From Alcanivorax sp. 1008 (GTDB taxonomy: Bacteria > Pseudomonadota > Gammaproteobacteria > Pseudomonadales > Alcanivoracaceae): DNA of 64,000 nt. The notes under the pieces were generated by a model. It worked only from the letters and a program-made list of their open reading frames with translations, made no database searches and was not told the origin of the DNA. The position numbers were made by a program, and so were the translations under genes. This document shows, in pieces, positions 1-64,000 of this stretch. Each line of letters begins with the position of its first letter. Position 1 is the first letter of the stretch. The DNA is taken from assembly GCF_020667895.1 (NCBI RefSeq), contig NZ_JAFMPS010000007.1, positions 1-64,000 of the forward strand, read 5' to 3'.

Positions 1-2
1 GA

Positions 3-170
3 GTAGGTCTTGGAGCTGACTATGCCCTGAATGATGGTTGGGCTTTAAGGTTTATGGCAACGAGCTTTAGCGAAGATGCAGTGGCATTTAGTATCAACAT
101 CATGAAGCGATTTAACGTTAGTGATAGCGCAAAAACTCAGCCAAAGAAAGATCCGATTACCACCCTCTAA
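3..170 (+). CDS. Outer-membrane beta-barrel protein, C-terminal fragment (5' end outside window)
   Basis: The frame is open from the first bases of the window and gives a 55-residue C-terminus ending in TAA at 168-170. It has alternating hydrophobic/polar residues (GLGADYALNDGWALRF, then SEDAVAFSINIMKRF), the look of the last two strands of an OmpA-like or porin-type barrel, followed by a polar tail of about 18 residues rich in Lys, Gln and Pro. An aromatic residue closes the last strand (KRF), as barrel-assembly signals usually do, but it is not the chain end because of the tail. No function can be given from this fragment; an OmpA-like transmembrane domain is the best guess. Confidence 0.6.
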   Translation, partial: VGLGADYALNDGWALRFMATSFSEDAVAFSINIMKRFNVSDSAKTQPKKDPITTL

Positions 171-638
171 GTAATCCTGCTTAACTGCCTGTGCCGGTTG
201 CTCATTTGTAACCGGCCAGGCCATCGCCTCGTTTGACCCTGATTCGTTACGCAAGCGTCTAGCTGTTTTCCGGGAAGCCCGACGGTGGGCGCGCTGTATG
301 GATGCTGTTCATTTGTGCCAGCCTGGGCAGCAGAACAGCCGGGTTATCATCAGAGCAAAAACTGAACATCACGCTGTAATGCCGTGGTGGTGTGCTCGGA
401 ATTTCGTCTAAACGAGCAAGCTATTTGTCTCTTCCTGCGTGAGCAATCCCTTCTGGATTTGCTAGTCTCCTGTTATGAGTTAGCTGCTGCGCTTCTAAGG
501 GCATCCTTTTTAAGGTAAGGCGCAAAAGAAAAACTCGTTTTCGACAGTGCGCTTATTTAATAGAAATTGATTTCGCGGCTGTATAAACGGCGTTTGCTTT
601 TATGTAATGCAGATAGCCTGGATCAAGCTTGATAGTCC
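171..638. other. Non-coding stretch of about 470 bases
   Basis: I see no convincing gene on either strand. A hairpin lies just after the barrel protein: arms at 193-199 and 210-216 (GCCGGTT/AACCGGC), extended by CCTG/CAGG beyond a one-base bulge. No T-run follows, so it is at best a weak terminator. From about 470 onward the sequence becomes visibly AT-rich and stays so through the next two genes. Confidence 0.5.
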
Positions 639-1325
639 GTGGTTATTGAAAGCAAGGTGTCGCATTTTGCGTTTATCCCATATTTACCAATTCGGTTAAG
701 GATCATGGAATTCTGCGATGTAGGGAATTTTATCTTTGCTTTTATTGCACTGCATAAATCGTTAATTGAATCGCAGCTTGACGTTAATCGATATAGCGAC
801 TTAGAAGTTCTTGTTGGTAAGAAATATGAACTCAGTGATGCAATGAAAATGGTTTTTCCGGGAAAGGAGTTTGGCTCCCTTAACGAAAAAAGAAATGCAA
901 TGCTCCGTGCGTCAGACAGTGGAATTTGGCCTCTGGATTATGGCGCTTTGTATTCAGAGGTAATGCTCCCTTTCAGTCAAAGCAACGAAATTGATGCAGC
1001 ACTGCTAGAGTATGAGGCCGTCTATAAAGAGAGAATTCAGCAGATGACAAATGTGGAGTTTTCTGTACGCAGCGGGAAGTTAATGGAGTTTCGCGCACCG
1101 AACGAACAGAGTTGTTCATATAGTACTCTAATTTGCTACGTCATAGAGTCGCACATTTTCTTTCTCGCCAGGCAGGCTTTTTCAACTGCCAGAGTGGATC
1201 GCCGTCGAGCCGATTACAGAAATATTCGAACCCTTGTGTTTCCGTCATTTCCTGAAAGGAAGCGAATCTACGATTTTAAAAGTAGCGGAAACAGGTCGGT
1301 GGCACTTAGAAGATTTTGTCTGTAA
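639..1325 (+). CDS. Possible truncated AraC-type regulator (ligand-binding half only)
   Basis: A 228-residue frame starting at a GTG without a clear Shine-Dalgarno. I do not recognise it with certainty. Residues about 100-185 follow the pattern of the N-terminal ligand-binding/dimerisation domain of QisR-type AraC regulators: a G-x-W-P-L-x-Y-G segment, then a helix with a Leu-Glu-Tyr repeat, a short beta hairpin, and a long hydrophobic helix. The C-terminal helix-turn-helix domain that should follow (as in the intact regulator just downstream) is absent; the protein ends in a Ser/Arg-rich stretch that fits no domain. It is AT-rich relative to most of the window. It could be a decayed regulator, a stand-alone ligand-binding protein or an unrelated protein. 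Confidence 0.4.
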   Translation: MVIESKVSHFAFIPYLPIRLRIMEFCDVGNFIFAFIALHKSLIESQLDVNRYSDLEVLVGKKYELSDAMKMVFPGKEFGSLNEKRNAMLRASDSGIWPLDYGALYSEVMLPFSQSNEIDAALLEYEAVYKERIQQMTNVEFSVRSGKLMEFRAPNEQSCSYSTLICYVIESHIFFLARQAFSTARVDRRRADYRNIRTLVFPSFPERKRIYDFKSSGNRSVALRRFCL

Positions 1326-1392
1326 GGCAACTGCTGTGTGAACCTTTTGATCCGACCTGTAACCAGGTATTAGCAATGTTGGAGGTGTACTT

Positions 1393-1581
1393 ATGAGTGT
1401 TTTCAAAGACCGTCGTGGCGAACATAGCGGGCAGTATGTCGGGCCGGAAAAGAGAAAGATAAGGGATGCCAGAAACGATGATCAATGGTACCTGAAGGTA
1501 GGGTACGTTAAGCATGAGCCTGACTCTGATGGCCGGAAGTCGGCCGAATCAAAGGGTATTGACAAAAATGAGAGAAAGTAG
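1393..1581 (+). CDS. Small, highly charged hypothetical protein (62 aa)
   Basis: ATG preceded by a strong Shine-Dalgarno (GGAGGT, about 6 bases upstream), the main reason to accept this short frame. The product is very hydrophilic, rich in Arg, Lys, Asp and Glu, with the pattern DRRGEHSGQYVGPEKRK near the N-terminus. No signal peptide, membrane segment or Cys is present. It lies between the possible truncated regulator and the intact AraC-type regulator, same strand. I do not recognise a family and cannot assign a role. Confidence 0.5.
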   Translation: MSVFKDRRGEHSGQYVGPEKRKIRDARNDDQWYLKVGYVKHEPDSDGRKSAESKGIDKNERK

Positions 1582-1654
1582 GGGCCTGGACTGCTGGAAG
1601 CGCACTGGCGCCGTGACAGGGCTATCGGCAGTAGTTGTGGTTGACCCGTATCAG

Positions 1655-1688
1655 CCTAAGAACTTAGACTTAGGACTGTGGGTATAAC
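1655..1688 (+). promoter_or_regulatory. Repeat cluster and -10-like box upstream of the AraC-type gene
   Basis: CCTAAG at 1655-1660, CTTAG at 1663-1667 and CTTAGG at 1669-1674 form an inverted repeat plus a six-base-spaced direct repeat. TATAAC at 1683-1688 resembles a -10 box and lies about 15 bases before the ATG at 1704. No good -35 box is spaced correctly. The arrangement fits an operator for an activator, perhaps the AraC-type protein itself; this is inference. Confidence 0.35.
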
Positions 1689-1703
1689 GCAGGCTTCTGT
1701 AGT

Positions 1704-2744
1704 ATGATCGCTCGCTCGAAACTCAGGTTTCCCGTCTCTCATTTTCAGTTTATTGAGCGGATGCTCCCGGATATTGGCTATCCAGGGGTGTTCCCCATGC
1801 TGCTGAAAGCGTTAAACATAAAGGAAGAGCAGTTCCGCGACCCGGCAACCAGAATTGATGGCGATCAGTTTCTTTTCTTCTTGCGGCAACTAAAGAGCTT
1901 TCCGGAGTCACTTCTTCCTGTCCAGACCGTGTTGAAATACTATTCTTGGTCCGGTTTTGGGGTCTTGACACTCGCTGGCATGAGTTCTCTGACCATCAAA
2001 GACTCCCTATTGGTTTCCATTGAGCACGCTCATCTGTTTATTCCTTGTGTGGCTATGAGGTTTGAAGAGGGAGATGCTGAGTCCCGCATGATACTCGAGC
2101 TGACCACAGATTTTGAGGAAATGGGTCCGGCGATGATAGAGCTCGGGACGTGCTTCATGAAAAGAATGGCCGAAGAATTGGTGGGGCAGCTCCCGCGGCC
2201 AACTCTTCATTTTGCGCACGGGTGCTGGCTCAACATGGACGATCGGCGGGCCGAAAAGGTGTACGGGGAGTCTTTTGATTGCGATGTTCGATTTAATAGC
2301 AGCTTCTCGGGTGCTTCAGCGCCTAATGAGCTATGGAACCTTCCTTTAAAGAATTCGAACAAACCGACTTTTGAAAAGGCCCTTGCAATATTAAGGGAAG
2401 AAGCAGAGTGGCTTTCTCCAACCGAATCAATGTCAGCCAAAGTCCTCAGTGTCATGAGAAATGGAGCTGCCAGTGATATCTATCTCAGCCAGAAGCAATT
2501 GGCTTCTGTTCTTAATGTAACAGCACGTACTCTTTCCCGAAAATTGGCTACGGAAAAGACAAGCTTCAAAGACCTGATGAACAAGGTCAGGTTTGAAAGT
2601 GCGCAGAAACTACTAAAAAATAGCAGATTGAGTATCAGTCTGATTGCTTTGAAGGTTGGCTATCAAGATAGCAATGCATTTATACGCGCTTTCAAGAATT
2701 ATACAGGCAAGACGCCCGCCAGTTGGCGGTCTGCCAATAGCTAA
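1704..2744 (+). CDS. AraC-family transcriptional regulator, QisR/OruR-like
   Basis: 346 residues, the usual length for AraC regulators that carry an N-terminal arabinose-binding-type domain. Residues about 12-210 form the sensor half; about 240-343 hold two helix-turn-helix units, including QKQLASVLNVTARTLSRKL and a second unit with the family signature of a DSNAFIRAFKNYTGKTP stretch near the end. It should bind DNA as a dimer in response to an unknown small molecule. It precedes, on the same strand, four coupled genes for exported proteins and may control them, but about 350 bases separate them. No strong Shine-Dalgarno is visible; the ATG was chosen because the alignment with family members starts here. 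Confidence 0.85.
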   Translation: MIARSKLRFPVSHFQFIERMLPDIGYPGVFPMLLKALNIKEEQFRDPATRIDGDQFLFFLRQLKSFPESLLPVQTVLKYYSWSGFGVLTLAGMSSLTIKDSLLVSIEHAHLFIPCVAMRFEEGDAESRMILELTTDFEEMGPAMIELGTCFMKRMAEELVGQLPRPTLHFAHGCWLNMDDRRAEKVYGESFDCDVRFNSSFSGASAPNELWNLPLKNSNKPTFEKALAILREEAEWLSPTESMSAKVLSVMRNGAASDIYLSQKQLASVLNVTARTLSRKLATEKTSFKDLMNKVRFESAQKLLKNSRLSISLIALKVGYQDSNAFIRAFKNYTGKTPASWRSANS

Positions 2745-3093
2745 ACGTAGCGCGGGCTCTCTTCTTGCCCGTGTCAATCTTTCGGCCTTCCTGCTGGTGG
2801 TTAGGTCGTCCGTTTGTTGGCTTGCCATTGGAGTTTTCGGGGAGGGATTTCTCGCCGGGCCGATGGTGTAAATGCCCAGTGATCCAACGTCAATGCAACG
2901 CAGTTGTAGACAAAATTCTTGCTGTTATGGACAGCTTTCGCCCCCGTCCTCCTCAGGCACACTGAATACAGCTATTCTGGTCCGTAATACCGTATGTGAC
3001 TATCGTTGATGGTCATGACAGGCGAGCCGCGTCGGCAAGGGGTATTGGTGCCGCTGACGTGGTTATAGACTCTAGTTGAATGCGGAAACCTTT
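2745..3093. other. Non-coding stretch before the exported-protein operon
   Basis: About 350 bases without a credible gene. A short GC-rich inverted repeat (CGGGC/GCCCG near 2752-2773) follows the AraC-type gene but has no T-run. The promoter of the downstream four-gene operon should lie here; I could not pick a convincing -35/-10 pair. Confidence 0.45.
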
Positions 3094-4485
3094 ATGTGGC
3101 CAGCCTTACTCAAGATAGTCCGTCTGCAGGTCGCCTTTTGCTTGGCGCTGGCGTGCTCCGGGACGCACGCGTTGCAAGCAATGGATGAAGACGAGATGGC
3201 GGCTGTTTCCGGTGCAGGCCTGGTCCTAAGTCTTGAGGATTGGCGCTTCCTCGCTTCTCCTGGCAGCTATCTGGAGGTTACCGGGGATCCGCCGCCCGTT
3301 GGCAGTACATCCCAGCGCGGTGATGCGCGCTGGTACGGCATCTCCTACTCTGCTGCGTCATCGATATCGACAGCCGACGAGAGCTACGACGGCACAAGTT
3401 GTGTTGTGGGGATTGGCTGTCCTATCGGTTCGGCAATTCCGCTGGCCGCTGCAGTGGATAACCCGTTTATTATTCGCGTATTCGATTATGTGAGCGAAGG
3501 TACGCGCGATTACTATAACCCGGATGGGTCGATCGTCGACCAGCCTACGGTTTTTGAGTTGCTTGCGCCAACCTCGCACGACAAGTTAAAGGCATCTTTC
3601 TGGTCGGAACTGCTGGTGGGTCTTGACGGTGGTTACCATGGTTCGCGAGTCGATACGGGGTTTCAGTTCCTCCAGTCTCGGGTGATCATGGATGAAGTCG
3701 AGCTGTACACGTCCATCGACATGAACAATAACCCGGTCACACCAAAGAAATTCGGCACGGTATGGCGCATGTACCAGTATCCCACTCGTCCAGCGTACAG
3801 CACGACCTATGGTCCTCTCCCTGGAATTCCTGCTACCTATGGCCTCGGTGGAACCATCGCTGTCAGTGGCGATATGCACTTCTCGGCGCGCCAGAAAGCA
3901 GGCAGCGCAAATGCATTGGAAAGCGTACCAAGCTTCACCGAGACCGCAGGGATGTACTTCAAGGGTGTAGATACCGTTCTTCATCTGGGGGTTATGCACT
4001 ATATGTCGCTGATTCTCGATGATGTGCCGGCCCAGGACGGTAACTTCACAATAGAGTTAACCACACTTCCCGAAGTGCCGGCGCTTTACAACGATTATTA
4101 CAGTATTTCCCCGGGTGCGGGTCCTGGCGGTCTCGCTGCGGGACTTGGCTACAAGCGAACCAATCGTCCAGAGCGCTACTACGAAACCCATGGCTTCTGG
4201 AGAATTGGCGATCAGAATTTTGGAAACAACGGCATCAGCGGTACCGGAGACGGTATTTACTTTATGTCTGAGGAGCCGGGCGGATTTGCTGCTTTTTCCG
4301 ATCGGCGCAGTGAGGATCAGGACGCATGGGAGCTGTCAGAACTAGGCTTTTTTAATCTTGTCCCGCCGCCTCCGACCCAAAAGAACCCTAACAACCAGAA
4401 CCTGTCAACGGTTAATCTTGGCGAGGTAAATGTTCAGGGTATCCTGATTCAAAATCTCAAAATTACAACGCTGTCAGGGACGTGA
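3094..4485 (+). CDS. Exported protein of the DUF6160/Fil-like type, first of four
   Basis: 463 residues from the ATG at 3094 (a TTG at 3076 would add six residues). An N-terminal signal peptide (about residues 1-28, hydrophobic core LQVAFCLALACSG) is followed at once by AMDEDEMAAVSGAGLVLSLE, the short acidic 'L/M-x-D-x-x-(L/M)-xx-V-(S/T)-G' motif typical of DUF6160 proteins and Acinetobacter FilA-type putative pilus-system proteins. The rest is beta-rich and Gly/Tyr/Pro-rich, with no Cys-rich or catalytic motif, and ends after NLSTVNLGEVNVQG. Its stop overlaps the next start by one base (TGATG), implying translational coupling. Likely secreted or surface-associated; function unknown. Confidence 0.75.
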   Translation: MWPALLKIVRLQVAFCLALACSGTHALQAMDEDEMAAVSGAGLVLSLEDWRFLASPGSYLEVTGDPPPVGSTSQRGDARWYGISYSAASSISTADESYDGTSCVVGIGCPIGSAIPLAAAVDNPFIIRVFDYVSEGTRDYYNPDGSIVDQPTVFELLAPTSHDKLKASFWSELLVGLDGGYHGSRVDTGFQFLQSRVIMDEVELYTSIDMNNNPVTPKKFGTVWRMYQYPTRPAYSTTYGPLPGIPATYGLGGTIAVSGDMHFSARQKAGSANALESVPSFTETAGMYFKGVDTVLHLGVMHYMSLILDDVPAQDGNFTIELTTLPEVPALYNDYYSISPGAGPGGLAAGLGYKRTNRPERYYETHGFWRIGDQNFGNNGISGTGDGIYFMSEEPGGFAAFSDRRSEDQDAWELSELGFFNLVPPPPTQKNPNNQNLSTVNLGEVNVQGILIQNLKITTLSGT

Positions 4486-5120
4486 TGATGATCCGGTTTC
4501 TAGCAGTAGCGATGCTGGTCTTTGCTTCCCTTCCCACCACGGGGCGCCTTTTCGCCATGGATGCCATGTCCGAGGCGGACTTGGCCGACGTCGCTGCCCA
4601 ACAAGGCATCGCGCTTGATTTATACCTCGGCATCAACGCGGATTCTGATGGCTCTGGGCGACCTGATATGACCGTGCCGGAGGGCCTGCGCCGCCTTGGA
4701 CTGCGGTTTGAAGGTCGTACCGATGAGTGGCTGACATTGAAAAACTACTACGGTGTGATTGAGGTTTCCAATCTCTTCATCGATGTTGCTGTATCCAGTT
4801 CTGGCCCGACAGCCCACGCGGGCGACGGATCACAGTTTGAAGATTCTAATGGCAACGACTTGCGAGACCCGCTGCTGGGCAGCCCCGGCGGTTCAGTCTA
4901 TAACCTGCCGCTGGTACAGTTCCAGCTTAGTGATCCACTTAGATTGGCGCTAACGATCGAGAGTATCGGCATCGAGTATGGTCCCCAGGGCTACGCGCAG
5001 GACAACAGTTTGGTCAATATTGTCGGGGTAAAGGTCGGTCAGGGAAGTGATGGCGCGCTGAACACGTTTCAGCCCGCTTCTATTCGCATGGAGGGCAGGA
5101 TCGGTGTCTTTGGTTTCTAA
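4485..5120 (+). CDS. Exported protein of the DUF6160/Fil-like type, second of four
   Basis: 211 residues, starting at ATG 4485 inside the stop of the previous gene (a GTG at 4482 is possible). Signal peptide of about 22 residues, then MDAMSEADLADVAAQQGIAL, the same acidic motif as its neighbours. The remainder is a short beta-rich domain with Asp/Gly turns (NADSDGSGRPD) and ends in EGRIGVFGF. It is the shortest of the four and may be a minor subunit or adaptor. Coupled to the next gene by a 17-base overlap. Function unknown; a surface assembly with its neighbours is inferred from co-translation and the shared motif. Confidence 0.72.
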   Translation: MMIRFLAVAMLVFASLPTTGRLFAMDAMSEADLADVAAQQGIALDLYLGINADSDGSGRPDMTVPEGLRRLGLRFEGRTDEWLTLKNYYGVIEVSNLFIDVAVSSSGPTAHAGDGSQFEDSNGNDLRDPLLGSPGGSVYNLPLVQFQLSDPLRLALTIESIGIEYGPQGYAQDNSLVNIVGVKVGQGSDGALNTFQPASIRMEGRIGVFGF

Positions 5121-6219
5121 TATTTCCTCGTGGTTCCGCCCGTTTTTCACAGTTGTCGGGCTGCTGCTTCCGTATGCCGTATTGGCGATGGAGGAGCTCT
5201 CCGATAAAGAACTAGCAGAACTCTCAGGCCAGGCTCTGTTCCAGGCGGACTACATCAATGGTGTGGGTCCGGATGGCGTGGCACACAATGAATTCGCATA
5301 CTATCGTCTCTCCATAGATGCCTTGGTGGAATTCAATATGAATATTGACAAGCTTCAGCTGGGATGCGGGGGCTTTAATGAAGGTATCAAGGCGAACGCC
5401 TGTGACATTGATGTGGATTATCTCCGCTTGATGGGCCCGGATGGCCCCGGCAGCTCTAATCCGGTTGCTGGTGCGGACGTCACGGGCGATCCAGTGTTGA
5501 GCACCTTTTCGTTGAAGCGGCCCTATGTTGAGTTCGCCGTCAAGAATGATGGCAGCGTGAATCGTGAAATTGTTGGATTTCGCCTGGGCTCGGAGCTTGC
5601 TAACGGTGTACTTTCAGCGGGCAGTTTTCGTAATAGTAACTCATGCAACAGTAATCCCGACAATGTTGCCTGTCATACTGGCATCAACACCTTTTCCGGC
5701 GACTTGAAGCTGCGGCTGCAAGGCAACGCGAGCGCTACGGTGTGCATCACTCCTTTTTGTTTTGTTCCAATTCCACAAAACTTGGCGATTGATGAAACCA
5801 CTGATGTACGTGGTTCCCGTATTGATGAACCCGTGTTGATTGCAAAATCAACCGTCATAGACCTTCCGCTGCTTCGGCGGGCTCGGCTGACTGCGGTCCT
5901 CAAGGAGGACTTGCGCTTCCTGCATAATATTGACCTTGCCGATACCACTGATTTTGGCCTCTCTTTTCAGCGAGAGCGTGTTTCCTGGCCGACATTCTCT
6001 AAAACCGGCGGTTTTAATAACGGTTATCTGTATCCGGCCAACACGGGCTGGTGGTTGGTAGCACCCAACAGCGTCAATATCTCTGGCGTGAGTATTGACG
6101 CGGGGACACTCAATATCCTTCAGGCGGGTGTTGGATTAGTCGGAACGGTCCCGTTCAACAACAAGGATATTGGGCAGCGACCAGCGGATAATTGCTGGGG
6201 TGCGGCGGTGTTCTGTTGA
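5104..6219 (+). CDS. Exported protein of the DUF6160/Fil-like type, third of four
   Basis: 371 residues. There is no ATG before the mature region, so the start must be the GTG at 5104, which has a good Shine-Dalgarno (GGAGGGCAGGA) ending about seven bases upstream; it overlaps the previous gene by 17 bases. Signal peptide (hydrophobic core FFTVVGLLLPYAVLA), then MEELSDKELAELSGQALFQAD, the shared motif. The mature part is beta-rich and has three Cys-containing segments (CGGFNEGIKANACDID, SCNSNPDNVACH, VCITPFCFVP) whose even number suggests periplasmic disulphides. Ends NCWGAAVFC. Stop overlaps the next ATG by one base. Function unknown. Confidence 0.74.
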   Translation: MSLVSNISSWFRPFFTVVGLLLPYAVLAMEELSDKELAELSGQALFQADYINGVGPDGVAHNEFAYYRLSIDALVEFNMNIDKLQLGCGGFNEGIKANACDIDVDYLRLMGPDGPGSSNPVAGADVTGDPVLSTFSLKRPYVEFAVKNDGSVNREIVGFRLGSELANGVLSAGSFRNSNSCNSNPDNVACHTGINTFSGDLKLRLQGNASATVCITPFCFVPIPQNLAIDETTDVRGSRIDEPVLIAKSTVIDLPLLRRARLTAVLKEDLRFLHNIDLADTTDFGLSFQRERVSWPTFSKTGGFNNGYLYPANTGWWLVAPNSVNISGVSIDAGTLNILQAGVGLVGTVPFNNKDIGQRPADNCWGAAVFC

Positions 6220-8489
6220 TGGCCAGAATCATGACCTATGTGCTGCTATTATTAGTATCTGCTCTTATTGCTACCCCCAGTTGGGCCTTGACCCCGCTGT
6301 CTGACAGCGACTTGTCCGAGCACACAGCCCAGAGTGGTATAGCGATTTCGCTCTCGGCCGGGGTCGGAGAGAATGTCATCACGGCTGATTCCGTTAATGT
6401 TGTTTACGATAGTGAAACACCCGCTCTCGAGGCGACCCACCGGATTACTGATGTAGCGCTTTACTCCCATGATGGTGGAGCGTTTAAGATCGATACGCAG
6501 ATTGATGTCGGGTCCGACAGTGGTGATCCCGGAGTTTCCATATTTCTCGATTGGAGGAACCTGACAAATCCCGCTGAAATCCCGCTTACCGATCAGAGCG
6601 CTTGGGCGTCAAGGCGAGATCTCGTGCTTGATTTTGGCGGCGGCGCTGTTTTGCCGGGCAATGCGCTGGGCGTTACATCAAATTCCTGGGGCCGAATGGG
6701 TTTGGTGGGCGCGGGATACTTCAGGCTTGTCAATCAAGGCTTGCTGAACATAGCTTACGATGACGCATCCCTCGAGCTTAAAACTATCGGTAACTGGTTC
6801 TACTCCCAAGCCGCTGGCACCGCCTTGGCGCCAGAGCTGAGTTTCGGCAACCTGGACTTCAGCTACGCCTTCGTGAAGGGGGCGAATACTAGCCTGGGCT
6901 TGGGGACGGTTGGTTTGAGCAGCAATGGATTTGTTGCGACTGCGCCGTACATAGACCTCACACTGAATTTCGATTTGTTGTACAAAGGCTCTCCGTCACG
7001 AATCTATGACACCACTGGGCGGGGGGAAATGATCTTGTTCGGTTGGGCCGGCGGAGTTACAGGCATTGATGAAGACGAAGACGGCACTTTCGAGCGAAAT
7101 GGGGGCGTGACAATATCTGCCGGCGGCTATGGCTATGGTGAGGAGACCATAGCGGGAAGCCAGTTCAACGACTATGACGGCAGCGGTCTTACAGCCCGTA
7201 GCCAGGGCCTTAACGTTTTGGCTGAATGGGATTACGACTCCGATTTCGCTTGGTTGCTAGGGCAGGCGGGGGGCAACCGCACCACTATCCGGTTCTTTGA
7301 CTGGAAGAGGCTGTCGGGCGCCCCACACGATTTCAGAATCCCGCTGATTGTTGATGTCTTTACGCAGGCAAATCCTGCAGCGGGGATTTGCTTTGGCGGT
7401 GTACTGCCAGCTTCCGGGAATTTGACTTCTGGGGCATGTGCCGGCGCTGGTGGTGCCTCGGAGAGTCTCGCGTTGGACAGCTCGTCTGCGCTTGGCGTCT
7501 TGATTCGTGACGCCGGTTTGCATGCGTACAATTCCCAGGTCGAAGTCATTGATCCAGGTGCGGCCATAGAATCCGAAATATTCAACTGGTCTTTGCTATA
7601 TACATATGGAAAGCTTGACGCTAACGTCATGCTGTATCCGGAAGGTATTAGTTGGAATGGCTCGGCCTATCAGACTACGACAACTGGCTTGAAAGCGGAT
7701 GTTCTTGTGACTGCGCAATCACCGGGATATTGGGCCGCTGCGCAAAGTGCGTTTTCCAGCAATGGCAGTGTTCGAGACAACTGGGCTACACATACGCATT
7801 TCGGCATCGCTGATACCCTCACCAGCGAGGCTTTCCCAACCCCATCTGGCGGCACTTCATCGGCATACGCTTTCGGATTATTAAATGCTGATTTGATCTG
7901 GAAGGCCAACGATCTGTACTTTCGTGTCACAGAGCCTGACGGCGCCTATGCCGACTTTCCAGGCGGTTTGTGGGTGCAGACTTCAGTCGGGTCAAAGTTC
8001 GGCTTCAGGGGCGCACTGGGCGCGGGCAGCCTTGACGACTTAAGTCGAACAATTAACATTTCATTGCTGGATGTTAACCTCGATACGGACAACTTCATTT
8101 TTGCGTTGAGCCCTGGAAACGCCAGTGCTAATCCCGGTGAAACCTTTATTGCTTTTGACGGTCGGCTGGACTTTTCTGGCGATGCCTACATCTCACTGGC
8201 CGAACCATCACAACCGGCTGCAGACCTTAGACTAGGTAATGTTGACGGGACCATCCGTTGGCGCGATGGTCGCATTCAAGTCCTTTCTTCATCGGCAACC
8301 GCAGATAACCGTCCGGCATTGGTTATCGCGAACAAGATTGATATCGGTCGTAGTGTCGTTGCCGGGCAGGCTGGTCCTACGGCTGGCACCGATCTTACCG
8401 GGACATTTACGTTCAGTGGGGCTCCCTGGCTACACACAGCTATCCCTGGCGGCACATGGGAAAGCAGGATTTCCATCAAGAAGCAGTAA
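6219..8489 (+). CDS. Large exported protein of the DUF6160/Fil-like type, fourth of four
   Basis: 756 residues from the ATG at 6219, overlapping the upstream stop (TGATG). Signal peptide (TYVLLLLVSALIATPSWA) followed by LTPLSDSDLSEHTAQSGIAI, the shared motif. The mature protein is almost entirely beta-strand-like, Gly/Ser/Asp-rich, with repeated segments of about 100-150 residues (for example VLDFGGGAVLPG, LLGQAGGNRTT, DLRLGNVDGTIRW). No catalytic motif, no C-terminal sorting tag and no lipobox. As the largest and last member it may be the main surface component. No clear terminator follows within the next 80 bases, though an inverted repeat lies at 8571-8588. Confidence 0.74.
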   Translation: MARIMTYVLLLLVSALIATPSWALTPLSDSDLSEHTAQSGIAISLSAGVGENVITADSVNVVYDSETPALEATHRITDVALYSHDGGAFKIDTQIDVGSDSGDPGVSIFLDWRNLTNPAEIPLTDQSAWASRRDLVLDFGGGAVLPGNALGVTSNSWGRMGLVGAGYFRLVNQGLLNIAYDDASLELKTIGNWFYSQAAGTALAPELSFGNLDFSYAFVKGANTSLGLGTVGLSSNGFVATAPYIDLTLNFDLLYKGSPSRIYDTTGRGEMILFGWAGGVTGIDEDEDGTFERNGGVTISAGGYGYGEETIAGSQFNDYDGSGLTARSQGLNVLAEWDYDSDFAWLLGQAGGNRTTIRFFDWKRLSGAPHDFRIPLIVDVFTQANPAAGICFGGVLPASGNLTSGACAGAGGASESLALDSSSALGVLIRDAGLHAYNSQVEVIDPGAAIESEIFNWSLLYTYGKLDANVMLYPEGISWNGSAYQTTTTGLKADVLVTAQSPGYWAAAQSAFSSNGSVRDNWATHTHFGIADTLTSEAFPTPSGGTSSAYAFGLLNADLIWKANDLYFRVTEPDGAYADFPGGLWVQTSVGSKFGFRGALGAGSLDDLSRTINISLLDVNLDTDNFIFALSPGNASANPGETFIAFDGRLDFSGDAYISLAEPSQPAADLRLGNVDGTIRWRDGRIQVLSSSATADNRPALVIANKIDIGRSVVAGQAGPTAGTDLTGTFTFSGAPWLHTAIPGGTWESRISIKKQ

Positions 8490-8570
8490 GCTCAGTGTGG
8501 CTGCCAAATTTGAATTCCGTGTTGTGAGTTGCTTGCTGCCACCGTCTACCTCTGGTCAAACAGGTTTTTG

Positions 8571-8588
8571 AATCATAGTGCTATGATT
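8571..8588. promoter_or_regulatory. Perfect 18-base palindromic site
   Basis: AATCATAG at 8571-8578 and CTATGATT at 8581-8588, separated by TG. The two-base spacer is too short for an RNA hairpin loop without losing pairs, and no T-run follows in either direction, so a protein-binding site is likelier than a terminator. The bound protein is unknown. Confidence 0.4.
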
Positions 8589-8739
8589 GTTGGCACGATG
8601 AGTGTCCGTTTAAGAAAGCATTCTGTCCTTCGCTGCATGCCCCGACGCATACTTTGTCCGCTACCCTCTCTTGCAGTCTAAGTTGAGTTATCAAAAAGGA
8701 TGAGGACTGGCCAAAAAATAGAGCTCTCGATCAGTGCGG

Positions 8740-8765
8740 TATAATGCAATGGAGCTGTATTGCAT
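8740..8765 (+). promoter_or_regulatory. -10 box overlapped by an inverted repeat
   Basis: TATAAT at 8740-8745 matches the sigma-70 -10 consensus exactly, but no -35 box is visible at the right distance. ATGCAAT at 8744-8750 and ATTGCAT at 8759-8765 form a perfect seven-base inverted repeat starting within the -10 box, and a related CGCAAT follows. This is what a repressor-blocked promoter looks like. The gene starting at 8906 is about 160 bases downstream. Confidence 0.35.
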
Positions 8766-8905
8766 GATCGCAATAATGGGCTTGGAGTTAGTCACTCATC
8801 GCTACCTGGAATCTTCACCTTGGACTGTCATGGCCAGGGTATTTATGCTTCAGGAACGTTGCAGATCAGGCTTCCCATTGCTGTGAGAAAAAGTGAGCAT
8901 TGATT

Positions 8906-9322
8906 ATGAATCAGAGAGATAAGAAGCAAGCTCTTCTTGAAGGTTTAAGTCCTGATACAATGCTGGTATTTTTCGGTCTTTTTGAAATAGAAACTGAAGG
9001 CGATAGCATAAAAATAAACGGAAAAGTCCTATCAATAATTGAAAGGATCTTTGAAACACTTTCACTTAAAGGAGCAATCAACGAAAAGCCGCATCTGGTA
9101 GATGCGGTTCACTCCAGCTTGGGCGCTACGGCTGCGACTCAATTTGGAGATTTGATCGACAAATATGAGAGATATATCTGGGCGCTTGCTGTAGCCCGAT
9201 CTTCCGATGATTATGGTTCTACATCCGCAAAAAGCACAATAAGCGATGAAGAGCTTTGCAGGTTTCTGCAGAATTCAATTTTTGGCAATGAAGTAGCCCG
9301 CAAGCTGTTTGCCCAGTACTGA
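8906..9322 (+). CDS. Hypothetical protein (138 aa)
   Basis: 138 residues from ATG 8906 (a TTG at 8900 is in frame); an AAGTGAG lies about nine bases upstream. The protein appears mostly helical, acidic, with a central Gly-poor amphipathic region (GKVLSIIERIFETLSLKGAI) and no signal peptide or membrane segment. The single Cys sits near the C-terminus. I do not recognise the family. The gene is clearly more AT-rich than the lipid-metabolism genes that follow, as expected of acquired DNA. It is isolated: an upstream promoter-like region and a downstream hairpin suggest a single-gene unit. Confidence 0.55.
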   Translation: MNQRDKKQALLEGLSPDTMLVFFGLFEIETEGDSIKINGKVLSIIERIFETLSLKGAINEKPHLVDAVHSSLGATAATQFGDLIDKYERYIWALAVARSSDDYGSTSAKSTISDEELCRFLQNSIFGNEVARKLFAQY

Positions 9323-9449
9323 AGCATTTGGCGTTAAGGCCAGAGAAGAATGAGATGCGCATCTCTGTAGTGATGTAAGCGGGCACCGGTGGTTCTTTTG
9401 AAGCCGGTTTGCGCTGAGTATCATGGTCAGTCCATTAGCAATGGTCATG

Positions 9450-9476
9450 CCAATGCGGCAACGCGGGCCGCATTGG
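9450..9476. terminator. Terminator-like hairpin between convergent genes
   Basis: CCAATGCGGC at 9450-9459 pairs perfectly with GCCGCATTGG at 9467-9476 around a seven-base loop; a short T-run (TTTA) follows on the plus strand. It lies between the unknown gene ending at 9322 and the oppositely directed acyl-CoA ligase ending at 9485. Confidence 0.5.
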
Positions 9477-9484
9477 TTTATCGC

Positions 9485-11224
9485 TCAGTCGATTAGCCCG
9501 TAGTTGCTACGAATTTCAGTCTTGCGCAACTTGCCGGCGCCATCGCGTGGCAGGTCATCGGTAATGATGATTCGGCGTGGCAGTTTGAATCCGTAAAGTC
9601 CCTTTGCTTTGCAGAATTCGATCAGCTTGGCTTCATCGTCCTTCGCCACATTGCTGCGCCAGCTGACCACGGCTGCCGGTACTTCGCCGAGATCGCCGGC
9701 CGGTATGCCGACTACAGCGGCATCAAGAATGCCGGGGTGTTGTTTGAGTACAAACTCGATCTCATTCGGGTAAATGTTCACCCCGCCGACAATCAGCATT
9801 TCCTTGTCGCGGCCAGTAATAAACAGATAACCATCACCATCCAGATAGCCGGCCAGACCATCGTCGTACCAAAGCTCGCCGTCGACCTCGACAAAATGCT
9901 TGCGCATTTCCGCTTCTGATTTGCCACCGTACGCTAGTGCATAGACCGCCGGGCTGCGCAGCAGAATCTTGCCGGTCTGGCCTGGCTCGGCCCAGCGCTG
10001 CATAGCCGTGTCAAAGACCCGGCAGTCGCCGCCGCGGGGCTTGCCGACACTGTGGTAGCGCTGCGGATGATCAGCGTAGTCCTGCGGCACCAGCACGGTC
10101 ACCGGGCCGGACTCAGAACTGCCGTAGAACTCATGAAATACATCGTCAGAGTTGCCTTGGCGGCGAAACAGGGCATTGATATCGCGCTTGACGTTGGCCG
10201 GGCAGGGCGCCGCACTGCAGATCAGCACGCGCATGCTGGACAGGTTATAGCGGCGCCGCTCGGCCTCTGGCAGTGCCAGCACCCGTTCGAGCATGGTTGG
10301 CGCAACAAAGGTCCAGTTGATTCGCTCTTTTTCGATCAGACGCAGGAATTCCTGTGGCGAAAACTTTTCCATGGTCACGATGGTGCCACCGAGGAATATT
10401 GGAAAAGCGGCGGCCTGGCCGCCGGCATGATAAAGCGGGCTGCATACCAGTGAGCGCAGATTATGGCTGTGCGGATCACGAATGCGGTCGAGCTGCAGCA
10501 GCGCCGGCACCGACAGCAATTGCCAGACCAGTCGCAACAGCGTTGTTTTCCCCGGGGCCAGTCCGCTGGACTGGCGCCGACGCAATTTGCCGCGATCCAG
10601 CTCGATAAATTTGGGCGTGCCGGTGGTACCACCGCTGAACAGTTTCGGTGAGAAACCGATCTCGCCATCTGGCAGACTGGTGCCAGCGCCGGCCAATGCC
10701 GCATCCAGCGTCGGCAACCCATCACTGTTGTCACCGGCCACCAGAATCAGCGGCAGAGAGTTGCGTAATGCCGGTTCGATCTTGCCCAGAAACAGATCGC
10801 TAACCAGTAGTGCCCGGGCACCGGAAAGGCGGATGCAGGCGGCAGTTTCAGTGTCGTTAAGATGCCAGTTGATCAGTGGCATCTTCATGCCGAGCAGGGT
10901 GGTTGCGGCCATCGCTTCGAACCAGAGTGCATTGTTGCCGGTTAACAATGCCATGCTGTCGCCGGCGCCGAGGCCATGGTCGTGCAGCACATTGGCAAGG
11001 CGCACGGCGCGATCGGCGAACTCGGCGAAGCTGACGCGCTCGTCACCGGCAATAACCGCTTCGCGCTGGCCATACTGTTGCCACAGCGACAGCAGGGTGT
11101 GGCGGCTGATCTGAATCGGCTTGCCGCGTAGCAGCGCCGGTAGCAGCGCCCGCAACAGTCGGCCGGCGCCGAGTTGCCGGGCCGGAGCCAAGGCTCCGCG
11201 CAGAGGCATTACAACGGCTTTCAT
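9485..11224 (-). CDS. Acyl-CoA synthetase (AMP-dependent ligase)
   Basis: 579 residues. Activates a carboxylic acid with ATP to an acyl-adenylate and then the CoA thioester. The ATP-binding loop FSGGTTGTPK is at residues 197-205, YGSSESG near 385, and the C-terminal domain has the hinge-type GRDKEMLIVGGVNIYP and ends with the catalytic-lysine region GAGKLRKTEIR. The start at 11224 gives a four-base ATGA overlap with the upstream tetR-type gene, preferred over the in-frame start at 11251. Substrate is not readable from the sequence; the surrounding peroxisome-type beta-oxidation genes suggest long, branched or sterol-like acids. The family (FadD3/FadD13-like) is broad, so no symbol is given. 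Confidence 0.88.
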   Translation of the reverse strand: MKAVVMPLRGALAPARQLGAGRLLRALLPALLRGKPIQISRHTLLSLWQQYGQREAVIAGDERVSFAEFADRAVRLANVLHDHGLGAGDSMALLTGNNALWFEAMAATTLLGMKMPLINWHLNDTETAACIRLSGARALLVSDLFLGKIEPALRNSLPLILVAGDNSDGLPTLDAALAGAGTSLPDGEIGFSPKLFSGGTTGTPKFIELDRGKLRRRQSSGLAPGKTTLLRLVWQLLSVPALLQLDRIRDPHSHNLRSLVCSPLYHAGGQAAAFPIFLGGTIVTMEKFSPQEFLRLIEKERINWTFVAPTMLERVLALPEAERRRYNLSSMRVLICSAAPCPANVKRDINALFRRQGNSDDVFHEFYGSSESGPVTVLVPQDYADHPQRYHSVGKPRGGDCRVFDTAMQRWAEPGQTGKILLRSPAVYALAYGGKSEAEMRKHFVEVDGELWYDDGLAGYLDGDGYLFITGRDKEMLIVGGVNIYPNEIEFVLKQHPGILDAAVVGIPAGDLGEVPAAVVSWRSNVAKDDEAKLIEFCKAKGLYGFKLPRRIIITDDLPRDGAGKLRKTEIRSNYGLID

Positions 11225-11916
11225 GACAGCTTCCTCAGTGAGCTGTCCCATTGTGGCGGCCGTGGTGGCGGTTCACTAATGCCGGCCCGGGCGCGCAAGT
11301 GCACCGCCAGCATTTCACACCAGAGCTTGAGATATCGATCAAATAAATTGCGATCCGCAACAATGTGCAGGTCCTCCGCCATGCCGCGCAGCAGCCACTG
11401 GGTCAGCATCATCATCTCGCGGACGTTGGCCTGATCACGTATCGGTTCCAGATAGTGATCGGCGGCATTGCCGAGGGTGAAATAGCCAGCGGTCCAGACT
11501 TTCTGCAGGATAGCTGCCAGCTCGGCATCGCGCTGACTGGCCACCAGCAGCTCATGCAGTGCGATATGCTCGGGCCGGTTGAAAACATTCTTCCAGGCGC
11601 TGTAGATCAGGTCGTGCAGACGGTCTTCCGAGCCCTGCAGCTTTGCCACCGCCTTGCCCATCTGGATGTAGACCCGGCGAATCAGTTGCTCCGCTGCGGC
11701 GGCAATCAACGCGCTCTTGCTGGGAAAGTGGTGTAGTGGAGCGCCGCGCGACACCCCGGCGACTTCGATGATGCGGCTGACCGTGGTGCCGCTGTAGCCA
11801 TCTGTTTGCAGGCATTCCAGCGTCGCATCAAGGATACGCTGGCGCATGGATTCGCTGCGCTCGGCCTGGGTGCGCCGGGGCTTTGGTGCGTCAGTATGTG
11901 GCTTGGACACGGACAT
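11221..11916 (-). CDS. TetR-family transcriptional regulator
   Basis: 231 residues, typical TetR length. The N-terminal three-helix DNA-binding domain spans about residues 24-70 (RQRILDATLECLQTDG ... TVSRIIEVAGVSRGAPLHHFPSK). The C-terminal ligand domain is all-helical and not diagnostic. It is transcribed with the acyl-CoA ligase (four-base overlap) and divergently from the acyl-CoA dehydrogenase at 12096, so it probably represses both units until an acyl-CoA or acid ligand binds. A palindrome at 12045-12062 is a candidate operator. The Shine-Dalgarno is weak. Confidence 0.9.
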   Translation of the reverse strand: MSVSKPHTDAPKPRRTQAERSESMRQRILDATLECLQTDGYSGTTVSRIIEVAGVSRGAPLHHFPSKSALIAAAAEQLIRRVYIQMGKAVAKLQGSEDRLHDLIYSAWKNVFNRPEHIALHELLVASQRDAELAAILQKVWTAGYFTLGNAADHYLEPIRDQANVREMMMLTQWLLRGMAEDLHIVADRNLFDRYLKLWCEMLAVHLRARAGISEPPPRPPQWDSSLRKLS

Positions 11917-12044
11917 CGGTCTTTTGCGGCCTTCTCGGGTGACAGGGTTTGCCAGAGGTGAGCGGAAATGTCACCTAAGCGGGCGTTTCCGGCATTGACC
12001 TCGGCGCGGCCTTCATTAAACATGCTGAACGTCCGTATTGTAAA

Positions 12045-12062
12045 TGGCCTGTGATCAGGCCA
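12045..12062. promoter_or_regulatory. Candidate TetR operator
   Basis: TGGCCTG at 12045-12051 and CAGGCCA at 12056-12062 form a perfect inverted repeat with a four-base spacer (TGAT), in the intergenic region between the divergent tetR-type and acyl-CoA dehydrogenase genes. Size and symmetry suit a TetR dimer. It could also form an RNA hairpin in the leader of the dehydrogenase gene. Confidence 0.45.
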
Positions 12063-12095
12063 CTCCCCTTAACCCGTTACACAGGAAGTTTTTCC

Positions 12096-13271
12096 ATGGC
12101 AGATGTCCACGTCCCCAAGCCGGTTAACCCGATGATGCCGCGCACCCTGTTCAATGAGGATCATGAGGCGTTTCGTGCTACTGCGCGCCGCTTCTTTGAG
12201 ACCGAGATCGCGCCGCACCACGAAAAGTGGGAAGAGCAGCAGCATCTTGATCGGAGTCTCTGGAACAAAGCGGGCGAGCTGGGCTTGCTGTGTCCAACCA
12301 TGCCAGAGGAATACGGTGGCTCCGCTGTGGACCGCCTTTTCAGCATGATCATGATGGAAGAGCAGGCGCGCGTCGGCGATTCCGCTAGCGGTTTTTCCCT
12401 GCACTCAGACATTGTTGCCAACTACATTCTTAACTTTGGCAACGAAGCTCAGAAGCAGAATTGGCTGCCGAAAATGGCCAGTGGTGAAGCCGTCACCGCC
12501 ATTGCCATGACTGAGCCAGGTACCGGTTCAGATCTGCAGAGCATCAAGACCACGGCAAAAAAAGACGGTGATGATTATATTGTTAACGGGTCGAAGATTT
12601 TTATCACCAATGGCTACCTTTGCGATATGGCAGTTGTAGCAGTGCGCACCGGTGATTCTGGCAAGGGTGCTCAGGATGTTTCCCTGTTGATCATCGAGGC
12701 TGATCGCCCTGGATTCACCAAGGGTAAGCCACTGAAGAAAGTGGGCATGAAGGGTCAGGATACTTGCGAGCTGTTTTTTGACAACGTCCGGGTGCCGCAA
12801 TCCAATCTGCTCGGCATGGAAGGTATGGGCTTTATCATGTTGATGAAGGAGCTGGCTTGGGAGCGGATGATGATTGCCATTATCTGTGTTTCCGGTGCTG
12901 AGCATGCACTAGCCACCACGGTTGAGTACGTTAAAGACCGCCAGGTTTTCGGCAAGCCGGTTTCGGCTTATCAAAATACCCGATTCAAGCTTGCTGAAAT
13001 GCGCTCCGAGATCCAGATCGCCCGCGTTTATGTGGATAAGTGCATGGAGCTGGTGCTGGAAAACAAATTGACTCCGGAAGCGGCCTGCGCCGCTAAGTAC
13101 TGGGTCTCTGATCTGCTTAGCAAGGTTGTCGATGAGTGCGTTCAGCTGCACGGTGGTTACGGCTATATGCTCGAGTATCCGATTGCTCGCGCCTATATCG
13201 ATAATCGCGCCAACCGGATCTACGGCGGCACCAATGAAATCATGAAAGAGTTGATTTCCCGCGGTATCTGA
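12096..13271 (+). CDS. Acyl-CoA dehydrogenase, LCAD/isovaleryl-CoA-dehydrogenase-like
   Basis: 391 residues from ATG 12096, which has AGGAA eight bases upstream (an in-frame start at 12051 lacks this). FAD-dependent introduction of the alpha,beta double bond into an acyl-CoA. Family marks: EEYGG near 72, AMTEPGTGSD near 137-146, the helix around AWERMMIA, and RIYGGTNEI near the C-terminus. The usual medium-chain catalytic Glu position in the last motif is Gly (IYGGT), whereas Glu256 in the AWERM helix matches the base of LCAD and isovaleryl-CoA dehydrogenases, enzymes that accept long or branched chains. Followed by a strong terminator, so it is probably a one-gene transcript facing the TetR regulator. 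Confidence 0.9.
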   Translation: MADVHVPKPVNPMMPRTLFNEDHEAFRATARRFFETEIAPHHEKWEEQQHLDRSLWNKAGELGLLCPTMPEEYGGSAVDRLFSMIMMEEQARVGDSASGFSLHSDIVANYILNFGNEAQKQNWLPKMASGEAVTAIAMTEPGTGSDLQSIKTTAKKDGDDYIVNGSKIFITNGYLCDMAVVAVRTGDSGKGAQDVSLLIIEADRPGFTKGKPLKKVGMKGQDTCELFFDNVRVPQSNLLGMEGMGFIMLMKELAWERMMIAIICVSGAEHALATTVEYVKDRQVFGKPVSAYQNTRFKLAEMRSEIQIARVYVDKCMELVLENKLTPEAACAAKYWVSDLLSKVVDECVQLHGGYGYMLEYPIARAYIDNRANRIYGGTNEIMKELISRGI

Positions 13272-13281
13272 TCATGGAAAT

Positions 13282-13304
13282 AAACGGCCCTTCGGGGCCG
13301 TTTT
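13282..13304 (+). terminator. Rho-independent terminator after the acyl-CoA dehydrogenase
   Basis: AACGGCCC, a TTCG tetraloop, GGGCCGTT and a run of T. It lies only 26 bases before the next start, so the multifunctional-enzyme gene needs read-through or a promoter that overlaps this hairpin. Confidence 0.85.
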
Positions 13305-13329
13305 GTTATCTGAAACAGGGAGAAGAATA

Positions 13330-16326
13330 ATGAGCAAGCTGCGTTTTGATGGTCGTGTCGCGATCGTGACCGGGGCCGGTGGTGGCCTGGGTCGTTCCCA
13401 TGCTCTGCTGCTTGGCAGTCTGGGCGCCAAAGTGGTAGTCAATGACCTTGGCGGTACCGCTACCGGTGGTGGCAAATCCTCGGCAGCAGCAGATAAGGTG
13501 GTGGAAGAAATCAAGGCGCTCGGCGGTGAAGCCGTGGCTAACTATGACTCCGTCGAGCATGGTGAGAGCATTGTCAAGAGCGCACTTGATGCCTTCGGTA
13601 CCGTAGATATCGTTATTAACAACGCCGGTATTCTGCGAGACGTTAGCTTTGCCAAGATGACCCAGGCTGACTGGGACCTGATTTTGAAAGTGCATCTGAC
13701 CGGGTCCATGAGCGTCAGTCATGCTGCCTGGCCGATCATGCGCGAGAAGGGCTATGGTCGAATCATTATGACCACTTCCGCGGCAGGCATTTATGGAAAT
13801 TTTGGCCAAGCCAACTACTGTGCTGCCAAACTGGGTATTGCTGGACTTGCCAATTGTCTTGCCGAAGAAGGTCGCGGCAAGAATATCTTTGTTAACACCA
13901 TTGCCCCCATTGCTGCCTCACGTCTGACCGAAACAGTGATGCCGCCGGAGCTGCTCAAGCACCTGAACCCGGATGCGGTCAGCCCACTGGTGGCATGGTT
14001 GAGCCATGAAAGCTGTCAGGAAACCAAAGGCGTTTTTGAAGTTGGCGCGGGCTATATCGCCAAGCTGCGCTGGGAGCGGGCGCAGGGCAATGTGTTTGCG
14101 CTGGGTAAAAAATTCAGCATTGACGATGTTGCTTCTCGCTGGTCAAAGATAACGGACTTCACTGATGCCGAGCACCCGACCAGTATCAACGAATCCTTTA
14201 TGCCGATTCTCAACAACATCAATAACCCGAGCCTGGGTGGTAATGAGTTTATTGATCTGGACGTGGCCAGCAAGGCGAAGCTGGAACTGGAATCTGAGTA
14301 CGATGAGAATGATCTGGCGCTGTATGCGTTGAGTGTCGGTGCCGCGCGCGATCCTATGGACAAGGATGAGCTTAAGTTTGTCTATGAGTTAGGTGGCGAT
14401 TTTCAGGCGCTGCCGACCTTTGGTGTGATGCCCCAGATCGGCGCTATGCTGAAGGCTGCGAAAGAAGGAAAGTTCGCCCTGCCGGGCATGAACTTCGGCT
14501 TTGACCGATTGTTGCACGGCGAGCAGCTCACCGAGATTCGCCGGCCGCTGCCGCGCAATGCAAAGCTGAAGCATATCTTCCGTTTCAAGGAAGCATTTGA
14601 TAAAGATCCGAATGCGGTGGTCACCTTTGCCATTTCCACTGTTGATGAAAACGGCGATGAGATTGCCTATAACGAGATGACTTCCTTTGTGAAAGGCGCT
14701 GGTGGCTGGGGTGGCGATCGCGGCCCGAGTGCGGATATCAATGTGCCGCCGGAGCGTGCCCCGGATGCGGTGATCGAAGAAAAGACCGACGCCAATCAGA
14801 CCCTGTTGTATCGCCTGTGTGGGGACTGGAATCCGCTGCATGCAGATCCGGCTTTTGCCAAGGCATTCGGCTATGACCGGCCGATCCTGCATGGCCTGTG
14901 CACCTACGGCTATGCCGGCCGCCACGTAATCAAGGCATTCTGCAATAACGATGGCCGGCTGATGAAGAGCATCAAGGTGCGCTTTGCTAAAAGCGTGTTC
15001 CCCGGCGAAACCCTGGTGACGAAGATGTGGAAGGAGTCTGACGACCGCATCATTCTGGAAACCCGGGTGAAGGAACGCGACGAAGTGGTGCTGAAGAACG
15101 CAGCAGTGGAGCTGTATCGCGAAGTGCCGAAGGTTGAGGTCAAGCCGAAGGCCGCAGCACCGGCAGAAACTTCTGCCACCGCCGATACCTCGGTCACCCT
15201 GGAAGATGTGTTCTCGGCGATTGCCAGCTATGTGGCAGCAACGCCGGCACTGGTGGACAAGGCCAAGACCTCGTTCCAGTTCAACTTCAGCAATCCGGAT
15301 AAGAGTTTCTTTATTGATCTGAAATCTGCTCCTGGCAGCGCCGGCGCTGGTAGCGTTGACAAGGCGGATGTGACCCTGGAGCTGGACACCAGGCATGTGC
15401 AGACCCTGTTTGGCGGTGATCTCGCAGCGGTGCAGAAGTTGTACTTTGGTGGCGAGCTGAAGATCGGCGGTAATGTGATGGCCTCGAACAAGCTGTCCGT
15501 GCTGCAGGGCATGGATCCGAAGCTGGTGGAAGAAGCCCGGGCCAAACGTGTTGCCGCAGGCGGTTCCAGCTCAGCATCTTCGGCATCGGCGCCGGCTGCT
15601 TCGCAGGAGCCGACGCTTGATGATGTGTTCAACGGCATATCGGCCTATATCGCCGCCAAACCGGAACTGGTCGGGAAAACCAGTACCGTGTTCCAGTTCG
15701 TTTTCCATAACCCGGAGCAAAGTTTCTTTATCGACCTGAAAAATGGCAATGGTTCTGCCGGCAGTGGCATGGCTGACAAGCCCGATGTGACGCTGGAACT
15801 GGATAGCGCTCTGGTCAAAGTGTTGTTTGGCGGTGATGTGGCGGAAGTGCAGAAGCTCTACTTCAGCGGCCAGCTGAAAGTGCACGGCAATATCATGGCC
15901 TCAAACAAGCTGTCGGTATTGCAGGGCATGGATCCGAAACTGGTCGACCAGGCCCGTGACAAACGTCTTGCCTCCGGTGCAACGAAAGCAGCGGCGCCGG
16001 CAGCCAAAGCGGCGCCGAAACAGGCACGTGCGGCAGAGTCCATGGCGGCACTGGAGCAGAAGCTGGCCAAAGCCACGGGGCTTTCTGGCGCGGTTCACTT
16101 CCGGGTGCGTGATCCGGACGGGGACTGGGTGATGGATTTCAGTGTCACGCCGCCGAAGCTGTCAACCGGCAAGGCGGACAGTGCCGCTGCCACGGTCACT
16201 GTTGGCGACAGCCAGCTGGCTGACTGGGTCGATGGCAAGCATGGTTTGCGCGAGCTGTATCAGAAGGGTGATGTGCGTGTCGATGGTAACGTCACGCTGG
16301 TTCGCCAGATTGAAGATGCACTGTGA
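13330..16326 (+). CDS. Peroxisome-type multifunctional enzyme (MFE-2-like) with three SCP2-type domains
   Basis: 998 residues from ATG 13330 (AGGGAG upstream). Residues 1-300: short-chain dehydrogenase with TGAGGGLG at 14-21, NNAG at 97-100 and catalytic Ser150, Tyr163, Lys167; expected activity (3R)-hydroxyacyl-CoA dehydrogenase. About 310-600: two-part hot-dog/MaoC region, with GDWNPLHAD at 498-506 and the His-Gly at 521-522, the hydratase-2 signature of 2-enoyl-CoA hydratase 2. About 620-740 and 760-880: two closely similar SCP2 sterol-carrier domains, each ending ASNKLSVLQGMDPKLV. About 900-998: a third, divergent SCP2-like domain. Ala/Pro/Lys-rich linkers separate them. Eukaryotic peroxisomal MFE-2 (HSD17B4) has the same order with one SCP2 domain. 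Probably acts on bulky or branched acyl-CoAs. Confidence 0.9.
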   Translation: MSKLRFDGRVAIVTGAGGGLGRSHALLLGSLGAKVVVNDLGGTATGGGKSSAAADKVVEEIKALGGEAVANYDSVEHGESIVKSALDAFGTVDIVINNAGILRDVSFAKMTQADWDLILKVHLTGSMSVSHAAWPIMREKGYGRIIMTTSAAGIYGNFGQANYCAAKLGIAGLANCLAEEGRGKNIFVNTIAPIAASRLTETVMPPELLKHLNPDAVSPLVAWLSHESCQETKGVFEVGAGYIAKLRWERAQGNVFALGKKFSIDDVASRWSKITDFTDAEHPTSINESFMPILNNINNPSLGGNEFIDLDVASKAKLELESEYDENDLALYALSVGAARDPMDKDELKFVYELGGDFQALPTFGVMPQIGAMLKAAKEGKFALPGMNFGFDRLLHGEQLTEIRRPLPRNAKLKHIFRFKEAFDKDPNAVVTFAISTVDENGDEIAYNEMTSFVKGAGGWGGDRGPSADINVPPERAPDAVIEEKTDANQTLLYRLCGDWNPLHADPAFAKAFGYDRPILHGLCTYGYAGRHVIKAFCNNDGRLMKSIKVRFAKSVFPGETLVTKMWKESDDRIILETRVKERDEVVLKNAAVELYREVPKVEVKPKAAAPAETSATADTSVTLEDVFSAIASYVAATPALVDKAKTSFQFNFSNPDKSFFIDLKSAPGSAGAGSVDKADVTLELDTRHVQTLFGGDLAAVQKLYFGGELKIGGNVMASNKLSVLQGMDPKLVEEARAKRVAAGGSSSASSASAPAASQEPTLDDVFNGISAYIAAKPELVGKTSTVFQFVFHNPEQSFFIDLKNGNGSAGSGMADKPDVTLELDSALVKVLFGGDVAEVQKLYFSGQLKVHGNIMASNKLSVLQGMDPKLVDQARDKRLASGATKAAAPAAKAAPKQARAAESMAALEQKLAKATGLSGAVHFRVRDPDGDWVMDFSVTPPKLSTGKADSAAATVTVGDSQLADWVDGKHGLRELYQKGDVRVDGNVTLVRQIEDAL
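15193..15969 (+). repeat. Duplicated SCP2 domain within the multifunctional enzyme
   Basis: Two units of about 350 bases, roughly 15193-15552 and 15605-15969, code for clearly related domains. The identity extends to the nucleotide level near the end of each (the segment around GGCATGGATCCGAA), which points to a tandem duplication rather than two acquisitions. Confidence 0.75.
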
Positions 16327-16356
16327 AGTGCTGACACAGACAACAGGAGAACGAAG

Positions 16357-17538
16357 ATGAAACGTCGAGTGAATGTAATCGGTGTCGGCATGACCAAGTT
16401 CGCCAAACCTGGCGCCAGTGATGATTACCATGTTATGGCAGCGGAGGCGGGAAAGAAGGCATTGGCGGATGCCGGGATAGATTATAACGAGGTCGAGCAG
16501 GCATTCTGTGGTTATGTCTATGGCGATTCCACCTGTGGTCAGCGTGCAGTATATGAGCTGGGGCTGACCGGCATTCCGGTGGTTAATGTTAATAATAATT
16601 GCTCTACGGGATCGTCAGCGTTATTTCTTGCCCGTCAGGCTATTGAGGGCGGCTTGGCCGAATGCGTTATCGCAGTCGGCTTTGAAAAAATGGAACGGGG
16701 CGCCCTTGGCTCCAAGTTCAATGATCGCGAAAACCCTATGGGCCAGCATGCCCAGCTGATGATCACTGAGCAGGGCTTCACCCAGGCACCACCGGCAGCA
16801 CAGATGTTTGGTGGCGCCGGTCGTGAGTATCGCTGGCAGCATGGCACCAAGCGGGAAACCTTTGGGAAAATTGCGGAGAAGGCGCGCAAACATGCCGCCA
16901 ATAATCCCTATGCACTGTTCAATCAGGTTTTGTCCTTGGAAGAGATCATGGCATCCGAGGAGGTGTTTGATCCGTTGACCCGGTTCCAGTGTTGCCCACC
17001 GACCTGCGGTGCTGGTGCTGCGATTCTCTGTTCGGATGAATTCGCGAAAAAGCACGGTATCAACAATCCGGTGTATATCGCAGCGCAGGCCATGACCACC
17101 GACTTCGCCAGCAGCTTCGAGGAGAAGTCGCTGATCAAGATGGTCGGCTATGATATGACCAAGGCGGCAGCGAAAAAGGTTTACGAGGAGGCCGGTATCG
17201 GCGCCGAGGACGTTGATGTGGTTGAGCTGCATGACTGCTTTACCGCCAATGAACTGCTCACCTATGAAGGTCTTGGCCTGTGTCCTGAGGGTGGCGCCGA
17301 GAAGTTTATTTGGGATGCTGACAACACCTACGGTGGCAAGGTGGTGACCAACCCGTCTGGCGGCCTGTTGTCGAAAGGCCATCCGCTTGGCGCCACTGGG
17401 CTAGCCCAGTGCACCGAGCTGGTCTGGCAGTTGCGCGGTCAGGCGGACAAGCGTCAGGTGGAGAATGCGCGGATTGCGCTGCAGCATAACCTTGGTCTGG
17501 GTGGTGCCTGCGTGGTCACCCTTTATCGTCGCGACTGA
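16357..17538 (+). CDS. SCPx-type thiolase / lipid-transfer protein
   Basis: 393 residues. Thiolytic cleavage of 3-oxoacyl-CoA to acetyl- or propionyl-CoA and a shortened acyl-CoA. The nucleophile is Cys82 in [24 protein letters not shown] near 290 and GHPLGATG near 340 are the other thiolase marks, in the form typical of sterol carrier protein X and the steroid side-chain thiolases, not of FadA (which has a second Cys in CVGAG; here it is [10 protein letters not shown]). It starts 30 bases after the multifunctional enzyme, with AGGAGA before the ATG, so the hydratase/dehydrogenase product passes to an enzyme made from the same transcript. No SCP2 domain of its own. Confidence 0.9.
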
Positions 17539-17585
17539 TTCGGTACGATGATGTCACACTTATAACAACAGGGGTCGGGGGGAAT

Positions 17586-18407
17586 ATGAAGGCGTTCAAC
17601 GGCAAGACGGCGGTGGTCACCGGTGCAGCCTCTGGTATGGGCCGGGCGCTAACCCAAAAGTTACTGTCATTCGGTGCCCATGTGGTCGCCACTGATGTGA
17701 ATGATGACGGCCTCAAGGCCTTGGTTTCTGGCCACTCTGGTAATGGCAAGCTGACCACACAGCAACTGGATGTCACCAATCAGGTAGCCTTTACTGCGCT
17801 GATTCACGATGTTGCAGCAAAGGGTTCGCTGGACTACCTGTTCAACAATGCCGGCATCGCCATCACGGGCGAGTTGAAAGACAACGTGCAATCTGATTGG
17901 CAGCGTACCATCGATATTAACCAGATGGGTGTGCTGTATGGCACGTTGGCTGCCTATGAGGTAATGCGAGCGCAGGGCTTTGGTCATATCGTGAATACGG
18001 CCTCAATCGCCGGTCTGATGCCGGCCCCGATGTTGGCGCTTTACGCCATGACCAAACATGCGGTGGTGGGCCTTAGCCTGTCACTGCGTGAGGAAGCCAA
18101 GGTATATGGTGTACGTGTTAGTGCGGTTTGCCCCGGTATCGTCGAAACCAATATTGTTGGTGTTGAGCAGATGCAGAAGCTGAAACTGGGCAACGACAGC
18201 CCGTTCGATTTTATTCGCAAAAGAACGCCAGTCAGACCTATCTCTCCGGATCAGGCGGCGCAGGCCATACTTGCCGGTGTTGTAAAGAATCTTCCTGAAA
18301 TTATCTTTCCGTTACACGGTAAGTTGTCTGTATCCACATTCCATAATGCCCGGCGAGTTTGGGAGCTGGCGGTGGCCCCCGGCCTTAAAATTATGCGTGG
18401 TAAATAA
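17586..18407 (+). CDS. Short-chain dehydrogenase/reductase
   Basis: 273 residues of the classical SDR fold. Cofactor motif TGAASGMG at 12-19, NNAG at 87-90, catalytic Ser140, Tyr153 and Lys157 (YAMTK). Asp37 after the second strand (VATDVND) suggests NAD(H). The C-terminal tail (after about 235) resembles that of SDRs acting on lipids or steroids. It is 47 bases downstream of the thiolase with GGGGTCGGGGGG before the start, so likely in the same operon, and seven bases before the hydrolase gene. Substrate unknown; a hydroxylated lipid or hydrolase product is inferred from context. Confidence 0.85.
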   Translation: MKAFNGKTAVVTGAASGMGRALTQKLLSFGAHVVATDVNDDGLKALVSGHSGNGKLTTQQLDVTNQVAFTALIHDVAAKGSLDYLFNNAGIAITGELKDNVQSDWQRTIDINQMGVLYGTLAAYEVMRAQGFGHIVNTASIAGLMPAPMLALYAMTKHAVVGLSLSLREEAKVYGVRVSAVCPGIVETNIVGVEQMQKLKLGNDSPFDFIRKRTPVRPISPDQAAQAILAGVVKNLPEIIFPLHGKLSVSTFHNARRVWELAVAPGLKIMRGK

Positions 18408-18414
18408 ACGAGTC

Positions 18415-19569
18415 ATGACTTCCTCGAATCAGCCGTGGTGGCTGGCCCTGCCGGTGGACTATCACCGCCGCCCAGTAGATACGCCGCTCGATCGCCAGCA
18501 CCGCTTCAAGGTGGGCGCTTCAGCAGCAGTGGATCATGTGCTCAAGAATGGTCTGGCTGCTGGAGTACTTGCGGCGATGGCCAATAACCTGCGCAAACGC
18601 CCTTTGGCAGAGCAGATTGGTGAAATGGGTTTTTATCGTGACCTGGCAGATCGCGGTGATCCATCGCAGGTATTTATGCCGCCCACCGATCAGGTGGCAG
18701 TGCGTATCAGTCGACCGAAAAAGCCAGTGCCTGGTATCGACAGCCGAACACTGCGCTTTGATAGCACCTTTGAGGCGCTCAACCCGGCATTGCGAGATCG
18801 AGTTGCCAGCCATGGTAAAAATCGAATTGCCGAAGCCCGTCACTGGACCCATCCAGGGGGCCCAAGGCCGACGCTGGTTTTTCTACATGGCTACTCTATG
18901 GATGCCTACTGGATTAACAGTGCCATGTTCTCACTGCGCTGGTTCTATGACCAAGGCTGGGATGTTCTGCTGTATACCTTGCCTTTTCATGGCAGCCGGC
19001 GCGAGCGCTTCGAACCGTTTAGCGGATTTGGCTATTTCAGCCACGGCTTTGCCGAGACCAACGAAACCATGCTCCAGGCGATCCATGAGGTGCGTACTTT
19101 TATGCGTTACCTTCGTGAGTTGGGAGTACCGAGCATCGGTATCAGTGGGTTGAGTCTGGGCGGTTATCTTTCTGCCTTGATGGCTGCGGTGGAAAAAGAT
19201 CTTGCGTTTGCCATGCCCAATGCAGCAGTGGTCTCGCCGACTGACATGCTGATGGAGTGGGCGCCACTTCGTGAAGCCTTTCAACGCATGTTACCGAAGG
19301 CTGGTCTTGATCTCACCGATATCAGGCATGCCACGGCAATACACTGCCCGTTAACCTGGCAGCCGCAGGTGCCGGCGGACAGGCTGCTGATTATTGCTGG
19401 TGCAGGCGATCGTTTTACCGCGCCACGCTATCAGCAGCTGCTGCATGAACACTGGCCGGGTAGTGATTTGCACTGGTTTCCCGGCAATCACGTTATGCAT
19501 CTGCAGCAAAGAGACTATCTGCAGCTGATGCGTACACTGATGCGCAGATCCCTGAGTAAGCTATCGTGA
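18415..19569 (+). CDS. Alpha/beta hydrolase
   Basis: 384 residues from ATG 18415; a longer reading overlaps the SDR and is less likely. The oxyanion region is FLHGYSMDAY at about 157-166 and the nucleophile is Ser247 in GISGLSLGGY; acidic and His partners are probably in AGAGDRFTAP and PGNHVMHLQQ near the C-terminus. There is no signal peptide, so it should act in the cytoplasm. The N-terminal 150 residues have no recognisable motif. Its place at the end of the MFE-2/thiolase/SDR operon suggests an ester or thioester substrate. A short convergent gap (37 bases) separates it from the next esterase gene. Confidence 0.75.
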   Translation: MTSSNQPWWLALPVDYHRRPVDTPLDRQHRFKVGASAAVDHVLKNGLAAGVLAAMANNLRKRPLAEQIGEMGFYRDLADRGDPSQVFMPPTDQVAVRISRPKKPVPGIDSRTLRFDSTFEALNPALRDRVASHGKNRIAEARHWTHPGGPRPTLVFLHGYSMDAYWINSAMFSLRWFYDQGWDVLLYTLPFHGSRRERFEPFSGFGYFSHGFAETNETMLQAIHEVRTFMRYLRELGVPSIGISGLSLGGYLSALMAAVEKDLAFAMPNAAVVSPTDMLMEWAPLREAFQRMLPKAGLDLTDIRHATAIHCPLTWQPQVPADRLLIIAGAGDRFTAPRYQQLLHEHWPGSDLHWFPGNHVMHLQQRDYLQLMRTLMRRSLSKLS

Positions 19570-19606
19570 CGGACATCCCCATGGAGCGTCAGATTGGCGA
19601 TGCTGT

Positions 19607-20503
19607 TCAGCCACAGCGACGAATGAAATCGACATACTTGGGCAAATCTTCGCGCGCTTCCTTGAGGAACGGCAGCATGATCGGCCAGACATGGAATAGT
19701 CCGTCGCGCTCGAGCCACTCTACCTTAAGGCCAGCCTTCTCTGCCTGATTACGTACCGAAACCGCATCGCTATACAACACTTCATCGGTGGCGACGCTGA
19801 TAAACATGGGCGGCAGGCCGCTGTAATCAGCACGCCCCGGGGAGGCGTAGGGATGAATACGATCTTTCCTGTTTGGCACATAGATTTCGGTAACGGCATG
19901 AATCATATCAGCGGATAGCATGGCGTCACTGTCGCTATTGCGCTGCACACTTTCGCCATCAGCAAGAGCGTTGGACCCTGGTGAGAACAACACCGCACAA
20001 CGAGGCGCCGGCAGGCCTTGATCTCGTATGGCGATCAGCAGAGCAAGAGATAAACCACCGCCGGCGGAATCACCACTGACCACGATGTTGGCTGGATCAT
20101 GGCCTTCATCGAGGAGGAAGCGATAACCCTCGATCATCCGGTTCACCGCTGCTGGGAACGGTGCTTCCGGGGCAAATGGATAGCGTGGTAGGTAGACGGC
20201 GGCATTCAACTCTTTGGCCAGCCGTCCGGCCAGATTGTGATAGGTGCGGGTGACACCAGCGATGTAGGCGCCGCCGTGAATATAGAAAACAGTCATGAGC
20301 GGCGTTTTCACAGTGACCAGATCACCCTCGAAGCCCTGCGTTTGCAGAGTTCTGCAGCGCACACCCCGCGGCAATATGGTTACTGTCGGGGTGTGATTGA
20401 AGTGGCTGCGCAGGTGGCGAACCAGCTGATCATGATCAAGGCCATCGCGTTTGATGGTGCGGCGGGCAAACATTTTGATAATACGGGCGGTAACACTCGG
20501 CAT
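19607..20503 (-). CDS. Esterase/lipase of the hormone-sensitive lipase family (family IV)
   Basis: 298 residues. HGG at 76-78 (YIHGGAY) forms the oxyanion hole; nucleophile Ser146 in GDSAGGG; Asp in VATDEVLYSDA near 239 and His in LFHVWP near 268 complete the triad. Members hydrolyse short to medium acyl esters. No secretion signal. Transcribed on the minus strand downstream of the FadE-type gene, from which it is separated by a terminator-like hairpin. The physiological ester is not known; nearby genes point to lipid esters. Confidence 0.88.
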   Translation of the reverse strand: MPSVTARIIKMFARRTIKRDGLDHDQLVRHLRSHFNHTPTVTILPRGVRCRTLQTQGFEGDLVTVKTPLMTVFYIHGGAYIAGVTRTYHNLAGRLAKELNAAVYLPRYPFAPEAPFPAAVNRMIEGYRFLLDEGHDPANIVVSGDSAGGGLSLALLIAIRDQGLPAPRCAVLFSPGSNALADGESVQRNSDSDAMLSADMIHAVTEIYVPNRKDRIHPYASPGRADYSGLPPMFISVATDEVLYSDAVSVRNQAEKAGLKVEWLERDGLFHVWPIMLPFLKEAREDLPKYVDFIRRCG

Positions 20504-20537
20504 ATCTCAATCCTTCAACGCTGTTCTGAAAACAGGA

Positions 20538-20558
20538 AAGCGGCCATGTTAGCCGCTT
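20538..20558 (-). terminator. Possible terminator after the FadE-type gene
   Basis: AAGCGGC at 20538-20544 and GCCGCTT at 20552-20558 pair, extended by GGA/CC with one bulge. On the minus strand the hairpin is followed by a T-rich stretch (TCCTGTTTTC). It lies between fadE-type and esterase genes, both on the minus strand. Confidence 0.45.
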
Positions 20559-20589
20559 CCTTTTCAGTACAGTAAGTCAGATTGAGACA

Positions 20590-22848
20590 TCAGCGGGACT
20601 GCCCTCCATCACCGCTGGCAGTAAGGCTGGAGGCCGGTGCAGTGCCATAGAACTCCTCGGCGGTAAACACATCCACTTCAATGGCTTCCAGGCCGGCCAC
20701 GCGAGCCTCAATCAGCCGGGCTTTTTGGGTCTCGCTAATCACACCTTTCTCCGCCGCAAGCTCAGCCAGATCGTCGGTATTGCCACGTGGCAATTGCTTG
20801 CTGTACTGAGCTTTACGGATTAGTTCGCGCAACGGATCAGCCTCGCCGGTCAGACGAAATGCTTTCAGCAGACGGCCAAAACCTGGTTCGCTTTCCGCTG
20901 GCAGGTAGTTGCCTTTATTCAGGCGTAGATACTGCTCATCAAGTTTTTGTACGGTTGCTGCAGCGGCAGCGCTTTGTGCATCCGAAGGGTGATGGGCCAG
21001 TGGATTGATCATTAACCACCAGCGCCCCACTGTGCGCAGAATAAAGCCCATCGGCCCGCCGAAGTTTTCATAGATGCCTTCGAAGGCGGTTTGCACCTGT
21101 GCCATGGCGTGTTGGCAGGCGTAGTCGAGCAGGGGTAGATCCTCTCGGCGTCGGCCTTCGGCCTCGTAGCGTCTCAGGGCGGATACGGTTAATAGCATCC
21201 AGGCCACTGCATCAGCATAGCGCCCGGTCAGATTGCCGCGGGATTTCAACTTGCCGGATATCAGAAACATGGCAAGGTTCGTCATCAGACCAAAGCGGCT
21301 TGCCGCCCAGCCAAGGCGGCGATACCAGTGCCGCGTTTCTGGTGCCACATCTGGTATTGATACGGTGAAGTGACCTCGGGTTACGCCACGTAGCAAAGTC
21401 ATCAGGAAGCCGGAGACAAATTGCCAGATCCAGCCCAGCAGGTTGCTCCGAAACCCGGATACATCATTGCTTTCCACCGCCTGTACCACTTTATAGGCAT
21501 ACGGATGGCAACGGGTGGCGCCCTGTCCGAACACCATCAGTGTGCGGGTCATGATGTTGGCCCCTTCCACAGTAATGGCCACCGGTGCGGAACAGTAGTT
21601 ACGCCCTACCACATTATTGGGCCCCTGCATCACCGCAGCGCCGGCAAGCACATCCATGGCATCGATGCCGCACTCGCGAGTAACTTCGGTGGACCACGCC
21701 TTCATAATTGCAGAGGCCACTGGTGGCTGAATCCCGGCATCAAGCGCAGAGCAACCGAACACGCGAGCGCCTTCGAACATGTAGCTCAGTGCGGCAACCT
21801 TGCCGACCTTGGCGGAGATGCCATCCATTTTGCCAATTGGAATACCGAACTGCTGGCGCACCATGGAATAGGCGCCCATGGCGGAAGCCGCAACGCTCAT
21901 GGAGCCGATGGCGGAGGCGGGCAACGATACCATGCGACCGCCGGCCAGAGATTCCATCAGCATCTTCCAGCCCTTGCCGGCATAGTCGATACCGCCAAGA
22001 ATGTCTGTTGCAGGGACAACGACGTCACGGCCAACGATGGGGCCGTTTGGAAAGGCATCACCGATGGGTTCGTGATGGTCGCCAATGTGCAGCCCCGCCA
22101 CTCCTTTCTCGATCAGCACCACAGTGATGCCCACATCCTCACCCTTGCCTAGCAGATTATCCGGATCCCGTAATCGTACTGCGAGAGAAATCAGGTTGGA
22201 GATCGGTGCCAGAGTGATATAGCGTTTGCGGAAATTCAGGCGAAATTTAATTTCACCATCCTCATCGCGAAACACTTCACCATCCGCCTTAATAGAGGCA
22301 GCGTCCGACCCGGCGGTAGGTTCTGTTAAACCAAAGCAGGGAATAAACTCACCACTAGCGAGTTTCGGCAGGTAATACTTTTTTTGCTCTTCGGTGCCGT
22401 AGTGATGCAGTAGCTCAGCGGCACCCAGTGAGTTAGGAATAACTACCAGAGCACTCAGAATGCCAGAGTAGGGAGTGATCTTCGCCATGACAGAGGACTT
22501 GCCCAGCGTGGAGAAAGGCATGCCCCCGTATTCCTTATCGATCTGCATGGCAAAGAAACCGTTCTTGGCCAGAAACTGCATAACTTCATCTGGCACTTTG
22601 CGCTGCCGTGACAGTTTGTAGGTGTCACAAAGGCGCAGGAGCTCTTCCACCGGGCCGTCAAGAAAATCCTGCTCGTTTTGTGGCAGCTTGTCGTAATTTT
22701 CTTTGAGTATTTTTTCGAAGTCAGGACGGCCAGAGAAAAAGTCGCCGTCAATCCAGACGTCACCGGCTTCCAGTGCCTGACGTTCGGTATCCGAGATCTG
22801 AGGCAGGATTTGATTATCCCGCATCCAGTCTAGTAGTAGAGAAAACAT
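20590..22848 (-). CDS. fadE: Acyl-CoA dehydrogenase, FadE type
   Basis: 752 residues from ATG 22848, which has AGGAGTG upstream; a longer in-frame version starting at 23016 overlaps the terminator hairpin and is rejected. E. coli FadE is 814 residues. The first 85 residues are the family-specific N-terminus; the dehydrogenase core follows (EYGGMPFS, FGLTEPTAGSDAAS, then VEGANIMTRTLMVFGQG), and the last 250 residues are the DUF1974-type C-terminal domain that includes NPLAHHPSD. Catalyses the first step of fatty acid beta-oxidation, probably at the inner membrane. It is a single-gene unit bounded by two hairpins. Second dehydrogenase of this island, with a different type from that at 12096. 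Confidence 0.9.
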   Translation of the reverse strand: MFSLLLDWMRDNQILPQISDTERQALEAGDVWIDGDFFSGRPDFEKILKENYDKLPQNEQDFLDGPVEELLRLCDTYKLSRQRKVPDEVMQFLAKNGFFAMQIDKEYGGMPFSTLGKSSVMAKITPYSGILSALVVIPNSLGAAELLHHYGTEEQKKYYLPKLASGEFIPCFGLTEPTAGSDAASIKADGEVFRDEDGEIKFRLNFRKRYITLAPISNLISLAVRLRDPDNLLGKGEDVGITVVLIEKGVAGLHIGDHHEPIGDAFPNGPIVGRDVVVPATDILGGIDYAGKGWKMLMESLAGGRMVSLPASAIGSMSVAASAMGAYSMVRQQFGIPIGKMDGISAKVGKVAALSYMFEGARVFGCSALDAGIQPPVASAIMKAWSTEVTRECGIDAMDVLAGAAVMQGPNNVVGRNYCSAPVAITVEGANIMTRTLMVFGQGATRCHPYAYKVVQAVESNDVSGFRSNLLGWIWQFVSGFLMTLLRGVTRGHFTVSIPDVAPETRHWYRRLGWAASRFGLMTNLAMFLISGKLKSRGNLTGRYADAVAWMLLTVSALRRYEAEGRRREDLPLLDYACQHAMAQVQTAFEGIYENFGGPMGFILRTVGRWWLMINPLAHHPSDAQSAAAAATVQKLDEQYLRLNKGNYLPAESEPGFGRLLKAFRLTGEADPLRELIRKAQYSKQLPRGNTDDLAELAAEKGVISETQKARLIEARVAGLEAIEVDVFTAEEFYGTAPASSLTASGDGGQSR

Positions 22849-22888
22849 GGCTACACTCCTGTGCAAATTGTGCAGCCACTGTAACAGA

Positions 22889-22918
22889 CAAAAAACAAAG
22901 GCCGCGTGAGCGGCCTTT
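22889..22918 (-). terminator. Rho-independent terminator
   Basis: AAAGGCCGC, loop GTGA, GCGGCCTTT at 22898-22918. On the minus strand it is followed by a T-rich tract (TTTGTTTTTTG), so it ends the transcript of the gene at 22938-23795. It sits just upstream of the FadE-type gene. Confidence 0.8.
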
Positions 22919-22937
22919 ATTCTTCTGGACTGACTGG

Positions 22938-23795
22938 TCAGGCCGCTTTTTTCTCGAGAACATCGGACAGCATACTGTCGAGCTCTTTCAGGTATTGGCT
23001 GTTGTCGTGATCCCACGGGTGGAAGCCTGGTTTAAACCAGTCCAGCCACGGTTTGACTACTTGCCGCAGAATCCCTGGTTTGCCCCACTGGTGCTGAAAG
23101 CTGGTCCATAGACCTTTAATGGCTTTTCTGCCGCCCTTGAGTCCGCCAGTACGGCGCAGGTTTTCCATGTAGTACGGGTATAGAATCGCAAGAAAAATGC
23201 CAGTGGCAATTGGCAGGGTAATGGTTCGTAGCGCATAGGCCTGCAGGGTTTTCCCCATCACCTTGCTGTACAGGTCAAAGGCCACTGCTTTGTGCTCTGT
23301 TTCTTCCAGTGCGTGCCATTGCCAGATAGCCTTGTAGCGTGGCTCGGCACCTTCAAAAAATACGTCGCTGTTATCCAGCAGGGCTCCACCGAGAATAGCG
23401 GTCAAATGCTCTAGCGACACGGTGGCCGATAGCTGGAAGATTTTCGGTGTTCGTTTCTGGATGAAATTGAGTAGATCAAGAACGAACTTCTCCTGAGCCA
23501 TAGCTGGCATACCCGCCTGCTCCATCATTTCATTCATTTCTTCGTGTTCGCGACCGTGCATGGCCTCCTGACCAATAAACGCGGTGATCGCTGATTTCAG
23601 CTCGGCATCATCCGTGGCGTGGTCGCGGAAGTGACGCACTGAATCAATGAAGAAGCGCTCTCCCACGGGAAAGAATAGGCTCATGGTGTTCAGAAACTGG
23701 CTCACATGCATGCCGCTACCGTGCCAGTCAGTGACGCGGTCGGCGGGCAGCTTGAAACGGATATCGCGACGAATTGGTTGAACTGCAATAGCCAT
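22938..23795 (-). CDS. Predicted metal-dependent hydrolase (COG3687/PF10118)
   Basis: 285 residues from ATG 23795, which has GAGAGG about ten bases upstream (a TTG six codons earlier is less likely). The family is annotated as metal-dependent hydrolase but its helical pattern resembles the ferritin-like di-iron fold: FIGQEAMHGREH and HALEETEHKAVAFD supply two E-x-x-H-type ligand sets. Biochemical function is not established. A hydrophobic stretch (TITLPIATGIFLAILYPYY) near residue 195 suggests membrane contact. It is common next to lipid and steroid catabolism genes; a di-iron lipid-modifying role is only inference. Confidence 0.8.
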   Translation of the reverse strand: MAIAVQPIRRDIRFKLPADRVTDWHGSGMHVSQFLNTMSLFFPVGERFFIDSVRHFRDHATDDAELKSAITAFIGQEAMHGREHEEMNEMMEQAGMPAMAQEKFVLDLLNFIQKRTPKIFQLSATVSLEHLTAILGGALLDNSDVFFEGAEPRYKAIWQWHALEETEHKAVAFDLYSKVMGKTLQAYALRTITLPIATGIFLAILYPYYMENLRRTGGLKGGRKAIKGLWTSFQHQWGKPGILRQVVKPWLDWFKPGFHPWDHDNSQYLKELDSMLSDVLEKKAA

Positions 23796-23961
23796 AGCGA
23801 CGGTGCCTCTCAAATGATTACATTGACCGATGGTACAGTCGTCAAAAGAGGGATGCCAGCACTTGTCTAATACTTTATTGCTACTCGGCTTGACCGGAAT
23901 GACCGATTCGAATGGGCGCAGATGTCAACCAAGCAATCGCTTGGTCGGCACTGCCAGTCGT

Positions 23962-25509
23962 TTAGGGGGCAGGGTTAGCGAGAATCAAGTCACCACCTTC
24001 CAGCCCACCTGTAACAGCACTTGAATCGCTGATATCAGCCAGCATGCCGATCAGGGAGTCATCCACTTGCGGGCCGCTGCCCGGTGGACATAACAGCGGC
24101 AACAGGTCATTGCAGAGGATGGTATCGAGCAGACTGACCAGTACACCGTCCTCGCCAAGAAGGTTGATGGAGTTTGCACTGTCGAGCAGGAACGGGATCC
24201 CGGCGACGATAAACTGGCCAGCCGGAGCGTCGATGGTTTGAATGGCTCCGCGCAGTGATACCAGTTGGTCGGCTACGGTTTCTCCCTTAACTACAACAAG
24301 GCCGTCGCCGTTTATAAAGCCAGTCAGCAGGGCGGTACTCCCATCGGTCAGTCCGTCCAGCACCGAACCATCGCCAACTGGTAGGCCTATAAGTGGTTGG
24401 CCGAGCACCATTACCGTGCCGTCCTCAAGGCGCACCAGCGGAGCGATAATTTCGAATAGGTCTAGTTCGTCGCGAAGCTGCAGCCGGCGCGCCTCCAGCA
24501 CACCAGTTGCGGTATCCAGCACGCCGTCCACCTCCAGGCGGGTACCTAGTTCCAATGACGCCAGAGTTGCAAACAATACCGGCAGGACATTGGTCAGATC
24601 GACTATCTGGCCATTAAGACTGATTTGAACTGGCAAACCGCTACCCGCACTAAGGTGAATCCCGGTGATATAGCCATCGGCGGTCGCCGGCAGGGTGGCT
24701 GGGGCATCTTCACCGAACAGGCTCAGGCCATCGGCCAGGCACAGGACCTCAGTGACGCCGGAGAGCGCATCGCCCTTGCTAAAACCAGCCTGTGGCTGGG
24801 CTCGCACCAGCACCTGCTGACCATTAGTCAGAGGTCCATCACAAGTAATAGCTGGCGACAGGATTTCAATTCGTTGATCGCCAATGCTGAAGCCATGCAT
24901 ATCCTTGTCTTCTATCCGGCCTGTGAGCTGCCAGAACGGCGCTGCCGGGGCGCTGGCAATACGGCTGGCGCGGATCTGGCCGGTCTGATCTCGCTGGCCG
25001 GCCACCTTGATATCCTGTCCCGCGAGTAAATTCGCCAGTACGACGTTATCCAGCAGGGTATCGGCGGAAGTGCGCACCGGCTGGCCGAGTACCGCCAGCG
25101 GCTCCAGTGATGTGATCGGGCCAATCACATTGTGGTTGGCCACCAGTTTGCGGATTGTACCGCTGGTCATTTCTACGTTCGCGTCTTCGCCAAGGACAAA
25201 CTCGGCCACAAGGCCCAGAGGTAAGCCCTGACCCGTCGGGTTAATGGTATTCGGAGCTACCAACTCGCCGTCGAGCCAAATCAAGGCGTCTTCGGCGATC
25301 TGGTAATAGCGGTGTTCGTTGACATAAAGGGAGCCGTATCCCGTAGTGGTGCCGGAGCCAGAGCCGCCAATACCACCCTCAGCCACGTCGCCGTCACCGG
25401 AGCCACCGATGCCTCCCTCCGTGACCCGCGTGGAGCCTGGGTCACTGCATCCCACCAGCATCAATAGCAGGCTGCTGAGAACAGTTGAGGAAAGGCACTT
25501 GAAGCTCAT
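23962..25509 (-). CDS. DUF5666-type lipoprotein
   Basis: 515 residues. Lipobox LMLVGC with Cys21, followed by an exposed Gly-rich linker containing two copies of EGGIGGSG. The mature part has repeated beta-rich units of about 65-70 residues of the DUF5666 type (for example VAGQRDQTGQIRASRI, LEVDGVLDTATGVLEARRL, LLTGFINGDGLVVVKG), which resemble OB-fold-like strands. It is anchored in a membrane, facing the periplasm or surface. It overlaps the DUF6502 gene by four bases (ATGA), a pairing found widely in gammaproteobacteria. Function unknown. Ends in a hydrophobic ILANPAP. Confidence 0.82.
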   Translation of the reverse strand: MSFKCLSSTVLSSLLLMLVGCSDPGSTRVTEGGIGGSGDGDVAEGGIGGSGSGTTTGYGSLYVNEHRYYQIAEDALIWLDGELVAPNTINPTGQGLPLGLVAEFVLGEDANVEMTSGTIRKLVANHNVIGPITSLEPLAVLGQPVRTSADTLLDNVVLANLLAGQDIKVAGQRDQTGQIRASRIASAPAAPFWQLTGRIEDKDMHGFSIGDQRIEILSPAITCDGPLTNGQQVLVRAQPQAGFSKGDALSGVTEVLCLADGLSLFGEDAPATLPATADGYITGIHLSAGSGLPVQISLNGQIVDLTNVLPVLFATLASLELGTRLEVDGVLDTATGVLEARRLQLRDELDLFEIIAPLVRLEDGTVMVLGQPLIGLPVGDGSVLDGLTDGSTALLTGFINGDGLVVVKGETVADQLVSLRGAIQTIDAPAGQFIVAGIPFLLDSANSINLLGEDGVLVSLLDTILCNDLLPLLCPPGSGPQVDDSLIGMLADISDSSAVTGGLEGGDLILANPAP

Positions 25510-26330
25510 TGCTGTCCCTCCTCCGGAAGGGACTGGAAGTAATAGATCCCGACTCCAGCGCGTGCCTGACCAGTGCCCTGAACGGCAGGATTGGTGTCAC
25601 GGTCGCGCTGACGCAGCCATTGGTCAAACTCTACCAATAGCTCGTGACCTCGCTCTGAGGCCAAGCGATGAAACTGGTCGAGAGATTCTACCGGCAGATT
25701 GTTATAGGAGACTTTCATCTGGAAGCGGCTGCCGCCCGGCGGCGCATTCAGGTTGTAGGAAATGGTTTCTGCCAGATCGCCTACGTCGGTACCGAGAATG
25801 CTCATGATCTGTGCTTCATCACGGCCAGGGACATAGCTGCGGGCATGCAGGGTAACCTGACGTTGTTCGTCAATGCTGGTAATGCCTGCTTGGGCCAGCT
25901 CGTCGAGTACGGCCCGCGGTGGCAGGTCGCCGCCACAGTGGTCTACCAGAGCGCTAAACGATAGAGGCTGGCCGTCAAACGGCAGCACCTTGGGTTGGCC
26001 TGGTTGGCTGGCAAACGGTGCTTCGTTGTTCCAGGTGGAGACCAGCCGTGCCGCGCGGTGAAATTGCTTGCCCAGATCACGGTCTGTGAGCTCCGGCTCA
26101 CGCTTGATACGAAGTACTTCCTTACGCGACAGGCCAGTAACTACGGCAATGCGACTGTTGGTCTGCTTGCGCTCATCAAGACGAAAATGCTGGTCTGCCA
26201 CCTCGACAAATACCTGCCGGGCGATCTGGTCGAAGGTCGCGTAGGACACCTTGTTATGCAGCAAAACCCGAACGATCGGGCGTAGCAGTCGGGCCAGTGC
26301 GAGCAGGATAGTAGAGGTTGTATTTTCCAT
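25506..26330 (-). CDS. DUF6502 family protein, possible DNA-binding regulator
   Basis: 274 residues, full length for the family. The N-terminal third has the family hallmark LARLLRPIVRVLLHNKVSYATFDQIARQVFVEVA, then SRIAVVTGLSRKEVLRIKRE at about 60-80, which reads like a helix-turn-helix recognition segment. The C-terminal part is unassigned. It is translated with the DUF5666 lipoprotein (four-base overlap). Nested AT-rich inverted repeats overlap the start codon (26321-26345), the expected arrangement if the protein represses its own operon. Function is otherwise unknown. Confidence 0.8.
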   Translation of the reverse strand: MENTTSTILLALARLLRPIVRVLLHNKVSYATFDQIARQVFVEVADQHFRLDERKQTNSRIAVVTGLSRKEVLRIKREPELTDRDLGKQFHRAARLVSTWNNEAPFASQPGQPKVLPFDGQPLSFSALVDHCGGDLPPRAVLDELAQAGITSIDEQRQVTLHARSYVPGRDEAQIMSILGTDVGDLAETISYNLNAPPGGSRFQMKVSYNNLPVESLDQFHRLASERGHELLVEFDQWLRQRDRDTNPAVQGTGQARAGVGIYYFQSLPEEGQQ

Positions 26331-26345
26331 ATTTGGGAAAATATG
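26321..26345. promoter_or_regulatory. Nested AT-rich inverted repeats over the DUF6502 start codon
   Basis: TATTTTCC (26321-26328) pairs with GGAAAATA (26336-26343), and CATATTT (26328-26334) pairs with AAATATG (26339-26345). Both repeats are perfect and overlap the ATG at 26328-26330 (minus strand) and the place where a Shine-Dalgarno should be; no clear Shine-Dalgarno is visible. This may be an operator, or an RNA hairpin that limits translation. Confidence 0.45.
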
Positions 26346-26416
26346 ACCAACCTTATGGCTGGATGCAAGGCGAATCTGATGACCGGTGGTTCATCCGTCA
26401 AGCGACTCCTGACGGA

Positions 26417-27271
26417 TTAACGGCGTAGACGTTTCACCATTACGACGAACTGGCGTGGCTCATCGTTGAACAGAGCTTTCGCAAGTTTACTGCACTGACT
26501 AACCACATTGCCGATTTCCCGACGAACCAGATGCGAGACATAGGCACCTCGCTCGGGGTCATCATCAGTCCAGTCAAGCTCATTCACTGCTAGCAGCAGA
26601 CGGTCGAGATCGTGCAGTCGACCAAGCTTCTTGCCAAGCCGGGTGATGTCATCGGTGAGCCGTTCAAGTTTTGCCGATTGGGCATAGACGGGCAGGGTCA
26701 GGCTCAGGTATTTGGTCCACTTGCGCAGTGCATGCCAGTGCTGAATATCGTCGCTACGCAGTGCTGTGCGGGTCAGTCTATGGGCTTTGCGATAGAGTCG
26801 GCCATAGCCCTCGGCGAGCAGTATGTTGCTATCCACACTAATGTCGAGAGATTGCCAGCGCTGCCTGTCTTGTTGCCAGCACTCATGCAGCTGTGCCGCG
26901 GTTGCGGTGCCGCGGTCTGCTTCTTGCTTCTGGCTGCAGAGCTTGTCCAGAGTGGCAGTTAAGGCTTTACGGGCATCCTTGCTTGGCGCTTTCTGGCAAA
27001 GGCGCTCAAGGGTTTGGATGATGACATAGCGATCACGTGCTTCGCTCAGAGTGGCCGCTGCATCACGTAGTTCGTTAATAGACTGTTTCGCACGATTGTC
27101 ATCAAGCAGAGGTTTGATCACTTGCCACAGGGCGCGCAGTTCCTTGCTTGCCACCCGGATGCCATGAATGACGTCATCTCCGAGTATCTCATCGTCAGCG
27201 AGCATTTCGGAGACATCGTCGTGAACCTGCAAGGCGTGTTGGACAAGGGGCTCAATCGCGGATTTGGACAT
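26417..27271 (-). CDS. CHAD domain protein
   Basis: 284 residues from the ATG at 27271 (a GTG eleven codons upstream is possible). All-helical, positively charged, with the CHAD signature VIHGIRVASKELRALWQVIKPLL near residue 35 and a second one at HWHALRKWTKYLSLTLPVY near 175: two four-helix bundles with conserved His, Arg and Lys. Established work on CHAD proteins shows binding to polyphosphate and location on polyphosphate granules. A CYTH-domain protein, whose fold binds triphosphates, is the next gene upstream on the same strand. Here the two domains are separate proteins, whereas in many bacteria they are fused. Confidence 0.88.
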   Translation of the reverse strand: MSKSAIEPLVQHALQVHDDVSEMLADDEILGDDVIHGIRVASKELRALWQVIKPLLDDNRAKQSINELRDAAATLSEARDRYVIIQTLERLCQKAPSKDARKALTATLDKLCSQKQEADRGTATAAQLHECWQQDRQRWQSLDISVDSNILLAEGYGRLYRKAHRLTRTALRSDDIQHWHALRKWTKYLSLTLPVYAQSAKLERLTDDITRLGKKLGRLHDLDRLLLAVNELDWTDDDPERGAYVSHLVRREIGNVVSQCSKLAKALFNDEPRQFVVMVKRLRR

Positions 27272-27382
27272 TACGTATTCTCGCTGCGGGCGAATCCTTC
27301 GCACGGACCTTTATCCCTACGGGGGCAACCTTGCCCGGTGCATGCATTGGCATCAAAAGAAACTTTTATGACAGTAGCAATA

Positions 27383-27844
27383 TTACCAACTGCGGTAAGG
27401 TTTCTGGCTTAGCTGGCTGTTGAAGTAGCGGGGATCATCGCTGACTTCCTCACCCAGCCAGTCTGGGCTGACAAAGGTTTCCTGTTCACTGGCCAGTTCG
27501 ATTTCTGCCACTATCAGCCCCTGGTTGTCTCCGGCGAACACATCCACTTCCCAGGTGTGGTTGCCGACCTTGACCCGGTAGCGGGTTTTGTCGATGCGGC
27601 CCTGACCACAAAGGGCCAGCATGGCCAGAGCATCCTCGGCCGGGATCGGGTACTCGAACTCCGCCCGGCGGATACCGGTGCTGCGCCCTTTAATGGTGAG
27701 AAAGGCCTGATCTCCCGCCAGGCGAATCCGCACGGTGGCTTCAGGAGAGTGGCTTAGATAGCCCTGACAGATCCGTTGACCTTCCAGATTCTCCAGAAAT
27801 GCAGTTTCACGCAGTAGAAACTTGCGCTCGATTTCTGTGGCCAT
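27383..27844 (-). CDS. CYTH domain protein (triphosphate-tunnel family)
   Basis: 153 residues, the length of stand-alone bacterial CYTH enzymes such as inorganic triphosphatases. It begins MATEIERKFLL, the diagnostic E-x-E-x-K strand that lines the tunnel; other tunnel residues are in VRIRLAGDQAFLTIKG and TRYRVKVGNHTWEVDVF and IVAEIELASEQE. Likely reaction: hydrolysis of tripolyphosphate or another triphosphate with Mg2+ or Mn2+. It precedes the CHAD protein on the same strand (about 110 bases between) and follows the DUF4279 gene by three bases, so the three may form one transcript. Confidence 0.9.
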   Translation of the reverse strand: MATEIERKFLLRETAFLENLEGQRICQGYLSHSPEATVRIRLAGDQAFLTIKGRSTGIRRAEFEYPIPAEDALAMLALCGQGRIDKTRYRVKVGNHTWEVDVFAGDNQGLIVAEIELASEQETFVSPDWLGEEVSDDPRYFNSQLSQKPYRSW

Positions 27845-27847
27845 GGT

Positions 27848-28282
27848 TCACTCCAGATGGTTGTCTGGCAGAGTGTCGTCGCCACTATTGTCCAGTGCCA
27901 GCTGGTTGAATGCGACGTGGATTCCAAGTTGGCGAAACCGGGAGATCAGCTGGTCCGGCAAATAGAACGCCGGATCATCCATAAAATAGTACTGTGACAC
28001 GCCAACGCCACAGCGATAGCGCTGCTGTAGCTGCTGTAATGTCGGGCCGAGCCGCTCAAGTTTTAGTATCAGTTTCTCAAAGTGATCGCTATGACTGGCG
28101 TAGTGGTCCAGACCGCTACTGATAATCCATCGGTTCTCGGTGCGCGTTGCCTCCGGCAGAACTGCGGAATAGCTCTCGCCCTTACGCCAGATCTCATCCG
28201 GTTCCCGGCCAGCCAGCAGGGTAATAGCCAGAGGCTCGTCCTGGTAGCCGAATACAGCAAAGTAAACATGATGTTCAGTCAT
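27848..28282 (-). CDS. DUF4279 domain protein
   Basis: 144 residues from ATG 28282. The pattern fits DUF4279: an opening strand VYFAVFGYQDEPLAITLLAG, then a short GREPDEIWRKGE, a WIISSGL strand, a long helix with Leu repeats, and a closing helix plus strand (LISRFRQLGIHVAFNQLAL). No function is established for the family. It is divergent from ccmA, with fewer than 100 bases between the two starts, and upstream of the CYTH gene. Confidence 0.7.
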   Translation of the reverse strand: MTEHHVYFAVFGYQDEPLAITLLAGREPDEIWRKGESYSAVLPEATRTENRWIISSGLDHYASHSDHFEKLILKLERLGPTLQQLQQRYRCGVGVSQYYFMDDPAFYLPDQLISRFRQLGIHVAFNQLALDNSGDDTLPDNHLE

Positions 28283-28378
28283 CCCGCAGCCCCTGCCGGG
28301 TCCTGTTTTATACAGCAGGATACGGTAACACCTCATGCTATACTTCGCGCCCTCTGAATCCTGCCAATACGGAACGCC

Positions 28379-29014
28379 GTGACCGACCTGCCGTTGTTGC
28401 AAGCTGACAAGTTGACCTGCGAACGCGACGATCGTGTCCTGTTTGATGGCCTGTCATTCGCTGCCCGGGCTGGAGAGGTATGGCAGTTGGCCGGGCCGAA
28501 CGGCTCTGGCAAAACTACCTTGATGCGTATTATTGCCGGCCTGCATGGTGACTTCTCCGGGCACGTGGATTGGCCGGCGGCCCGCTCCGCTGGGCAGGAT
28601 CCCCGTCAGCAGCTGCTCACTATTGGCCATCGCCCTGGGCTGAGAGTCGAACTGACAGCGCTGGAAAACCTGCGTTGGTGGTTGGCTCTGCATCAGTGTG
28701 TTCTTGACGTGGCTCAGGCCGAGCAAGCGCTGTCCCGTGTGGGTCTGGCCGGCTATGAAACTGTGCCAGTGGCGCAAATGTCTGCTGGTCAGACCCGCCG
28801 CGTGGCGCTTTCTATGCTTTGGTTGGTAAACAAGTCTGTGTGGTTGCTGGACGAACCTTTTACTGCTCTGGATGTCGATGGCGTGGCGTTGATTGAAGCG
28901 CGCTTGCGAGAGCTGGCAGATGCTGGCGCGCTGGTGCTGTATAGCTCGCACCACAGGGTTAACGGTGACGCGCGTCAGATTCGGCTCGGCGACGGCCGCG
29001 GAGAGGTAAGGTGA
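28379..29014 (+). CDS. ccmA: Heme exporter ATP-binding protein CcmA
   Basis: 211 residues, GTG start. ATPase of the CcmABCD complex that releases holo-CcmE during cytochrome c maturation (system I). Walker A GPNGSGKTT at 39-47, signature motif MSAGQTRRVALSML, Walker B VWLLDEPFTALD, and a switch His in YSSHH. First gene of a tightly packed ccmABCDE set; the stop overlaps the ccmB GTG by four bases. Length and motifs match the family. Confidence 0.95.
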   Translation: MTDLPLLQADKLTCERDDRVLFDGLSFAARAGEVWQLAGPNGSGKTTLMRIIAGLHGDFSGHVDWPAARSAGQDPRQQLLTIGHRPGLRVELTALENLRWWLALHQCVLDVAQAEQALSRVGLAGYETVPVAQMSAGQTRRVALSMLWLVNKSVWLLDEPFTALDVDGVALIEARLRELADAGALVLYSSHHRVNGDARQIRLGDGRGEVR

Positions 29015-29676
29015 GTTTTACTGCGACCATGCAGCGGGAGCTGTTGCTGGCATGGCGACGTCCTGCGGAAATTATCAACCCGCTTTTTTTCTTCGTCATG
29101 GTGGTGGCGCTGTTTCCCTTGGGAGTGTCGCCACGGCCTGAGTTGCTGGCAACGCTGGCTCCGGGAGTGGTCTGGGTGGCGGCGTTGCTGGCGGTATTGC
29201 TGTCAGTGGATGGGCTGTTTCGTGCCGACCACGATAGCGGCGCGCTGGAGCAGCTCTTGACTGCGCCGCAGAGCCTGTATGTGCCGGTGCTGGCCAAGCT
29301 GGCGGCGCACTGGATGCTGACCGGGCTGCCACTAGTGGTGATGGCACCATTGCTCGGTTATATGTTGCATTTGCCGGAGCAGGCAATCGGTGTGCTGTTC
29401 ATCGCGGTGCTGCTGGGTACGCCCACATTAGTTGCCATTGGCGCCATTGGTGCGGCATTGACGGTATCTCTGCGCAGTGGCGGTATTCTGTTGTCATTAC
29501 TGGTGCTGCCGCTATACGTGCCGGTGCTGGTGTTCGGTGCCGGGGTGGTCAGCTACGCCGCAAAAGGTTTACCGGTATCCGGTGTTCTGGCTTTGCTCGG
29601 TGCCATGATGCTGGCCTCGTTCACTCTGGCGCCGGCGGCGGTGGCGGCCGGTTTACGAATCAGTTCGGGAAATTGA
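29011..29676 (+). CDS. ccmB: Heme exporter membrane protein CcmB
   Basis: 221 residues, GTG start overlapping ccmA (GTGA). Six hydrophobic segments, with the family features LAWRRPAEIINPLFFFVMV near the N-terminus and LSVDGLFRADHDSGALEQLL after the second segment. Permease partner of CcmA in the inner membrane. Its stop overlaps the ccmC ATG by one base (TGATG), keeping subunits coupled. Confidence 0.95.
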   Translation: MSFTATMQRELLLAWRRPAEIINPLFFFVMVVALFPLGVSPRPELLATLAPGVVWVAALLAVLLSVDGLFRADHDSGALEQLLTAPQSLYVPVLAKLAAHWMLTGLPLVVMAPLLGYMLHLPEQAIGVLFIAVLLGTPTLVAIGAIGAALTVSLRSGGILLSLLVLPLYVPVLVFGAGVVSYAAKGLPVSGVLALLGAMMLASFTLAPAAVAAGLRISSGN

Positions 29677-30422
29677 TGATGGTCTGGAAAACCCTGACAC
29701 GCTGGTATCACCAGCTCGGATCGCCCCGTTACTTCTATCGGTTTAGTGAGGTTTTGCTGCCTTGGTTATGGCCGATAGCCCTGCTTACTACGGCCGTCGG
29801 GTTGGTATGGGGGCTGGCGTTTGCGCCGGAGGACTATCAGCAGGGCAATAGCTATCGAATTATTTTTATTCACGTGCCGGCAGCTGGTGGTGCATTACTC
29901 GGTTATGTCGCAATGGGTGTGGCTGGGTTGGTGAATCTGGTTTGGCGAATGAAAATGGCCGAAGTGATGATCAAGGCGATTGCTCCCTTTGGCGCTGTGC
30001 TTGCGGCCATTGCCCTGATTACCGGGGCAATTTGGGGTAAGCCCACATGGGGCACTTACTGGGTTTGGGATGCACGCCTGACCTCCATGCTGATCATGCT
30101 ATTTCTGTATCTCGGTGTGATGGCGTTAATCAATGCCATTCCGGACCCTCGCCAGGCTGGCCGTGCTGCAGGTCTGCTATCTGTGGTGGGTGTGATCAAT
30201 GTGGTGATCGTCAAATACTCGGTGGAGTGGTGGCAGAGCCTGCATCAGGGCAGCACCATCAAGCTAACCGGGGGTAGCACCATGCCGGCAGAGATGCTGA
30301 CCCCGTTGCTGATCAGCATGCTTGGCATTTATTTGCTGTTCGCGGTTTCGGTGCTGTGGCGAGCTCGCGCTGAGTTGCTTTGGCGCGAACGTAAGAGCGC
30401 ATGGGTGAAGGAGCTGGTGTGA
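29676..30422 (+). CDS. ccmC: Heme-handling protein CcmC
   Basis: 248 residues from ATG 29676 (a second ATG lies three bases on). Six membrane segments. Carries the tryptophan-rich WWD-type motif WGKPTWGTYWVWDARLTS on a periplasmic loop, which holds heme, flanked by the His ligands in IFIHVPAA and in the SLHQGSTI loop. It transfers heme to CcmE. Its stop overlaps the ccmD ATG. Confidence 0.95.
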   Translation: MMVWKTLTRWYHQLGSPRYFYRFSEVLLPWLWPIALLTTAVGLVWGLAFAPEDYQQGNSYRIIFIHVPAAGGALLGYVAMGVAGLVNLVWRMKMAEVMIKAIAPFGAVLAAIALITGAIWGKPTWGTYWVWDARLTSMLIMLFLYLGVMALINAIPDPRQAGRAAGLLSVVGVINVVIVKYSVEWWQSLHQGSTIKLTGGSTMPAEMLTPLLISMLGIYLLFAVSVLWRARAELLWRERKSAWVKELV

Positions 30423-30601
30423 TGTACTTTGAATCTTTTGCTGCTTTTCTGCAGATGGGAACTCATGGGCCTTTTGTTTGGTCTGCCTACGGGATTTCTG
30501 CACTGCTAATAGCCACTAATATGTGGTTGGCGTATCGGCGTCAGCGTTTGGTGTTGAACGAAATCCGTCGGTTGGCGCGACGGGATCAGGGCAGTTTGTA
30601 A
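30422..30601 (+). CDS. ccmD: Heme exporter protein CcmD
   Basis: 59 residues from ATG 30422, again a TGATG junction. Typical CcmD: short N-terminus with a Phe/Met-rich start (MYFESFAAFLQMGTHGPFVW), one membrane span (SAYGISALLIATNMWLAY) and a basic tail (RRQRLVLNEIRRLARR). It stabilises the CcmABC-CcmE complex. Confidence 0.92.
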   Translation: MYFESFAAFLQMGTHGPFVWSAYGISALLIATNMWLAYRRQRLVLNEIRRLARRDQGSL

Positions 30602-30625
30602 CGGCTGCATGACTGGAGGAACTGA

Positions 30626-31093
30626 ATGAACCCGCTTCGCAAGCAACGGTTGCTGATTATCGTCGGTGTGTTAGCCGGTCTGGGCATCGCCGTAGGCCTG
30701 GTGCTGTATTCATTGAGCCAGAACATCAATCTTTTCTATACGCCCCAACAAATTGTCAGCGGTGAGGCGCCAGAGGGTGCCCAGATGCGGGTCGGTGGGC
30801 TGGTGGTGGACGGCTCGGTACGACGTGATAAGGATGGTCTTGGTGTGCTATTTGATCTGACTGATGGCGTCGGCACTTTTACGGTCCGCTACGAGGGGAT
30901 ACTGCCTGACCTGTTCCGTGAGGGGCAGGGCATTGTTGCCAACGGGACACTTGTTCGGCAGGACTACTTTGAGGCGGAAGAAGTGCTGGCCAAGCATGAT
31001 GAGCTCTATATGCCGCCGGAAGTACAGCAGGCACTGGAGAAGGCGGGGCATCCGGGAGCCAAGCCTGAGCAGGCCGAGAAAGACGGCTACTGA
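30626..31093 (+). CDS. ccmE: Heme chaperone CcmE
   Basis: 155 residues with TGGAGG upstream. N-terminal membrane anchor ([20 protein letters not shown]), periplasmic beta-barrel, and the heme-attachment motif [12 protein letters not shown] whose His forms the covalent bond with heme; the Tyr in this motif is the axial ligand. Receives heme from CcmC and delivers it to CcmF/H, which are not in this window: a terminator follows directly. Confidence 0.95.
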
Positions 31094-31118
31094 GCCGCCT
31101 TTGCCGAAGCAGGCTATG

Positions 31119-31141
31119 GCGCCCCGGCAGGGGCGCTTTTT
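31119..31141 (+). terminator. Rho-independent terminator after ccmE
   Basis: GCGCCCC, loop GGCA, GGGGCGC, then TTTTTC. It closes the ccmABCDE transcript. Confidence 0.85.
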
Positions 31142-31229
31142 CGTTGCAGTCTTTTTCTCTAACCACTGGCGATAAAACTGCTTCAGCCGCTAAAGTGTCG
31201 TTATTACCAAGTTGCCCACAGGAAGCAAT

Positions 31230-32711
31230 ATGACCCACGTCGTTCTGGTCGTTGAGGATATCAAGGATTGGGCCGCTTACTACCCCGCGCGCCATTTGAT
31301 GACCGCCAATGAATATCTTGATGGTGGCACCCAGTTTCCTCCGGGCAGGGTGCAAGTCATCAATTTGTGCAGAAATTACCGCTACCTCAGTCCCGGCTAT
31401 TATACCTCGCTGCTAGCAGAGGCTCGTGGGCACAGGGTGCTTCCGTCCGTACGGACCGTTAACGACCTGTCGCGCAAGTCTCTTTACGGGCTTCACTTTG
31501 AGTCCTTTGATGCGGCCCTCGACAAGGCAATGAAAAAGCATAGTGAATCCAAGGATCGTTTCTCTATAAAGCTTTACTTCGGGCAGACTGAGCATCAAGG
31601 CATTCAGGAGCTTGCCCGGCAGATTTTTGATCAGTTGCCCGCACCAATTTTGCAGCTCGAGTTTCGGCGCCGCGAAGAGTGGAATATCGAATCAGTAAAA
31701 TCCGTCGGCTTGCACCAGCTTAAGGGCAAGGAAGAGGATGCTTTCGCCGCAGCAATCGAGGCGTTCAACGCTCGGGTATGGCGTAAGTCCAGTAGCCGCC
31801 GAAAATTTCGTTACGATCTTGCAGTGTTGGTCAACGAGAACGAAAAGCTGCCGCCGTCTGACCCGGTTGCTTTAAAGCGCTTTATCAAAGCGGGAGCCGA
31901 ACTTGGCATCAATGTTGAGTTGATTGGTCGAGAAGACTACCCCCGCCTGGCGGAATATGATGGCCTGTTTATTCGCGAAACCACAGCGCTGGACCATCAC
32001 ACGTATCAGTTTGCCCGCAAGGCAGAAAAGGAAGGCATGGTGGTCATGGACGACCCTGGGTCCATCTTGCGTTGCACCAACAAGATCTATTTTGCCGAGC
32101 TAATGCAGGCGCATAAGGTGCCGGTGCCGAAAACCCGTTTCCTGTTCAAGGATAGCCGGGTGGACGCTGAGGCGTTGGTGGAAGATTTGGGCTTGCCCGT
32201 AGTGTTAAAGATTCCTGACGGCTCTTTTTCACGAGGAATCAGCAAGGTAGATAGCGTTGAGAAGCTGGATAACGCACTGGTGGAGTACTTCAAGCAAAGT
32301 GCAGTGGTGTTGGCTCAGGAGTATATGTATACCGATTACGACTGGCGTATTGGTGTGCTCAACAAAAAGCCTCTTTACGCCTGCCAGTATTTTATGAGCA
32401 AGGGGCACTGGCAGATATACAATCATTCACAAGGGAAAACGGTCAGTGGTGGTTATAAAACCATGGCCATACAGGAGGTTCCGGCCAAGGTTTTGCGTGT
32501 TGCCACCAAGGCGGCTCGATTGATGGGTAATGGCTTGTATGGTGTTGATATGAAGCAGAGCGGCGACCGAGTCGTGGTGGTGGAGGTCAACGATAACCCG
32601 AATATCGACTCCGGAGTCGAAGATAAATGGCTTGGCGAGGATCTATACCGGCAGATCATGCTGGAGTTCTTGCGCAGGATGGAGGCTCGTCGTCTCGGCT
32701 TGCCGGTCTAG
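31230..32711 (+). CDS. RimK-like ATP-grasp enzyme with RLAN N-terminal domain
   Basis: 493 residues from ATG 31230, preceded by AGGAAG. Residues about 1-150 are the RLAN domain found only ahead of RimK-like ATP-grasps (FPPGRVQVINLCRNYRYLSPGYYTSLLAEARGHR is its core). About 200-260 is a pre-ATP-grasp region; about 270-485 the ATP-grasp, with LPVVLKIPDGSFSRGI, the AQEYMYTDYDWRIGVL strand and metal ligands in VVEVNDNPNIDSG near 453. The family joins a carboxylate to an amine, usually adding amino acids to a peptide or protein. The true substrate is unknown. Often such genes travel with a peptidase or ligase partner; here the next gene is an MFS transporter. Confidence 0.88.
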   Translation: MTHVVLVVEDIKDWAAYYPARHLMTANEYLDGGTQFPPGRVQVINLCRNYRYLSPGYYTSLLAEARGHRVLPSVRTVNDLSRKSLYGLHFESFDAALDKAMKKHSESKDRFSIKLYFGQTEHQGIQELARQIFDQLPAPILQLEFRRREEWNIESVKSVGLHQLKGKEEDAFAAAIEAFNARVWRKSSSRRKFRYDLAVLVNENEKLPPSDPVALKRFIKAGAELGINVELIGREDYPRLAEYDGLFIRETTALDHHTYQFARKAEKEGMVVMDDPGSILRCTNKIYFAELMQAHKVPVPKTRFLFKDSRVDAEALVEDLGLPVVLKIPDGSFSRGISKVDSVEKLDNALVEYFKQSAVVLAQEYMYTDYDWRIGVLNKKPLYACQYFMSKGHWQIYNHSQGKTVSGGYKTMAIQEVPAKVLRVATKAARLMGNGLYGVDMKQSGDRVVVVEVNDNPNIDSGVEDKWLGEDLYRQIMLEFLRRMEARRLGLPV

Positions 32712-32794
32712 AGGAAGGTAAAATTTGTTTTGCATTTGTTGCGGACTGATTTGCTGCACTGGCATTCCAGCGGCTCCTTGTTAGACTGCCGCCC

Positions 32795-34201
32795 ATGGTT
32801 AACGTGGTTCTCTCTCTGGCGGCATTATTTCTCAGCATCGCTCTGCTAATTGGTGGCAGCGCCATGCTGGGCACGCTGGTGTCTCTGCGGTTGGAGTTTG
32901 AGGGCTTTGCCGAAACCTCCATTGGTTTGATTCTGGCGTTTTACTCCATTGGTTTCGTTATGGGGGCGACCTGGGGCAGTGCGGTGATTCGCAGTGTCGG
33001 CCATATTCGGGCCTTTTCAACCTATGCTGCGATTGCCTGTGCGGTGACCCTTTTGCATCCACTATGGGTGTCTGAGTATGCCTGGGCGGCCATGCGGCTG
33101 GTGATGGGTTTCTGTCTGGCCGGCTTGATGACTGTTACAGAGAGCTGGATTAATGACCGCGCAACCAATGAGTCCCGAGGCAAGCTGTTAGGGCTCTACA
33201 CGATTAACTTCTATATGGCTTCGGCGTTAGGCCAGCTGCTTGTTGGTGCCAGTGATCCCACCAAGGCGGTGGCGTTCAGTGTGGTGGCTATTCTGGTTGT
33301 GTTATCGCTGGTGCCCCTGTCGTTGACTCGTGGTTTGGTGCCAATGTCGCCTTCACATACTGCCGTGCTCAGTATGCGAGCTTTGTCTCGCGATGCGCCG
33401 GCGGGGGTTACCGGCGTCCTGGTTGCCGGAATCGCGATAGGTGCATTTATCTCTCTTGCTCCTTTGTACGCCATGCGTGGAGGGCTGGATACCGCTGAGC
33501 TATCACGGTACATGGGCTTTTCGGTGGTTTGTGCGATATTGCTGCAGTGGCCTGCTGGTTGGTTATCGGACCGCCTCGGCAGGCTGACGGTATTGGCAGG
33601 GCTGCTGGGTGCGGGCAGCGTGGCAGCTATGTTAGTGGCATTCTTTGGCAGTGTTTCTACTCCTTTGATGTTTCTGTCTAGTGGTCTGTTTTTCGCTGTG
33701 GCCACCAGTATGTATCCGGTCAGTGTGGCGCTGACCAATGACCAGCTGCCCAACGATCAGCTAGTGGCCGCCTGTGCCGGGCTGTTGAGAATTTATGGCG
33801 TTGGCACTATTGCTGGCCCACTGATCGGGGCCTGGCTGATGGGGGTATTTGGCGCAGCGGCCTTGTTTGTCTTTATCTCTGTTTGCCTACTTGTTGGCGC
33901 GCTTGCGGTGCAATACCGCTTCCGCGCGGCCGATATGGTCCCGCTGGGCGAGCAGGGCGACTATGCTCCAGTAGTGCCGGTATCTTCACCAGTAATTGTT
34001 GAGCTGGACCCTCGTAACGAAGAGTTCGAGCCTCATCACCCCGGCGAGCCAGCGGACTGGGATATTGCTGATCATATCGAGATGTTGCTGCCTGATCAGG
34101 AGTATGTGCAGGCCGAGGATGGGGCTGCAGAGGGGGGGCTCCCGGAAACAGGAGTCTCCCCCATAGAATTGGCCAACGATGAGCCGGGAAACAGGGGTTA
34201 A
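32795..34201 (+). CDS. MFS transporter with acidic C-terminal tail
   Basis: 468 residues, 12 hydrophobic segments in two halves. Features: ESWINDRATNESRGKLLGLY in the fourth/fifth helix region and WPAGWLSDRLGRL in the second half, as in YcaD-type members of the family. After the last span (ends near 385) there is a cytoplasmic tail of about 80 residues rich in Asp, Glu and Pro, which is not part of the transport fold and ends at a genuine stop. Substrate unknown. It is 84 bases downstream of the ATP-grasp gene, same strand, without a terminator, so co-transcription is possible. Confidence 0.85.
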   Translation: MVNVVLSLAALFLSIALLIGGSAMLGTLVSLRLEFEGFAETSIGLILAFYSIGFVMGATWGSAVIRSVGHIRAFSTYAAIACAVTLLHPLWVSEYAWAAMRLVMGFCLAGLMTVTESWINDRATNESRGKLLGLYTINFYMASALGQLLVGASDPTKAVAFSVVAILVVLSLVPLSLTRGLVPMSPSHTAVLSMRALSRDAPAGVTGVLVAGIAIGAFISLAPLYAMRGGLDTAELSRYMGFSVVCAILLQWPAGWLSDRLGRLTVLAGLLGAGSVAAMLVAFFGSVSTPLMFLSSGLFFAVATSMYPVSVALTNDQLPNDQLVAACAGLLRIYGVGTIAGPLIGAWLMGVFGAAALFVFISVCLLVGALAVQYRFRAADMVPLGEQGDYAPVVPVSSPVIVELDPRNEEFEPHHPGEPADWDIADHIEMLLPDQEYVQAEDGAAEGGLPETGVSPIELANDEPGNRG

Positions 34202-34259
34202 TCCCGGTAAAGCTAATGCTTCTGAGTACAGCGTTTCTGTTGTCTCTTTGTACCTTGTC

Positions 34260-34288
34260 TTGGATGCCTCAGGCGGATTTCCTATAGT
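34260..34288 (+). promoter_or_regulatory. Possible promoter of the repeat lipoprotein gene
   Basis: TTGGAT at 34260-34265, a 17-base spacer, and TATAGT at 34283-34288. The -10 matches five of six consensus bases; the -35 is poor. It lies about 75 bases before the ATG at 34363. Confidence 0.35.
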
Positions 34289-34362
34289 GGATCAGTGGCA
34301 GTCTATGCCCGATAGAAATACTGCGCCCAGACGTTGTGGCGGCAGCCCAGAGGATCGTTCAA

Positions 34363-37300
34363 ATGATTATCAGAATTTTGCGGAGCATGCTGTTGCTGTT
34401 GGGCATGCTTGGTTTGATCAGTTGTGGCGGCGGCAGCGGCGGCGGTGGTGCTGACGAAGACACTCTGGTGGTGGTTCAGGGGCAGGTGATTAATGGTCCG
34501 CTGGTTGGCGCCACAGTTTCCATTACTGATGGGACTGACACGGTGCTTGGTTCAGCCATCACGGATGCGCAGGGCAACTTTAGTATACAGCTGACCAATC
34601 CGGTCTCGCCTCTACTAGTGGTGTCTGATGGCGGCACGCTTGATGGTGTCCCTTATTCGGCACAATTGCGTGCCTATTGCTCAGTTGATGAAGATAGCGC
34701 AACGCTAAGCTGTCATGTCACGCCCTACAGCAGCCTTATTGCACAGCTTGTTGATGCGGACCCGGAGCTTTCTGTGCAGCAAGCGGCGCAGAAGGTGTTT
34801 GATGTTTTCGGTCTGGATGAAGACCCCTTCGTTTCGGATAACGCCGAGCCTGACTCGGTGCCTCTTTACTTCTTTGATCTTGATGCAGCACGTGCAGCTA
34901 TCAATGGTGGCGCGGGTTTATCCAGTTGGCTGGACTCAATGGCCGCATGGGTGAATGCTCCGTTCGTTGGCGCCGCCCCTGAGGGGACGCCGGTGTATCG
35001 AGTTTTACTGCGTCAGAGAACGCTTGGCGGAACCGCTGGCCCGGACTATGTGGATGTTCCCATGGGAGGTGTGGCGCAATTCAATATGGTGCCGGATGCC
35101 AACTATGTGGTGGAGAGCACTCGCGGTTGTGGCGGTAGTTTGGACGGTACTGTTTACACCACGGCGCCAATTATCAGTGCCAGCGCTGTGACTGGTGTGT
35201 GTCAGGTTGAAGTCTGGTTTGGTTTGGAGAAGTTTTCTGTCAAATATGTTGCTGGAGAAAACGGTTCTATCACTGGAGACGCGGAACAGTCGGTTAGCTA
35301 TGGATTTGACTCCAGCGAGGTCATTGCAACCCCTGATACTGGCTATGAGTTTGTCGCTTGGAGTGATGGTTGGGTTGATAGTGACCCAGAAAATGTGCCT
35401 CCGGTTAAGCGTAGTGATACTAATATTACGGAGGATTTGACTGTTACGGCGATCTTCCAGCGCCAACAATTAACGCTGACGTACCAGGCAGAAACCGGTG
35501 GCACCATCACGGGCGATACAGAGCAAACGGTTTTCTACGGTGAAGATGCCACTGAAGTCGTGGCTGCGCCGACGGCTGGCTACGATTTCGTTCGCTGGAG
35601 CGATGGCCTTTTGACCCCGCAACGTACCGATAGAGTGGTGACATCAAGTGCCACATTAACGGCATCTTTTTCGGCCAGACCTGAATCAGTACCTTGGTCG
35701 CAGGGCCTTCATGATGGTGATATCAGTGTTCGGGTTCAGGGGCCTACCCGTGTTGAGCTTGATTGGCCGACTCAGCCAGATACAACCTATGATTTATATA
35801 TCGCTACTGACCCAGAAACTGTGCTGGATCAGTACGCGTTGTTTGGTGCCACCTTGATGGCTGATGTGGTGCCACCGCTGACTATCAACGGCCTGACCGC
35901 TGAGCAGCCCGTATATCTCGCTTTGCAGGCTAATGACGTTCTTAGCGCATGGACCAGCTTCGTACCGCGTAGCTGGGGCCTGAATGGATCCGTTTTCGCG
36001 CAGGCACGTGACCCGCTGGGGCAGCGTTTTGTTGGCGGAAACTTCGCCCGGGTGATTCAGAATGTTGGAGGTGCTTTAAGCCTGCCGTCTGCGACGTTTA
36101 CCTCGCTGCCAGATCATGGATTGGCCTTTCCGGATGTTAATGGCGTGGTTTACGCCGTTGCCGCAGATGGGGTAGGTGGCTGGTACATCGGCGGTCAGTT
36201 TTCCTCTGTAAATGGCGAGCCGCGCCAGAACCTAGCCCGCATTGACAGTGCGGGAAATTTGCTGGACTGGGCCAGCTCCGTGGGCGGTCCAGGGGCGGTG
36301 GTGAAATCGCTGTACAGTAGCGGTCTCCAGTTGGTGGTTGGAGGGCTCTTTAGCAGTGCGGCGGAAGCAGGCGAGGCAGGAGCCCCACGTAGTAATCTGG
36401 CTTTGTTTAATGAAAGCGGCGAGCTGGATAGCATCTTTGCACCGGTTGTTAACGGAGAGGTTCGGGCCATCACAACTTTCAATGATGCCATTCTTGTGGG
36501 CGGCAGTTTTACCATGATTGGCTCTGTTGATGCCGGTGGCATTGGCCTGATTTCGTCGGACGGGACCGCAGTCCAGGCGCAGGGCTCCTTCAATGGCCCC
36601 GTGAATACCTTGCTTATTACTGACAGTCAGCTCGTTGTTGGTGGCGAATTCACAGCGGTTACCGTTAATGGTGACACTCAGCCCCAAAGTCTGCTGGCGG
36701 AATTTGAACTTTCTGAAACTTTCTCTCTGCCGTCGCGCTCTTGGTCATTTACCGGTCCGTCTGGGATGGCAGTAAATGCTCTGCTGGAAGCTGATGGCCG
36801 GCTGCTGGTCGGAGGGTCTTTCACTGCTATTGATGGCAGCCCACGGGGCGGCTTTGCCGTGATTGATGCGGATGACGGCGTGCTCGACTCTGCGATTGCA
36901 GTCGATGGGGTGGTGAATGCGGTGGTTCTGTCCGATGGAATTATTTACCTTGGCGGTGATTATGGCTTGGCGACCGGTATCAATGGTACCCAGTCGCGTA
37001 CTTCATTGGCGGCCTTCGATGAAGCCGATAATTTGTTGGACTGGAACCCCGGCTTAAGTGGTGAGGTCGATGCTCTCATCACAGAGAATAGTGTGGTCAC
37101 CGTGGCGGGCCAAATTCGCGGTGCATCGGCGCAGCCAAGAGAACGTCTGGCTGCCTTTGATGCGGATGGCAATCTGCTGCCGTGGGCGCCGGCAGCGAAT
37201 AATGATGTGTTGTCATTGGTCGTTCACGGTGATGCAGTATATGCCGGCGGACGTTTCGATCAGATGGGTGAGTCAGTGGCGGACACAGGGCGCGCTTATC

Positions 37301-38082
37301 TGGGCGCACTGGATCGTCAGGATGGCACCTTGCTGCCATGGAATCCGGGCGCCGATGGTGAGGTCAATGCGCTGCTTAGTGCGGGTGCTGTGATTTATGC
37401 CGGCGGTAACTTCAGTGACGTTGGAGGGCTATCTCGCCAGAACCTTGTAGCCATTGACCTGACTGGTGTTCCGCTTGTCTGGAACCCGGGGGCCAACGGT
37501 AGTGTTGATGTCTTGCTGGCGGATGGCGGTGCTATATATGCGGGTGGCCAATTCACTTTAGCCGGTGGCGGTGTTGCAGATACTGCACGCTCCTATCTGG
37601 CGGCGTTTGATACAGATGGAGATCTGCTTGGATGGAATCCAGCGGTGGATGGCCGTGTGCGCAGCATGGCATTGCTCAACGGCGACATTTATGTCGGCGG
37701 CGACTTTGCCAATGCGGGAGCAGCGGTTGCTGATACTGCGCGGGAAAATCTGGCGGCGTTTGATTCGCTTGGTGGTCTGCTGGCATGGAGTCCCGGGGCA
37801 AATGGCAGCGTTGTCGGGCTATCCGCTGCGGATGATGTGATCTACGCGGTGGGTGACTTTACTCAGGTGGCGGGACAGCCAAGAGTCGGTCTGGCAGCGC
37901 TGGACTCACTGGCTGCCCTGCTTGACTGGAATCCTGCCGATATTGTTCAGCCATACTCTGTCCAGGCGGCCGATGGTTTGATTTCGGTAACCGGTGGCTT
38001 TACCCGCCTCAGTGGCGTGGTTGACGCACCGCGTTCGGGACTGGCTCTGTTTGATGACTCTGGGGAGTTATTGGCGCGCTGA
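34363..38082 (+). CDS. Large lipoprotein with InlB-type and beta-propeller-like (delta-60) repeats
   Basis: 1239 residues from ATG 34363 (AGAGGA upstream; an in-frame GTG at 34336 is less likely). Lipobox LISC with Cys21, then CGGGSGGGG. About 35-105: carboxypeptidase-regulatory-like beta domain (VVQGQVINGPLVGATVSI). About 290-445: two InlB B-type repeats (YVAGENGSITGDAEQ..., YQAETGGTITGDTEQ...), each with a GY(E/D)FV-x-WSDG core. About 545-1239: some 14 repeats of roughly 45-55 residues with the pattern (L/I)Y-(V/A)-GG-(D/Q/S)-F, as in delta-60/DUF5122 repeats, expected to form one or two propellers. Outer surface location is likely (no Asp after Cys). Possible adhesin or polymer-binding protein; function unknown. 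Confidence 0.85.
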   Translation: MIIRILRSMLLLLGMLGLISCGGGSGGGGADEDTLVVVQGQVINGPLVGATVSITDGTDTVLGSAITDAQGNFSIQLTNPVSPLLVVSDGGTLDGVPYSAQLRAYCSVDEDSATLSCHVTPYSSLIAQLVDADPELSVQQAAQKVFDVFGLDEDPFVSDNAEPDSVPLYFFDLDAARAAINGGAGLSSWLDSMAAWVNAPFVGAAPEGTPVYRVLLRQRTLGGTAGPDYVDVPMGGVAQFNMVPDANYVVESTRGCGGSLDGTVYTTAPIISASAVTGVCQVEVWFGLEKFSVKYVAGENGSITGDAEQSVSYGFDSSEVIATPDTGYEFVAWSDGWVDSDPENVPPVKRSDTNITEDLTVTAIFQRQQLTLTYQAETGGTITGDTEQTVFYGEDATEVVAAPTAGYDFVRWSDGLLTPQRTDRVVTSSATLTASFSARPESVPWSQGLHDGDISVRVQGPTRVELDWPTQPDTTYDLYIATDPETVLDQYALFGATLMADVVPPLTINGLTAEQPVYLALQANDVLSAWTSFVPRSWGLNGSVFAQARDPLGQRFVGGNFARVIQNVGGALSLPSATFTSLPDHGLAFPDVNGVVYAVAADGVGGWYIGGQFSSVNGEPRQNLARIDSAGNLLDWASSVGGPGAVVKSLYSSGLQLVVGGLFSSAAEAGEAGAPRSNLALFNESGELDSIFAPVVNGEVRAITTFNDAILVGGSFTMIGSVDAGGIGLISSDGTAVQAQGSFNGPVNTLLITDSQLVVGGEFTAVTVNGDTQPQSLLAEFELSETFSLPSRSWSFTGPSGMAVNALLEADGRLLVGGSFTAIDGSPRGGFAVIDADDGVLDSAIAVDGVVNAVVLSDGIIYLGGDYGLATGINGTQSRTSLAAFDEADNLLDWNPGLSGEVDALITENSVVTVAGQIRGASAQPRERLAAFDADGNLLPWAPAANNDVLSLVVHGDAVYAGGRFDQMGESVADTGRAYLGALDRQDGTLLPWNPGADGEVNALLSAGAVIYAGGNFSDVGGLSRQNLVAIDLTGVPLVWNPGANGSVDVLLADGGAIYAGGQFTLAGGGVADTARSYLAAFDTDGDLLGWNPAVDGRVRSMALLNGDIYVGGDFANAGAAVADTARENLAAFDSLGGLLAWSPGANGSVVGLSAADDVIYAVGDFTQVAGQPRVGLAALDSLAALLDWNPADIVQPYSVQAADGLISVTGGFTRLSGVVDAPRSGLALFDDSGELLAR
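35230..35683 (+). repeat. Two InlB B-type repeats
   Basis: Coding repeats at about 35233-35455 and 35470-35683 in the large lipoprotein. Shared pattern: G-(E/G)-xx-(S/T)-ITGD-x-EQ-(S/T)-V-x-YG, then GY-(E/D)-FV and a WSDG turn. Confidence 0.8.
36000..38065 (+). repeat. About 14 delta-60-like propeller repeats
   Basis: Coding repeats, each with a VGG/AGG-x-F strand followed by R-x-x-LA-x-(F/I/L)-D and a D-W-x-P turn. Some repeats carry an extra ADTA/ADTG loop (three copies: 37264-37290, 37570-37590, 37725-37745 approximately). Confidence 0.75.
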
Positions 38083-38099
38083 GATTGGCAACAGACGAT

Positions 38100-38128
38100 A
38101 AAAAACGCCGCATGATGCGGCGTTTTTT
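38100..38128. terminator. Bidirectional Rho-independent terminator
   Basis: AAAAAACGCCGCAT, then ATGCGGCGTTTTTT: a perfect stem with flanking A and T runs. It serves the lipoprotein gene (plus) and the tandem thioredoxin-fold gene (minus), which converge here. Confidence 0.93.
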
Positions 38129-38146
38129 ATGGGAGGCAACTGCGGA

Positions 38147-38905
38147 TTAACCGTAGGTGCGATCCAGATATTCAATAATCGCTTTTGACTCGAACAGTTC
38201 TGTCCCGGTATTTGGGTCAATCAGATAGGGTACCGCGACACGGCCGGCACGCTCAATCAGGGCTTGCCGATTGCGCTGGGTCGGCTGGTAATCCGGCATA
38301 AGCTTTCGCCGCATTGGCGGCATAAGCCAGTCGGCAGGCTGGTCGCGGCCAACCTGACGGAGAATGTGCGGCAGCTCAAGTTCAGTCATTCGCTCGCGCA
38401 CCAGACGGGCAAATGGGCTCGCTTCAAAGCTGAACAGCTCCAGTGGCTGCTCTGCCTGACGGACGTTGCCGTCGGCTCGAACGCCTCTGCCACGGCGTAA
38501 TGCCGATGCGGCAAAAGAAGCCGGGGTGCGCATGGCCTTCAGTTTCCAGCGCTGGGGGGCCGGCTGATTGCCATATGTTGAGTATAGGTATTCGACGATG
38601 TCGGCGGACTCATACATAGCCTCGTCTGTGTTTGGGTCGAACAGGAACGGGAACTGCTGCTTGCCGCCCAGACGCTCAACCAGCGGCCGGAATACGCTGC
38701 CATTCTTCGGGCAGGGGTAGATCAGCGCGTCTATATCGAGGTCAGTCAAGGCTTCACGCACTACCCGGCAAAATGGGCAGCCTTCCATATCGTAGATTTC
38801 CAGCATTTCCTCAGGCTGGCGTCCGGCGCTGCCAATACGGATGCCGCGGCCCTGGCCGGCAACGGAGGCGAGTAGTGAGGTGGCGACTTCAAAGGCGTGG
38901 TTCAT
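38147..38905 (-). CDS. Tandem glutaredoxin/GST N-terminal-domain protein
   Basis: 252 residues made of two thioredoxin-fold units. Unit 1, about 33-112: LEIYDMEGCPFCRVVREAL with CPFC at 43-46, then QFPFLFDPNTDEAMYESADIVEYLYSTYG. Unit 2, about 155-252: LELFSFEASPFARLVRERM, where both Cys are lost (SPFA), then AVPYLIDPNTGTELFESKAIIEYLDRTYG. The near-parallel layout shows internal duplication. Unit 1 keeps a possible redox centre, unit 2 only the cis-Pro and glutathione-binding ES motif. No GST C-terminal helical domain is present. Substrate unknown. Divergent from the fadA-like gene. Confidence 0.82.
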   Translation of the reverse strand: MNHAFEVATSLLASVAGQGRGIRIGSAGRQPEEMLEIYDMEGCPFCRVVREALTDLDIDALIYPCPKNGSVFRPLVERLGGKQQFPFLFDPNTDEAMYESADIVEYLYSTYGNQPAPQRWKLKAMRTPASFAASALRRGRGVRADGNVRQAEQPLELFSFEASPFARLVRERMTELELPHILRQVGRDQPADWLMPPMRRKLMPDYQPTQRNRQALIERAGRVAVPYLIDPNTGTELFESKAIIEYLDRTYG

Positions 38906-39132
38906 ATAGGTCTCCCGTTGGATGTCGGCAAGGTAGAGGGGCGGGGCGGCAAGGTCAACGGCGTAACAGGCCGGAAAGCAGCAACCGGGCTAGTGACCAG
39001 AGTTGATTATAAGGTCAAGCCCTTTGAGCATTCCTGTCATTGTCCGCCGGACTGAGGTTCAGGCAGTCTAGCGCCTCCCCCGGCATCAGCCGGTTTCTGC
39101 AAGCTTTTGATAAGGCGAGAGGAGTCGTCTCC

Positions 39133-40344
39133 ATGACCGAAGCCTATATTTACGATGCGATTCGCACCCCGCGTGGCCGGGGCAAGAAAGATGGTTCCCT
39201 GCATACCGTTAAGCCGATTGATCTGGTGGTAGGCCTGATTCATGAGATCAAGGCCCGTTTCCCGAACATGGACCCGGCGCTGATTGATGATGTGGTGATG
39301 GGTATTGTGTCGCCGCTGGGTGATCAGGGCGGCGTGCTGCCGAAGATTGCCGCGCTCAAGGCCGGCCTGCCGGAAACGGTATCTGGTTTGCAGGTCAACC
39401 GTTTCTGCGCCTCTGGTCTGGAAGCTGTGAATCTGGCTACCCAGAAAGTACGTTCAGGCATGGAAGATCTGGTGTTGGCAGGTGGTGTCGAAGTGATGAG
39501 TCGGGTGCCGATGGGCTCCGACGGTACACCCTGGGCCATGGATCCGGAGACCAACTATGAAACCGGATTTATTCCGCAGGGTATTGGTGCCGACCTGATC
39601 GCCACTATCGAAGGTTTTTCCCGCCGTGACGTGGACGAGTTCGCAGCTTCTTCGCAGAACCGTGCCGCTGCGGCCTGGGACAAAGGCTACTTCGCCAAAT
39701 CCGTAGTACCAGTTAAAGATATGAACGGTTTGGTGGTTCTTGACCGTGACGAGCACGTACGCGCTGGCACCACAGCTGACACGCTGGCTGGTCTGAATCC
39801 GTCGTTCGCCATGATGGGTGAGATGGGTGGCTTTGATGCGGTCGCTCTGCAGAAATACCACTGGGTTGAGAAGATTGATCACGTCCACACCCCGGGCAAC
39901 TCCTCCGGTATTGTTGATGGCGCCACTCTGGTGCTGATCGGATCGAAGGAAATTGGTGACAAGATTGGTGCCAAGCCGCGTGGCCGCATTGTCGCCACCG
40001 CAGTAAGCGGGGCCGACCCGACTATTATGTTGACCGGCCCGGCGCCAGCGTCCTTCAAGGCACTGGCCAAGGCTGGCATGAAAGTCAGCGATATTGACCT
40101 GTTTGAAATCAACGAAGCCTTTGCCTCCGTGGCCATGCGCTACATGAAAGACATGGGCATCAGCCATGACATTACCAACGTCAATGGCGGCTCCATCGCC
40201 ATGGGGCATCCGCTCGGCGCCACCGGCGCCATGATTGTCGGAACCGTGCTGGACGAGCTGGAGCGTCGTAACAAACGTTTCGGCCTGTGCACCCTGTGCG
40301 TGGGCGCAGGCATGGGTATCGCCACCATCGTTGAGCGCCTCTGA
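39133..40344 (+). CDS. Acetyl-CoA acyltransferase (thiolase), FadA/FadI-like
   Basis: 403 residues from ATG 39133, preceded by GAGGAG. Cleaves 3-oxoacyl-CoA with CoA. Nucleophile Cys92 in [34 protein letters not shown] and the second catalytic Cys in [13 protein letters not shown] near the C-terminus make a canonical degradative thiolase, distinct from the SCPx-type enzyme at 16357. It starts 28 bases before the 3-hydroxyacyl-CoA dehydrogenase/enoyl-CoA hydratase gene, with which it should form the alpha2-beta2 complex. The FadA/FadI distinction is not certain from reading alone. Confidence 0.92.
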
Positions 40345-40372
40345 GCGGCCACCGGACACGGAGAATTTTGAA

Positions 40373-42535
40373 ATGACAGAATCAACCATTCGCTGGGAAA
40401 AAGACGCGGATAACATTGTCACCCTGATCCTGGATGACCCGCAGCAGTCCGCCAACACCATGAACGAGCGCTACACCCGCTCGATGAACGAGACGGTGGC
40501 GCGTCTTGAGAAAGAGAAAGCCGACATCGCCGGCGTCATCATCACCTCGGCAAAGAGCACATTCTTTGCTGGTGGTGACCTGAAGGACCTGATTAAGGTC
40601 ACCAAGGCCGATGCAGGCAAGATGGCTGAAGGTGGTCGCATCCTCAAGGGCGACCTGCGCAAGCTGGAGACCCTTGGTATTCCGGTGGTTGCTGCGCTGA
40701 ACGGTACCGCTCTCGGTGGTGGCCTGGAAATTGCTCTGGCATGTCATCGTCGTATTGCGTTGAACAATCCGAAGGCTCAGTTCGGCTTGCCGGAAGTGTC
40801 TCTGGGCCTGCTGCCTGGCGCCGGCGGTATCGTCCGCACCGTGCGCATGATGGGTGTGCAGAACGCACTTATGAATGTGCTGCTGCAAGGTCAGCGCATG
40901 AAGGCGGATAAGGCCAAGCAGGTCGGCTTGATCGATGAGATCGTCGATACCCCGGAAGAGATGATTGCCAAGGCGAAAGAGTGGATCAAGGCTAACCCGA
41001 AGAGCCAGCAGCCGTTCGATGTTAAAGGCTACAAAATCCCCGGTGGCACGCCGAGCGTACCAGCATTTGCCATGAACCTGCCGGCATTCCCGGCCAACCT
41101 GCGCAAGCAGATCAAGGGCGCTAACTACCCGGCTCCGAAGGCGATTATGTCCGCCGCAGTTGAAAGTACCCAAGTGGACGTGGATAACGCCTTCAAAATC
41201 GAAGAGCGCTATTTCATCAGTCTGGTTACCGGTCAGGTTGCGAAGAACATGACTACTGCGTTCTTCTTCAACCTGCAGGCTATCAACGCAGGTGCTAGCC
41301 GTCCCAAAGATGTGCCCAAGTTCAAGGCTGAGAAGGTCGGTATTCTTGGCGCTGGTATGATGGGTGCGGGTATCGCCTATGTCACTGCGCGCTCTGGCTC
41401 CGTGGCCGTGCTTAAGGATATTTCTGCCGAGAACGCCGAGAAGGGTAAGGACTACTCGCGCAAACTGCTCGACAAAGAAGTATCCCGCGGCAAGATGACT
41501 GCCGAGAAGAAAGAAGAAATCCTGTCGCGCATTATTGCCACCGCAGACCCCAAGGACTTCGAAGGTGTCGACTTTGTTATTGAAGCAGTGTTTGAAAGCA
41601 CTGAGCTGAAGCACAAGGTCTTTCAGGAAATTGAAGGCGTGGTCAAGCCGGACGCGGTGCTTGGCTCTAACACCTCGTCGCTGCCAATCACCAATCTGGC
41701 CAAGGGCGTCAAGCGTCAAGCGGATTTTATCGGCATTCACTTCTTTAGCCCGGTCGACAAAATGCCGCTGGTTGAAATCATCTGTGGCGAGGAGACTAGC
41801 CCGGAAGCGCTGGCCAAGACCTACGATTACGTGCAACAGATCAAGAAGACGCCAATCGTGGTTAACGATGCCCGCGGCTTCTTTACCACCCGTGTGATCG
41901 GCACCTTCGCCAATGAAGGTATCGCCATGCTGGGTGAAGGCCTGAGTGCCCAGTCCATCGAGCAGGCTGCCATGCAGGCTGGCTATCCGGTGGGCACCCT
42001 GAATCTGATTGACGAGATCAACATGGAAACCGCACTGCGTATCGGCAAGGCGGCCCGTGATGATGCCAAGGCCGAAGGCAAAGAGCCCATGCCTGAGCAT
42101 CCCGCCGAGAAGGTAATGAAGAAGATGGTCGAAGAGCTGGGCCGTCCGGGCAAAGTTCAGGGCAAGGGCTTTTACGATTATCCGGAAGGAGGCAAGAAGA
42201 GCCTCTGGCCGGGTCTGAAAGATGCCTTTGGCGGTGACAAGGACATTCCCTTCGAGGACATGAAGGAGCGTCTGATGTTCGTCGAGGCCATCGAGGCGGT
42301 GAAGTGTTTCGAGGAGGGCGTCATCGAAGCAGTGGCTGATGCCAATATCGGCTCTATCTTCGGAATCGGCTTCCCGGCCTGGACCGGTGGCGTAATCCAG
42401 TTCATTAACCAGTACGAGGGCGGCTTGGCCGGCTTCGTCAAGCGTGCCAATGAACTGCAGGCTAAGTATGGTGATCGTTTTGCCGTGCCGAAGCTGCTAG
42501 CTGACAAGGCTGCCAAGGGCGAGATTTTCGTCTGA
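40373..42535 (+). CDS. Bifunctional enoyl-CoA hydratase / 3-hydroxyacyl-CoA dehydrogenase, FadB/FadJ-like
   Basis: 720 residues from ATG 40373 (GGAG ten bases upstream). Residues about 1-190: crotonase domain with FFAGGDLKDL, GTALGGGLEIALAC and the catalytic Glu of PEVSLGLLPGAGG. About 320-500: NAD-binding domain beginning KVGILGAGMMGAGIAY, with HFFSPVDKMPLVEI. From about 500: C-terminal helical domains with the FxTRV start (GFFTTRVIGTF). Converts 2-enoyl-CoA to 3-oxoacyl-CoA. Length matches FadJ/FadB (about 715-730). Co-transcribed with the thiolase, ended by a strong terminator. Confidence 0.93.
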   Translation: MTESTIRWEKDADNIVTLILDDPQQSANTMNERYTRSMNETVARLEKEKADIAGVIITSAKSTFFAGGDLKDLIKVTKADAGKMAEGGRILKGDLRKLETLGIPVVAALNGTALGGGLEIALACHRRIALNNPKAQFGLPEVSLGLLPGAGGIVRTVRMMGVQNALMNVLLQGQRMKADKAKQVGLIDEIVDTPEEMIAKAKEWIKANPKSQQPFDVKGYKIPGGTPSVPAFAMNLPAFPANLRKQIKGANYPAPKAIMSAAVESTQVDVDNAFKIEERYFISLVTGQVAKNMTTAFFFNLQAINAGASRPKDVPKFKAEKVGILGAGMMGAGIAYVTARSGSVAVLKDISAENAEKGKDYSRKLLDKEVSRGKMTAEKKEEILSRIIATADPKDFEGVDFVIEAVFESTELKHKVFQEIEGVVKPDAVLGSNTSSLPITNLAKGVKRQADFIGIHFFSPVDKMPLVEIICGEETSPEALAKTYDYVQQIKKTPIVVNDARGFFTTRVIGTFANEGIAMLGEGLSAQSIEQAAMQAGYPVGTLNLIDEINMETALRIGKAARDDAKAEGKEPMPEHPAEKVMKKMVEELGRPGKVQGKGFYDYPEGGKKSLWPGLKDAFGGDKDIPFEDMKERLMFVEAIEAVKCFEEGVIEAVADANIGSIFGIGFPAWTGGVIQFINQYEGGLAGFVKRANELQAKYGDRFAVPKLLADKAAKGEIFV

Positions 42536-42556
42536 TCTGGTGGCTTTCTGGCAAAC

Positions 42557-42592
42557 AAAAAAGGCCGGGCACGCATGCCCGGCCTTTTTTTT
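42557..42592 (+). terminator. Strong Rho-independent terminator after the fadA/fadB-like pair
   Basis: GGCCGGGCA at 42563-42571 pairs with TGCCCGGCC at 42576-42584 around CGCA, flanked by six A and eight T. Confidence 0.95.
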
Positions 42593-42818
42593 GGTCACAG
42601 TGGGGCCGGCCTGCTACGGCATGCGACCGGTTGCCGAGCCCACGGGAATCGCTGCATACTGGCCGTGAAGACAGCAAGCACTATGGCGGGACGAGCTCGG
42701 CTGACAGCGAGGCCCATTGCTGGGCTTGAGCCATGCGGTGTATGGGGCCGTTGCGAAACATATCTGGTGTCTGGGGCGCCGGACTAGAAGAAAGAATAAC
42801 AACTGTTGGGGGCTGAAG

Positions 42819-43016
42819 ATGGGCAAGCGTCAGGGTGATGATAACAAGACCTTTTTCAACAGCGACCGGTTCTTCAATGAGGGCGGCAAGTGGTTTTTCA
42901 CCACTCGCGAGGGCCAGCTGAAGGGGCCGTTTGATAGCCGCAAAGATGCAGAGCAGGAGCTGATGCTTTATCTGCGTGCCCTTGAGGAGCGGGCTAAGTT
43001 CGGTCTGAACCCTTGA
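42819..43016 (+). CDS. DUF6316 family small protein (65 aa)
   Basis: 65 residues from ATG 42819, which has a GGGGGCT about nine bases upstream; a longer frame from 42717 does not extend the family match. The core, SDRFFNEGGKWFFTTREGQLKGPFDSRKDAEQEL, is the diagnostic DUF6316 pattern: a short three-stranded sheet with a GPF turn, then a helix. This small domain occurs across Pseudomonadales and relatives; no function is established. It lies 44 bases before the DUF6482 gene on the same strand. Confidence 0.78.
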   Translation: MGKRQGDDNKTFFNSDRFFNEGGKWFFTTREGQLKGPFDSRKDAEQELMLYLRALEERAKFGLNP

Positions 43017-43060
43017 GCCTTTTCACGTCACCACTACATGTCTGAGTGCAAGCTCGTGGC

Positions 43061-43363
43061 ATGAAAGTGTTCATTTCCAGTCTCGATAATGTGGACATCC
43101 CCTTGCTGAGAATTCGCTCCCTCGGTCTCGGTTTATATACCGTGGAAGTCACCCTCAGTGACGGCTGGGCTGTGGTCTGTGACGATCAGGGGGAGGTGTT
43201 GCGCTTCACAGGAATGGAGTGGGCCCGTCGCCGCCTGAGTCATTTGAAGGTGCGGCGTGCGGTACTGCACCATGCCTCCGCTTATCACGAGATGATAGGT
43301 GCAGAGGAAAGCAGGCCGGGGCCATTGGAAGTTCCAATAAGTTGGCCAGCAGATGGTCACTGA
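43061..43363 (+). CDS. DUF6482 family small protein (100 aa)
   Basis: 100 residues from ATG 43061 (GTG at 43046 possible). Pattern of DUF6482: IRSLGLGLYTVEVTLSDGWAVVCDDQGEVLRF, then a helix with WARRRL and the end motif HHASAYHEMIG. Cytosolic, no membrane segment. Function unknown. Follows the DUF6316 gene closely and converges with the photolyase gene, only seven bases between the stops and no terminator seen. Confidence 0.72.
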   Translation: MKVFISSLDNVDIPLLRIRSLGLGLYTVEVTLSDGWAVVCDDQGEVLRFTGMEWARRRLSHLKVRRAVLHHASAYHEMIGAEESRPGPLEVPISWPADGH

Positions 43364-43370
43364 AACGCCG

Positions 43371-44900
43371 TTATAGTGTTTCCGGGTGCTCCACTAGCCA
43401 CTCGCCGCGAGCAAAAATTCTTCTCCGTTTATCTTCATCCATCCTTTGCCAGTTGCGGTAAATCATGGCCATACGCGGGTGGCGTGAGAAACGTTCCTGA
43501 TGGCGGCTGATAAAGTGCCAGTAAAGAGCGTTCAGGGGGCAGCTATCGCTGTTCTCTGATGTGGTCACATTGTAATGACATTGACTACAGTAGTCGGACA
43601 TCCGTTGAATGTACTTGCCGCTGGCTGCATAGGGTTTTGAGCCGAGCATGCCGCCGTCGGCGTGCATCACCATACCCAGAGTGTTTGGCAGTTCTACCCA
43701 TTCATAGGCATCCGCATACACCGCCAAGTACCAGCTATGGATTTCCTTCACATCAACACCCAATAACAGGGCAAGATTTCCTGTCACCATCAGGCGCTGG
43801 ATATGATGCGCATGCGCGTGTTCCCGGGTGGCTCGCACTGCTTCGCTAACACAGCGCATTTGCGTTGGTGCGCCCCAATAAAGAGGTGGCAGAGGCCGCT
43901 GGCTGGCCAGTGCATTTTGTTTTGAGTAGTCCGGCATTTTTAGCCAGTAAATGCCTCTTACATACTCGCGCCAGCCGAGAATCTGGCGGATAAACCCTTC
44001 CGCAGCGTTCAGTGGTGCCTTGCCATCACGCCAGGCTTGCTCTGCGGCCTGGCAGGTCTCCAGAGGCAAGAGCAATCCCGCATTCAGGTATACCGACAAC
44101 AACGAATGAAACAGGTGGTCATGATGCAGACTCATGGCATCCTGATAATCACCAAACCATGGCAGTGCATTGTCGATAAAATAGCTCAGAGCGGTCAGGG
44201 CCTGCTCACGGGTTACCGCAAACACAAATGGTTCTGCATCGCCAAAGTGGTGTGAGAATTCCTGTTTGACCAGCTCAGCCACCTCCGCGGTGATTGGGTC
44301 TGGAGCAAAGTGAAGGGGAGCGGGGCAGGCTGGTTTGCCCTCATATCGAGCCCGGTTTTCGCTATCAAAGTTCCACCTCCCGCCCTCGGGCTCACCCATA
44401 GCCGTCATCAGCAGGCCACTGCGTTGGCGCATTTCCCGATAGAAATATTCCATGCGTAGTTGTTTCCTCCCTGCGGCCCAGCGCTGGAAATCAGCGTGAC
44501 TGCAGAGAAAGCGCTGGTCTTCAAGCAGGGTAACGGGCACGCCCAGTTTCGACGGCCATTGCTGACGCATTTGCTGGTCTAGGCGCCATTCGCCGCAGCG
44601 GGTAATCAGCACTTCCTGAGGCTGACGGTTTGCTGCACTTTGCTGTAGAGCATCACAGAGGGAGGCAAGACCCATCTGGTAAGGGTAGTAGTCCACCTGC
44701 CAGCCTTGTTGGCGCAGCTGTGCCGCAAAGTGGCGCATGGCGGAGAACATGAAAATGATCTTCTTGGGGTGGTGAGGAACGTAACTGGCTTCCTCCCGTA
44801 CCTCGGCCATAACAACTGTGTCGCAGAGTCGATCAGCGGCGTTTAGAGAAGAAAGACTGGCGCTGAGCTGGTCGCCCAGCACCAGAACAAGACGGCTCAT
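43371..44900 (-). CDS. FeS-type cryptochrome/photolyase (PhrB-like, (6-4) photolyase family)
   Basis: 509 residues, PF04244-type 'deoxyribodipyrimidine photolyase-related' protein. Family members such as Agrobacterium PhrB repair (6-4) photoproducts and bind FAD, a lumazine antenna and a 4Fe-4S cluster. All four cluster cysteines appear conserved: one in [20 protein letters not shown] and three in [21 protein letters not shown]. The N-terminal domain is [17 protein letters not shown]. The start overlaps folE by four bases (ATGA), so both are translated from one message. Confidence 0.9.
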
Positions 44901-45469
44901 CGATTGGTGACGAGGGCGAGAAACTCTCTACGTGCTGCGTCGGATTCGCGCAGCGTACCCAGCATTACTGACGTGGTCATGGAGGAGTTTTGCTTTTCTA
45001 CTCCCCGCATCATCATGCACATATGCCTTGCTTCTACGATGACACCGACGCCAAGTGCCCCGGTGACCTGCTGGACCGCATGGGCAATCTGGTGGGTCAT
45101 ATTTTCCTGAATCTGCAGGCGTCGTGCATACATGTCAACGATGCGGGCGAATTTCGACAGGCCCAGCACCTTGCCACTGGGGATGTAGGCAATATGGCAA
45201 ACCCCTGTGAATGGCAGCATATGGTGCTCGCAGAGTGAATACAGCTCTATATTGCGGACCACCACCATCTCGTCGTTGTCTGACGCGAACACAGCACCAT
45301 TGACGATATCTTCAAGGTTCTGGCGATAGCCATTGGTTAGGAATGCCATCGCTTTGGCTGCTCGCTTGGGAGTATCCAGCAGGCCCTCGCGGCCTGGATC
45401 TTCACCCAGTTGAATTAGAATGTCTTGATATAGCGACTGCAGGGATGTGGTGTGATCCAGTGGCGCCAT
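44897..45469 (-). CDS. folE: GTP cyclohydrolase I
   Basis: 190 residues, standard FolE length. Converts GTP to 7,8-dihydroneopterin triphosphate, first step of folate/pterin synthesis. Zinc-binding and active-site motifs: [40 protein letters not shown], and [17 protein letters not shown]. Overlaps the photolyase gene by four bases. It may be a second, stress-linked copy in addition to a housekeeping folE elsewhere; that cannot be judged here. Confidence 0.94.
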
Positions 45470-45540
45470 GATGGCTCTCCTTCAGGTGACGGACCATCAT
45501 CAACAGAAGTTGATCAACAACGCGTCAATCGTTGCCGCGA

Positions 45541-45909
45541 CTAGCTTGAGGCTGGCATGCTGCAGTAACGATGCAGCAATGCGGTGAGTTCACTGGGACG
45601 CACCGGCTTGGCAAGGAACTGGTCAGCGCCGGCATCAAAGGCCTGCTGCCGCCAGGATTCGCCGCTATTGCCAGAGATAATCAGTAGTGGCAGGGAAGGG
45701 GACTGATTGCGGATATCCCGGGCCACCTGATAGCCGTCGAGGCCTGGTAGCTCCACATCTATTATGGCCATGCGGATATCGCGCTGACTGAACAGGCGCA
45801 GTGCGGCCTCTCCGTCAGCCGCTATCACGTACCCCAGTCCGGCTTCTTCGACAATGCGAGACAGCAACAGGCTAACGGGCTTGTTGTCTTCAACAATCAG
45901 AACATTCAT
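45541..45909 (-). CDS. Single-domain response regulator
   Basis: 122 residues from ATG 45909, with AGGGAA upstream. A complete receiver domain: acidic pocket Glu7-Asp8, phospho-acceptor Asp51 (AIIDVELPG), Ser79 in IISG and Lys101 in FLAKPVRP. No output domain follows. No histidine kinase is adjacent. It is upstream of folE and the photolyase on the same strand, with about 70 bases between, so it might share their transcript. Confidence 0.88.
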   Translation of the reverse strand: MNVLIVEDNKPVSLLLSRIVEEAGLGYVIAADGEAALRLFSQRDIRMAIIDVELPGLDGYQVARDIRNQSPSLPLLIISGNSGESWRQQAFDAGADQFLAKPVRPSELTALLHRYCSMPASS

Positions 45910-46035
45910 GGCAATTCCCTGAGCCGGCATCTTTCAGCAATGCTGATTGCCGGTGCTGGTCTGCAGTCTGACTGAGTCTAGCGGCAAACCGCAGTCAGGT
46001 GGAACTATTCAGCAGCGCTAATTTGCTGCCTCGGT

Positions 46036-46938
46036 TCAGCTATTCTGCAGATTAGCCATAATCGCCATTAATGCTTGCTGGCCGCTGGCTGGGTGGTCCG
46101 CATCGGTGAAATCGGTGATCTCTGCCCACTTGCCATCAATCTGTTCTGCGCTGAGCGGGGAGTTGATGGGGAAGCCGTGGCCACGGGAGCGCTCCCAGCG
46201 CAGTTTGCCGGCCCAGCCGGCACCGACCTCATACAAGCCACCCGTGTCGGTGTGGTTCTCGTGGCACAGTTTTACCAGCAAAGGCGTCACGAACTCCGGC
46301 TTCAGCTGTTCAAGGATCTGCGGCGGCATGATGGTGGCGGTCAGGCGGCTACCAGCAATTGGAGCGATTGTGTTGACCACAATGTTTTTCTTTGCCCCTT
46401 CAATGGCAAGGGTTTGCGCCAGACCATGAAGCCCCAGTTTGGCCATGGCGTAGTTGGCCTGACCGAAGTTACCGTAGATGCCGGCGGCCGAGGCGGTAAA
46501 GACAAGCCGACCATATTCCTGCTCGCGCAGGTGTGGCCAGGCAGCGTGACTGATCTTGAAGGCGCCTTTGACATGGACGTTGTAGACCAGATCCCAGTCC
46601 TCCTCGGTCATATTGTGAAAGGACTTGTCACGCAGGATGCCGGCATTATTGATGACCACATCAATACGGCCGAAGTTATCCAGAGCGCACTCGATTATCC
46701 GGTCGCCATAGGTAACCGAGTCATGGTTAGCGACGGCCTCACCACCCGCCGCAGCGATCTCCTCGACGACTTGATCGGCGGCCGTCTTGCTGGCGCCGTC
46801 ACCAAACGCTGAACCGCCCAGGTCGTTGACTATCACTCGTGCGCCGCGCCGGGCAAACTCCAGCGCATGACTTTTACCCAAGCCGTTGCCAGCGCCGGTG
46901 ACCACTACCACACGATCGTCAAATCTGAGTTCAGACAT
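46036..46938 (-). CDS. SDR, paralogue of the MFE-2 dehydrogenase domain
   Basis: 300 residues. It aligns without gaps with the first 300 residues of the multifunctional enzyme at 13330: TGAGNGLG, NNAG at 97-100, Ser150, Tyr163 and Lys167 at identical positions, the same insertion VNDLGGSAFGDG and the same C-terminal extension (WAEITDFTDADHP). It is therefore a stand-alone (3R)-hydroxyacyl-CoA dehydrogenase-like protein, equivalent to a single MFE-2 domain. It lies apart from other beta-oxidation genes and divergent from an AraC-type regulator, which may control it. Confidence 0.9.
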   Translation of the reverse strand: MSELRFDDRVVVVTGAGNGLGKSHALEFARRGARVIVNDLGGSAFGDGASKTAADQVVEEIAAAGGEAVANHDSVTYGDRIIECALDNFGRIDVVINNAGILRDKSFHNMTEEDWDLVYNVHVKGAFKISHAAWPHLREQEYGRLVFTASAAGIYGNFGQANYAMAKLGLHGLAQTLAIEGAKKNIVVNTIAPIAGSRLTATIMPPQILEQLKPEFVTPLLVKLCHENHTDTGGLYEVGAGWAGKLRWERSRGHGFPINSPLSAEQIDGKWAEITDFTDADHPASGQQALMAIMANLQNS

Positions 46939-47157
46939 AGTATTTCCTGTTGTTTACTGCTGTCCTGAGAGCCGGTAAGGGTGCTTGAGGCACACAGAGC
47001 CACGAATCCATGGACATGACCGGCAGGTCGGGCCATTATTCGAGCCGCTCTGCGGCCTCTCAATGACGCAATGTGCCAATCTGGCTGACATTAACTATCA
47101 TTGGCGGCACGCCGAGTACGGCTGCATTCTTATTCCGGGGTACGGGTAACGCTGACC

Positions 47158-48177
47158 ATGATTCATCGTAAAAACATTGCTGTTCGTCAGGTAGTGAGGG
47201 TGCTGCAGGGAGCAGCCCGGTCCGGCGCGGATATCCCGTCGCTGTTGTCGACGGCGGGCATTCCCAGGTCATTGTTGGATGATCCGGATGCGCGCATCGA
47301 ACGTGAGGTCTTTATTCGCCTGATGCTGGCTGTCATGCAGCAGACAGAGGATGAGTTTCTCGGTTTTGGTCAGGGGCGCAAATCCAAGCCAGGCACCTTC
47401 AGCATGATGGCCCATGCGGTGATCAACTGTTCCAGCCTTGAAAAGGCCGTTTTGCGTGGCTTGAAGTTCTACGAGTTATTCGATCTTGATGTGCGCTGTA
47501 CTCTGGTTCGTGATGGCGAAATGGCAGAGCTGCGGGTAACCGCCAATCCACGTCTTGATTTTCGCGAAGTGATTATCGAGTCACTGGTATTTCTATCGCT
47601 GCGCTTTATGAGCTGGTTGGCTGGTAAAGCCGTAGAGCCAGAGCGGGTTGATCTGGATTTTGAGCGCGGTGGCAAGGAAGACGATTACCGTTCCCTGTTT
47701 AACTGCCCAGTGGAATATGAACAGGACATCAGCCGTCTGGTGTTTCGCCGTGATTACCTTGATCTGCCGCTGGTACAGAACGAAATCTCTCTGTCCAAGT
47801 TCCTCAAGGACTCGCTGGCCCAGTTGTTGGAAGGAAACATTCACAATGTTGGCCTGCCAGCCCAGATTCGCGCCATTATTTCCAAGGAATATGGCAATAA
47901 CTTCCCCGACTTTTCTGAAATTTGCGAAAAGCTGAACATGACACCGCAGACCCTGCGCCGGCGTCTGAAAGAGGGGAATACCAGCTATCAGGAGATCAAA
48001 GATACCATCCGCAAGGATGCCTCGATCTACTATCTGTCCAAGCCTGAGCTGTCGATTGATGAAATTGCCTTGTTGATGGGCTTCAGTGAGGCTAGCTCTT
48101 TTCACCGGGCGTTCAAAAAGTGGACCGGTAAGACGCCTTCCGTTTACCGGCGTGAATACTTCGGAGATCTTGCATGA
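47158..48177 (+). CDS. AraC-family transcriptional regulator, QisR/OruR-like
   Basis: 339 residues from ATG 47158. N-terminal ligand-binding domain about 10-205 (IPRSLLDDPDARIEREVFIRLM is the conserved early segment; LFNCPVEYEQDISRLVFRRDYLDLPL the late one) and C-terminal helix-turn-helix pair about 235-335 (LNMTPQTLRRRLKEG; GFSEASSFHRAFKKWTGKTP). Divergent from the SDR at 46938 and overlapping purU by four bases (ATGA). The divergent SDR is the likeliest target. Same architecture as the regulator at 1704. Confidence 0.9.
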   Translation: MIHRKNIAVRQVVRVLQGAARSGADIPSLLSTAGIPRSLLDDPDARIEREVFIRLMLAVMQQTEDEFLGFGQGRKSKPGTFSMMAHAVINCSSLEKAVLRGLKFYELFDLDVRCTLVRDGEMAELRVTANPRLDFREVIIESLVFLSLRFMSWLAGKAVEPERVDLDFERGGKEDDYRSLFNCPVEYEQDISRLVFRRDYLDLPLVQNEISLSKFLKDSLAQLLEGNIHNVGLPAQIRAIISKEYGNNFPDFSEICEKLNMTPQTLRRRLKEGNTSYQEIKDTIRKDASIYYLSKPELSIDEIALLMGFSEASSFHRAFKKWTGKTPSVYRREYFGDLA

Positions 48178-49067
48178 TATCGGAATCCATGGATGCAGCT
48201 CCGGCCAGTGCTACCACAGCCCGTCTACTGGTGACCTGTCCGGATCAGCCCGGCATCATCAGTGCAGTCAGTACTTTTCTTTACCATCATGGCGCCAATA
48301 TCACAGATCTGGATCAGCACTCGAGCGATCTTAATGGCGGTCGGTTTTTCCTGCGGTTGGAGTTTCAGACCCCTGGTCTGGACTGCTCACTGGATGCTCT
48401 GGAGACAAATTTCCGTAACCGGGTCGCTGACAAATATCGTATGGATTGGCGGCTGTCCTATGCCAGCGACAAGAAGCGTATGGCCATTTTGGTGTCCAAA
48501 CACGATCACGCATTGATGGAGTTACTGTGGCGCACCATGCGCGGCAATTTGCCAGCTACCATTCCAATGGTGATTAGTAACCATGAGGACCTGCGCGGAG
48601 AGGTGGAGCGCTTCGGCATTCCATACCACCATGTGCCGGTGAGCAAGGATACCAAGGTGGATTCCTATGCTGCCATGGCGGACATGCTGGACGGCAAGGT
48701 TGATTTGATTGTGCTGGCCCGTTACATGCAGGTGCTGTCGCCGGAATTTGTCGGTCGTTTCCCCCAGCAGATCATCAATATCCATCACTCGTTTTTGCCG
48801 GCTTTTGTAGGTGCCAATCCCTATCTGCAGGCTTGGCAGCGCGGCGTCAAGCTGATCGGCGCAACCAGCCACTATGTTACCGATGAGCTGGATCAGGGGC
48901 CGATTATCGAGCAGAACGTGCAACGGGTTTCACACCGGCACTCGGCGGAGGAGCTCAAGGCGCTGGGTCAGGATGTGGAGCGCAGCGTGCTGCTGCGCGC
49001 TGTGCAGTGGCATTTGGAAGATCGGGTAATTGTCGACGGTAATAAGACCGTCGTGTTTGTAAAATAA
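48174..49067 (+). CDS. purU: Formyltetrahydrofolate deformylase
   Basis: 297 residues. Hydrolyses 10-formyl-tetrahydrofolate to formate and tetrahydrofolate, balancing one-carbon pools. N-terminal ACT domain at about 16-95 (LLVTCPDQPGIISAVSTFLYHHGANI) and formyltransferase-fold domain from about 100, with NIHHSFLPAFVGANPY and the Asp of HYVTDELDQGPIIEQ, the family catalytic residues. Translationally coupled to the AraC-type gene upstream, an unusual partner for a housekeeping enzyme. Confidence 0.95.
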   Translation: MISESMDAAPASATTARLLVTCPDQPGIISAVSTFLYHHGANITDLDQHSSDLNGGRFFLRLEFQTPGLDCSLDALETNFRNRVADKYRMDWRLSYASDKKRMAILVSKHDHALMELLWRTMRGNLPATIPMVISNHEDLRGEVERFGIPYHHVPVSKDTKVDSYAAMADMLDGKVDLIVLARYMQVLSPEFVGRFPQQIINIHHSFLPAFVGANPYLQAWQRGVKLIGATSHYVTDELDQGPIIEQNVQRVSHRHSAEELKALGQDVERSVLLRAVQWHLEDRVIVDGNKTVVFVK

Positions 49068-49091
49068 GCCAGAGCGCTTAAGCCGGCTTGT

Positions 49092-49748
49092 CTAGAAGCT
49101 GAAGCGGAAACCAAGGCTAAGGTTGTTGAGCATCTCGCCATCAGCCTGATAGACGTTGAATTCGGCCACTCCCTTGACGGATTCCACTAGCTGGAACTCT
49201 ACACCAGCACCCAGATAGGGACCGATGCCTGAAATGGTTTCTTCCTGAGGTGTTTGCTCATTGGTGCTGATTGGATCGCCGTTAATATCAACGTCGGTAC
49301 GGGTCTCCTCGCGGCGACTCTTCAAGCTGTAAACGAAGGCTCCGCCTCGCACGTAAAAGAATCGGTTGTCGTATAGCCGCAGGCCACCTTCAATACCGCT
49401 AAGGCGTAATTGATTGGTAACATCAACGATGATCTGGTCAACATTGGGTGGATCTATTCCGGGGATAGGGTCAATGCTTGATGTGATGGTTTTTCGGGTC
49501 TGTCCAAACTGATTCAGTGCGCCTTCTGCCCGCAGCATCCAGCCGCCAACCTTGACATCTTTCAGGTCGAGACCGAGGCGCAGGCGAAAGCCACCCGCGT
49601 CATCACCGCCCAGATTATTGTAGTCAGTCCGGGTGCCCAGCAACTCCACAAAGAAGGCCACATTCGGCGGGGCAAGCTCTTCCCGATACTCAATGGCTTG
49701 AGCAAGCGGTGTCAGGGCCAGAAGAGCGATACCGATAGTTTTCTTCAT
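49092..49748 (-). CDS. Outer-membrane beta-barrel protein
   Basis: 218 residues from ATG 49748. Signal peptide of 18 residues (MKKTIGIALLALTPLAQA), then alternating strands and a C-terminal aromatic end LSLGFRFSF, the barrel-assembly signal. About eight strands can be drawn, with a long polar loop (SSIDPIPGIDPPNVDQ) and another (REETRTDVDINGDPISTNEQTP). Resembles OmpW/OmpA-like small barrels but I cannot assign a family with certainty. Monocistronic on the minus strand, convergent with purU (25 bases apart). Confidence 0.78.
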   Translation of the reverse strand: MKKTIGIALLALTPLAQAIEYREELAPPNVAFFVELLGTRTDYNNLGGDDAGGFRLRLGLDLKDVKVGGWMLRAEGALNQFGQTRKTITSSIDPIPGIDPPNVDQIIVDVTNQLRLSGIEGGLRLYDNRFFYVRGGAFVYSLKSRREETRTDVDINGDPISTNEQTPQEETISGIGPYLGAGVEFQLVESVKGVAEFNVYQADGEMLNNLSLGFRFSF

Positions 49749-49842
49749 GATGTCCACAGGAATGCCGGAATACCCGGCGATTGTACTGAAAACCTGGCGG
49801 TCGGCGTGTATGAGAAGCGTTACCGGGCTAATTTGGTATGTA

Positions 49843-50133
49843 TCAACGGGAAAGCGGCTCGAGCATGGTGATGCGCTCCGGTTCTGCCATAAACGGGCTG
49901 ATCGCATCCAAGGCGTTCTGGCGTTCTCGAGACACGGCCCAGCGCTGCCAGGCATGACGGCTTGACCAGGCCGATAGCACCAGATGGTGGTTGGGACGAT
50001 CCAGTTCACGCAGAGACTCCCCTGAGACGAAGCCGGGTGCCTGCACGATGGCCTGCATCATGGTGGTAATCGCACTGCTGTAAGGTTGTTCCAGACCTTC
50101 TATGATTTGTCGCTCAATCAATACCCGAATCAC
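49843..50133 (-). CDS. Antibiotic biosynthesis monooxygenase (ABM)-fold protein
   Basis: 96 residues. There is no suitable ATG at the family start; the GTG at 50133 (MIRVLIERQIIEGLEQPY) has a good Shine-Dalgarno (AGGAAG) seven bases upstream and is chosen. The family pattern is a small ferredoxin-like beta-alpha-beta dimer: early strand VLIERQI, FVSGESLRELDRPNHHLVLSAW, then AWQRWAVSRERQ. Such proteins include heme-degrading and quinol monooxygenases, but catalytic residues are not readable here. Confidence 0.75.
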   Translation of the reverse strand: MIRVLIERQIIEGLEQPYSSAITTMMQAIVQAPGFVSGESLRELDRPNHHLVLSAWSSRHAWQRWAVSRERQNALDAISPFMAEPERITMLEPLSR

Positions 50134-50214
50134 GTGCCTGCTTCCTGATGTTGAGGTAAATGACATGATACCCATGCTTGACCCGCAGTGTAGAGCGAGC
50201 GCTGTACAGCGCAA

Positions 50215-51447
50215 GTGACAGAATCCATGCCGCAAAGAAAGCTTCTGGTCATGCTGGCAGCGCTGTACTTCGCTCAGGGGCTGCCATTTGGCTTGATAAC
50301 CCGGGCCCTGCCGGCCATTGCCAGGGATGCTGGCCTGTCTCTGCAGTACATTGGTCTGCTGTCGTTGGCCGCCTTGCCGTGGGCGCTGAAGTTTGTCTGG
50401 GCGCCGTGGGTAGATCGCCTTGGGCAGGGCTATAGCAACCATCGCAAGCGTTGGATTATCTCCTGCCAGCTGGCTGCGGTGATGGTTTTGGCGGCCATGT
50501 CGCTGCTGCCCATGAGTGAGCTGAGTGTTCCATTTTTTGTTCTTTTGCTGGCGCTACTGTTCCTTTTAAACCTGTTTTTTGCCACCCATGATATTGCTAC
50601 CGATGGTTTGGCGGTGCGCCTGCTGCCTGCGGCTCTGCGTGGTATTGGCAATAGCGTTCAGACCGGCGGTTACAAGGTTGGCTTGCTTACTGGCGGCGCG
50701 GTGCTGCTCTGGCTGGTGGGTGAAATTGGCTGGATGCCCACGGTTTGGCTGGCCATTGCCGCGTTGCTGCTGTTGCTGATCCCATTAAGCCGTTATCCGG
50801 AGCCCGAGGAGCCCGTCGCAGCACCGATATCCTATAGCTGGCGTTGGTGGACTGCCGAGCTCTGGCGTTTCTGGGGTCGCTCAGGAATGGTTTGGTGGTT
50901 GGTGTTGTTGTTGATCTACAAGGTCGGCGACAGCTTCGGCACTCGCATGATCAAGCCGTTTCTGATCGATCAGAACTGGACGTTGGCCCAGCTGGCAGCG
51001 CTGGACCTGGCAGCATCTTTGGCCGGTCTGGCGGCAGTGGCGGCGGCGGGGCTGCTGCTGCTGAAGCTATCGCGACTGGCGGCGCTGGTCAGTTTCTCCA
51101 TACTTCAGGCTGGGGCTTTTTTGGGCTGGGCATGGTTGGCGCAAAACCCGCATAGCTCGCTGGTCTGGACCATGGCGATTGCTGAACAATGCGCCGATGG
51201 TTTGGCGACAGTGGCACTATTCACAGTCATGATGGATAACTGCCGAACTGGTCACGAAGGTTCAGACTACACAGTGCAGGCGTCAGTGATGCTGATGGCG
51301 GCGGGGTTGTTCACTCTGTTTAGCGGCTATAGTGCGGCTTATTTCGGCTATTCGCTGCATTTTATGCTGGCCGCAGCACTGGCACTGGCCGCTATAATAC
51401 CGGCGCTTTTCTGGAGCCGCTCAGGGCAGGTGAAAGATGACAGATAG
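50215..51447 (+). CDS. MFS transporter, AmpG/RhtX-FptX-like
   Basis: 410 residues from GTG 50215 (ATG 50227 is an alternative), 12 hydrophobic segments. N-terminal FAQGLPFGLITRALPAIARDAGLSL and the central ATHDIATDGLAVRLLP are typical of AmpG and of FptX/RhtX siderophore permeases, which import small conjugates such as muropeptides or pyochelin. No Fe-uptake regulator box was recognised, so the substrate is open. Overlaps the TusA-like gene by 11 bases. Confidence 0.83.
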   Translation: MTESMPQRKLLVMLAALYFAQGLPFGLITRALPAIARDAGLSLQYIGLLSLAALPWALKFVWAPWVDRLGQGYSNHRKRWIISCQLAAVMVLAAMSLLPMSELSVPFFVLLLALLFLLNLFFATHDIATDGLAVRLLPAALRGIGNSVQTGGYKVGLLTGGAVLLWLVGEIGWMPTVWLAIAALLLLLIPLSRYPEPEEPVAAPISYSWRWWTAELWRFWGRSGMVWWLVLLLIYKVGDSFGTRMIKPFLIDQNWTLAQLAALDLAASLAGLAAVAAAGLLLLKLSRLAALVSFSILQAGAFLGWAWLAQNPHSSLVWTMAIAEQCADGLATVALFTVMMDNCRTGHEGSDYTVQASVMLMAAGLFTLFSGYSAAYFGYSLHFMLAAALALAAIIPALFWSRSGQVKDDR

Positions 51448-51679
51448 TAATGCGGCAAATCAGCTGGATGCTCGTGGTCTGGTTTGTCCAGAGCCGGTAA
51501 TGCTGCTGCATAGCCGGGTGCGGGCCATGGCTCCCGGTGATGAGTTGGAGATGCTGGCGACGGACCCATCCACTGAGCGCGACGTGCCCAAGTTCTGTCA
51601 GTTTCTGGGTCACAAACTGGTTAGTCAGGAGCGTGATGGCGACCTGTTTCGGTATTTGATTCGCAAGAAGGGAGCCTGA
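51437..51679 (+). CDS. TusA-like sulfurtransferase
   Basis: 80 residues, full length for TusA/SirA/YeeD. Active cysteine Cys17 in the motif LDARGLVCPEPVMLLHSRV. In E. coli TusA relays sulfur to tRNA 2-thiouridine synthesis and other pathways. The start overlaps the transporter gene by 11 bases; the next gene begins five bases after the stop. Because the family includes several sulfur carriers, I call it TusA-like. Confidence 0.88.
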   Translation: MTDSNAANQLDARGLVCPEPVMLLHSRVRAMAPGDELEMLATDPSTERDVPKFCQFLGHKLVSQERDGDLFRYLIRKKGA

Positions 51680-51683
51680 GTTG

Positions 51684-52766
51684 ATGCTGCTGAATATAGG
51701 CTTGATTATTGGCGGGTTCGTGGTGCTGGTGTTCGGCGCAGACTGGCTGGTAAAGGGGGCCTCACGGCTGGCGCTGTCGCTGGGTATGACTCCTCTTGTG
51801 GTAGGTTTGACGGTGGTGGCTTTTGGCACCAGTGCGCCGGAGCTCGCGGTGAGCGTCGCCTCAGCCTGGTCTGGCCAGGCTGACTTGGCGGTGGGCAACG
51901 TCATTGGGTCGAATGTGGCCAATATTCTGTTGATTCTTGGCCTGTCCGCCGTTGTTGCGCCTCTGGTGGTACATCAACAGTTAGTACGTCTAGATGTACC
52001 GATCATGCTCGGTGCCTCCGTATTGTTTTATACGCTCGCTCTGGATGGACGTATAAGTATGGCCGACGGCGCCATCTTGGCTGGCGGCATCGTGCTTTAT
52101 GTGACGTTTCTGATCCGCCAGAGCCGCCGCGAGAAAAGCGAGGCGGTACTAGCCGAATATGAAGGAGCGATGGAGTCCGGCGGCAGTATCCCCATGGATA
52201 TTGTATGGATGGTGGCGGGACTGGTTGGGCTGGTGGCTGGCGCCCAGATGTTGGTGGAGGGTGCTGTTTCTCTGGCCCGCGCTTTTGGTGTCAGTGAGTT
52301 GATGATTGGTCTTACCGTGCTGGCGATTGGTACTTCCTTGCCCGAGCTGGCCACATCGGTTGTCGCGGCGGTGCGCGGTGAGCGAGATATCGCAGTGGGC
52401 AATGTGGTGGGTTCAAATATTTTTAACCTGCTTTCCGTGCTTGGCTTTACCGGGCTGGTTTCACTTGGCCAGCTACCGGTGGCACCGGCTGCGCTGACGC
52501 TGGATATTCCGGTGATGCTCGGCGTGGCATTGCTGTGTATGCCGATCTTTAGGGCGGGCTTCATAGTGACCCGGGCAAATGGAGCATTTTTCCTGCTTTG
52601 CTATGCCGCCTACATTGGCTGGTTGGTGGTCGACAACAGCGGCACGCCCCCCTCGTGGATGTCGGTGTCGCTGCTCAGCGGACTGATTCCAATGGCGATT
52701 TTGTTCACCATGGTATCTTTTGTTCGCTACGTCAGTGCCGAGAAAGCCAGTACATCAGATCACTGA
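51684..52766 (+). CDS. Calcium/sodium antiporter, YrbG-like (CaCA family)
   Basis: 360 residues from ATG 51684 (TTG at 51681 is possible). Ten or so membrane segments containing the two inverted alpha repeats: GLTVVAFGTSAPELAVS near 42 and GLTVLAIGTSLPELATS near 215, whose Glu residues coordinate the ion. Exchanges Ca2+ for Na+ or H+. Short operon with the MFS and TusA-like genes. Its stop overlaps, by seven bases, the stop of a convergent gene. Confidence 0.9.
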   Translation: MLLNIGLIIGGFVVLVFGADWLVKGASRLALSLGMTPLVVGLTVVAFGTSAPELAVSVASAWSGQADLAVGNVIGSNVANILLILGLSAVVAPLVVHQQLVRLDVPIMLGASVLFYTLALDGRISMADGAILAGGIVLYVTFLIRQSRREKSEAVLAEYEGAMESGGSIPMDIVWMVAGLVGLVAGAQMLVEGAVSLARAFGVSELMIGLTVLAIGTSLPELATSVVAAVRGERDIAVGNVVGSNIFNLLSVLGFTGLVSLGQLPVAPAALTLDIPVMLGVALLCMPIFRAGFIVTRANGAFFLLCYAAYIGWLVVDNSGTPPSWMSVSLLSGLIPMAILFTMVSFVRYVSAEKASTSDH

Positions 52767-53467
52767 TCACGCTGGCGTGCCAGAACGGAGATGGCTGCTA
52801 AAGTATCCGGGTCCCTTTCCTTTATCCGGTTGGCCACTTGATGCTGGAAAAAGTAGCGGAAACTGGCATGCTGCTGGGCCGCATGCAGGCAGGGATCTCC
52901 GGGGAGCACTGGTGTGTTGGTTACTTCCCCAGGTTCTATCACCATGGCTTGCAGCTGGCCATCGCCGTACAGACGCCAGCTGATAACCTCCTGTAAATTA
53001 ATGCTCTGAAACCCGTCCGTGGAAAACACAGCGTGGGTGCCAATACTGTCAGGGATTTCCTGAACCACTTCCTGTTTCGCATTGGCGGAGCCAAAAAATT
53101 TCACTGCGGATCTGAGCTCATCCGCTTTATGTTGGGGAACCTCGGTGAAAAGGTAGTGACTGTGCGGCAAACGGTAGCCCTGCCAGCGGCCATTCAGAGG
53201 GTCTGCCAGATCAGCGCAGGACGATACCGCATTTAGCCACGGTACCATGGCAACTACCTGATCGTTATCCAGCAGCGCCCAGCACAGAATTCGGACGGAG
53301 AACAGCGTGTCCGGGTGGCGGTCATTGGCGTATAGCAGCTCGAGCCCATCATTCTCTGGGGAAATCCTTACGATGCGGGGCTTTGCTGGTTTAGGGCGCG
53401 GGGTTAGTGGCACCACATTGTGATGCGAGGTGGTGCCAGGCGGTGCTGAGTGTGGCCGGAAACCCAT
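52760..53467 (-). CDS. Conserved-looking hypothetical protein (235 aa)
   Basis: 235 residues, no signal peptide or membrane segment. The first 30 residues are Pro/Lys-rich (PLTPRPKPAKPRIVRISPEN), then an apparently globular mixed domain with VRILCWALLDNDQVVAMVPWLNAVSSC, SHYLFTEVPQHKADEL and WRLYGDGQLQAMVIEPGEVTNTPVLPGD. The stretch CLHAAQQHASFRYFFQHQVANRIKERDP near the C-terminus is helical. I do not recognise the family. The gene overlaps its convergent neighbour at the stops. The start could be a few codons downstream. Confidence 0.65.
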   Translation of the reverse strand: MGFRPHSAPPGTTSHHNVVPLTPRPKPAKPRIVRISPENDGLELLYANDRHPDTLFSVRILCWALLDNDQVVAMVPWLNAVSSCADLADPLNGRWQGYRLPHSHYLFTEVPQHKADELRSAVKFFGSANAKQEVVQEIPDSIGTHAVFSTDGFQSINLQEVISWRLYGDGQLQAMVIEPGEVTNTPVLPGDPCLHAAQQHASFRYFFQHQVANRIKERDPDTLAAISVLARQRDQ

Positions 53468-53575
53468 TGGAACCTCCGGTAATAGCAGCAGATGACACTA
53501 TCACACTAGTCCGCAGTTATCGGCCGGGCAAGTCTGTATCAGGCATTTCATGGACCGGCGGCTGATTATGCAGTC

Positions 53576-54949
53576 TCAGCGTTCGCCAACAGTGGCTGAG
53601 AATGTCTTCAGGCGATAGCCGAGGCGCAGGCTGAGCATCAGCGCTGCAGCGGTGAGGCCGCTAAGCAAGCCGACCCAGAAGCCCTCAGGCCCCATCGCTG
53701 GTACCAGCAGATCAGTCAGGGCCAGCGCATAACCCACTGGCAGGCCAATTCCCCAGTAAGCCAGCAGGGTGATGAACATGGGCACCGTAGTGTCCTCAAA
53801 GCCACGCAGGGCACCGCTGACTGTTACTTGCCAGGCATCTGACAGCTGGTACAGGGCAGCGAACAGAAGCAGACTGGAAGCGATGGCTCGTACTTCGCTG
53901 TCGCTGCTGTACAGCCAGGGAACCTGGTGGCGTAACAGAAACAGTAGGCTACCAGCGACCACGCCAATCACCACCGTCATAAACATGGCACTTTTAACCG
54001 CCAGCCGTACCGCAGCAATATTTCCCTGACCGCGCCCGTGGCCAACACGCACAGTGGTGGCAATGGCCAGGCTGAGCGGAATCATAAACAGCAATCCGGT
54101 GAAATTAAGTGCCACCTGATGGCCGGCGACGACAGTTGGGCCAAGGCTGCTAATCAGCAGAGCAATCATGGCAAAGATACTGACCTCAAAAAAAATCGAT
54201 AGGCCGACCGGAAGGCCCAACAGGAAAATATACCAGGCTGTTCGTGCTTCAATATGAGTCTTCTTGAGGTGAAGGCGGGCGGCTGCATATACCGGGTGGC
54301 GTTGGATATAGCCGCTCATCATCAGGGCCATACACCAGAACACCAGCGAGGTGGCCCAGCCACAGCCAACACCACCCAGAGCGGGCATGCCAAGTTTGCC
54401 GTAGATCAGAATGTAATTACTGGGAATATTGATCAGCAGGCCGATAACGCTGATCCACAAGACCGGGCGGGTGTGAGACATGGCCTCTGTGTAACTGCGT
54501 AAGGTCAGAAAGATGGCGGCGCCGGGCATGCCCCAGCTGAGTGCGCTGAGGTAACCCGCTACTTTAGGTTGTAGTGCAGCATCAACCTCCATCCATGCCA
54601 GCACGGGGGCCATACTGCGCAACGCCAATGCGGCCAGCAGGCCAAGACCCAGTGCCAGCCACAAGCCTTGCTGGGCAATCGGATTGATGCGGTGGTAGGC
54701 TTGCGCGCCAAGTTTACGGGACAATATGGGGGTGGCGCTCATCAGCACCCCGGTCATAAAGAGGTAGATCGGAACCCAGATGCTGGCGCCAACAGCGACC
54801 GCAGCGAGATCCACCGGGCTGACTCTTCCGGCCATCACCGTGTCGACAAACCCGTTCGCGGTTTGCGCCAGTTGCCCACCGAGAATTGGCAGTGCCAGTA
54901 GCAGCTGGCTGCGGGCTTCCTGGCGTAGTGGGGATGAACGGCTTTTCAC
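53576..54949 (-). CDS. MATE-family efflux protein, NorM-like
   Basis: 457 residues from the GTG at 54949 (NVKSRSSP reading), which has AGGAA ten bases upstream; an upstream ATG at 55072 would overlap the divergent epmC gene heavily. Twelve hydrophobic segments; N-terminal LALPILGGQLAQTANGFVDTVMAGRVSPVDLAAVAVG is the NorM-type start. Exports cationic compounds using Na+ or H+ gradients. Drug specificity unknown. Confidence 0.9.
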   Translation of the reverse strand: MKSRSSPLRQEARSQLLLALPILGGQLAQTANGFVDTVMAGRVSPVDLAAVAVGASIWVPIYLFMTGVLMSATPILSRKLGAQAYHRINPIAQQGLWLALGLGLLAALALRSMAPVLAWMEVDAALQPKVAGYLSALSWGMPGAAIFLTLRSYTEAMSHTRPVLWISVIGLLINIPSNYILIYGKLGMPALGGVGCGWATSLVFWCMALMMSGYIQRHPVYAAARLHLKKTHIEARTAWYIFLLGLPVGLSIFFEVSIFAMIALLISSLGPTVVAGHQVALNFTGLLFMIPLSLAIATTVRVGHGRGQGNIAAVRLAVKSAMFMTVVIGVVAGSLLFLLRHQVPWLYSSDSEVRAIASSLLLFAALYQLSDAWQVTVSGALRGFEDTTVPMFITLLAYWGIGLPVGYALALTDLLVPAMGPEGFWVGLLSGLTAAALMLSLRLGYRLKTFSATVGER

Positions 54950-54965
54950 GTTAAGAGGTTCCTGA

Positions 54966-55544
54966 ATGAGGCGCGCTACCTTACCGCAAAGCGACTCTGA
55001 AATGCAGCGCACCCTAACCAGTGTGGAGCTGGAAAAGTTATTCGCTGATTGTTTTCTGGTGACTGAAAACACCCGGCTGGTTGGTCAGGCGGAAGAGCCC
55101 TTGTATCTGCCTGCCTGTGATGGCCTGCCGGCGCAGATTTTTTATACCCGGGACTATTTTCGCTCCGCATTGCATGAGATCGCTCACTGGTGTGTGGCCG
55201 GGCCCGCTCGCCGAAAGCTAGTGGATTTTGGTTATTGGTATGCGGCAGATGGCCGTAATGCGCAGCAGCAGGCCGCCTTTTTACGGGTGGAGTTGGAGCC
55301 GCAAGCTTTGGAGTTACTGTTCTGTGCCGCGGCAGGGCATCGTTTCCGAGTGTCCCAGGATAATCTTAGCGGAGAGGCAGTGGATCCTGCTCCCTTCGAA
55401 CAGGCGGTATGGGACCGTGCTGTGCTATTGGCGGAAACCGGTCTGCGGGGAAGAAGCAAACGTTGGTGTGAAGTGCTGGCGCAGCATTACCGCGGCTCAG
55501 AGCTGCGGCCTGCCCATCTGATGCAGGTATTTGAGCATTGGTAA
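54966..55544 (+). CDS. epmC: Elongation factor P hydroxylase
   Basis: 192 residues. EpmC (YfcM) hydroxylates the lysylated lysine of EF-P, last step of its modification by EpmA/EpmB. The iron-binding core is RSALHEIAHWCVAGPARRKLVDFGYWY, with HE-x-x-H; QDNLSG and the end motif are also conserved. The start may be ATG 54966 (GAGG upstream) or ATG 55002 (MQRTLT); the former leaves only 16 bases to the divergent MATE start. Confidence 0.92.
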   Translation: MRRATLPQSDSEMQRTLTSVELEKLFADCFLVTENTRLVGQAEEPLYLPACDGLPAQIFYTRDYFRSALHEIAHWCVAGPARRKLVDFGYWYAADGRNAQQQAAFLRVELEPQALELLFCAAAGHRFRVSQDNLSGEAVDPAPFEQAVWDRAVLLAETGLRGRSKRWCEVLAQHYRGSELRPAHLMQVFEHW

Positions 55545-55562
55545 CGGCTTGTTGTGTATGGA

Positions 55563-55600
55563 TAAACATAAATGCCGGGCAAGCCCGGCATTTATGTTTA
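55563..55600. terminator. Long perfect hairpin, bidirectional terminator
   Basis: TAAACATAAATGCCGGGC and its exact complement (55583-55600) separated by AA. The stem is 16-18 base pairs. It lies between convergent epmC and the TonB-like gene, and ends the 55.6-64 kb operon. Confidence 0.85.
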
Positions 55601-55617
55601 CAACGCAATGGTAAGGA

Positions 55618-56559
55618 TCAAGAGGGGAACAGGTTCAGTGCATAGTCGCCAGTCCAGACTTCCACGGGCAGGGCACCAAAGTCCATCGATTTGACGATAA
55701 GCAGAATACGCCGCTCCAACTCATCATCACCCACTTCAGACGACTTGATTACCACGTTACTCACTTCACCGGATGGGGCAATCGTCATAGTCAGCACCAC
55801 AGTCCCACGCAATGCAGGGTTTTGCCGCAGAGCACGTTGGTAGGCGCTATTGATGCGGCCCTGACTACGGTTAAAGGTCTGACGGATTTGTTCTTCCGTA
55901 CGGACACTTTTGCCCTCCGCATTTTTGCGTACGGTGGTAGCAGCTTCAGTGGCAATCTTACTCTCAACCTGGGCAACCTCTGCGCCTTCCAGAGTGCCGC
56001 CGCCACCGCCACCGCTGGATACGCTGGCCACGGCAATACCGCCCGAGCCGCTGCCGGCACGACTGGTAATCAGATTGCGCTCGACCTTGGCAGACTCGGC
56101 ACCACCAGTGCGCAGTGGTTGGCGATTGACGACCGGCGCCAGATCCTGCAGACCAGCGAGCGAATCTTCGAACACTTTCAGTTCTTTCTTCGCTACTTCA
56201 CGAGCTTTTTCTACTCGTTCAGGAGTCGGCTCTTCCTTCGGCTTTTCCGGCTCTGGCTCAGGCTCTGGCTCTGGCTCAGGTTCTGGCTCGGGTTCTGGCT
56301 CCGGCTCAGGAGGCGGTGGCGGCGGCTCTTCCTTTTTCTTCTCCATCACCAGCTTGGCCAGCCGCTCCGGAATCTGTTCCGCTTCGCTGCGGTCCTTCTT
56401 CGGAATGGTGGTGCTCTCAATCAGGATGATGAAAAACAGGCACAGTAATGCCAGCACGGCCAAAATGATCCACTGACGACGGCGATCCCCGGGGAGGTTG
56501 TCCCAAGGAAGCAGACCATCGACAAATATCATCAGAGGCTTCTTGTTATTCTCGCTCAT
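55618..56559 (-). CDS. TonB-like energy transducer with AgmX/PglI-type C-terminal domain
   Basis: 313 residues. A short cytoplasmic head, one membrane span (WIILAVLALLCLFFIILIEST, about 29-49), then a rigid periplasmic spacer of PPPPPPEPEPEPEP type (about 75-105), a Gly-rich linker (SVSSGGGGGGTLEG) and a C-terminal beta-alpha-beta domain (RGTVVLTMTIAPSGEVSNVVIKS ... RRILLIVKSMDFGAL), as in the AgmX/PglI and TonB C-termini. Expected to carry force from the channel complex across the periplasm. Last gene of the operon; start overlaps the upstream exbD-like gene by four bases. Confidence 0.88.
   Translation of the reverse strand: MSENNKKPLMIFVDGLLPWDNLPGDRRRQWIILAVLALLCLFFIILIESTTIPKKDRSEAEQIPERLAKLVMEKKKEEPPPPPPEPEPEPEPEPEPEPEPEPEPEKPKEEPTPERVEKAREVAKKELKVFEDSLAGLQDLAPVVNRQPLRTGGAESAKVERNLITSRAGSGSGGIAVASVSSGGGGGGTLEGAEVAQVESKIATEAATTVRKNAEGKSVRTEEQIRQTFNRSQGRINSAYQRALRQNPALRGTVVLTMTIAPSGEVSNVVIKSSEVGDDELERRILLIVKSMDFGALPVEVWTGDYALNLFPS
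56248..56331 (-). repeat. Glu-Pro/Pro spacer repeat
   Basis: Short tandem units of six or twelve bases (GGCTCT/GGCTCA type on the plus strand) encode about eleven Glu-Pro pairs followed by six Pro. Such repeats change in copy number by slippage, which would alter spacer length in steps of two residues. Confidence 0.8.
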
Positions 56560-57065
56560 TCGACGCCCTCCTCAGCCTTTTGCAGCACGGCAAAGGAGAT
56601 TTTGGAATAGTCAGTCTGGTTGGCACTGACCATCACATTGCGAATGGTGGAATAGGGTACCTTGCGGTCCGCCAGAATCATGACCTCACGCTCAGGTATG
56701 CCATCTTCGTTCAGTACTGGAAGACTGCGATCCGCACGCCATTGCAGCTCTGCAACCAAGGCCGGTATCACCATGGCGCCATCTTCGTTCTCGGCGGCAG
56801 TCGGATCAACGGCCACGTCTTGAACCAGAATGTTGCGAGCACTGATCTGGATCTTCAGAACCTCGCCAGGCACCGTATTGGCGCTGGACTCAGGCAGAAC
56901 AATGTCCTTGTTATCCGGCGGCTGCTGGGAGTTCGATGAATTAACCAGCAGAAAGAACACCAGAATGGTGAAGATATCCATCAGTGAAGTCAGGTTCAGC
57001 ACTGCAACGCCCTTATGGCGTGCATGCCGTCGGGCCATACGCTTACCGCGGGATGACTTTTTCAT
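56556..57065 (-). CDS. ExbD/TolR-like protein with the conserved membrane Asp
   Basis: 169 residues. Basic N-terminus, one membrane span (LMDIFTILVFFLLVN), and a periplasmic domain of about 120 residues. Asp30, in SLMDIFTIL, corresponds to the proton-carrying Asp of ExbD and TolR. Paired with a second ExbD-like protein immediately upstream that lacks it. Overlaps both neighbours by four bases, so the stoichiometry may be set by coupled translation. Confidence 0.9.
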   Translation of the reverse strand: MKKSSRGKRMARRHARHKGVAVLNLTSLMDIFTILVFFLLVNSSNSQQPPDNKDIVLPESSANTVPGEVLKIQISARNILVQDVAVDPTAAENEDGAMVIPALVAELQWRADRSLPVLNEDGIPEREVMILADRKVPYSTIRNVMVSANQTDYSKISFAVLQKAEEGVE

Positions 57066-57583
57066 GCATCACCTCCACGACGAGCGTCCGGTGGCGCTGA
57101 GCCAATGCCGATTTCCGGGAACAGTTCTTTTTTGATGCCTATGCCATTATTGATCTCGATTCGGTAACGAACCGCATCCATGGTGTAGATCATCAGCTCA
57201 TAGTCGGTGTCATCCTCACACAGCAGGGTGATATTGGTGACTTCCGGGAACTGGGCTTTGATTTCCGCAAGATACCCGCGCAGCTTTTCACGGTCATGCT
57301 TGCCGTCTTCAGCTACGGGTACGATAGCGACAATTTTGCCGCTTTTCCTTTCGCCAATCTCGTAGCGGTCCTGATAAATCAGAACCTCCAGTACGGGCTT
57401 ATTATTCTCTTCCGGGTCCGAAGGAGGTGCTTCCTCGTTGGACGGCAAGTTCAGCTGCAGGATGGAAACCTGGGCGAATACCGCATTGAGTAGCAGGAAC
57501 GGAATCAGTACCACCATCAAATTGAGGAAGGCGGTAATGTTCAGTTCGACATCTTCGTGCCCTGTACGCTTTCTTGATCGCAT
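57062..57583 (-). CDS. ExbD/TolR-like protein lacking the conserved Asp
   Basis: 173 residues. Same topology as its neighbour: basic head, one span (LNLMVVLIPFLLLNAVFA), periplasmic domain with FPEVTNITLLCEDDTDYELMI. At the place of the proton-carrying Asp there is Asn21 (ITAFLNLMVVL), so this subunit alone should not conduct protons. A conserved-looking NAVFA turn ends the span. Start overlaps the downstream exbD by four bases. It is 36 bases after the channel gene. Confidence 0.88.
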   Translation of the reverse strand: MRSRKRTGHEDVELNITAFLNLMVVLIPFLLLNAVFAQVSILQLNLPSNEEAPPSDPEENNKPVLEVLIYQDRYEIGERKSGKIVAIVPVAEDGKHDREKLRGYLAEIKAQFPEVTNITLLCEDDTDYELMIYTMDAVRYRIEINNGIGIKKELFPEIGIGSAPPDARRGGDA

Positions 57584-57618
57584 ACCGGCTCCTTAACAGG
57601 TTAACGAAAGTTGACGGA

Positions 57619-58335
57619 TTATTGACCGTCGCCGTTACGTTGATCCTGTTGAGTCACCACCTGACGGAATACATTCAGGAACTTGATCGAAGCCATTTCC
57701 ATACTGTCGATCAGCTTGCCGGTCATAGAGTTGATGAACGAGTAAGCCAGCAGTAGCGGAATTGCAGCGATAAGACCAAATGCAGTGGTGTTCATGGCCA
57801 CCGAGATAGAGGCGGATAGCAGGTCGGCCTTTTGTGCCGGGTCAGCACTGGCTACCGCAGTAAATGCCTGAATCAGACCGATAATGGTACCGAGTAGGCC
57901 CATCAGGGTGGCGATGTTGGCGAGAGTAGCGATATAGGGGGTGCGAGTTTCCAGACGCGGCATAACTTCCATCAAGCCTTCTTCCATGGCCAGCTCCACG
58001 TCATCATGGCGACGGCTGATGCGGGCACGCTCGAGGCCGTACGCAACAATGCGACCAATGCCCACTTGGCTGTCTTTAACCACATCCATTGCCTGACGGA
58101 ACTGGCCTTTGGAGAGGAGCGGGAATACCTGGTCCCAGATTTTCTTGTTGCGCGCTTTGGTGGCTTGCAGGTACAGCACACGTTCGATGACGATGCCCAA
58201 GCCGATCGCCAGTACAATCAGGATTGGATACATGAAGAAGCCACCATCCTGAATAAAACTGATGGCTGTGGTCATCAGTCCGGTATCGGCAACGGCCGGA
58301 GCGGAGGCTGGATCAAGGGATACTGGCGTCGACAT
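57619..58335 (-). CDS. MotA/TolQ/ExbB-type proton channel protein
   Basis: 238 residues from ATG 58335, with GGAG nine bases upstream (a TTG five codons earlier is less likely). Three membrane spans: FFMYPILIVLAIGLGIVIERV (near 35), LANIATLMGLLGTIIGLIQAF (near 140) and AFGLIAAIPLLLAYSFI (near 190), the last two with the Thr residues that line the channel in ExbB and TolQ. A long cytoplasmic loop follows span 1. It should form a pentameric channel around an ExbD-type dimer, here probably mixed. Confidence 0.92.
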   Translation of the reverse strand: MSTPVSLDPASAPAVADTGLMTTAISFIQDGGFFMYPILIVLAIGLGIVIERVLYLQATKARNKKIWDQVFPLLSKGQFRQAMDVVKDSQVGIGRIVAYGLERARISRRHDDVELAMEEGLMEVMPRLETRTPYIATLANIATLMGLLGTIIGLIQAFTAVASADPAQKADLLSASISVAMNTTAFGLIAAIPLLLAYSFINSMTGKLIDSMEMASIKFLNVFRQVVTQQDQRNGDGQ

Positions 58336-58370
58336 CAGGGTGTTCTCCAAACAGGGTTGTTGTTGTCATT

Positions 58371-58391
58371 ACAGCATCCCCATGATGCTGT
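58371..58391. other. Hairpin within the operon, upstream of the channel gene
   Basis: ACAGCATC at 58371-58378 and GATGCTGT at 58384-58391, perfect, with loop CCCAT. On the minus strand it lies about 40 bases before the channel-gene start; no T-run follows. It may be an attenuator, a processing site or a partial terminator that lowers downstream expression. Confidence 0.4.
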
Positions 58392-58464
58392 TGGTGAAAA
58401 TGGCGATGGTCTTTTTATCAGAATTTATGCCGAGCTGCATCTGCTTGGCTGGGTATAACTCAAA

Positions 58465-58764
58465 TCAGTCAAGAAACAGATCGTCACCGCTGGCGGGTTC
58501 TTGGCCGAGAATGCGGTAATACTCGACTTCTCGCATCAAAACCTCTTGATCCAGAGGTTCCAGTACCCTGTTGAGCAATGAGGAAGTAGGGTCCTTCTTT
58601 TCCAGCTTCACTTCCTTGTCTTTCCATGGCACAACATTAAGAACAGTGGGTGCCTCCTGAGAGCCAATAATATTACTCGAAAGCCCCGGATCGGCGGTTT
58701 CCTGCTCTGCAATGGCGGGCAGGGAGAGGAGTACTGAGCAGCAGATTAGGGAGACATAGCGCAT
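58465..58764 (-). CDS. Small periplasmic protein of the channel operon (99 aa)
   Basis: 99 residues with a clear signal peptide (MRYVSLICCSVLLSLPAIA), then a mature protein of 80 residues: extended N-terminus, VVPWKDKEVKLEKKDPTSSLL and a helical acidic C-terminus. No Cys in the mature part. Begins one base before the stop of the TPR lipoprotein gene. Its place between TPR lipoproteins and the channel implies that it belongs to the machine. Family not recognised. Confidence 0.72.
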   Translation of the reverse strand: MRYVSLICCSVLLSLPAIAEQETADPGLSSNIIGSQEAPTVLNVVPWKDKEVKLEKKDPTSSLLNRVLEPLDQEVLMREVEYYRILGQEPASGDDLFLD

Positions 58765-58765
58765 A

Positions 58766-59560
58766 TCAGTTCAACTCCTGTTGGTCTGCGTCTTGCTGGC
58801 CGCCGTCGGCATCCGGAGATGCTATTTCTGCAGGTTCTGTGGGTGCAAGCTCTGCGGGTGCAGGAACAGCATCTGGTACTCGTCGTTCAAGATCTGCGAC
58901 CCAGTTGGCAACTGATTGATCCAATTGTCGCTGTAGAGACTGATACTGACGGAAGTGCTCTAGTGCCAGTGGCAAGTCCTGTAGGTAAAGCTCTGCCAGC
59001 ACGCCCATGTTGAAGTGGGCTCGGGCGTACTTCGGGTCCAGTTGAATAGCCGCCTCGTAGTGCTTGCGTGCCTCATCAAACTTGCCCTGCTCGCGCAGGG
59101 CCAATCCCAGAGCATTGTGGGCATAGGGGTTATTGCTGTTGACGCCAAGCGCCTGCCGTAATGCTTCCTCGGCCTCCGGATATTTCTTCTGCCGCTGGCG
59201 GATGATGCCCTGATTGACCAGCGGGCCGGACAGCTGTGGGTAACGGCTAGCCACGGACTGAAACATCACTAGTGCCTTGTCAGTTTCTCCGGCTCGCATG
59301 GCCTGCAGGGCTCGAGCGTACTCGGGCATGGCCTCAAGGGCGACAGCTTCCACGGCCGGGTCGTGCGGTACCGGCGGAATATGCTCGGCATCACTTTCTG
59401 CCGCGGCCTCTCCACTGCGCTGGTCAGCGTACTTTGAAGGCCCGCCGGCGCCCCCATCCAGACCCAGATCCGTATCGCCGGGAGGCTTCGAGGCGCAGCC
59501 AGCGAACAACAGGATGGCGGCGGCCAAGGCCAGCCGCCGGTTAATAGATGATGTCGACAT
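58766..59560 (-). CDS. TPR-containing lipoprotein
   Basis: 264 residues. Lipobox ILLFAGC with Cys22, then an acidic Gly-rich linker, and about four TPR units between residues 75 and 210 (LVMFQSVASRYPQ; PEAEEALRQALGVNSNNPYAHNALGLALREQGKFDEARKHYEAAIQLDPKYARAHFNMGVLAEL). The last 45 residues are Pro/Ala/Glu/Asp-rich. Likely outer-membrane-bound, facing the periplasm. The start overlaps the upstream 1002-residue gene by 20 bases. Probably a periplasmic scaffold for the channel and TonB-like protein. Confidence 0.85.
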   Translation of the reverse strand: MSTSSINRRLALAAAILLFAGCASKPPGDTDLGLDGGAGGPSKYADQRSGEAAAESDAEHIPPVPHDPAVEAVALEAMPEYARALQAMRAGETDKALVMFQSVASRYPQLSGPLVNQGIIRQRQKKYPEAEEALRQALGVNSNNPYAHNALGLALREQGKFDEARKHYEAAIQLDPKYARAHFNMGVLAELYLQDLPLALEHFRQYQSLQRQLDQSVANWVADLERRVPDAVPAPAELAPTEPAEIASPDADGGQQDADQQELN

Positions 59561-62549
59561 ATTCTTCTACCTGCTCAAACTTGGCAAAGCGGCCTGGCAA
59601 CAGCTTGGCCAGTTGGGCAAAACTCTGTTTGACCCAGTCATCATAAATATTCTGGCCAACCAGATCGGTGTTAGCGATCAGGATATCAATTGCCTGATCT
59701 TCATAAGGCAGCGCTTGCTCTTCAAGAAGCAATTCATACTGTTCCAGTTCCAGCTCTCCGAGGCCTGCCGGTCTTTCCGAGTCGATCATGTCTTTGGCAA
59801 GTACCTGATACATCTGACCGATCTTGAAGTTCGCGGCGGTTGCATACTCGGATACACCAATCGCAGCGATGGTTTCGTAGCGCTTCAAGGCATCACGCAT
59901 CACAGTGGTTTTGCGCTCCAGACTGCGACGCAGGGGCTGGGTCAGCTTGATTGAGTTGAATTCTTCAAAGCGCGGCTCCGCCAGAGTAAAAGCGGCCCAT
60001 GCTCCAAGCCATGCCACCCGGTCCGAGCCCTGGTCACCGGCCTGCTGATGGGTTTTGACCAACTCATTCAGACCGTTGTTGTATGCGGCAGTGTCTCCGG
60101 TCTGCTCGTACAATTTGACCAGGCGGTGCTGTCCTTCGGCGCGGAAGTCATAGGGCTGAGGGTAGGCTGCCAGATACTTTCTATACAGACGGATGGATGC
60201 TTCTGGTTCTTTTGCCCGGTCCTGCATCTCGGCTGCTTGCCACAATGCCTGCCGGGCCAGCTCACGATCTGTCTGTTCATAATTGCCGGCAATACGCTCC
60301 AGTTCGAGTGCTGCTGCTCCGAAGTTGCCGGTTTTCTCGTATGCCACTGCCAGTTTGTCCGGAATGGTTTCATTGAGCGGATCTTTAGGATATCGCTGCC
60401 GGAAGCTCTCCAGAATTGGGATAGCGCTGTCGAAGTTTTCGATCTGCAGATAAAGAGTAGCTGCATCAAATTCTGCATTTTTACGAATGCTGGCTTCCGG
60501 GAATACCGTCGCAACTCGCATAAACATATCTGCCGCTGCGGCAAATTGCTCTGCAGTCTGCAATTCTTCCGCTTGCTTGTATACCGAGGCTGCCAAGCGC
60601 TCTTGATAGGTCAGGCGGTCTTTAGCTTCCACAGATGGATACTGCAGTACATTGGTATAGGCGAATTCAGCGACTTTAAAGCGGCCTAAATCAAACTCGC
60701 CATTAGCGATAGTGCTCCAGCCGTAGACGAGCAGTTTTTCCGGCGGCGGCGGCTGTAGTGATACCAGCATGCCGGCGGTGCGGATGGCGGCCTCAACATC
60801 CTCGCGTGCCAGCTGGTCATCAATAACGTTGCTGAGAACCTGCGGTACCTGCTCATGCTCCGGGTAGGTGGCCGCAAATTTCATACTGCTGGTGATGCTG
60901 CGCTCGCGCCACTGGTCCTTGGCCTGCTGCTGCTCTTCCGTATCTGAGGGCAGAGCACGGATCTGAGCCTGATAGGCAACCAGAGCGAAAAAGGCGGCAT
61001 CAGCGCTTTTCTCATAACCTTCGTAGCCGTATGCGGTGCGCTCGAACTCGGCCACGGCCTCTGCAAAGCGCTGACCAGAGAACAGGGTCTGGGCATACAG
61101 ATCATTGATTGACGCCTGATCTGCCGATGCCGGCGGTGTGTCCAGGTATTCCTTGTACCAGGCGGCGGGGCGTGCAAAGTCTTCTGGTTTCTTGGACTTC
61201 TGGGCCAGCGCATGATGATGGCCGGCAAGATCAAGAATATGTCCCTTCAGTTGAGTGACATAGCCGTCTCTGGCCTCCGGGTACTGGGTCCAGTAGCTGC
61301 TGTGAATGCCATATTGGCTGATGAACTTTTCTTTGGCTGGCAGAACCAGAGTTGGGAAACCGCCGCGCTGGAAAGCTTCAATATTCAGGCTGGAAAACTC
61401 GGGAGCCTGCGGGCTGGTAGGATAAACCGAGACAAACATGTCATAGGTGTCAGCAGCGTCACGGAAGCGTTCTTGCTGCAGGTAGATATCACCGAGGGAT
61501 CGGTAGGTATCTGCCTCGTATGGCCGGTGACCTCGTTTGGCGAACCAGTCCCGTACTGACGTGGCGCCATCCAGATTAGTAAATGCAAGACTGATAACCC
61601 GCCGTACATCGGTAACCAGCTTGGCTTGCATAGACTTTTCATCTGCCAGTTCTGCAGAGCCTTCCAGATGGTCAACGATGGCAAAAAACTGCTCCAGAGA
61701 TTGCTCATACTCACTTAACTTGTAGTGACTCCAGCCTAGCTTGTATAGAGATTGTTCGTAGAAGTCAGATTGCTCGCCGGCCTTAACGACCTCCAGGTAG
61801 GATTTTACCGAGGCATCATAGTCGCCATCTGAAAATTGCAGTTCTGCCAGACGGAACTGCGCTTCCAGATAGAACGGGCTGTCCGGGTACTCCTTAACCA
61901 TGTCTTTAAGTGCTTGCTGAGAATTGTCCAGATCTCCTGCCAAATCATAGGCTTTAGCGAGAAGGTAATAGGCCTCGGCGCGCTCTGCCGGGTCCTGACT
62001 GGTTTCCAGAAGGGTACGGTAGAGCTGGATGGCAGTGTTGTAGTCCGTGTCCAGCATGGCACCATCAAGTCCGCTGTAAAGACTGCCAGCCAGATCAAGG
62101 GCAGCATAACGCTGGTCCCGAGTTTCAGCTTGTTGCGCTTCACGCATGAAGTTTTCATACAGAAGCTTATCTACATTCATATCAAGCTCTGCCCGGTCGA
62201 CAGCCGGGTTTGCATTCAGCTCCTGATCCTGAAAGCCAGCGTCTTCTTCTTCTGCAGCAGCGAGCGCCAGGTCTGCCATGCGGCGAATGGAGCGACTACG
62301 TTGCTCAGGATCCTGAAAAAGCTCAACAGCGCGCTGATAGCTTTGCAGGGCAGCCTGAGCTGATACGTTATCGAGGTCCTGAGCCTCAATGGTAATTTCG
62401 GTTTGCTCCAGATCTGCCAGAGTTGTGCCGGTATAGCGGGCCTGCTCCTGCAGCGCCAGATCGTCCGTGGTGGATTGACTGGCGCAGCCGGCCAGTGAAA
62501 GGGCGACGGCAGCAGTAATAGTGCGAATACGAAAGGTGCCTCTGCTCAT
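59541..62549 (-). CDS. Large TPR lipoprotein (1002 aa)
   Basis: 1002 residues from ATG 62549, which overlaps the upstream stop (TGATG). Lipobox ALSLAGC with Cys22. Almost the whole chain is helical repeats of TPR/Sel1-like type (for example SDGDYDASVKSYLEVVKAGEQ, AEFAYTNVLQYPSVEA, FAAAADMFMRVATVFPE, LQIENFDSAIPILESFRQRYPKD), perhaps 15-20 units, giving a long superhelix that could span much of the periplasm. No enzymatic motif. Members of this type in related machines act as scaffolds. Confidence 0.85.
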   Translation of the reverse strand: MSRGTFRIRTITAAVALSLAGCASQSTTDDLALQEQARYTGTTLADLEQTEITIEAQDLDNVSAQAALQSYQRAVELFQDPEQRSRSIRRMADLALAAAEEEDAGFQDQELNANPAVDRAELDMNVDKLLYENFMREAQQAETRDQRYAALDLAGSLYSGLDGAMLDTDYNTAIQLYRTLLETSQDPAERAEAYYLLAKAYDLAGDLDNSQQALKDMVKEYPDSPFYLEAQFRLAELQFSDGDYDASVKSYLEVVKAGEQSDFYEQSLYKLGWSHYKLSEYEQSLEQFFAIVDHLEGSAELADEKSMQAKLVTDVRRVISLAFTNLDGATSVRDWFAKRGHRPYEADTYRSLGDIYLQQERFRDAADTYDMFVSVYPTSPQAPEFSSLNIEAFQRGGFPTLVLPAKEKFISQYGIHSSYWTQYPEARDGYVTQLKGHILDLAGHHHALAQKSKKPEDFARPAAWYKEYLDTPPASADQASINDLYAQTLFSGQRFAEAVAEFERTAYGYEGYEKSADAAFFALVAYQAQIRALPSDTEEQQQAKDQWRERSITSSMKFAATYPEHEQVPQVLSNVIDDQLAREDVEAAIRTAGMLVSLQPPPPEKLLVYGWSTIANGEFDLGRFKVAEFAYTNVLQYPSVEAKDRLTYQERLAASVYKQAEELQTAEQFAAAADMFMRVATVFPEASIRKNAEFDAATLYLQIENFDSAIPILESFRQRYPKDPLNETIPDKLAVAYEKTGNFGAAALELERIAGNYEQTDRELARQALWQAAEMQDRAKEPEASIRLYRKYLAAYPQPYDFRAEGQHRLVKLYEQTGDTAAYNNGLNELVKTHQQAGDQGSDRVAWLGAWAAFTLAEPRFEEFNSIKLTQPLRRSLERKTTVMRDALKRYETIAAIGVSEYATAANFKIGQMYQVLAKDMIDSERPAGLGELELEQYELLLEEQALPYEDQAIDILIANTDLVGQNIYDDWVKQSFAQLAKLLPGRFAKFEQVEEYVDIIY

Positions 62550-64000
62550 CACTGCGCTTTCCCCTGCAGACGGTCACTGAAGGACGCGTCCTGAACTCGC
62601 GCCATGGCCAAGTGTGCCTCGGCAAGCTGCTCACCGAGCTGGACGCGATTTCGCGCCAGCACCTGCAAGGCGTCGTTCTTGAGTAGCTGGCCAAGTTTGC
62701 TCATCAGTTTCTCGGTTTCAGCGATCATCTTGTCAATATCCTGGCGTCGCGCGTTCAGTCTTTTGCCCAGATCGCTGCGAATATGAAGCGAGGCGTCTCT
62801 TACTAGCTGTTCAGCTGCCTCAATGCGCAGGCCTGAGATCTCTATATCCTCTCCCGCCTGTGTTACATCTCGCAGCTGCTGCTCTCTATTTTGCGGAGCT
62901 GCACTTGCGATACTGTATAGCAGAACGCCTTTTACTCTGCGTAGCCGTTCACGTTGTGGCGAAGTGGCAGGTAATCCATTGAGCTGGCTTTCCAGTGCAG
63001 CAATAAGCTCCCAGGCCATCAGCTGATCATAATCGGCAAGGTCCTGTGGCCGCTTCATGTCCAGACGTTGCGGCATGTTCACAGCAATGTCTGCAGCCAA
63101 GGCGCCGGCTTCCTGTTGCTGGCGTTTCAGGGCAAGCAGTTTGGCCCGGGCATCTGGCAATACTCTCTCAAGCTGGGCCTGCTGGTTGCGCCAGGCGCTT
63201 TCCATGGCCGGTACAGATTGCTGCCAGTCGAGTAGTAGTGTGCGAAGACGATCAAGCTCCATGTACTGGCGGAACTGCTCAGAAAAATCATGAGATGCGA
63301 ACAGTCGATACAGATAAGGCATCTCCGGGCCGGCATCAGCACTGTAATTGGCCGCGCTCGCCATCGGATCAAGATTCATATTGGCAGCTTTGTCGTGACT
63401 CTTAAGGCGGTCCAGCCAGCGTTGCTCGTCGACATTGCGTATGGCCAGCTCAACCTGCCGCAGTTCATCACGTAGAGTCTCAGTGGCAAAACGGTAGCCC
63501 GCCAATGCCTGAGGAATGGCGCCGAGCTCCTCGTAGGCCCGCGGAGCCAGCAGCAAAGCCTCTTGCACCGATTGATGGCTGGGGTTGCGGCGGACGAGCT
63601 CCAGCCAAAGAGGAAGGGCGCGGCGGTATTCCTTGCGTTCAAAATTGCTTAGCCCCAGAGCGAGCAGCGCTTCATTGGAAAACGGGCCATCGGCGCGCAC
63701 CCTGACTAATGCTGCACGTGCTTGATCAAAGCGTTTCTCTTTTAACTCAGTCAGACCGATGGCAAGTGCGGAGCGATCCTTCAGGGCGTTGATTTCTTCG
63801 TCGCCTGGCGGAAGGTTCAGTACACCGCTGAGCATTCGAACGCCATCATTGATGTGGTTGGCACGGATCATCGCCACGCCCATATTGTAGGTGGCGTATG
63901 CACCCTCCCGGGTTCCGGCGGGGATGGAGTGCAGGCTGGCCAGTGCTTCGCCGAATTCTTCTTGGCTGATACGTATATTTGCAAGCATCAAATGGCGACG
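62549..64000 (-). CDS. TPR-repeat protein, C-terminal part (5' end beyond the window)
   Basis: The frame is open to the window edge and continues upstream (RRHLMLANIRIS...), so only the last 483 residues are seen. The N-terminal part of the visible piece contains TPR units (FGEALASLHSIPAGTREGAYATYNMGVAMIRAN; FDQARAALVRVRADGPFSNEALLALGLSNFERKEYRRALPLWLELVRRNP). From about residue 190 it becomes a helical region rich in Gln, Arg and Leu (RQQQEAGALAADIAVNMPQ; ...), probably coiled coil. A signal or lipobox would lie outside. Same operon as the channel genes. Confidence 0.82.
   Translation of the reverse strand, partial: RRHLMLANIRISQEEFGEALASLHSIPAGTREGAYATYNMGVAMIRANHINDGVRMLSGVLNLPPGDEEINALKDRSALAIGLTELKEKRFDQARAALVRVRADGPFSNEALLALGLSNFERKEYRRALPLWLELVRRNPSHQSVQEALLLAPRAYEELGAIPQALAGYRFATETLRDELRQVELAIRNVDEQRWLDRLKSHDKAANMNLDPMASAANYSADAGPEMPYLYRLFASHDFSEQFRQYMELDRLRTLLLDWQQSVPAMESAWRNQQAQLERVLPDARAKLLALKRQQQEAGALAADIAVNMPQRLDMKRPQDLADYDQLMAWELIAALESQLNGLPATSPQRERLRRVKGVLLYSIASAAPQNREQQLRDVTQAGEDIEISGLRIEAAEQLVRDASLHIRSDLGKRLNARRQDIDKMIAETEKLMSKLGQLLKNDALQVLARNRVQLGEQLAEAHLAMARVQDASFSDRLQGKAQ

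Follow-up and report, generated by a model that had tools for sequence, protein, structure and literature searches.

The closest described relatives of the operon reported here centre on the Agl-Glt machine of Myxococcus xanthus, which comprises AglRQS and GltA–K. In the scheme of Luciano et al. (2011, PMC3169522), Group A genes belong to myxobacteria and Bdellovibrio and include gltF, confined to Myxococcales and Bdellovibrionales, and Group B consists of aglR, aglQ, aglS, gltC, gltD, gltE and gltG. According to the same authors, the Group B genes sit together at a single locus in Gammaproteobacteria, Geobacter and Fibrobacter and make up a 'core complex' whose function was not known, in which the seven shared genes are accompanied by one 'additional gene' without Myxococcales homologues; the core alone is insufficient for motility, and gliding is undocumented for most of its carriers. 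The gammaproteobacterial core was discussed again by Wartel et al. (2013, PMC3858216). In that paper, the AglQ D28N substitution in M. xanthus abolished proton conductance and paralysed both gliding and the Nfs machine, AglR bound GltG and NfsG in two-hybrid assays, and AglRQS was reported to drive Nfs around the spore. A 2022 review of 5:2 motors (PMC9389320) predicted that both AglQ and AglS carry the Asp, and listed as an open question whether the two form hetero- or homodimers. Within the open-access PMC literature, we found neither later work on the gammaproteobacterial core beyond the 2011 and 2013 papers, nor an experiment on, or a function assigned to, any gammaproteobacterial copy.

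The window, i.e., the whole 64,000-nucleotide stretch of Alcanivorax sp. 1008 DNA that was analysed, contains eight minus-strand genes from position 55618 to its end. Their open reading frames and Pfam/NCBIfam domains bear out the order read in a first-pass annotation: a TPR protein, a giant and a small TPR lipoprotein, a small periplasmic protein, an ExbB/TolQ-like channel, two ExbD-like proteins and a TonB-like protein. The window edge cuts the operon. As that annotation proposed, we extended the locus past 64000, where the operon indeed continues: the first TPR gene has 652 codons, and a ninth gene encoding a 187-residue protein lies ahead of it. We name the nine genes on the contig y-C-D-E-F-R-Q-S-G; all letters except y are taken from the Glt/Agl nomenclature, and F denotes the 99-residue gene. 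In order of transcription, the features are as follows.

64508–65071 of the contig, outside the window, minus strand: gene y, the first gene of the operon, encoding a 187-residue exported protein (coiled-coil and beta-sandwich model)
62549–64000, continuing to contig position 64507 (62549–64507), minus strand: TPR protein of 652 residues in the GltC position (GltC homology by position and a weak profile match only)
59541–62552, minus strand: GltD-like giant TPR lipoprotein of 1003 residues (lipobox LAGC, invariant Cys23, Ala at +2; profile match)
58766–59560, minus strand: GltE-like TPR lipoprotein of 264 residues (lipobox FAGC, invariant Cys22; NF033758 and profile match)
58465–58764, minus strand: small exported protein of 99 residues, probably a distant GltF homologue (profile-profile comparison with GltF-position ORFs)
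57619–58350, minus strand: AglR-like proton-channel subunit of the MotA/TolQ/ExbB family (MotA_ExbB, 97 bits; tree)
57062–57583, minus strand: AglQ-like ExbD-family subunit without the transmembrane Asp (ExbD, 47 bits; profile match)
57521–57523, minus strand: codon 21 of the AglQ-like gene, Asn in the column of AglQ Asp28 and the ExbD/TolR Asp (alignment)
56556–57065, minus strand: AglS-like ExbD-family subunit with the transmembrane Asp (ExbD, 52.7 bits; profile match)
56976–56978, minus strand: codon 30 of the AglS-like gene, the conserved Asp (alignment)
55618–56559, minus strand: GltG-like transducer of 313 residues with an AgmX/PglI C-terminal domain (NF033768, NF033760)

Four of the seven junctions within the window overlap (by 4, 20, 4 and 4 bases) and the remaining gaps measure 1, 114 and 35 bases, so the earlier remark that most junctions overlap was about right. 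On the contig, a divergent pdxB-like gene lies beyond gene y. The GltG-like transducer has a short cytoplasmic end, a single transmembrane helix, a Pro/Glu-rich linker and a TonB-like AgmX/PglI C-terminal domain, and scores 62.4 bits with NF033768 against a cut-off of 40; its profile found no relative in the PDB. The modelled 187-residue protein consists of a coiled coil and a beta-sandwich (pLDDT 75.7), for which the fold search gave no significant PDB match, the best being transthyretin/Ig-like sandwiches at an E-value of 6e-3. In the model of the 652-residue protein, long helices come after a TPR superhelix, and its fold search returned generic TPR proteins alone. By the +2 rule, an Ala after the lipobox Cys sends a lipoprotein to the outer membrane. 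In both TPR lipoproteins, the residue after the invariant lipobox Cys is Ala, a signal that points to the outer membrane for both. The operon itself encodes neither an outer-membrane barrel nor a surface partner.

The operon is the Group B core complex already described in Gammaproteobacteria: aglRQS, gltD, E and G and a putative gltC are clustered in one region here, as in the published accounts of that system (PMC3169522, PMC3858216). The first-pass annotation had inferred a relative of the Agl-Glt core, which proves right but not new. Among the myxobacterial genomes, which were reached through an MglA query, the profile of the giant lipoprotein matched ORFs of 1184 residues in Myxococcus (1.6e-54), 1169 residues in Hyalangium (7e-53) and 1296 residues in Anaeromyxobacter (1.3e-49). 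The Q and S profiles separately prefer AglQ (72 bits) and AglS (89 bits), and the order R-Q-S is found in seven myxobacterial loci. The GltE-like profile matches the myxobacterial E slot with 77.5 and 87.5 bits, and the GltG-like profile matches the G slot. Profile searches thus link the TPR proteins to Glt proteins, GltD at about 1e-54 and GltE in the same gene slot. The direct NCBIfam scores are lower, with 54.8 bits for the GltE-like protein against NF033758, well under the cut-off of 225, and 40 bits (1.7e-10) for the GltG-like protein against NF033760, whose cut-off is 650. The putative GltC has the right position and architecture, and its myxobacterial profile matches are weak (E-values of 2e-4 to 8e-4).

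As a separate observation on the TPR proteins, MamA scores 52 bits compared with 54.8 for GltE, so that the resemblance to GltE could in part reflect generic TPR signal. Matches to PorW/SprE and MamA were judged to be signal of this kind.

The channel subunit finds its two best places in the Myxococcus genome at 113 and 108 bits, whereas the other ExbB/TolQ relatives there reach at most 72.6 bits. In a tree that also includes TolQ, ExbB and further myxobacterial relatives, the gammaproteobacterial and myxobacterial AglR-type rows form one clade (100/98) with TolQ and ExbB outside; the gammaproteobacterial rows adjoin the second of two myxobacterial motor types (95/79). On both points by which the first-pass annotation could have failed, the relation of the TPR proteins to Glt proteins and the position of the channel, the outcome was in its favour. 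This placement bears on two other explanations of the operon. An ordinary Ton uptake system, in which ExbB, ExbD and TonB energise a TonB-dependent receptor and the TPR proteins serve as TtpC-like accessories, would account for the ExbD-family proteins and for a transducer with a TonB-like C-terminal domain. We consider it very improbable, given that the channel groups with AglR rather than ExbB, that no TonB-dependent receptor occurs in the operon, that TonB_C stays under the Pfam cut-off in the transducer, and that the genome has a separate ExbB-ExbD-TonB locus, a Tol-Pal locus and an ExbBD pair by msbA/lpxK. A second Tol-Pal-like system, acting in outer-membrane constriction or envelope integrity with the TPR lipoproteins as substitutes for CpoB and Pal, is unlikely as well. 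Tol-Pal likewise has a TPR protein and a transducer alongside a motor driven by the proton motive force, and the TPR stretches here resemble YbgF/CpoB (83.8 bits, cut-off 90.1); however, the channel does not fall among the TolQ rows, Pfam found no Pal/OmpA domain in the operon, and elsewhere the same genome has a complete Tol-Pal operon, CpoB included. ExbBD-TonB and TolQRA share the motor superfamily and the TonB-like transducer domain with the present operon, which differs from them in a separate channel branch, two ExbD-type subunits (one without the Asp) and giant TPR lipoproteins.

Myxococcus (E-value 2e-8) and Hyalangium (4e-5) each encode a counterpart of gene y at the equivalent position. 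Searching the myxobacteria directly with the profile of the 99-residue protein gave no match at an E-value of 1, but comparing it profile to profile with the GltF-position ORFs gave a probability of 47% (P-value 2e-4), against 4.7% for the best of 200 column shuffles and at most 6.5% for unrelated profiles. Together with the matching gene position, this comparison makes the protein a probable distant homologue of GltF. All nine genes, including gene y and probably gltF, hence have a positional myxobacterial counterpart, in contrast to the account in PMC3169522. GltA, B, H, I, J and K are not found within the operon; with the probable exception of GltF, the Group A parts of the M. xanthus machine are absent from it, whereas homologues of AglR, AglQ, AglS, GltD, GltE and GltG are all present. 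M. xanthus GltG has an FHA domain, and none was found in the transducer of the window.

Among myxobacterial clusters, the highest GltD profile scores were obtained with a Glt-type cluster on the mglA contig (246–265 versus 50–170 bits). The true gliding cluster (L201) is recognised by a GltE that exceeds the NCBIfam cut-off with 747 bits; its adjoining GltD ORF scores 160 bits, compared with 262–265 bits for the mglA-contig clusters of Myxococcus and Hyalangium, to which the GltD of the window is therefore closer by profile. The myxobacterial clusters fall into one group when GltD sequences are placed in a tree. The mglA-contig cluster shares the order y-C-D-E-small-G with the present operon, but contains no aglRQS, and its GltD, GltE and GltG are larger. 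By its position beside mglA in a Myxococcus relative, rather than by locus tag, it presumably corresponds to G4 of Luciano et al., with the gltD homologue MXAN_1922.

To define the distribution, we searched 369 genomes drawn evenly across the Gammaproteobacteria with the GltD profile at an E-value of 1e-30, and found it in 88 genomes and 67 of the 272 genera. The exact order y-C-D-E-F-R-Q-S-G was present in 38 of the 60 loci fetched; most of the others deviate through what looks like a fusion of C and D, through the end of a contig, through a single undetected gene or through absent motor genes. Gene order is thus near-invariant across the class. The recurrence of a nine-gene order across the class makes an operon far beyond chance; it is real, complete and conserved, and belongs to a known but uncharacterised machine. 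Some genomes of the same family carry a second, diverged nine-gene copy (GltD identity 32–34%). Several genomes have the load genes y-C-D-E-F without a motor (L238, L242, L251, L257 and L266), and these genomes also hold either a complete second operon (L300–L303) or a free R-Q-S-G cassette (L313 and L315). Such separate motor and load cassettes recall the way in which Agl drives both Glt and Nfs; the M. xanthus Agl-Nfs machine likewise pairs a proton-motive-force motor with a Glt-type load, separably encoded as in some gammaproteobacterial genomes.

The AglQ-like protein of the window reads ELNITAFLNLMVVL, with an Asn where ExbD, TolR and AglQ have an Asp; AglQ Asp28 was equated with this column by residue count in locus L171. 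The Asn is present in 18 of 18 loci of the family, 51 of 52 loci of the class and 7 of 7 further loci, i.e., in 76 of 77 gammaproteobacterial loci, all 77 of which keep the Asp in the AglS-like protein. In contrast, Q has the Asp in every Myxococcota locus read, in sets of 8 and 30 loci that have two places in common. When R, Q and S are combined in one tree, the only exception with an Asp (L256) branches as sister to the whole Asn-bearing group (97/98) and the myxobacteria fall outside both, a topology consistent with a single origin. Since the sole Asp-bearing lineage is sister to all others, the replacement in Q probably arose once and was then kept. Changes on the same branch include Thr17 and Pro28 in Q, and Thr188 and Met219 in R, Thr188 adjoining the conserved Thr of the NTTAFGL stretch. 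The rest of the transmembrane motif of Q is strictly kept. We found no mention of an Asn at the AglQ Asp28 position in the open-access PMC literature, nor of the Asp-to-Asn change in the accessible text of Luciano et al. (PMC3169522).

Judged from sequence, the motor of this operon lacks one of the two proton-carrying residues indispensable to the Myxococcus motor. The D28N form of AglQ does not function in M. xanthus, which speaks against the motor proposed here; that a motor with an Asn-bearing Q and an Asp-bearing S would work is suggested by its conservation. A tentative explanation, to which we give slightly less than even weight, is an asymmetric axle: an obligate heterodimer of ExbD-type chains, only one of which has a proton-binding Asp, would have become established a single time, close to the root of the clade, and been retained since. 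Alternatively, Q might be structural or regulatory only, the working motor being an AglR-AglS-type complex with an S-S homodimer as the axle. This agrees with the location of all proton-carrying ability in S and with the dimer type being open in the literature (PMC9389320). We regard it as somewhat unlikely, because the strictly kept transmembrane motif of Q and the changes of Q and R on the same branch suggest that Q is still in the channel. The explanations weighed here concern different layers, the load or the axle, and not all of them exclude the motor architecture that we favour.

Concerning the load, the first-pass annotation had named surface transport, envelope spanning and motility as candidates, of which motility is the least supported. 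A gliding machine would fit the homology to AglRQS and to GltD, E and G. Nevertheless, we hold it to be most improbable: the core does not suffice for motility and most carriers are not documented gliders according to PMC3169522, copies in M. xanthus other than G1/G2/M1 have no effect on motility, and the residue equivalent to AglQ Asp28 is Asn in the window and in nearly all gammaproteobacterial loci. Furthermore, the Alcanivorax genome gave no mglA match at an E-value of 10 with a query that retrieved 574 relatives in another collection, the genome set itself having no positive control.

Putting these results together, we propose a putative model, in our view rather probable as a whole, in which the operon encodes an Agl-Glt core machine: a motor powered by the proton motive force and a TonB-like transducer would act on TPR lipoproteins, exerting directed force on a load in the outer membrane or at the cell surface through a single-site heterodimer axle. 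In the inner membrane, an AglR-like pentamer ring would surround an axle of the AglQ-like and AglS-like proteins. These two chains probably form an obligate heterodimer of the AglQ-AglS type with only one working proton site, at which the Asp of the S chain would take protons. The force would then pass along the GltG-like transducer, which is predicted to cross the periplasm, and its TonB-like domain would work on the GltD/GltE-type lipoproteins, which their signals place on the periplasmic side of the outer membrane, and on the periplasmic C, F and y proteins. Finally, all of these may act on the outer-membrane or surface load, possibly in transport. By analogy, this action is most likely reminiscent of that of Agl-Nfs on the spore-coat glycan of Myxococcus rather than of gliding. 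It would differ from the spore-coat machine in that no sporulation is expected in the gammaproteobacterial hosts and that polysaccharide export genes do not adjoin the operon.

In summary, about a quarter of the sampled gammaproteobacterial genomes carry this core complex, and its separate motor and load cassettes represent a modularity of the Agl/Glt/Nfs type outside the myxobacteria. The natural Asp-to-Asn change makes the question of AglQ/AglS hetero- versus homodimers (PMC9389320) directly testable, and lets one ask whether a 5:2 motor turns with a single proton site. An asymmetric axle, if true, would indicate heterodimer pairing of AglQ/AglS-type chains, and would make this a motor driven by the proton motive force that has a single proton site in each axle and differs in step or torque from MotAB, ExbBD and TolQR.

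Load and motor cassettes of the Agl-Glt-like operon were found apart in some genomes. Load cassettes comprising y-C-D-E-F but lacking motor genes occur at five loci of the class-wide gammaproteobacterial sample (L238, L242, L251, L257 and L266), and R-Q-S-G motor cassettes stand free at loci L313 and L315. At six further loci of the same sample (L229, L235, L244, L255, L258 and L269), the GltC- and GltD-like genes appear to be fused, with a single GltC- plus GltD-like ORF of about 1350–1520 aa and no separate C gene. The sole AglQ-like subunit carrying Asp among the gammaproteobacterial loci read is that of L256 (G068:C12), which the tree places as the sister lineage of the remaining gammaproteobacterial loci.

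Within the Alcanivoracaceae, the family of this strain, several genomes harbor a diverged second copy of the entire nine-gene operon (L164–L169). Its transducer is longer, at about 465 aa, with a long cytoplasmic part at the N-terminus, and its GltE-like protein is shorter.

The fifth MotA/ExbB match in the Alcanivorax sp. 1008 genome falls in a locus (L010:2989-7098; G000:C33, about 13989-18098) which, given its matches to ZorA (671 bits), ZorB (296 bits) and ZorC (565 bits), is a predicted Zorya type I anti-phage system. Elsewhere in this genome (L008; G000:C49:45000-57000), an ExbB–ExbD pair without TonB is flanked by a ComEC-like gene and msbA-lpxK-kdsB, and this gene arrangement suggests a link to lipopolysaccharide assembly.
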